Source: a virus. From it: 20,656 bases of DNA. The stretch lies in IMG/VR virus record IMGVR_UViG_3300047547_000130, positions 1-20,656 of that record. One strand, 5' to 3'. The position numbers and the translations under genes were made by a program. Each line of letters begins with the position of its first letter. The stretch's first letter is position 1. This document shows positions 1 through 20,656 of the stretch, piece after piece. Under the pieces are notes generated by a model that ran no database searches, was not told the DNA's origin, and was given only the letters and a program-made list of their open reading frames with translations.

Positions 1-187
1 AGTCGGTGTCAAAGTTAACCGCGAATCCGCAGTCCGCCCGAAAAGGGTCTGATTCAAATTTTGAAATCAGCCCGTCGTCACGCATGTCGGCGTGGATTTT
101 GGCCAAGTCTTTGATCGGCAGTTTGGTCAGCGAAATTGCAAGACTTTCGGACGATTTAGCGGCGAAGCCAGTCTTGTAAGTTTCCAT
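1..187 (-). CDS. Partial leftward gene, unknown function (N-terminal 62 residues)
   Basis: This reading frame starts at the ATG whose complement lies at 185-187 and stays open to the window edge, so its C-terminus is missing. The visible protein begins METYKTGFAAKSSESLAISL and is mildly charged, with no membrane segment or motif I recognise. A good ribosome binding site (GGAGGGAGAG on the minus strand) lies just upstream, and a near-consensus promoter with the same direction sits at 237-265. It is transcribed away from all other genes in the window, so it probably belongs to a separate leftward early or regulatory transcript. The start is well supported; the function is unknown. Confidence 0.75.
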   Translation of the reverse strand, partial: METYKTGFAAKSSESLAISLTKLPIKDLAKIHADMRDDGLISKFESDPFRADCGFAVNFDTD

Positions 188-200
188 TTTTTCTCTCCCT

Positions 201-258
201 CCAGGCGTTGCCTGGTGTTGTGGTTTCGTGTCTATATGTATAGCCTGGACAGCCAGGC
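201..258. promoter_or_regulatory. Pair of CCAGGC/GCCTGG inverted repeats, candidate operators
   Basis: Two perfect six-base inverted repeats use the same hexamer: CCAGGC-gtt-GCCTGG at 201-215 and GCCTGG-acag-CCAGGC at 243-258. The second fills the promoter spacer; the first lies in the leader and touches the ribosome binding site of the leftward gene. This is the layout expected for an autoregulatory operator, or for an RNA hairpin hiding the ribosome binding site. The four arms are also CCWGG (Dcm-type) sequences. Confidence 0.5.
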
Positions 259-265
259 CTGTCAA
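237..265 (-). promoter_or_regulatory. Leftward sigma70-like promoter
   Basis: On the minus strand a perfect -35 box TTGACA (260-265) is followed by a 17-base spacer and TATACA as the -10 box (237-242). The spacer contains the inverted repeat GCCTGG-n4-CCAGGC, so a repressor could bind between the two boxes. Transcription would start near 229-230 and read into the partial gene at 1-187, leaving a leader of about 42 bases. Confidence 0.75.
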
Positions 266-289
266 CGAAATTTCCGCCAAAAATCTAAA

Positions 290-304
290 TGAGACTCGGT
301 ATCA
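290..304. promoter_or_regulatory. Operator-like site A (TGAGACTCGGTATCA)
   Basis: This 15-base sequence matches 14 of 15 bases of the site at 928-942. It carries only one half of the palindrome seen there. It lies just upstream of the -35 box of the leftward promoter, where an activator or repressor could act. Confidence 0.4.
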
Positions 305-684
305 AAATCAGGCGCCGCATAACGGCCCGCAGATCACAGTTTTGGCCGACCCTGGGTATTTGGGTCGTTGCTAAACTGCACCGAAAAGCCCCCAGGGAAG
401 GGGCAAGGGGGAGACTATAAGAGGGGGATTGGGGATGGGTCTTGTCTTGGGTCTTGCGACTAGTTGCAAGACTTGCGACTACGGTAGAGCTTCTCTTGTG
501 TTTCAGTGTGGACAACTAGTACACTCACTATTCCTTTCTTGGTCCTTTTGTCGCTTACCCAGCCCTATTGTGCCAATGCCGCCACTAACTAGACGCCAAT
601 CCGTGCGATAACCTGCTGCAATCGGCATGTAATCTAGCGTAACTGCTGACAACTACTAGAGTTAGATGCAAAGCGTCAACGCAA

Positions 685-702
685 CATACCGAGTATTATC
701 GG
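685..702. promoter_or_regulatory. Operator-like site, degenerate copy (ACTCGGTAT on minus strand)
   Basis: Read on the minus strand this site contains GATAATACTCGGTATG. It shares the nine bases ACTCGGTAT with the sites at 290 and 923 and keeps a GATA half-site, although the spacing is two bases shorter. It is the weakest member of the family. Confidence 0.3.
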
Positions 703-717
703 ACGTTCGCGCTCATT

Positions 718-740
718 CTGAGACTGATTCTCAGTATCAG
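718..740. promoter_or_regulatory. Operator-like palindrome, site B
   Basis: This 23-base sequence begins CTGAGACTGA and ends CTCAGTATCAG. Its two 11-base arms match at 9 positions about a central T. It shares the CTCAG/CGG-TATC right half with the sites at 290, 923 and 5456, which suggests a common DNA-binding regulator. Confidence 0.45.
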
Positions 741-874
741 GCAAGGGCGGGGGGTGGCCCGGCGCGAGTCCCGAATGATGATTCTAACCCCCATCTTTTT
801 TCCTGAGAAATTCCAAAATCAGACCTTGCCAAATCGTCTGTAGCGTGTTTTAAGGCTTCACCCTGAGGTTTGGT

Positions 875-1090
875 ATGGACCTTGGCCTAACTTTGAGCTA
901 CAGGCTGCTACAGCGCGTTTTTGATACTGAGACTCGGTATCGTTGGGGTGGTGTCCCGTGTGATTTCGTGGAAAATGGCGAAATTTTTTCTGGAAATGCG
1001 TTTCAGAATCGGGTAGGTTTGGTGGTGCCTGACCTGAGCCAGAAGCCGGGTCCGGCCTCTATCGCGTCTTTGCCGGTTGTGACGCGGTGA
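875..1090 (+). CDS. Possible small protein of 71 residues, doubtful
   Basis: An ATG at 875 follows GAGG with seven bases of spacing and opens a frame of 71 codons. The product has no recognised motif. Against it being a gene, an operator-like palindrome (923-941) lies inside it, its stop codon lies in the loop of the terminator-like hairpin at 1072-1102, and its codon use is unlike the accepted genes. The same stretch could instead be an untranslated or small RNA ending at that hairpin. I list it so the stretch is not lost. Confidence 0.25.
   Translation: MDLGLTLSYRLLQRVFDTETRYRWGGVPCDFVENGEIFSGNAFQNRVGLVVPDLSQKPGPASIASLPVVTR
923..941. promoter_or_regulatory. Operator-like palindrome, site C
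   Basis: The sequence GATACTGAGACTCGGTATC is a 19-base inverted repeat with nine-base arms about a central A and only one mismatched pair. It is the best symmetric member of the repeated site family and shares 14 bases with the site at 290-304. Confidence 0.5.
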
Positions 1091-1112
1091 CGGACAACCG
1101 GCTTTTGATTTT
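1072..1112 (+). terminator. Rho-independent terminator-like hairpin just before tRNA-His
   Basis: GCCGGTTGT (1072-1080) pairs perfectly with ACAACCGGC (1094-1102) across a 13-base loop, followed by TTTTGATTTT. This is a textbook intrinsic terminator on the plus strand. It ends only four bases before the tRNA-His gene, so the tRNA must either rely on read-through or have a promoter that I cannot see. Confidence 0.65.
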
Positions 1113-1116
1113 CCGT

Positions 1117-1193
1117 GGTGGCGGTAGCTCAATCGGTAGAGCGTGCGGCTGTGGCCCGCGAGGTTGCCGGTTCGAGTCCGGTCCGTCGCCCCA
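1117..1193 (+). tRNA. tRNA-His (anticodon GUG), CCA encoded
   Basis: All arms fold. The acceptor GTGGCGG (1118-1124) pairs with CCGTCGC (1183-1189) with two wobbles. The D arm is GCTC/GAGC, the anticodon stem TGCGG/CCGCG encloses the loop CTGTGGC with anticodon GTG, and the T arm is GCCGG-TTCGAGT-CCGGT. The base before the acceptor is G (1117) and the discriminator is C (1190). This gives the G-1:C73 pair that identifies histidine tRNAs. CCA is encoded at 1191-1193. It is probably phage-carried, although a prophage attachment at a tRNA gene cannot be excluded. Confidence 0.93.
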
Positions 1194-1220
1194 AGTTTCA
1201 GGAGATCCCGGAGAGTTCAC

Positions 1221-1529
1221 ATGCCGCAGACAAAAGCGAGGTCGAACATGGGCAAGCACCGCCTGAAACCGCCGAAGCATCCCAAGGTGTTTTCCGAGTT
1301 GAAGGACGCGCTGCTGGCGCGGTTTATCCATGCCCGTCCGGTGAGCTACAAGGCCATGCTTGCGGCCTGCCGGATGGAGGACTTCGCCAAGCAGCTTGGT
1401 TATGCCAGCCATCCCCAGTGGGGCATGACCGTCTGGAATGACAAGCTGTTCTCGTTCTACCGGACTCAAGGCGCGAAAGACCTGAAATATTTTGTCCGGC
1501 GCGGGAAATTTATCTGGATTTTCCGGTAG
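1221..1529 (+). CDS. Hypothetical phage protein, 102 residues
   Basis: The chosen ATG at 1221 follows CCGGAGAG; an internal ATG at 1248 preceded by GAGG is an alternative. The start cannot lie further upstream because that would enter the tRNA gene. The protein is basic at the N-terminus (KHRLKPPKHPK) and rich in aromatic residues at the C-terminus, ending GKFIWIFR. I see no membrane helix or known motif. It opens the rightward cluster of small accessory genes. The frame is probably real because it has a good ribosome binding site and normal codon use; its function is unknown. Confidence 0.6.
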   Translation: MPQTKARSNMGKHRLKPPKHPKVFSELKDALLARFIHARPVSYKAMLAACRMEDFAKQLGYASHPQWGMTVWNDKLFSFYRTQGAKDLKYFVRRGKFIWIFR

Positions 1530-1578
1530 CCGTTTTGTAGCATGTCGTCCGTACGCGATTTCTGAAAGGTTGACTGCG

Positions 1579-1731
1579 GTGTCAGTCAGCAAGCAAATCC
1601 TCGAATCCCACGGCTACGAATCGGCATCCGAGCCACGGTCATTACCGTCTCGGATCGCCAACGCCATCTACCTGCTTGTTGTCTTCACCGAAGCCATCAT
1701 TCTCAGCGCGGCGGTGTTCCTGTTCATGTAG
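1579..1731 (+). CDS. Small single-pass membrane protein, 50 residues
   Basis: The best start is a GTG at 1579, preceded by GAAAGG with nine bases of spacing; earlier in-frame starts would overlap the previous gene. The product is a polar N-terminal segment of about 27 residues followed by one hydrophobic helix (IYLLVVFTEAIILSAAVFLF) that runs almost to the C-terminus, so it looks tail-anchored. Small membrane peptides in phage accessory regions can act in lysis, superinfection exclusion or membrane interference. Nothing here decides between these. It ends five bases before the tRNA-like element. Confidence 0.55.
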   Translation: MSVSKQILESHGYESASEPRSLPSRIANAIYLLVVFTEAIILSAAVFLFM

Positions 1732-1736
1732 TCCAT

Positions 1737-1810
1737 GAGGGAGAAGCTCTCGTTAGAGCGTTCGCCACACCGGGCGAAAGGATCAGGTTCAACTCCTGAC
1801 TCCCTCTCCA
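1737..1810 (+). ncRNA. tRNA-like element with abnormal anticodon and D arms
   Basis: The acceptor GAGGGAG (1737-1743) pairs perfectly with CTCCCTC (1800-1806), followed by T and an encoded CCA (1808-1810). The T arm TCAGG-TTCAACT-CCTGA is canonical. The D arm GCTC-TCGTTA-GAGC lacks the usual GG of the D loop. The anticodon arm pairs either as TTCGC/GCGAA around the eight-base loop CACACCGG, or as six pairs around ACACCG; neither gives U33 in a seven-base loop. U73 and the CC in the loop recall glycine tRNA, but no reliable decoding can be assigned. It may be a decayed tRNA or a tRNA mimic. Confidence 0.6.
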
Positions 1811-1837
1811 GTTTTTATACCCAAGGAGAGAGCTGTC

Positions 1838-1945
1838 ATGCCGAGAAAGAAAAGCGAAATAGAGGCTCTGAAAATTATGAACTTCGGCAGCTTGTTCGCT
1901 GGCATCGGTGGTTTCGATCTCGGTCTTGAGCGTGTCAGTCGCTGA
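1838..1945 (+). pseudogene. N-terminal stub of a C5-cytosine DNA methyltransferase (35 residues)
   Basis: An ATG at 1838, after AAGGAGAG, encodes 35 residues including FGSLFAGIGGFDLGLER (residues 16-32). This is the conserved motif I (S-adenosylmethionine-binding FxGxGG) at the start of Dcm-type cytosine-5 methyltransferases. The frame stops two residues after VS, and no other motif, including the catalytic Pro-Cys motif, follows in any frame before the next gene. Complete enzymes are usually over 300 residues, so this is a remnant or a very short product of one. The ribosome binding site is intact, so the stub could still be translated. Confidence 0.65.
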
Positions 1946-1996
1946 ATGGGTCGGTCGGCGGATACTAGCGGCAGATGAAAAATTGAAAGGGAAATC

Positions 1997-2227
1997 ATGA
2001 CCCCGGAACGGCTGGAGCAAATCAGAAATTTCGCATGGGAGACGAGCGGCATTGGCGATGCTGTGAATATGCTCGACGAATGCGTTGATGAGATTGACAG
2101 ACTTCGGGAGAAGATCAAGGCGTCGCATGATTTCATAGCGGGGCGTTGCTATTGCGGGTCGATAGTCGATCTAGCCGTCCAATGCGCAAACTGCTGCTGG
2201 CTCAAACAACACTCGGAGATAAAATGA
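1997..2227 (+). CDS. Hypothetical small protein, possible zinc ribbon, 76 residues
   Basis: The start ATG follows GAAAGGGAA at proper spacing. The N-terminal half is a charged helical region (DECVDEIDRLREKIKASHDF). The C-terminal half has a cysteine group, CYCG followed by CANCC, which could hold a metal ion. The family is unknown to me. The stop codon overlaps the next start in an ATGA, so the two genes are translationally coupled. Confidence 0.6.
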   Translation: MTPERLEQIRNFAWETSGIGDAVNMLDECVDEIDRLREKIKASHDFIAGRCYCGSIVDLAVQCANCCWLKQHSEIK

Positions 2228-2331
2228 AAACTGCGACGAAACACAAACACTGGACCGCCGCCGCCTCCGCAGCCTCCGCAGCCGCCGCCGCCGCCTACGC
2301 CGCCGCCTGCACACTTTTAACGAAGCGGTAA
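2224..2331 (+). CDS. Alanine-rich peptide, 35 residues
   Basis: The ATG at 2224 overlaps the preceding stop as ATGA. The product is basic at its N-terminus (MKTATKHKHW), then nearly pure alanine with a few Ser and Tyr (about residues 12-28), then CTLLTKR. The DNA is a tract of GCC and GCA/TCC triplets, which is prone to slippage. Phage proteins often contain alanine-aromatic low-complexity tracts, so this may be a shortened remnant of one. The function is unknown, and it is uncertain that a stable protein is made. Confidence 0.4.
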   Translation: MKTATKHKHWTAAASAASAAAAAAYAAACTLLTKR

Positions 2332-2447
2332 ATAAGAGAGCTGGCTGGTATGGACGGTACGATCATCCAGGCGCTCTAGAATGTAATTCTCCGTTAAAAT
2401 CACAGATTATGGCACATATAACGCCGCTCAGCGGCAGGAGGAATGAG
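2332..2447 (+). other. Short gap with hairpin before the RyR gene
   Basis: No gene is visible. GCCGCTCAGCGGC (2423-2435) is a perfect small dyad that abuts the AGGAGG ribosome binding site (2436-2441) of the next gene and could influence its translation. A second dyad, AGAAT-gta-ATTCT, lies in the middle of the gap. Confidence 0.4.
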
Positions 2448-2825
2448 ATGGAAGATTCTGAGATTGAAATTATAGCTCGCATGTGTCACGAAGCGAATCG
2501 CGTTCTGTGTGATTACAGTGCCGAGTCGTTTCAGCAATTGCCGTGGTCAGAATGCCCGCAATGGCAAAAGGACTCCGCAATGGTTGGCGTAAAAAATATC
2601 ATCGAAAAGCCTAGGGCGACTCCGCGTGATTCCCACGAGTCATGGCTCAAGCAAAAGGTCGCCGATGGGTGGGTCTATGGCGAGGTCAAAGACGCTGAGA
2701 AAAAGACACACCCTTGCATGGTTCAGTACGACAAATTACCGGCCAAGCAGCGGATGAAGGATTTTGTCTTTACCGGGATTGTAAGATCTGTAATGGCTGG
2801 CTTCGTAGATGGGTGTAAACTATGA
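2448..2825 (+). CDS. RyR-domain-containing phage protein, 125 residues
   Basis: The ATG at 2448 follows a perfect AGGAGG six bases upstream; the in-frame ATG at 2409 lacks one. The protein opens with IARMCHEANR and contains PWSECPQWQKDSA, DSHESWLKQKVADGWVYG and KDAEKKTHPC followed by VQYDKLP. This is the signature of the RyR domain (ryanodine-receptor repeat, roughly residues 30-112), which many phage and bacterial proteins carry alone. The biochemical role of stand-alone RyR proteins is not known to me; eukaryotic versions lie in calcium channels. The stop overlaps the next start as ATGA, so the gene is coupled to its neighbour. Confidence 0.85.
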   Translation: MEDSEIEIIARMCHEANRVLCDYSAESFQQLPWSECPQWQKDSAMVGVKNIIEKPRATPRDSHESWLKQKVADGWVYGEVKDAEKKTHPCMVQYDKLPAKQRMKDFVFTGIVRSVMAGFVDGCKL

Positions 2826-3091
2826 ATCCAATGGATGACCTACGCGCAAAAATCACGCTGGCCGAATTGGATCAACTGAGCATTGAAAACATGGTTGCGC
2901 GGCCGCCCCGGGTCACCCGCAATGCTCTGCATGTTGCGGTGCAACAGGCTTCCAGGCAAATCGGATTCACGGTCGAAGACCTTGGCCGCGATTCGCAGTT
3001 TTCCACAAGGTCGGAAATGCTAATCGCTGACGCGATCAATGACATGCTTTGGGCGGCGCACGCAAAGCACTGGAAGGAGAATTCGCCATGA
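2822..3091 (+). CDS. Hypothetical protein, 89 residues
   Basis: The start overlaps the RyR gene stop (ATGA) and the stop overlaps the next start (ATGA), so this is the middle of a three-gene coupled unit. The sequence looks mostly helical and soluble, with RPPRVTRNALHVAVQQASRQ in the first half and an acidic, helical C-terminal part ending KHWKENSP. No motif is recognised. The tight coupling on both sides supports a real gene. Confidence 0.65.
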   Translation: MNPMDDLRAKITLAELDQLSIENMVARPPRVTRNALHVAVQQASRQIGFTVEDLGRDSQFSTRSEMLIADAINDMLWAAHAKHWKENSP

Positions 3092-3735
3092 CCCTGACCG
3101 AATTTTGCAAACGGTGGAACGAGAACGAGGCGGATTGGATTCAGTATCCATCCGGCGCGATTGTCAGTAAAAAAGCAAAAATTGAAAAACCTGACAATAT
3201 ACTCGGCGGATTCATCTGGCACAATGCGCAGGTGTCCGGCAATGCGCGGGTGTTCGGCGATGCGCAGGTGTTCGGCAATGCGCGGGTGTCCGGCGATGCG
3301 CAGGTGTTCGGCAATGCGCAGGTGTCCGGCGATGCGCAGGTGTCCGGCGATGCGCGGGTGTCCGGCAAAGCGTGGGTGTCCGGCGATGCGCAGGTGTTCG
3401 GCAATGCGCGGGTGTTCGGCGATGCGCAGGTGTTCGGCGATGCGCAGGTGTCCGGCAATGCGCGGGTGTTCGGCAATGCGCGGGTGTCCGGCAATGCGTG
3501 GGAAAATTCGCCATTACAGATTCAGGGGACCCAATTCTTCGTCAACATGGCAACGCATAGCGTTCTCAGGATTGGCTGTCATCAAATGACGATTGCTGAA
3601 TGGAAAAAACGTGGACGGGCGATTGCCAAAAAAAATGGATTCACGCCAGCGCAGATCGCCGAATACAAGCTCTACATTGAGCTGGCTGAAAAACTCTACA
3701 GGAAGCCGAGAAAGGGGTCCAAAAATGCCAAGTGA
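3088..3735 (+). CDS. Hexapeptide-repeat beta-helix protein, 215 residues
   Basis: Start ATG at 3088 overlaps the previous stop and follows GGAGA. Residues about 48-137 are fifteen tandem hexapeptides of the form (Q/R/W)V(S/F)G(N/D)A, the pattern of a left-handed parallel beta-helix as in hexapeptide transferases and phage proteins annotated as polymer-forming. The N-terminal 45 residues (MTLTEFCKRWNENEADWIQ) and the C-terminal part (FFVNMATHSVLRIGCHQ, then a charged helix with AEYKLYIELAEKLYRKP) flank the helix and are typical of such phage proteins. No catalytic site of an acyltransferase is visible. Its role is unknown; it may be a binding or scaffold protein. Confidence 0.8.
   Translation: MTLTEFCKRWNENEADWIQYPSGAIVSKKAKIEKPDNILGGFIWHNAQVSGNARVFGDAQVFGNARVSGDAQVFGNAQVSGDAQVSGDARVSGKAWVSGDAQVFGNARVFGDAQVFGDAQVSGNARVFGNARVSGNAWENSPLQIQGTQFFVNMATHSVLRIGCHQMTIAEWKKRGRAIAKKNGFTPAQIAEYKLYIELAEKLYRKPRKGSKNAK
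3229..3498 (+). repeat. Fifteen tandem 18-bp repeats inside the beta-helix gene
   Basis: The unit is (C/T)(A/G)GGTGT(C/T)CGGC(A/G)ATGCG and occurs 15 times without a gap. GTG, GGC and GCG codons are identical in every unit. All differences fall at three codons: CAG, CGG or TGG; TCC or TTC; and AAT or GAT (once AAA). Each change alters the amino acid, and there is no silent difference. The period keeps several other frames free of stops on both strands, which explains overlapping arginine- and proline-rich frames that are not genes. Confidence 0.95.
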
Positions 3736-3778
3736 AATGACGCCGATTCCGCTTTATTGGCAAGGCTGCCGGAGCTAG
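3725..3778 (+). CDS. Possible 17-residue leader peptide
   Basis: An ATG at 3725 follows AAAGGGG with good spacing and encodes MPSEMTPIPLYWQGCRS before a stop at 3776-3778. It overlaps the end of the beta-helix gene by 11 bases and stops four bases before the next ATG. It could be a coupling peptide or chance; there is no other support. Confidence 0.25.
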   Translation: MPSEMTPIPLYWQGCRS

Positions 3779-3782
3779 CGAG

Positions 3783-3908
3783 ATGAGTCGTCATGTTCAA
3801 AGCATGAACTCAAAAGTGCAGGAGATGAATCTCCTTCTTCATAGTTCGGTCTATACGAAGTCATGCCCAGTCTGTGCCATGAATAGGATCGAGAATGATA
3901 AAGCGTAA
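3783..3908 (+). CDS. Hypothetical small protein with CPVC motif, 41 residues
   Basis: The ATG at 3783 is preceded by GGAG eight bases upstream. The product has a helical first half and a CPVC motif (residues 28-31) followed by a charged tail ending NDKA. A CxxC pair in so short a protein suggests metal or thiol chemistry, but a second pair is absent, so it could only work as a dimer or with a partner. It overlaps the next gene by 14 bases, consistent with coupled translation. Confidence 0.45.
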   Translation: MSRHVQSMNSKVQEMNLLLHSSVYTKSCPVCAMNRIENDKA

Positions 3909-4128
3909 GCGTTGGTCGAAGAGGCGGCGCAGGCTATTCGAGCTAAAAGCCAAGTGGAAACGGGAGAAACGGTATCGGCGGTATCGTGGAGCCGATGGTC
4001 GGTTCATTCCGAACAAGGGCGCATTCTACGCCATCTTTCAGCGGGTGTACTTGGAGCCGATGAAGGATGAGATTAACAGGGTATCTGGACTGTTTGGCTT
4101 TGCAAAAAGGATCGAAAATGATCGGTGA
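3895..4128 (+). CDS. Strongly basic hypothetical protein, 77 residues
   Basis: The ATG at 3895 follows AGGATCGAGA. The N-terminal half is very rich in Lys and Arg (MIKRKRWSKRRRRLFELKAK), which suggests nucleic-acid or ribosome binding; the second half (GADGRFIPNKGAFYAIFQRV) is more like a folded domain. No family is recognised. It overlaps both neighbours (14 and 11 bases), so it belongs to the same polycistronic unit. Confidence 0.6.
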   Translation: MIKRKRWSKRRRRLFELKAKWKREKRYRRYRGADGRFIPNKGAFYAIFQRVYLEPMKDEINRVSGLFGFAKRIENDR

Positions 4129-4432
4129 AAACAACATGCGGACCATGTATCTACAGGCGACCGTGGCGTGGCATAGGCGATTGCTGGAGTTGCACGAGGA
4201 AAAAAACGCGATTGCTGCGGCGTATCGACATGCGGTGTTCTCTCGTGATGTGTACAGGGAGCTTGATGGCGAAATAGATACGCAGATAGCCGACAATAAT
4301 CAGTACATCAAAGACGGACTTGAACGTCTGGACGCCTTAGACTGTTCGCCAGACGAATACCAGCTTATGCAGTGCCAATGCGGGAAAGTTGGCTGCACGG
4401 ATAGGATTCTCGTTAAACGGAGCGGGCTATGA
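4118..4432 (+). CDS. Hypothetical protein with C-terminal cysteine cluster, 104 residues
   Basis: The ATG at 4118 follows AAAAAGG; an earlier in-frame ATG at 4067 would lie deep inside the previous gene. The body is helical and charged (AWHRRLLELHEEKNAIAAAY). The C-terminus holds MQCQCGKVGCTDR, a cysteine cluster that may bind zinc. It ends in an ATGA overlap with the RuvC-like resolvase, so the two are probably made together. I do not recognise the family. Confidence 0.6.
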   Translation: MIGENNMRTMYLQATVAWHRRLLELHEEKNAIAAAYRHAVFSRDVYRELDGEIDTQIADNNQYIKDGLERLDALDCSPDEYQLMQCQCGKVGCTDRILVKRSGL

Positions 4433-4920
4433 AAATTGTTGGAATCGACCCCGGACTCAGTGGCGGCATTGCCATCATGGACGAAGTCAATCTTGTCACT
4501 CATGCCATGCCAACGGTCTCCGTGGGAAAGAAGAATGCCATCTGTCTCCCGGTCTTGCGCGGAATGCTTGTCTCTGCTAATCCGCAATGCGTGTACATCG
4601 AGAAGGTGTCCGCCATGCCAAAGCAGGGCGTGACCTCGATGTTCAACTTCGGCATGGGATACGGCATGATCCAAGGGATGTGCGCCGCGCTCAAGATACC
4701 CTATGAGTTCGTGACGCCGCAGGAATGGAAAAAGACGGTCTTGGCCGGGAGACCGTCAGGCTCGGAGGCTGAGTACGCCGGTCAACGTTGGCCGGATCAC
4801 AACTGGCTGGAGACCGCACGCTGCAAGAAGTGGCATGACGGCATGATTGACGCAGCCCTGATTGCCGAGTATGGTATGCGAAAGACGCGAGGCCAAAATG
4901 TCGTCCAGAGACCTGCATAG
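4429..4920 (+). CDS. RuvC-like Holliday-junction resolvase
   Basis: The protein (163 residues, close to the usual size of RuvC and phage homologues) begins MKIVGIDPGLSGGIA, the first RNase H-fold strand with catalytic Asp7. YIEKVSAMPKQG supplies Glu58, and the near-C-terminal HDGMIDA supplies Asp137 and Asp141, which completes the four-acid active site. SMFNFGMGYGMIQGM matches the glycine-rich helix region of the family. Phage RuvC-like enzymes cut branched DNA made by replication and recombination before packaging. This fits its place just ahead of the terminase genes. It starts by an ATGA overlap with the preceding gene. Confidence 0.9.
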   Translation: MKIVGIDPGLSGGIAIMDEVNLVTHAMPTVSVGKKNAICLPVLRGMLVSANPQCVYIEKVSAMPKQGVTSMFNFGMGYGMIQGMCAALKIPYEFVTPQEWKKTVLAGRPSGSEAEYAGQRWPDHNWLETARCKKWHDGMIDAALIAEYGMRKTRGQNVVQRPA

Positions 4921-5398
4921 AAACCCGGAGATGAAAAAGCGGAACCGTAAGGCGTCACTAAGCAAGCTCCAAGAGGACGCTGATTCTGTCGCCAAGGTTG
5001 CAGCAGAACTTCCTCCAGCCGCGCCACCGTCAGCCGAGGACATTGCCAAAGGCAAGCTGCCGAGCCGAAAGGAGCTTGTTGACATCTGCATGAAAAACGT
5101 CACCAGAGCCGAGAACCTTGACGACGCCGTTACCGTGAACAAGTCCGTTGCAACCGCCGCAGAGATATGCGGATACATCGGCAGGGCGCAGCGTGGCGGG
5201 GCCGATACGGAGAGCGCGACAGCCGAAGCGCAAGGGATCACACCAGAAATCCTGTCGCAGTCCATTCATGAAGTCGAGAAACGAGCCAAGATGAGTGACG
5301 CCGCCGACAAGAAGTTCCTCAAGAAGCGCAGGCTCGAAGCCACGAAAGCTGCTGCCGAGACCGCGCAAGACAGCCAAGACCAGAATCAAAAAGCATAA
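4898..5398 (+). CDS. Hypothetical protein, candidate terminase small subunit, 166 residues
   Basis: The ATG at 4898 follows GAGG with five bases of spacing and overlaps the resolvase end by 23 bases. The N-terminus is basic (MKKRNRKASLSKLQ), the middle is helical (LPSRKELVDICMKNVTRAEN), and the C-terminus is a highly charged, Lys- and Ala-rich helix ending in a Gln/Asp tail. I recognise no domain. It sits directly before the large terminase, the usual place of the small subunit, and its size and DNA-binding charge would suit that. This is inference from position only. Confidence 0.6.
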   Translation: MSSRDLHRNPEMKKRNRKASLSKLQEDADSVAKVAAELPPAAPPSAEDIAKGKLPSRKELVDICMKNVTRAENLDDAVTVNKSVATAAEICGYIGRAQRGGADTESATAEAQGITPEILSQSIHEVEKRAKMSDAADKKFLKKRRLEATKAAAETAQDSQDQNQKA

Positions 5399-5414
5399 AG
5401 TGTAAAATTTCTTC

Positions 5415-5443
5415 TTGCGTCCGATAACGGCGCACTGTAGTAT
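5415..5443 (+). promoter_or_regulatory. Possible rightward promoter for the packaging/head operon
   Basis: TTGCGT (5415-5420) and TAGTAT (5438-5443) are separated by 17 bases and a TG precedes the -10 box. The match to consensus is moderate. The position, upstream of an operator-like site and the terminase gene, makes a late promoter plausible. Confidence 0.35.
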
Positions 5444-5455
5444 TCCGCCATCAGA

Positions 5456-5482
5456 TGAGAATGGTTCTCAGAATCATTTTCA
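5456..5482. promoter_or_regulatory. Fur-box-like double dyad, operator site D
   Basis: TGAGAATGGTTCTCA (5456-5470) and TCAGAATCATTTTCA (5468-5482) are two 7-1-7 inverted repeats that overlap by three bases. Each resembles the TGAnAATnATTnTCA half of a Fur box. The first also shares TTCTCAG-ATCA with the site at 718-740. It would lie just downstream of the proposed transcription start, where binding would repress. A phage regulator is as likely as host Fur. Confidence 0.45.
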
Positions 5483-5504
5483 TTTATGCACCAGAAAAGA
5501 AAAA

Positions 5505-5525
5505 GGGCCGGGAACGCCCCGGCCC
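5505..5525 (-). terminator. GC-rich hairpin, terminator-like on the minus strand
   Basis: GGGCCGGG (5505-5512) pairs perfectly with CCCGGCCC (5518-5525) across a five-base loop. On the minus strand the stem is followed by TTTTTCTTTTC, the form of an intrinsic terminator. On the plus strand no T run follows. It would therefore stop leftward antisense transcription coming from the structural genes. Confidence 0.5.
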
Positions 5526-5578
5526 CAACCCTAACGGAGAAAACGAAAATCAATCGGTTAATCCAAGGGTAGCGGCGC

Positions 5579-7165
5579 ATGGCGCGAATGGCAAGTAAAA
5601 TTTATTCCGCCGACGAGATCGCGCACTTCAAGCGCGAATATGCTCGCTGCTCCGCTGGCTACGCTGGCTTCGTCTATTGGTGCAAGCACTACGTCAAGGT
5701 TCCCGACAAGCGCAGCGGTCGCCCGGTTCCCATGATTCTCTACCCGGCGCAAAAGACGGTCGCCCGTGAAATCATCGAGAATGGCAACTGGCTCTGGATT
5801 CTAAAGGCTCGCCAGCTTGGAATGACATGGTGCTTCGCCGCGATCATCATGTGGTTCATCACGTTCAAGAACCTCTGGACGGCCAGCGTGATGAACCAGA
5901 CCCTTTACTATGCCCGCCAGTTCATCGACAAGATTTATTTTATCTGGTCTCACCTGCCGCAACCGCACCTACAGGCCATGATTACCAGCAAGAACAAAGA
6001 CGAGATGGTCTTTGACCACATGGGCAAGGGCTGTGCGATCTACTCCGTTGCGGCTTCCGAGAACGCCGCCCGATCCATGACGAACAACATGAACCTCTAC
6101 GACGAGGCGGGCTACTTCGAGTATTTGAAGGAGAGTTTGCAAGCCTCGGAACCGGCGGTCGAGCGCTCCGGCGGCGTCAACGTGGGCATGTCCACGAGCA
6201 ACGGCCCGCACGGAGACTTCTATGATGGTTGGAAGTCGGCCATTGCCGGTGAGAGCCGTTACAAGCCGCTGTTCTTTGAGTGGTGGCAAAACCCTGAGCG
6301 CACCCAAGACTGGTACAACAACGAAGCGGCCCACCATGTCAATGAACCCCTGTACATGGCACGCGAGTTCCCGTCCTCACCGGAGGAGGCTTGGACTGCT
6401 GCCGGTGGCCGATGCTTCCCGTTCTTCTCGGCTAAGACGCATGAGCGATCCCTGTATGACATGGGTTACACGCAAGCCCACCGCGACTGGGCGCGGTACC
6501 GATGTATTGACTGGGGTGGCGATGATCCGTTCGTCTGCCTCTTTGTTATGCTGCTGCCTCACGGCAAGGGCATAACGGTGGACAAGAAGTGCGTCAACAC
6601 GATGCGCGAACTGTCAGCCTACCATAGAGACCCGGAGACCGGCGATCCCGTTGACGACGACAACCACATCCCGGACGCCTTGCGCTATCTGGTGATGACG
6701 GTGCCGCTCAAGGGGCACATTCACGTTTACGACGAAATCTACATTCCGCACGCCGCCGAGAAGAAGCTGGACTTGATCCACCTGATTAACAAGGTCAAGG
6801 AGCGTTCCGGCGACGACCGCTTCCATCTGAGTGTAGCGGACCGCAGCAACAGCATCAACATTGTCACGTTTACCGCCTATGGCGTCCCGCTCATTCCAGC
6901 CAAGACGGTACGACGAGGGCATGGCAAGTTTGTCGAGATTAATGCCGGTATCGACATGCTGAACATCTACGTCAACGGCGTGAACGAGCTTCACCTTAAA
7001 AAGATGGAGCCGAGCGCGGCTGACCAGATTCGCAAGAAATACGAGGATGCCGGTCTCAGTGCGACCAACCGGATTCCCGACCGCTGGCACAAAGTCATAC
7101 AAAAACGCCTTGACCGGAAGAAATGCGAGACGGTCCCGCACCCGGTCTTGGGCGAGGATTACTAA
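5579..7165 (+). CDS. Terminase large subunit with rearranged nuclease domain
   Basis: The 528-residue packaging motor has an ATPase domain with a Walker A-like KARQLGMTW (76-84), Walker B MNLYDEAG (171-178; Asp175, Glu176) and the coupling motif GMSTSNG (203-209). The RNase H-like nuclease begins with CIDWG (Asp311) and has the strand HVYDEIYI (382-389) and SVADRS (Asp421). The third acidic motif, NHIPDALRY (Asp366), which normally lies at the C-terminus, instead lies between the first two, in a 48-residue segment (about 330-378) flanked by CAAGGGCA and CAAGGGGCA. The C-terminal end has no second copy. The start ATG follows AAGGG nine bases upstream. Identification as terminase is firm; whether the order affects function is unknown. 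Confidence 0.93.
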   Translation: MARMASKIYSADEIAHFKREYARCSAGYAGFVYWCKHYVKVPDKRSGRPVPMILYPAQKTVAREIIENGNWLWILKARQLGMTWCFAAIIMWFITFKNLWTASVMNQTLYYARQFIDKIYFIWSHLPQPHLQAMITSKNKDEMVFDHMGKGCAIYSVAASENAARSMTNNMNLYDEAGYFEYLKESLQASEPAVERSGGVNVGMSTSNGPHGDFYDGWKSAIAGESRYKPLFFEWWQNPERTQDWYNNEAAHHVNEPLYMAREFPSSPEEAWTAAGGRCFPFFSAKTHERSLYDMGYTQAHRDWARYRCIDWGGDDPFVCLFVMLLPHGKGITVDKKCVNTMRELSAYHRDPETGDPVDDDNHIPDALRYLVMTVPLKGHIHVYDEIYIPHAAEKKLDLIHLINKVKERSGDDRFHLSVADRSNSINIVTFTAYGVPLIPAKTVRRGHGKFVEINAGIDMLNIYVNGVNELHLKKMEPSAADQIRKKYEDAGLSATNRIPDRWHKVIQKRLDRKKCETVPHPVLGEDY

Positions 7166-7176
7166 AGGGGTAGCGC

Positions 7177-7563
7177 ATGGAAGTGGTCCATATTATTCCT
7201 CGGCACGACACGCTGTCGCTGTACAAGTTCATGCGGTTCTTGCAGGACGACGGCTGGTCTTATGACGGTCATCGGCTCGTCAAGGGCAAGATTCAGTTGG
7301 TCTTGGAGACTTACGCCGACCGAGACGCGGAGACCGGCGAGATCAGCGCATATATGGTCAACGAACTCATGAAGCCGCAGCTTGCCATTCACCGGCAGGA
7401 TCGCGGCATCAAGATCGAGACGGTTCTCAAGAAGCACGCGGGCGCTCCGTATCCGAAGCCGCCCGTGCCGCAGCCGGAGAGCCGATTGGAGTCGCCGTCT
7501 GACGCGGAGAAACCGAAGCCGATGTCCGACGAGGAAGTCGCGGCTTGGGCTGAGGCGAAGTAG
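7177..7563 (+). CDS. Hypothetical protein, 128 residues
   Basis: The start follows AAAGGGG near the terminase stop. The N-terminal 85 residues look like a small folded domain (HIIPRHDTLSLYKFMRFLQD, then KGKIQLVLETYADRD); the C-terminal 40 residues are proline-rich and then acidic (PKPPVPQPE, SDEEVAAWAEAK) and probably disordered. I recognise no family. It lies between terminase and portal, a place where small packaging accessory genes are common. Confidence 0.65.
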   Translation: MEVVHIIPRHDTLSLYKFMRFLQDDGWSYDGHRLVKGKIQLVLETYADRDAETGEISAYMVNELMKPQLAIHRQDRGIKIETVLKKHAGAPYPKPPVPQPESRLESPSDAEKPKPMSDEEVAAWAEAK

Positions 7564-7574
7564 AGGAGGCGTGA

Positions 7575-7862
7575 ATGGACCCGATGTGGGTGTTGGGTAT
7601 CGCCGTTGGCGTTATCGGCGCACTAATGGGGTTCTGTGTGCAGCTTCTTATGAGACAGATCGACGGTCTTGACAAGAAGCTGGATGCCATGAAAGAGGAC
7701 GCCGAGAACTACAAGGCCAATACGCGGGAAGTGCTGACACGGATATTCGAGCGGGTCGATGAGGTGGCGGAAGGGTCGGTGAAGGAGTTTACCGACGTTC
7801 GCAAGGAACTGACGGACATCAAGGTTCACGTTGAACGGCTGGATGCGAGGCGCGACAAGTGA
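7575..7862 (+). CDS. Small membrane protein with coiled coil, 95 residues
   Basis: The ATG follows AGGAGG. Residues about 4-27 (MWVLGIAVGVIGALMGFCVQ) form one hydrophobic helix; the rest (about 30-95) is a charged, heptad-like coiled coil (MRQIDGLDKKLDAMKED, then VRKELTDIKVHVERLDARR). The layout is like small phage membrane proteins of the holin, spanin or hemolysin-like type, but no specific motif decides. The last bases overlap the next start as GTGA, so it is coupled to a second membrane protein. Confidence 0.65.
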   Translation: MDPMWVLGIAVGVIGALMGFCVQLLMRQIDGLDKKLDAMKEDAENYKANTREVLTRIFERVDEVAEGSVKEFTDVRKELTDIKVHVERLDARRDK

Positions 7863-8173
7863 TCTGGATGAGTCTGATAGCGGGTCTTGGTCTTGGCGTC
7901 GTCGCTGGATGGCTGTCGAAAGACTGGATTGCCAGCCGACGGCTCTCTCGCTTGGAGAGTTTCTATCTCGATGAGATCGCTGGCTTTCGCAAGACCGAGC
8001 GAGACCTTCTGGATCGAATCATGAGCGGCGGGAATTACGGCATTTACGAAGCTCTGCGGAACGGCGGCAAGGCCATGAAAGACAAGCCGGTAAACGACGA
8101 CTACGACCGGGCGGAGCAGGAGAAGGACGATTACGGCGACATGCAATTCGGCACTGGGCCATACGGAGGCTAA
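7859..8173 (+). CDS. Small N-terminal membrane-anchored protein, 104 residues
   Basis: The GTG start at 7859 overlaps the previous stop (GTGA) after GAGG. The N-terminus (IWMSLIAGLGLGVVAGWLSK) is a single hydrophobic anchor with a glycine-zipper look. The rest is charged, with an acidic tail rich in Asp and Glu and a Gly/Tyr end (DDYGDMQFGTGPYGG). It pairs with the preceding membrane protein. I do not recognise the family; a role in the membrane during lysis or entry is a guess. Confidence 0.6.
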   Translation: MIWMSLIAGLGLGVVAGWLSKDWIASRRLSRLESFYLDEIAGFRKTERDLLDRIMSGGNYGIYEALRNGGKAMKDKPVNDDYDRAEQEKDDYGDMQFGTGPYGG

Positions 8174-10342
8174 GTGGAAAAGCAGTCCGATGTCCGAAAT
8201 TACGGTGAAGTCAATGTCGGCTCCCCCGAAGGCGCTAAATCGTTCATGCAATCCGCCCTTGGAGGCCGGGAGAAAGACCGTCACCCGTATGAAAAGCAGT
8301 GGTTCACAAACATTGCCATGTGCCTTGGCTACCAGTGGCTCCGTTGGGACAGCCGATCCAACCGGATGCAGCCGCCGCGTGATTCCCGCAAGCCGCGCAT
8401 CGTGGGCAATATCATGTCGGGCATCGTGCAGACCTGCAAGGCTCGCATGTTAAAGCAAGACCCAAAGGTCACGGTAAGACCGGCGACATCCGACGACGAG
8501 GATATTGAAATCGCCAAAATTTCAACCCGCGTGCAGCAGGCGTACGACAAGAAGATCGGCATAAAGACTTTGCGCGACGAGTTCTTCGACTGGCTGTTCA
8601 TGACGGGCAACGCCTTTTACAAGGTGTCGTGGGACAGCAAGGCCGGGGCACCGCTCATGTTTACGCCGGACATGCTGGCTATGCCCGGAGAGGACGGCAA
8701 CGACGAAGCTCTGAACCTGCTGTCGGCGCAAGACGAGTTCAAGGCTATTGCCGGTGACATGAGCATGACAGCCTACACCGGCGAGCCTCGCGTGGAAGCT
8801 CTTGGACCATTCAATGTGCTGTGGGAGCCGACACTGAAATTCAAGGACTCGCCGTGGGTGCTTGTGACCAAGCTCCGCAGCAAGACCTATGTGCGCGACA
8901 AGTATCCGAAGTTTGCCGATCAGATGGATGTCTCTCCTGAAACCGGCGGTTACTCGGCGTGGTTCGAGCGCGGCCTCCTGTCGTTACAGGGCGACCATGC
9001 CGGGGCCGAGACCAACTCCAACAACGGGTCCGTCATTGTTCACGAGCTTTACACGAAGCCGGACTCGCGCAACCCCAACGGCATCGTTGCCGTCATGGTC
9101 GGGCAACTCCTTGTCGAGCATGGAGAGAATCCTTATCGCTGCATCCCGCTGGCCTACTGTGGTGACATCACTGTGGCTGGCCGACCGATTGCGACATCCA
9201 GAATCGAGCAGGTGATCCCGCTGCAAGTGGACATCAATAAGACGCTCTCGCAGATCGTCGAAAACCGCAATAAGACGGTCTCGCCGAAGTTGGGCATTCC
9301 CATCGGTGGCGGCACGACGCAGGCAGACTTCACGGACGGCACCGGCGAAATCTTCGAGTTTCACGCCGACCAGTACGGCAACCGCCCCGAATATCTGCAA
9401 GCCCCGACGTTGCCGCAGTACGTGTTCGAGCATTTGAATACGCTCTACCGTTTCGTGGACGACATCACCGGGATTCATGATGTCTCTAACTCCCGTGCGC
9501 CGACGAGCGGGGCGAGTGGATACCTCGTGGACCTCCTGCTTGAGCAGGACGAGACGCGATTCGGACCGCTCGCCCTGCGCGTGGCTGAATGCGAGAAGGA
9601 GATGCGGACAATCCTTCACAAGATTCTTCGCATGTACATCACTGAGGACCGCTTGCTGACAATCGTTGGCAAGAACCAAGCCTTCGATACGGAGATGTGG
9701 TTCAACGGCAATATGCTGGTCGGCTCCAAGGAGACCGATCCCAACGTGGATTACTACGACATCGACGTGGACTTCCAGCCGTCGCTGTCCAACAGCAAGC
9801 CCGCCATAAAAGAGGCGATCTTCCAGCTTATCAATCAGGGCTTCTTCAATCCGCAGAACCCGATGGATAAGCAATTGGTCATGATGCACCTGAACCTAGA
9901 CGCCCGCGATGCCGACTTTTTCGACGACATCGAGCAGGACCGATCAAAGGCGATGGACGAGAACCGGCGTCTTAAGACCGGCGAGCCTGTCCCGGTCGCC
10001 CCCTATGAAAACCATGCCATCGAATATTTCGTGCATAACAAGATGCGGAAGTCCCCGGAGTTCGGGACTCTGCATCCCATGATTCAGCAGATGGTTCACG
10101 AGCATTGCTCGATGCACGAGTACTACTTGCAGCAGTTGGGGTACATGATTCCTCAGCCGCCGCAGCCACCGGCTCCGGCACCCATGCCGGGAGCGCAGCC
10201 GCAAATGGGAATGCAACCGCCGACGATGGGGCAGGGGATGAACCCGATGCCGCCGGAGATGGCGATGCAAGGTGCGCCCATGACCAACGGGGTCAATGGG
10301 GTCGGCACCAACAGACTTGCCCTGCTTAACGGCGGGGCATAA
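8174..10342 (+). CDS. Portal protein (P22-like), 722 residues
   Basis: The GTG at 8174 lies directly after the previous stop and follows GGAGG. The large size, N-terminal region around HPYEKQWFTNIAMCLGYQW and KPRIVGNIMSGIVQTCKARM, and the middle region with ENRNKTVSPKLGIPIGGG are typical of the P22-type portal family. The portal is the dodecameric ring at one capsid vertex through which the terminase pumps DNA. Position after terminase and before the scaffold supports this. The C-terminal 70 residues are rich in Pro, Met and Gln (PQPPQPPAPAPMPGAQ) and probably flexible; P22 portals end in a barrel instead. The stop codon sits inside a hairpin (see 10340-10397). Confidence 0.88.
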   Translation: MEKQSDVRNYGEVNVGSPEGAKSFMQSALGGREKDRHPYEKQWFTNIAMCLGYQWLRWDSRSNRMQPPRDSRKPRIVGNIMSGIVQTCKARMLKQDPKVTVRPATSDDEDIEIAKISTRVQQAYDKKIGIKTLRDEFFDWLFMTGNAFYKVSWDSKAGAPLMFTPDMLAMPGEDGNDEALNLLSAQDEFKAIAGDMSMTAYTGEPRVEALGPFNVLWEPTLKFKDSPWVLVTKLRSKTYVRDKYPKFADQMDVSPETGGYSAWFERGLLSLQGDHAGAETNSNNGSVIVHELYTKPDSRNPNGIVAVMVGQLLVEHGENPYRCIPLAYCGDITVAGRPIATSRIEQVIPLQVDINKTLSQIVENRNKTVSPKLGIPIGGGTTQADFTDGTGEIFEFHADQYGNRPEYLQAPTLPQYVFEHLNTLYRFVDDITGIHDVSNSRAPTSGASGYLVDLLLEQDETRFGPLALRVAECEKEMRTILHKILRMYITEDRLLTIVGKNQAFDTEMWFNGNMLVGSKETDPNVDYYDIDVDFQPSLSNSKPAIKEAIFQLINQGFFNPQNPMDKQLVMMHLNLDARDADFFDDIEQDRSKAMDENRRLKTGEPVPVAPYENHAIEYFVHNKMRKSPEFGTLHPMIQQMVHEHCSMHEYYLQQLGYMIPQPPQPPAPAPMPGAQPQMGMQPPTMGQGMNPMPPEMAMQGAPMTNGVNGVGTNRLALLNGGA

Positions 10343-10397
10343 GGGGGACCGGGGGTGCGCTACCCCGGCGGTGTGTCGCCGCTCATGGCCCCCCTTA
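10340..10397 (+). promoter_or_regulatory. Branched RNA hairpin between portal and scaffold genes
   Basis: TAAGGGGG (10340-10347, beginning at the portal stop codon) pairs perfectly with CCCCCTTA (10390-10397); two more CC/GG pairs follow after one mismatch. Inside are two smaller stems, GGGG/CCCC (10352-10355 with 10363-10366) and GGCG/CGCC (10367-10370 with 10377-10380). The whole could fold as a three-way junction. No long T run follows, so a weak terminator, processing site or translational control element for the strongly expressed scaffold and capsid genes is possible. Confidence 0.55.
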
Positions 10398-10416
10398 TAA
10401 CCTTGGAGGTTTTTCT

Positions 10417-11163
10417 ATGCCTGACGAAATCAATAATGGCGCACCGGCAGCCGGACAAGCTCCCGCCGGTCAGGGAAGCGGAGCGGATGAAGGGTCTGGT
10501 CAGCAAGGACAGGCTCCAGCCGCGAACGCCGCCCAAGGCCAAGGCGATGCGCCTCGGTCTTGGAAGTACGGTGACACTGAAGTTGACGGCGAGGTCGTGG
10601 ACACCGGTCTTTGGGTCTTGCAAATCTCGTCTGCGGCGAAGCAGGGCGACCCGAACGCTATCGCCCAACTCCGGCAGATGTTCCCGTACCTGAGCGCGGA
10701 GCAGAAGCAGGAGGCCAAGCAGACCATCCAGCAAGGCCAAGCCAACGGCCAGTCGTCCGGTGGGGATGCAGAACTTCGCAAGAAGATCGACGAGATGGAG
10801 CGGCGCGAGAAGCAGCGCGAGTACTCCGGTCGCCTTCAGTCCAAGTTCGAGAATCTTCGCTCCAAGCACAAGCCGGAGACTTACCACAAGGACACGCAGC
10901 TTGTTGCTGAGGCAATTGCCGATGCGGTTGAGCAGCGCGGGGGCAACGGCGACGCCGCTTACCAGCGCGTCATCAACATGATGGCCGAGTACAAGAAGTC
11001 CATCATCGCCGACGCCATGAAGCAGTATCAGAAAAAGTCATTCAACGCCGAAGGTCCGGGTGGCGCAGCCGCCCTGCCCAAGCCGAGCGAGAAGCCCATG
11101 ACTCCGGACGAGCGCAAGCGGCGCATCAAGGAGAAGATCGAAACCGGGGCTTACGAGCAGTAG
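10417..11163 (+). CDS. Probable scaffolding protein, 248 residues
   Basis: The ATG follows TTGGAGG. The protein has a low-complexity N-terminus rich in Gly, Ala and Gln (about 1-45), a short ordered stretch (SWKYGDTEVDGEVVDTGLWV), and then long charged helices (about 80-215) with a basic C-terminus (TPDERKRRIKEKIETGAYEQ). A helical, Gln-rich protein placed between portal and major capsid protein is the usual form of a head scaffold, which guides coat assembly and then leaves. A basic C-terminal helix binds coat protein in P22 scaffold. The assignment rests on position and composition. Confidence 0.75.
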   Translation: MPDEINNGAPAAGQAPAGQGSGADEGSGQQGQAPAANAAQGQGDAPRSWKYGDTEVDGEVVDTGLWVLQISSAAKQGDPNAIAQLRQMFPYLSAEQKQEAKQTIQQGQANGQSSGGDAELRKKIDEMERREKQREYSGRLQSKFENLRSKHKPETYHKDTQLVAEAIADAVEQRGGNGDAAYQRVINMMAEYKKSIIADAMKQYQKKSFNAEGPGGAAALPKPSEKPMTPDERKRRIKEKIETGAYEQ

Positions 11164-11230
11164 TTTTTGTTGTTCACTGTAAACGCCCGTGTCGAGCGCA
11201 CGATGAGGGCATTGGTCAAGGAGAAAGAGC
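11164..11230 (+). other. Leader of the major capsid gene with hairpin
   Basis: This short gap holds a bulged hairpin (GCCCGTG at 11185-11191 with CACG and GGGC at 11199-11210) and the ribosome binding site AAGGAG near 11219. It may help set the high expression of the capsid gene. No clear promoter is seen. Confidence 0.35.
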
Positions 11231-12487
11231 ATGGCTGGAGCTACTACCTCTACCATGAGCGCAATCCTGAAAGAGGATTATGAGGGTCCGATTCGTGACC
11301 AGACGAATAACCTCATCGTCCTCTACGACCGCTTCCTGCGGGCTGGCCGTGTCACCAATCGTGGCGTTCAAAAAACCACGACCGGCGGCTTGGAAGTCTA
11401 TGTGCCGCTCCGCACGGGTCGTAATCACGGGATTGGCGCTCGTCCAACTGTCGGTGCGTTACTGCCGACGGCTGGTCATCAGTCGTTTGGGGCCGCGAAG
11501 TACAACGTGACGCAGCAGTTGGGGCGTCTGGAACTGGAACTGTCCGTCATCAAGGCCGCGCAGCGTGACGTGGATGCGTTCACCGATGCTGTCGATGCCG
11601 AAATGGACGGTCTGGCGAATGACATGGCGTATGACATGAATCGCCAGATTCTCGGTGACGGTTCCGGCATTCTGACCATCTGCGGCACGACCACGGCCAG
11701 TACCACGGTCACGGTGACCGACACGGGCATGCTGGAAGTCGGCATGATTATCGACATCCGCAACACCTCCACGGGTGCAGCCGTCACCAACGGCACGGAA
11801 GTTGAAATCCTGACGATCCCCAGCACGACCACGTTCACGGTCTCGCTAGCTGTCACCACCTCGTCCAGTCACGCGATTTACCGTGCCGGTGCGCGTGACG
11901 CCTCTGGTTGCTACGAAATCTTCGGCATTGATTACGTGATTGACAATGCCAATGGTTCGTACGGTCAGGGCAACTACGGGCAGATCAGCCGCAGCGCCGC
12001 CGCTTACTGGAAGGGTAACGTCCTCGGTAACAGCGGCACGTTGCGGACGCTGACGACTCGCCTTATGCGCGATGCGCTGAATGAGGCAGAGGTCAACGGC
12101 GGCAAGGCTGGCCGTGGCATTTCCGTGATTGTCACCACCCACGAGATTGCCGCTGTCTATGGCGAAATGAACGTCGCCGACAAGCGGTATCCGGGGTCTC
12201 CCGGCAAGCCGGAGATGAAGTTTGATGCTGGCTGGACGAACCTGCAATACGCGGGCAAGGACATCCTCGCGGACAAGCACTGCAAGGACAACAAGATGTA
12301 CTTCTTGGATGAGTCCTGCCTTGCTTTCTACCACGAGGGCGACTGGGAGTGGATGGATGACGATGGCGCGGTGCTGTCTCGCGTCATGGATCGTCCGGCC
12401 TATGAGGCGGTCATGTATCGCTTCATCCAGTTGGGCGCGGCGGCCTGCAACGTCCACAGCGTCCTTGAGGACATTCGCCACACCTAA
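11231..12487 (+). CDS. Major capsid protein, 418 residues
   Basis: The position after the scaffold, the length, and the sequence fit an HK97-fold phage major capsid protein. The N-terminal arm (MSAILKEDYEGPIRDQTNNL) is followed by SFGAAKYNVTQQLGRLELEL and an E-loop-like region. Residues about 140-240 contain a Thr-rich beta segment (TTASTTVTVTDTGMLEVGM, then STTTFTVSLAVTTSS) that looks like an inserted Ig-like surface domain. The conserved C-terminal part includes VTTHEIAAVYGEMN and MFLDE-like CFYHEGDWEWM regions of the fold. Copies would form the icosahedral shell. Confidence 0.85.
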   Translation: MAGATTSTMSAILKEDYEGPIRDQTNNLIVLYDRFLRAGRVTNRGVQKTTTGGLEVYVPLRTGRNHGIGARPTVGALLPTAGHQSFGAAKYNVTQQLGRLELELSVIKAAQRDVDAFTDAVDAEMDGLANDMAYDMNRQILGDGSGILTICGTTTASTTVTVTDTGMLEVGMIIDIRNTSTGAAVTNGTEVEILTIPSTTTFTVSLAVTTSSSHAIYRAGARDASGCYEIFGIDYVIDNANGSYGQGNYGQISRSAAAYWKGNVLGNSGTLRTLTTRLMRDALNEAEVNGGKAGRGISVIVTTHEIAAVYGEMNVADKRYPGSPGKPEMKFDAGWTNLQYAGKDILADKHCKDNKMYFLDESCLAFYHEGDWEWMDDDGAVLSRVMDRPAYEAVMYRFIQLGAAACNVHSVLEDIRHT

Positions 12488-12578
12488 ACGGAAGGTGAGG
12501 TGAAAAGGGTACTGAACCAGCGGGCGTTTCCGCTGGCGAACACCATCCGACTGCCGCACAGCGGCAAGAAAGGTTCCA
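12488..12578 (+). other. Gap with two perfect hairpins after the capsid gene
   Basis: CCAGCGG (12517-12523) pairs with CCGCTGG (12530-12536), and TGCCGC (12552-12557) pairs with GCGGCA (12561-12566). Neither is followed by a T run. They could protect the abundant capsid mRNA end or limit read-through. Confidence 0.4.
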
Positions 12579-13223
12579 ATGAGTATTCGAGACCGAAACA
12601 TCGACTGGCTCCGGGAATATCGCCTGATTCCGTCTTGGCATTTCTCCGGGTACGGTCCGACTCCAGCTGTCACGGAGTCTGGCACCACATCGCACGCGGC
12701 GGGAGCTTTGCTTCCCGGCTCAGACACGGGTGCGCCGATCATCGACGAGATCAGCACGTTCGGCTATTCGGCCTGCAAGATGGACACGGACGGCGACGTT
12801 CTGTCCACCTACTGGCTGGTTCCGCACGATCTGGACCCGACGTATGAGGTCGGCTTCCGCATCTGGTGGACCTCTGCTGCTTCCGGCACGCAGACGGTTG
12901 ACTGGACGCTCAAGACCTCGTGGAAAGCGGCTGGCGCGGCTTTGGCTGCTGCTTCCGCCGGTGCTGCTCTCAATACCACGATTGCGCAAGACGCGATGGC
13001 TTCCACGGCCTACGGCGCGATGCGCACCGAACGCGGTATCTTGAACAGTGGCTTCCTGACCCGCCAGCAAGTCGAGGACGGTGCCGTGGGCTTGTTCCAC
13101 GTCGCCGCCACCGACCTCCATACCGGCATCTCCGCCGCGTGGCTGCTGGGTTTGGAAATCGACTACGTGCCGTTCCGCACTCGCGGTACCGGCGTGGCGT
13201 CGAACTGCCCGCTGGAGAGCTAG
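12579..13223 (+). CDS. Putative minor head/structural protein, 214 residues
   Basis: The ATG follows AAAGG. The protein is rich in Ala, Thr, Ser and Gly in the middle (WKAAGAALAAASAGAALN) and has aromatic beta-like stretches (FGYSACKMDTDGDVLSTYWL). It has no motif I recognise. A gene of this size directly after the capsid gene is often a head decoration, capsid-stabilising or head-completion protein. Its C-terminal part (GLEIDYVPFRTRG) looks like a beta-sandwich strand. Assignment by position only. Confidence 0.65.
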   Translation: MSIRDRNIDWLREYRLIPSWHFSGYGPTPAVTESGTTSHAAGALLPGSDTGAPIIDEISTFGYSACKMDTDGDVLSTYWLVPHDLDPTYEVGFRIWWTSAASGTQTVDWTLKTSWKAAGAALAAASAGAALNTTIAQDAMASTAYGAMRTERGILNSGFLTRQQVEDGAVGLFHVAATDLHTGISAAWLLGLEIDYVPFRTRGTGVASNCPLES

Positions 13224-13227
13224 GCGT

Positions 13228-13830
13228 ATGCTACTCACTGTTGCGAGCAACCGTAGCATTGAGTTTCCAAGTCTGCCGGGGGCCGAGGACATCGGCCCCC
13301 GGTGGAACTTGGCTAGGCCAATGGAAGAAGGTCGGCGTTTCGAGATTCCCGGTGCCGACCGCTGGCAGGAGCTTCTTTTGCGCGAGATGGGCGGTTGCCA
13401 TCCGGCAGCGCAATGGCATGGCCGAGACTTCCTGCGGCGGCTCAGGGAATACGACAAAGACCTGAACATCATCTGGCAGCCGGTTTATGAGCGATGGGTG
13501 GCCTACCGCGTCAAGGAATACGGTATCAATCGCGGTTACGATCTTCTGACGTATCAGTTCACATTGCAAGGCTCCGACGGGTCCGCGTACCGTCCGGGCG
13601 AGTGGGTCTTATACAGAATGCGCCAGCGCGACTCGTGGCGTGAGACTGGCGGAGATCGCAAAAAGGCGGTCTTAAGACACAGGCAGGCCGTAAAAGAGGC
13701 CAAAGATTATCAGGCCAAGGCGCAGCGCAAAGAGCGCAGGGCTATTGCGACCGAGGCGGCCAAGAGCATATCCAAGTACGCCGTGCGCGGGGCGCACAGC
13801 ATTATCGTACCGAAAACCGTAGGAGGCTAG
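13228..13830 (+). CDS. Hypothetical phage structural-region protein, 200 residues
   Basis: The ATG at 13228 lies four bases after the previous stop with GGAGAG upstream; earlier starts would overlap the capsid-adjacent gene. The first 140 residues form a Trp/Tyr/Arg-rich domain (WQPVYERWVAYRVKEYGINR). The last 60 are a highly charged basic helix (AVKEAKDYQAKAQRKERRA). The family is unknown to me. The tail could bind DNA or an assembly partner. Confidence 0.65.
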   Translation: MLLTVASNRSIEFPSLPGAEDIGPRWNLARPMEEGRRFEIPGADRWQELLLREMGGCHPAAQWHGRDFLRRLREYDKDLNIIWQPVYERWVAYRVKEYGINRGYDLLTYQFTLQGSDGSAYRPGEWVLYRMRQRDSWRETGGDRKKAVLRHRQAVKEAKDYQAKAQRKERRAIATEAAKSISKYAVRGAHSIIVPKTVGG

Positions 13831-13831
13831 A

Positions 13832-14170
13832 ATGCCTGAACGTGAATACGACATCGTTATTGCGACCTACGCCGCCGCGCAGACTGGCGTTGAGGTGATT
13901 GCAGCTCCGGGCGCGGGCAAGGCCATCAAGCTGCACCGCTACCACATTAGCCGCGACGCCGCCGGAAATGCCTTCTTCCTGAGTGGCAGCACGCAGATTA
14001 CGAACAAGTGGTACAACCCGGCCAATGGCGGCGTTGCCATTCACGGAGTCGGGCGGACGCTCGGTGAGAACGAGGCGCTGAAATACACCTCGGTCGGCGC
14101 GGCAAACGAGAGCATCGAAGTGCATTACGAGATCGTTTCCGTGCGCGTCAACCGGACCAACACGCAGTAA
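13832..14170 (+). CDS. Small beta-rich structural protein, 112 residues
   Basis: The ATG follows TAGGAGG. The short protein has alternating beta-like segments (VEVIAAPGAGKAIKLHRYH, ESIEVHYEIVSVRVNRTN) and few charges in the core. It looks like a head decoration or cement-type fold, but this is shape only; no motif is recognised. It lies one base after the previous stop, so the transcript is shared. Confidence 0.6.
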   Translation: MPEREYDIVIATYAAAQTGVEVIAAPGAGKAIKLHRYHISRDAAGNAFFLSGSTQITNKWYNPANGGVAIHGVGRTLGENEALKYTSVGAANESIEVHYEIVSVRVNRTNTQ

Positions 14171-14181
14171 CGGAGGGCGTC

Positions 14182-14628
14182 ATGCTCTACGTTCGCATCC
14201 AGTTTGAAAAGACGGACTCAGGCAGCCGGTCCGACTGCCCGGTGCTGGACAAGTACGTCAAAAAGGCGCGGTGGTTTTACTGTGATCCGGACGATGTGAC
14301 CGTTGGTTACGCCGGTCTTGACGACACGCACTACGGCATCAAGGAATCGGATTGTTGCGTGCAGGTTGACAAGACCGAGGCCATCGACTTCAAGAAGAAG
14401 ACCGAATACCGATACGCGCAGGCGAAGATCAGGGCTGTCTGCGCGGACGGCGGATTGCTCAAGGAGCAGAAGCTGAAGAACCTTGAGGGCATTCTGGACG
14501 GCCTGCCGCAGGATGACCGAGACACCATCGACGAATGGATGGACGAGCATAAGGCGGAATGGGGAATGCAGGATTCCATGTGGACCTCCATGATGTCGTC
14601 TTTGAGGTCGATGTTCGGGCTTAAGTAG
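14182..14628 (+). CDS. Hypothetical protein, 148 residues
   Basis: The ATG follows CGGAGGGCGTC. The N-terminal half is beta-like with several cysteines (CPVLDKYVKKARWFYCD, then SDCCVQVDK). The C-terminal half is acidic and helical and ends in a Met-rich stretch (MWTSMMSSLRSMFGLK). It lies within the virion gene block. I do not recognise it and cannot tell a virion component from an assembly factor. Confidence 0.6.
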   Translation: MLYVRIQFEKTDSGSRSDCPVLDKYVKKARWFYCDPDDVTVGYAGLDDTHYGIKESDCCVQVDKTEAIDFKKKTEYRYAQAKIRAVCADGGLLKEQKLKNLEGILDGLPQDDRDTIDEWMDEHKAEWGMQDSMWTSMMSSLRSMFGLK

Positions 14629-14637
14629 GACCGGCAC

Positions 14638-16101
14638 ATGGCCGTCATAAACTACAGCGGGTCAATCACCACGGCGCAGACCTTCGCGTCCACGGATACC
14701 GTCACAGCCACGGCCAACACCACCGTGGATACCGGCGGCAGCATCACCAAGACCGACACGGCCAGCATGACGTTCAATGTCGCCGCCGGTGTTATCATCA
14801 CCGTGCAGAACACCGGCTACATCGACATCAAGGGTAGCCGCAAGAACTTCGTCCATTTCAACAGCAATGCCGCCAATAAGCAGGGTGGTGACTGGCAGTA
14901 CATCACATTTAACGGCAGCAGCACAAGTAATACGATGCAATGGTGCATCTTCTCGAACTGCCGCAGCGGCGTCATATTCCAAGGCCACACCCCGGCGGAC
15001 GGAAAGTTCCGCTACCTCATTGGCTACAACTGCACGTATCAGGGGCCGGGCGGCTACACCAGTCAGTCCAGCGGCACGTTTGTTGTCAGCGATGTTGCCT
15101 GCGTTCGTTACGGCAATTACTTCCTTAACAGCTCCAGCAGCGGCGGCACGATGACGTGGGAGCGCATCTACCTGCGCGAGCCGCTGGTCTCCGCTTCCGG
15201 CGTGCAGGGCTTGGCTGGATGCACCAAGACTTGCTCGATCAATGACATGATGTCGGAATGGCTCGCGGACACCGCCGGTCCGCAGATCGCCCCAGCCGCC
15301 GCCAACACAATCACGATAACACGCGGATATTTTCATGTTCGCAGCGGAAACGTCGCCAACCCCTATACAACATTCAGCAACGGCGCTGGACTGCTGACGC
15401 TGACGAACCCACTGATTCATGTCGGCGGGAACCTGTATTTTCAGCACGCCAGCGGGACAACGACAATTACCGGAGGCGACGTTTACGGCGGGTCGCGTGC
15501 GGCGGCCGGTCTATTCAGTCAGAATGCCAGCGGGATGACGCTTTCCGACGTGGCCTTGTTTGGAACCAACCGCGCAGACCTCAGCGTGTTTGACACCAGC
15601 ACGGCGACACCGAACAGCGGCAGCACACCCGCGCAATACAACGGCGCGACCAGCGTCAGCAGCCCCCGCAGCAGTCGTAAGTATCCGCTTTCCTTCGGCT
15701 CGCCGACAGCAGGCGCATGGTCCGGCGGGACATCTACCGTCACCGCGACGGCGAACATCGTTTGCAAGGCTCGCGTTCTACTTGGCACGGCAACCGGAGT
15801 CTATGACTACGCGGCAACGGAATGGGACGCTCCTGACCTCTATGTCAGCGAAATTCAACAGACGATTCCGTCAACGGTCACGGACTGGAATATCAGCGGC
15901 GGCAAATACGGCACTAGCAAAAGCATCGCCGTCAACATCCGGCAGGACAGCATAGCTCGCACATACTACGGAGTGCTTGAGGGCGTTGGTCCGCTTGGCG
16001 AGCGTTTCCAATCTAGCGAGTTCACGATCACAGTTGCCGCAGCCGCAGCCGGTGGTGGCGGCGGAATCGTCGTCAACACCCTAGAAGAAGTGGAGTGCTA
16101 A
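14638..16101 (+). CDS. Large beta-helix-like virion protein, possible fiber or spike, 487 residues
   Basis: The protein opens with MAVINYSGSITTAQTFASTD and is rich in Thr, Ser, Gly and Asn throughout, with regularly spaced beta turns (GYIDIKGSRKNFVHFNSNA, GGDVYGGSRAAAGLFSQNA). This composition is typical of right-handed beta-helix phage proteins. A second domain (about 360-470) resembles a fibronectin-like repeat. It ends in a Gly/Ala tract (VAAAAAGGGGGIVVNTLEE). Its place inside the head/connector block suggests a head fiber or spike used in host contact. This is inference from composition. Confidence 0.65.
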   Translation: MAVINYSGSITTAQTFASTDTVTATANTTVDTGGSITKTDTASMTFNVAAGVIITVQNTGYIDIKGSRKNFVHFNSNAANKQGGDWQYITFNGSSTSNTMQWCIFSNCRSGVIFQGHTPADGKFRYLIGYNCTYQGPGGYTSQSSGTFVVSDVACVRYGNYFLNSSSSGGTMTWERIYLREPLVSASGVQGLAGCTKTCSINDMMSEWLADTAGPQIAPAAANTITITRGYFHVRSGNVANPYTTFSNGAGLLTLTNPLIHVGGNLYFQHASGTTTITGGDVYGGSRAAAGLFSQNASGMTLSDVALFGTNRADLSVFDTSTATPNSGSTPAQYNGATSVSSPRSSRKYPLSFGSPTAGAWSGGTSTVTATANIVCKARVLLGTATGVYDYAATEWDAPDLYVSEIQQTIPSTVTDWNISGGKYGTSKSIAVNIRQDSIARTYYGVLEGVGPLGERFQSSEFTITVAAAAAGGGGGIVVNTLEEVEC

Positions 16102-16102
16102 C

Positions 16103-16156
16103 ATGACAGTTGCCGTATTTGGTGGCAGTCTTGTAACCAGCATTGGGGGCTGCTAA
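16103..16156 (+). CDS. Possible 17-residue micro-gene
   Basis: An ATG one base after the previous stop, preceded by GGAG, encodes MTVAVFGGSLVTSIGGC and its stop overlaps the next start in TAATG. The product is hydrophobic and glycine-rich and ends in Cys. It may serve to carry ribosomes to the adaptor gene, or be a real micropeptide. Confidence 0.4.
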   Translation: MTVAVFGGSLVTSIGGC

Positions 16157-16812
16157 TGCAATTATCCGATATGCGGACGGTCCTGCTGGAATATCTTGAC
16201 GACCCATCGGGCGACCTGTGGACCAATGCCAGACTCAACGCCCACCTGAACATGGCGAAGGACTGGATCGTCACGATCATCGAAAAACAGGACAAGGACT
16301 ACTTTGTCACCAGCGAGGACAAGTCGATTACCGCCGTTTCCGACGCTTCCGATGCCACGTTCGCCTTGGACGCAACGTATCGACAGACAATACTTGTCGA
16401 ACGCCTGAACAGCGGGAACCGACCGACGGTCTTGCAGCCGGTTCAATTCCGCTACCGTGATCGCATTGGCTCGCAGCGCGTCGGGATCGACACCAGCGGC
16501 CCGTTCTGGTGCGTGGTCGGCTCCAATATGCGGATCATCAACCCGGTTGAGAGCTTCACCCTGCGCCACTGGTATCTGCCGCGCCTTGCCGACATGAGTG
16601 CGGACGCCGACACACCGTCAATCCCGAAGGAGTGGCACAATCTCTTGGTCATGAAGGCGGCAACCCGGCTTCTGCGCTCCAAGCAGAGAGATATGGAGCT
16701 TATTCGGGACTGGGAGGCTGACGTTCAGGTGGAATTGCAGCTTTTGATTAACAGCCTTGAGCAGCAGAAGATGGAGCCGCGCCGCATCCGTGAAACAGGA
16801 GAATGGGAATAG
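16156..16812 (+). CDS. Putative head-tail adaptor protein, 218 residues
   Basis: The ATG overlaps the micro-gene stop (TAATG) and follows GGGGG. The N-terminal region MRTVLLEYLDDPSGDLWTNA with the helix LNAHLNMAKDWIVTIIEK is typical of phage adaptor proteins that dock under the portal (P22 gp4-like or tail tubular A-like). The middle carries beta segments (YLPRLADMS region), and the C-terminus is a long helix (AATRLLRSKQRDMELIRDWE). Such proteins seal the filled head and hold the tail. It is followed, with overlap, by the large stabilisation-type protein, as in podovirus maps. Confidence 0.75.
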   Translation: MQLSDMRTVLLEYLDDPSGDLWTNARLNAHLNMAKDWIVTIIEKQDKDYFVTSEDKSITAVSDASDATFALDATYRQTILVERLNSGNRPTVLQPVQFRYRDRIGSQRVGIDTSGPFWCVVGSNMRIINPVESFTLRHWYLPRLADMSADADTPSIPKEWHNLLVMKAATRLLRSKQRDMELIRDWEADVQVELQLLINSLEQQKMEPRRIRETGEWE

Positions 16813-19160
16813 TGGACCCGCAAGAAGTCAGTATTCGCGGGCCGTTCGTCGGCCTAAACACCCTCAAGCACGCGGCGTTGCTGGACGACCGCGAGGCTTC
16901 GGATTGCGCCAACGTCATGCTGGATCAGGACTCGATTAAAAACCGCTACGAGATGATCGTGAATTCCGCCACTGTCTCTCCGACAACGGCATCGGACACG
17001 TTTACGCGGGCCGACAATGCCAGTCTTGGCGCGTCTTGGACGGAGACCGAGACCAACGGCACTTATGCCATCGTATCCAATCGCGTCAAGGCTCTTGGTG
17101 GTGCCGGTGCGCCGCACATGACAGCCCTGCACACGACGGCGATTGGCACGGACCAGATCGTGCAGGCGGATGTCTATGGCGATGACTCCGGCAGCGGTAA
17201 TAGCCTTCCTGCTGGACTGGCTGTTCGCGCAACGGACGCCAGCAACTTCTACGGCGTCCTACTGACCATTGACGCGCTTGGCGTGATTACGCAGATCGAG
17301 ATTCGCAAGCGCGTTGCTGGCACGAACACGACACTGGTACAAAAGGCGGTCTCCATCGCGCAGGTTAGCGGTAAGAACACGCTGAAAGTTATCATTATAG
17401 GCCGGACGATCTTGGTGTATATCGACGGCACGTTCTACCTTGGATGGAAAGACTCGTCGCTGACAACCGGAAATCTCTGCGGTCTTTACTGCGGCAGCAC
17501 CAGCACGCTGAACGGCTACATCACTTATTTCGACACGTTCTCCGCGAGCCGTGAAAACAGCGTGCGCGGAGTTCGGACTTATTTCGATACCAACGGCAAG
17601 CTCTGGAACTTCTGCAAGATTTACCAGAGCATTTACTACCTGAATTCCACCGGCGTATCCGCGACCTCTCTGGCGTCCGGCCTTGTGGCTGGAACGATCC
17701 CGGCATTCTGCGACTTCGGCGGACGTCTATATTTCCCGGATGGCAGCACGACGCCGCAATGCACGGATGGCAGCGCGTTATTCAGTCCGCGCATTACCGC
17801 GCCGTCCGCGCCCACCTGTGCGGCAAATGCGACAGCGGCCATGACTGGCATCTATACCTATAAGTACACGTACTATTCAAGCACATGGGGTATCGAGTCT
17901 CAAGCTAGCCCCGAATCGACTTCGATTACACTGCAAAACCAGTCCGTCGATCTGACGCTCTCCACTTCCGGTGACAGTCGCGTTGACAAGATGCGCGTCT
18001 ATCGCAAGAAGATCAGCGCGGGCGAATCGACATGGACCTTTGTTGCCGAGTTCGCGCAGAATACGGCCTACACGGACAGCATTCGTGACGACAATCGCAA
18101 GCGGACCCCGGCTTGCCCGATTTCATCGACGGCCAGCCTCCCGGCGTTCAAGTACTGCGCCAGCTTCGGCCAGCGCATGTGGTGGGCGACGGACAATCGA
18201 CTGTACTGGTCCGAGATTGGCAGACCGGGAACCGTGACCGATGAGAATGAGAACTGGATTCAGATTGGCGACGCCTCATACGAAGACCCCATCACTGGCC
18301 TTGTCGGATTTATGAACCATTTGGTGATTTTCAAGCGGCGGTCGATCTGGCTAATCTCCGACCCGAACCCGGTTACGATGGTGCCGAGACCGATCACCTA
18401 CGGGACCGGCTGCGTGTCGAACGCGACCATCGTTACGGCTGAGAACTACGTGTACTTTGCCGGGGAATACGGCATCTACCGATATGATGTCGGCAGCTTG
18501 CCGGAGAACATATCCGAGCCTGTCGAGCCGTCTTACAATGCCCGCATCAAGGACGCCGACGAACTCATGTTTGCCGTGCATGATGTCAAGAACAAGTGCG
18601 TGATTTTCAGCATGTTCGGCCAGAACGAGACCAACAACAAGACCTGCTACGTGTTCTTCTACCGCCACTCGCGCCGGGTGCAGAAGTATGCGTGGACCAA
18701 GTGGGAAATCACGGTTCCGTTCACGGCTGGAGCATACGGCTACGGAATTCGCAGAAAAGAAAACAGCATCGTTTGGGGTTCGGCTGACGGCGGACTTGGA
18801 CAGGTGGACTTTGCGAATGCCGGTGACGCCACGGACGCGGCTGTCTCGGAGGGATTCACGGCGCGATGGGTGTCTCCAATGATGGACGGCGGCAAGCCTC
18901 ATAAAATGAAGCAATGGACGGAAATGACAGCCGAAGTCGCGGCGGCGGTCATGGCCGTGAACATGAAATACCTGATTGACAACGAGACCTCACCGACTAC
19001 GGCGGGGACAATTCCCAGTAACGATGTCTTTGGGCGAGAGGCCGTTGTCAGATCGAGCCGCTACATCCGGCTGCGTCTTGATTGGCAGCCGAATATCCAA
19101 AACGTCGAGGTTCTCGGCTTCGGCATCGGCGCGGAACTCACGGGTCGAGGCAGAACGTAA
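16812..19160 (+). CDS. Tail-stabilisation/tube-type protein with inserted LamG-like domain, 782 residues
   Basis: A GTG at 16812 has GGAG ten bases upstream; the ATG at 16803 is too close to it. The N-terminus (IRGPFVGLNTLKHAALLDD, then ASDCANVMLDQDSIKNRYEM) is the signature of phage stabilisation proteins (P22 gp10-like) that sit below the adaptor. Residues about 62-243, from DTFTRADNASLG to YFDTFSAS, look like a concanavalin/LamG-type jelly roll set into this frame. The remainder has repeated Trp/Tyr-Gly beta blades (FGQRMWWATDNRLYWSE, GGRLYFPDGSTTPQ) like a beta-propeller. The inserted domain may bind a surface sugar. The stop overlaps the next start (TAATG). Confidence 0.8.
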   Translation: MDPQEVSIRGPFVGLNTLKHAALLDDREASDCANVMLDQDSIKNRYEMIVNSATVSPTTASDTFTRADNASLGASWTETETNGTYAIVSNRVKALGGAGAPHMTALHTTAIGTDQIVQADVYGDDSGSGNSLPAGLAVRATDASNFYGVLLTIDALGVITQIEIRKRVAGTNTTLVQKAVSIAQVSGKNTLKVIIIGRTILVYIDGTFYLGWKDSSLTTGNLCGLYCGSTSTLNGYITYFDTFSASRENSVRGVRTYFDTNGKLWNFCKIYQSIYYLNSTGVSATSLASGLVAGTIPAFCDFGGRLYFPDGSTTPQCTDGSALFSPRITAPSAPTCAANATAAMTGIYTYKYTYYSSTWGIESQASPESTSITLQNQSVDLTLSTSGDSRVDKMRVYRKKISAGESTWTFVAEFAQNTAYTDSIRDDNRKRTPACPISSTASLPAFKYCASFGQRMWWATDNRLYWSEIGRPGTVTDENENWIQIGDASYEDPITGLVGFMNHLVIFKRRSIWLISDPNPVTMVPRPITYGTGCVSNATIVTAENYVYFAGEYGIYRYDVGSLPENISEPVEPSYNARIKDADELMFAVHDVKNKCVIFSMFGQNETNNKTCYVFFYRHSRRVQKYAWTKWEITVPFTAGAYGYGIRRKENSIVWGSADGGLGQVDFANAGDATDAAVSEGFTARWVSPMMDGGKPHKMKQWTEMTAEVAAAVMAVNMKYLIDNETSPTTAGTIPSNDVFGREAVVRSSRYIRLRLDWQPNIQNVEVLGFGIGAELTGRGRT

Positions 19161-19597
19161 TGCTCTATCAGCACCAAGACCACAAGATCAACGGAGAATT
19201 CCAGTCGCTTTATGACGAAGTTCTCAAGCTGCGCTCCGAGATTGCGCGACTGGACAGCGTGAACTATAAACAAGGCGTCCCGAAGGACTGGGACATCGAG
19301 AGCGGGGCTTATGTTGGAACTGGTGCCGGTCTTACTGTGTATTTGCAAAAGAAAATAGACTTGCATGGCCTTTTAATTACCAGAACGGACGGCACGACAA
19401 CCGGTCAGGTTCTATGGACAAAGGAAATGGCCGCTGTTCCCGGTGGTCGTCGATTAGATACCGGTGTAGCGGTTGCACTGATTACAGGTGGGATTGGACA
19501 ATTTGCCGTTGTTGCAAGTGCGCTCTCAGACGCGGCGGCGATCACATTCTCATACCTTGCATGGGGACGATACAACAATGAAGCGGCCCGTCCTTAA
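19160..19597 (+). CDS. Putative small virion protein with N-terminal coiled coil, 145 residues
   Basis: The ATG at 19160 overlaps the previous stop (TAATG) and follows CGAGG. The N-terminus (HKINGEFQSLYDEVLKLRSE) is a short coiled coil; the remainder is Gly- and Thr-rich and beta-like (GAYVGTGAGLTVYLQKKI). This is the form of small fiber, needle or plug proteins, but I recognise no family. It overlaps the next gene by 20 bases. Confidence 0.6.
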   Translation: MLYQHQDHKINGEFQSLYDEVLKLRSEIARLDSVNYKQGVPKDWDIESGAYVGTGAGLTVYLQKKIDLHGLLITRTDGTTTGQVLWTKEMAAVPGGRRLDTGVAVALITGGIGQFAVVASALSDAAAITFSYLAWGRYNNEAARP

Positions 19598-20111
19598 ATG
19601 GTTCGCTATCGCGGCGGTTAGCATGGCCTTGACCGGCTGCTACACCGGCAAGCTGCGCCGCATCGTCGAGTACGACGCCGATCATTACATGACCGTTGGC
19701 GACACGCTTTACAGGCCCAAGAATCTCGGCTTCCTGCCGCGCATCGAGGAACGCCACTTTGAATGGCTGGACAATCCGCCGCCGGTTGACCGGCTGGATT
19801 ACGTGCAAGTGACGCGCCTTGCCATGCTTCGGCACGAGAATGTCCATGCCGTTCAGCAGAAAGGCGTTGCGCGTGCATGGTGGTTTCAGCTATCCTATGT
19901 TCTGAGCCGGAAGGCGCGGTGGAAGGCCGAGCAGGAAGCCTACCGCATTGAGATGTTGACGTATCATGAATACGGCTACTGGAAACCGTGGATGCGGTCT
20001 CAGTACGTGCAGTTCATGATGGGCGAGCATTACGGAAAAATGACCGACGAGGCTACAGCGCAAGCCTTTGTCGATAAAATAGCACAGGAGGCTACCAATG
20101 CCAGCCGCTAG
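19578..20111 (+). CDS. Lipoprotein with HExxH metallopeptidase-like motif, 177 residues
   Basis: The ATG at 19578 gives a lipoprotein signal: KRP basic start, hydrophobic core (WFAIAAVSMA) and lipobox LTGC with Cys21. The mature part carries HENVH (86-90), which fits the zinc-binding HExxH, in the context RHENVHAVQQ, and a downstream AEQEAYR whose Glu could be the third ligand. It thus looks like a membrane-tethered zinc metallopeptidase. In a phage tail block, possible roles are cell-envelope modification, superinfection exclusion or entry; none is shown. Start chosen because the signal peptide begins here. Confidence 0.75.
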   Translation: MKRPVLKWFAIAAVSMALTGCYTGKLRRIVEYDADHYMTVGDTLYRPKNLGFLPRIEERHFEWLDNPPPVDRLDYVQVTRLAMLRHENVHAVQQKGVARAWWFQLSYVLSRKARWKAEQEAYRIEMLTYHEYGYWKPWMRSQYVQFMMGEHYGKMTDEATAQAFVDKIAQEATNASR

Positions 20112-20656
20112 AGCCGCGAGCATGGGTGCCTATACGGGTCTCAAGCAGAATCCGGACTACCTGCGTAAGACCCAAAATGCGCTGACCAAGGCGGCTGACA
20201 ACAACAAGCCGCAGACGCCCATGCAGCCAGCGAACACTCCGGGCGTCAAGACCACGGCCAATCCGCAGACACCAAAGACCTACGTGGCTCCGCCGCCTAC
20301 GCCTCAACAGCCTCAGCCGCAGGTGATCGGGCAGGTTCCCGGTCCAAACTTCGGCGCAACGCAGGCTCCGGTTCAGCAGCCGCAAAAGACTCAGGTGCCG
20401 ACCTCGCCTGTCCAAGCTCCGGCTCCCATCGAAAATGCGGGTTCCATGCCGCCACCGGCGGCTTCCGGCTTTAATCCGTCTATGGTGCAGGGTCAGGACT
20501 GGTGGAGACAGCTTGCCGGTTACCAGCCGCAGTGGAACACCACGGCCAACGCGATCAAGCAGGCCGTGGGCGCTTTGGACCCGTCGATGGTCCCGCAGTT
20601 CAATGCGCCACTGGGCTATCGCGACAATCTCATTGCTGGCATCAATTATCTCAAGA
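20098..20656 (+). CDS. Partial Pro/Gln-rich protein, right edge of window
   Basis: The ATG at 20098 follows a perfect AGGAGG and the frame remains open to the window end (186 codons seen), so the C-terminus is missing. It overlaps the lipoprotein gene by 14 bases. The visible part is largely disordered: Pro, Gln and Thr-rich from about residue 40 to 120 (APPPTPQQPQPQ), then a more ordered Trp-containing part (GQDWWRQLAGYQPQW). Position and composition suit an internal (ejection) virion protein or a tail component. This is a weak inference. Confidence 0.65.
   Translation, partial: MPAARAASMGAYTGLKQNPDYLRKTQNALTKAADNNKPQTPMQPANTPGVKTTANPQTPKTYVAPPPTPQQPQPQVIGQVPGPNFGATQAPVQQPQKTQVPTSPVQAPAPIENAGSMPPPAASGFNPSMVQGQDWWRQLAGYQPQWNTTANAIKQAVGALDPSMVPQFNAPLGYRDNLIAGINYLK

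Follow-up and report, generated by a model that had tools for sequence, protein, structure and literature searches.

Phage tRNAs are increasingly viewed as counter-measures to immunity systems that inactivate tRNAs, and attention has so far focused on phage tRNAs that decode. Some of these carry changes in the anticodon loop that have been proposed to let them escape host anticodon nucleases (van den Berg et al. 2023, PMC10264068). A different departure from the standard tRNA architecture is represented by tRNA-Pyl, which has a short D loop without GG and a 6-bp anticodon stem, and yet keeps its anticodon loop (PMC7609411). Our literature searches yielded no account of phage tRNA genes that are anticodon-less, which is weak evidence of novelty given that subscription journals were poorly covered. 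The window analysed here is an entire IMG/VR virus record (IMGVR_UViG_3300047547_000130; 20,656 bases), with proteins matching a RuvC-like resolvase, terminase, portal, major capsid and internal virion protein, i.e. a fragment of a tailed-phage genome. Its positions 1737-1810 (forward strand) are occupied by a 74-nt tRNA-like element, including an encoded CCA, in which the part of a tRNA that reads the codon is missing.

A tRNA-family RNA without a decoding anticodon arm

The acceptor stem of the element is formed by GAGGGAG (1737-1743) and CTCCCTC (1800-1806), joined by seven of seven Watson-Crick pairs, with U73 and CCA (1808-1810) closing the 3' end (1800-1810). The tRNA positions 8-9 are AA (1744-1745), where U8 or UA is usual. 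The D arm (1746-1759) consists of GCTC (1746-1749), the loop TCGTTA and GAGC (1756-1759), and one G separates it from the anticodon arm (1761-1778), in which TTCGC (1761-1765) and GCGAA (1774-1778) make a stem of 5 bp around the 8-nt loop CACACCGG (1766-1773). The same nucleotides can alternatively be read as TTCGCC-ACACCG-GGCGAA, that is, as 6 bp with a 6-nt loop, U33 being absent in both readings. After AGGA follows the T arm (1783-1799), with TCAGG (1783-1787) and CCTGA (1795-1799) fully paired (5/5) around TTCAACT, a T-loop of the TTC type. All 21 of the 21 stem pairs (acceptor 7/7, D 4/4, anticodon 5/5, T 5/5) are Watson-Crick, with no G-U among them. The initial annotation had described an intact acceptor stem, T arm and encoded CCA, a D loop without GG, and an eight- or six-base anticodon loop without U33; all of this was confirmed with exact coordinates, and the D stem proved to be perfect, too.

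The tRNA-like fold is also the minimum free energy (MFE) structure of the 74-mer (-32.3 kcal/mol, z -3.84), with none of 200 shuffled sequences folding as well. The MFE structure extends the D stem and the anticodon stem by one pair each, giving a D arm of 5 bp with a 4-nt loop and making the 6-bp stem with the 6-nt loop the preferred fold of the anticodon arm. The cloverleaf-scanner score of the element is 21.0, compared with 15.2 for the best hit among 60 Markov-shuffled windows searched on both strands. Searched alone with the covariance model RF00005, the element reaches 40.9 bits against a gathering threshold of 29, and because of this score we count it as a tRNA-family RNA, one that is without a decoding anticodon arm. 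The same match was dropped by the default-size filters in the Rfam scan of the full window, and ARAGORN left the element uncalled, its sole call in the window being a tRNA-His at 1118-1193; odd-loop tRNA genes are thus easily overlooked.

In a decoding elongator, the anticodon loop would have 7 nt, include U33 and present a readable anticodon, and G18G19 would be available for the kissing pairs between the D and T loops; the element has none of these. Because U33, the 7-nt loop and the D-loop GG are all absent, it would be unable to enter translation, and normal decoding by such an RNA would, judging from its sequence, be impossible. The combination of U73 with A2-U71 indicates no clear aminoacylation identity.

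The element sits in a tight genomic position. The tRNA-His(GTG) called by ARAGORN and also recognised by Rfam (1118-1193, forward strand) is a normal one and lies 0.6 kb upstream. A 50-aa ORF (1580-1731, forward strand), which by eye has the look of a membrane peptide and had no family match in the family search, ends with its stop codon 5 nt upstream of the element. Downstream, a Shine-Dalgarno-like GGAGAG (1825-1830, forward strand) precedes a 35-aa ORF (1838-1945, forward strand) that is what remains of the N-terminus of a C5-cytosine DNA methyltransferase, matching model positions 1-20 of Pfam PF00145 (DNA_methylase) with an E value of 8e-4 and a score (19.4 bits) under the cut-off of 22. 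The Shine-Dalgarno sequence of the remnant is intact and its coding sequence ends after about 35 aa. No sigma-70 promoter and no terminator were found near the element. Elsewhere in the window, an 18-bp tandem repeat in 15 copies (3222-3498) encodes hexapeptide repeats of the NARVFGDAQVSG type, and a CCG-rich repeat (2255-2307) specifies an alanine-rich run within a small ORF. On the reverse strand, a stretch with a terminator-like hairpin (5490-5558) matches RF00519 (suhB/mmgR family) below threshold, at 26.4 bits where 41 are required, and might hint at an alphaproteobacterial host.

Relationship to phage tRNAs

When 1235 parsed phage tRNAs were compared with the element, the closest body proved to be that of an A8-A9 tRNA-Met(CAU) from the locus L083, from which the element differs at four of 44 compared positions (40 identical). 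The four differences correspond to pairs 2:71 and 49:65, both of them compensated. The element is thus built on a phage tRNA body. A pattern that combines a fixed A8-A9 with a short D loop and a T arm of normal form was matched in at least 119 viral contigs, mostly by phage tRNAs and in a few cases by chance in coding sequences, and in none of 289 alphaproteobacterial genomes, a single class that may not be that of the host. Some phage tRNA arrays (viral contigs L075-L246) commonly have A8 instead of the U8 found almost universally, in many cases combined with a short D loop; this includes tRNAs that the pattern had not retrieved (L196, L212).

No homologue of the element itself was found. Searches with blastn against phages and plasmids returned chance-level matches only, and the terminase and portal queries detected no relative among viral contigs at the search sensitivity used. 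The major capsid protein has five relatives (28-31% identity), and their records contain no recognisable tRNA. The anticodon-arm pattern GAGCGTTCGCCN{3,10}GGCGAA gave 38 matches in viral contigs, none of them in a tRNA-like context on inspection, and the exact D arm AAGCTCTCGTTAGAGCG gave zero matches. The single match of CGCCN{4,9}GGCGAAAGGNNCAGGTTCRA in bacterial genomes fell by chance into a coding sequence of a Paracoccus MAG; the T-arm pattern ATCAGGTTCAAYTCCTGA retrieved a mixture of normal tRNAs, chance matches and other T-arm-like RNAs; and the GCTCT...AGAGC matches in L194 and similar loci were dropped as one common sequence that appears to be coding in one frame.

Two of the chance-level blastn matches pointed to other unusual phage RNAs, in Pseudomonas phage pf16 and Salicola phage SCTP-2. 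In the latter (L046, 949-1067) and in L071 (8703-8828), both of them large phages, tRNA-His(GTG) genes carry an anticodon-loop insert of about 45-50 nt immediately after GTG. The two inserts have a covarying 6-bp closing stem (GGCCTT/AAGGCC versus GAAGTT/AACTTC) and an identical inner T-arm-like hairpin, TCAGGTTCAACTCCTGA, followed by AAAAGTAA or AAAGGTAA; the insert resembles either a small intron in the tRNA or a tRNA-like module nested within it. In phage pf16 (L045, 1490-1645), an unannotated stretch within a tRNA cluster has two T-arm-like hairpins flanking a long hairpin and may be a tRNA-like RNA that is nested or broken. In L072 and L074, outside recognised tRNAs, we saw by eye T-arm hairpins that are closed by acceptor-like stems of 9 bp and lack CCA.

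Odd-loop cloverleafs in other phages

A scan for cloverleafs that have a perfect anticodon hairpin of some other kind in place of any 7-nt U33/C33 anticodon arm covered 2.29 Mb in 246 loci, most of them virus contigs chosen with tRNA patterns as bait. Fourteen such cloverleafs, the element included, had zero mismatches in the acceptor, D and T stems and four had one, against none of either kind in a control scan of the reversed sequences; a further twelve had two mismatches, about six of these twelve being judged true by inspection. Normal phage tRNAs from the same loci numbered 627, 295 and 109 at zero, one and two mismatches, respectively, and no difference in stem integrity between the two groups was detected (Fisher p 0.8), nor did one emerge for the seven zero-mismatch odd-loop bystanders that no search pattern had baited (again p 0.8). 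At least 13 phage cloverleafs besides the element thus have anticodon loops of 4, 5, 6 or 8 nt and stems as intact as those of normal phage tRNAs. With the loci baited and the two-mismatch calls made by eye, the comparison is suggestive of an odd-loop class that keeps its stems like normal tRNAs do.

An example is L087, with an acceptor stem paired at 7/7, an anticodon stem closed by the tetraloop TTTC, G73-CCA and a z of -3.35, in whose 2.8 kb ARAGORN finds no tRNA. The odd loop of L231 is TCCATC (z -3.72), and those of L078, L224 and L129 are GTGCGA, TGCA and ACCAG, respectively. The other odd-loop elements have no anticodon-arm sequence in common and therefore may be independent losses, not one family. 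We also noted that a region of L093 (2220-3060), a locus with zero tRNAs according to ARAGORN, is rich in tRNA-like cloverleafs without a normal anticodon loop (at 2488, 2663 and probably about 2955), and that an identical tRNA-like element with the anticodon arm CCCCG-TAGAG-CGGGG (5-nt loop) occurs in L080, L110, L121 and L181, its copy in L080 adjoining tRNA-Phe and tRNA-Leu and being uncalled by ARAGORN.

Retention or decay

The explanation that we favour, with a probability of roughly 0.48, is that the element is a non-decoding tRNA of a phage lineage that is processed and retained because of the face formed by its acceptor and T arm, possibly serving as a decoy. Its transcript would be contained in a rightward message, from which host tRNA-maturation enzymes would excise it, RNase P acting at 1737 and 3' processing ending at the encoded CCA. 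The product would be a 74-nt RNA that has acceptor and T arms resembling those of any tRNA and does not enter translation, and selection would retain it for contacts made through the acceptor, T arm and CCA. In its favoured form, it would act as a non-productive competitor for host tRNA-inactivating enzymes that work at the acceptor end and not at the anticodon, although the decoy role, taken alone, we hold to be unlikely. The initial annotation had in mind a decoy for host anticodon nucleases, for which we see no positive support and little motivation, as the very loop that these nucleases read and cut is missing; if the element is a decoy at all, its lack of an anticodon loop makes acceptor-end enzymes the more sensible targets.

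The principal alternative, and a serious one, is a pseudogene of recent origin: one or a few mutations, for instance a single template-switch event that may have remodelled the anticodon arm, would have deprived a phage tRNA of its decoding loop, and its stems would not yet have eroded. Phage tRNA arrays are characterised by fast gene turnover, which fits this idea, as does the truncated methyltransferase gene directly 3' of the element, suggesting recent local decay or deletion; in addition, no homologue was found that shows conservation. How long intact stems would persist was assessed by a neutral simulation conditioned on U33 and the D-loop GG being lost, and the loop length being either lost or kept. 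Stems stayed intact in 16-53% of the simulations after four mutations, in 6-15% after five, in 3-8% after six, in 0.5-2.5% after eight and in 0.1% after ten. Intact stems are thus plausible (about 6-53% at four to five mutations) provided that few mutations, three to five, have accumulated since decoding was lost. Counted by eye, however, the departures of the element from the L083 type in unpaired features number at least five or six and comprise the shortened D loop, the loss of G19, U33, the loop length and the 3' side of the loop, and all 42 of its 42 stem bases are nevertheless paired. As simulated stem survival drops over this range of departures (to at most about 8% at six and less than 3% at eight), simple neutral decay seems disfavoured. 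The odd-loop cloverleafs as a group, being without excess stem damage, likewise argue against it. The recent wreck envisaged by the initial annotation is thus somewhat less likely than retention. Its statement that the intact parts imply selection gains indirect support, both from stems that are perfect despite the loss of U33, loop length and D-loop GG and from the comparable integrity of odd-loop cloverleafs elsewhere in phages.

A cis-acting role, either as a processing signal of the tRNA-punctuation kind or as a switch in the 5' leader of the gene that follows, is decidedly unlikely. In the latter version, CTCTCC (1804-1809) of the acceptor strand would pair in the tRNA fold or, in a mutually exclusive fold, sequester the Shine-Dalgarno-like GGAGAG. 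The tight placement between two ORFs speaks for such a role, and so does the near-equal energy of the two folds over 1732-1870 (-41.6 vs -42.6 kcal/mol); the folds are about 1 kcal/mol apart in short transcripts, and the GGAGAG-pairing one is favoured by about 4 kcal/mol in a 201-nt transcript. Nonetheless, a 35-aa methyltransferase remnant leaves little to regulate, six base pairs between a Shine-Dalgarno sequence and an acceptor strand rich in pyrimidines are weak evidence, and a leader switch would have no use for an encoded CCA.

Even less probable is a decoding tRNA of the frameshift type that would use the 8-nt loop and be glycine- or valine-like. Bacterial glycyl-tRNA synthetase prefers C2-G71. 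The element fits the glycine frameshifter suggested by the initial annotation only in U73 and in the CC within its 8-nt loop, and is at odds with it in having A2-U71 instead of C2-G71, an A as nucleotide 33, a D loop without GG and an MFE structure that prefers the 6-bp stem with the 6-nt loop; inspection of the ORF list also brought up no frameshifted client. The idea can draw on other phage odd-loop elements with 8-nt loops starting with CU (L235) and on the functional precedent of yeast mitochondrial tRNA-Thr, which works with an enlarged 8-nt loop (PMC7609411). Least credible of all is an integration-site remnant, i.e. an attP or attL copy of the 3' end of a host tRNA: phage integration at tRNA genes is indeed frequent and leaves tRNA fragments behind (PMC9897764), but the perfect pairing of the 5' half with the 3' half is not needed in an att copy, and the proteins examined included no recognisable integrase.

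If the retention of a non-decoding tRNA is true, a tRNA body kept without its decoding loop would mean that phages exploit the shape of tRNA alone, and would indicate the existence of defences that target the acceptor end. It is plausible that structurally sound phage tRNAs without decoding ability form a recurrent class. A bolder proposition, which we regard as at least as unlikely as the decoy role of the element itself, is that phages recurrently carry tRNA-like RNAs, anticodon-less and CCA-ended, that have phage tRNA bodies and are kept by selection as non-translating decoys of host factors that recognise the acceptor/T-arm end, the present element being the best-formed example among those seen.

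Comparison with known tRNA-like systems

Viral RNA that imitates tRNA is known from tRNA-like structures of the Tymovirus type (RF00233), and in this general sense the element resembles them; unlike them, it has an ordinary linear acceptor of 7 bp and no pseudoknot. The RF00233 scores (19.5 and 21.8 bits against a 40-bit cut-off) were at chance level. The likeness to tRNA-Pyl and other non-canonical tRNAs extends to the short GG-less D loop, the 6-bp anticodon stem and the short variable region (PMC7609411). The element differs from tRNA-Pyl in its normal T-loop (TTCAACT, not an atypical one), in the two bases (AA, not a single base) between the acceptor and D stems, and in having neither CUA nor a 7-nt loop. 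With the phage tRNAs of van den Berg et al. (PMC10264068), it shares a departure from the host type in the anticodon loop. Those tRNAs, with point changes in the loop, are read as functional, working replacements for cleaved ones, whereas the element, having lost both loop length and U33, is without decoding ability. Closest of all is the L083-type phage tRNA: unlike it, the element is without a 7-nt anticodon loop, U33 and the D-loop GG, and the two are alike in the acceptor, the D stem, the T arm, AA at positions 8-9 and CCA.
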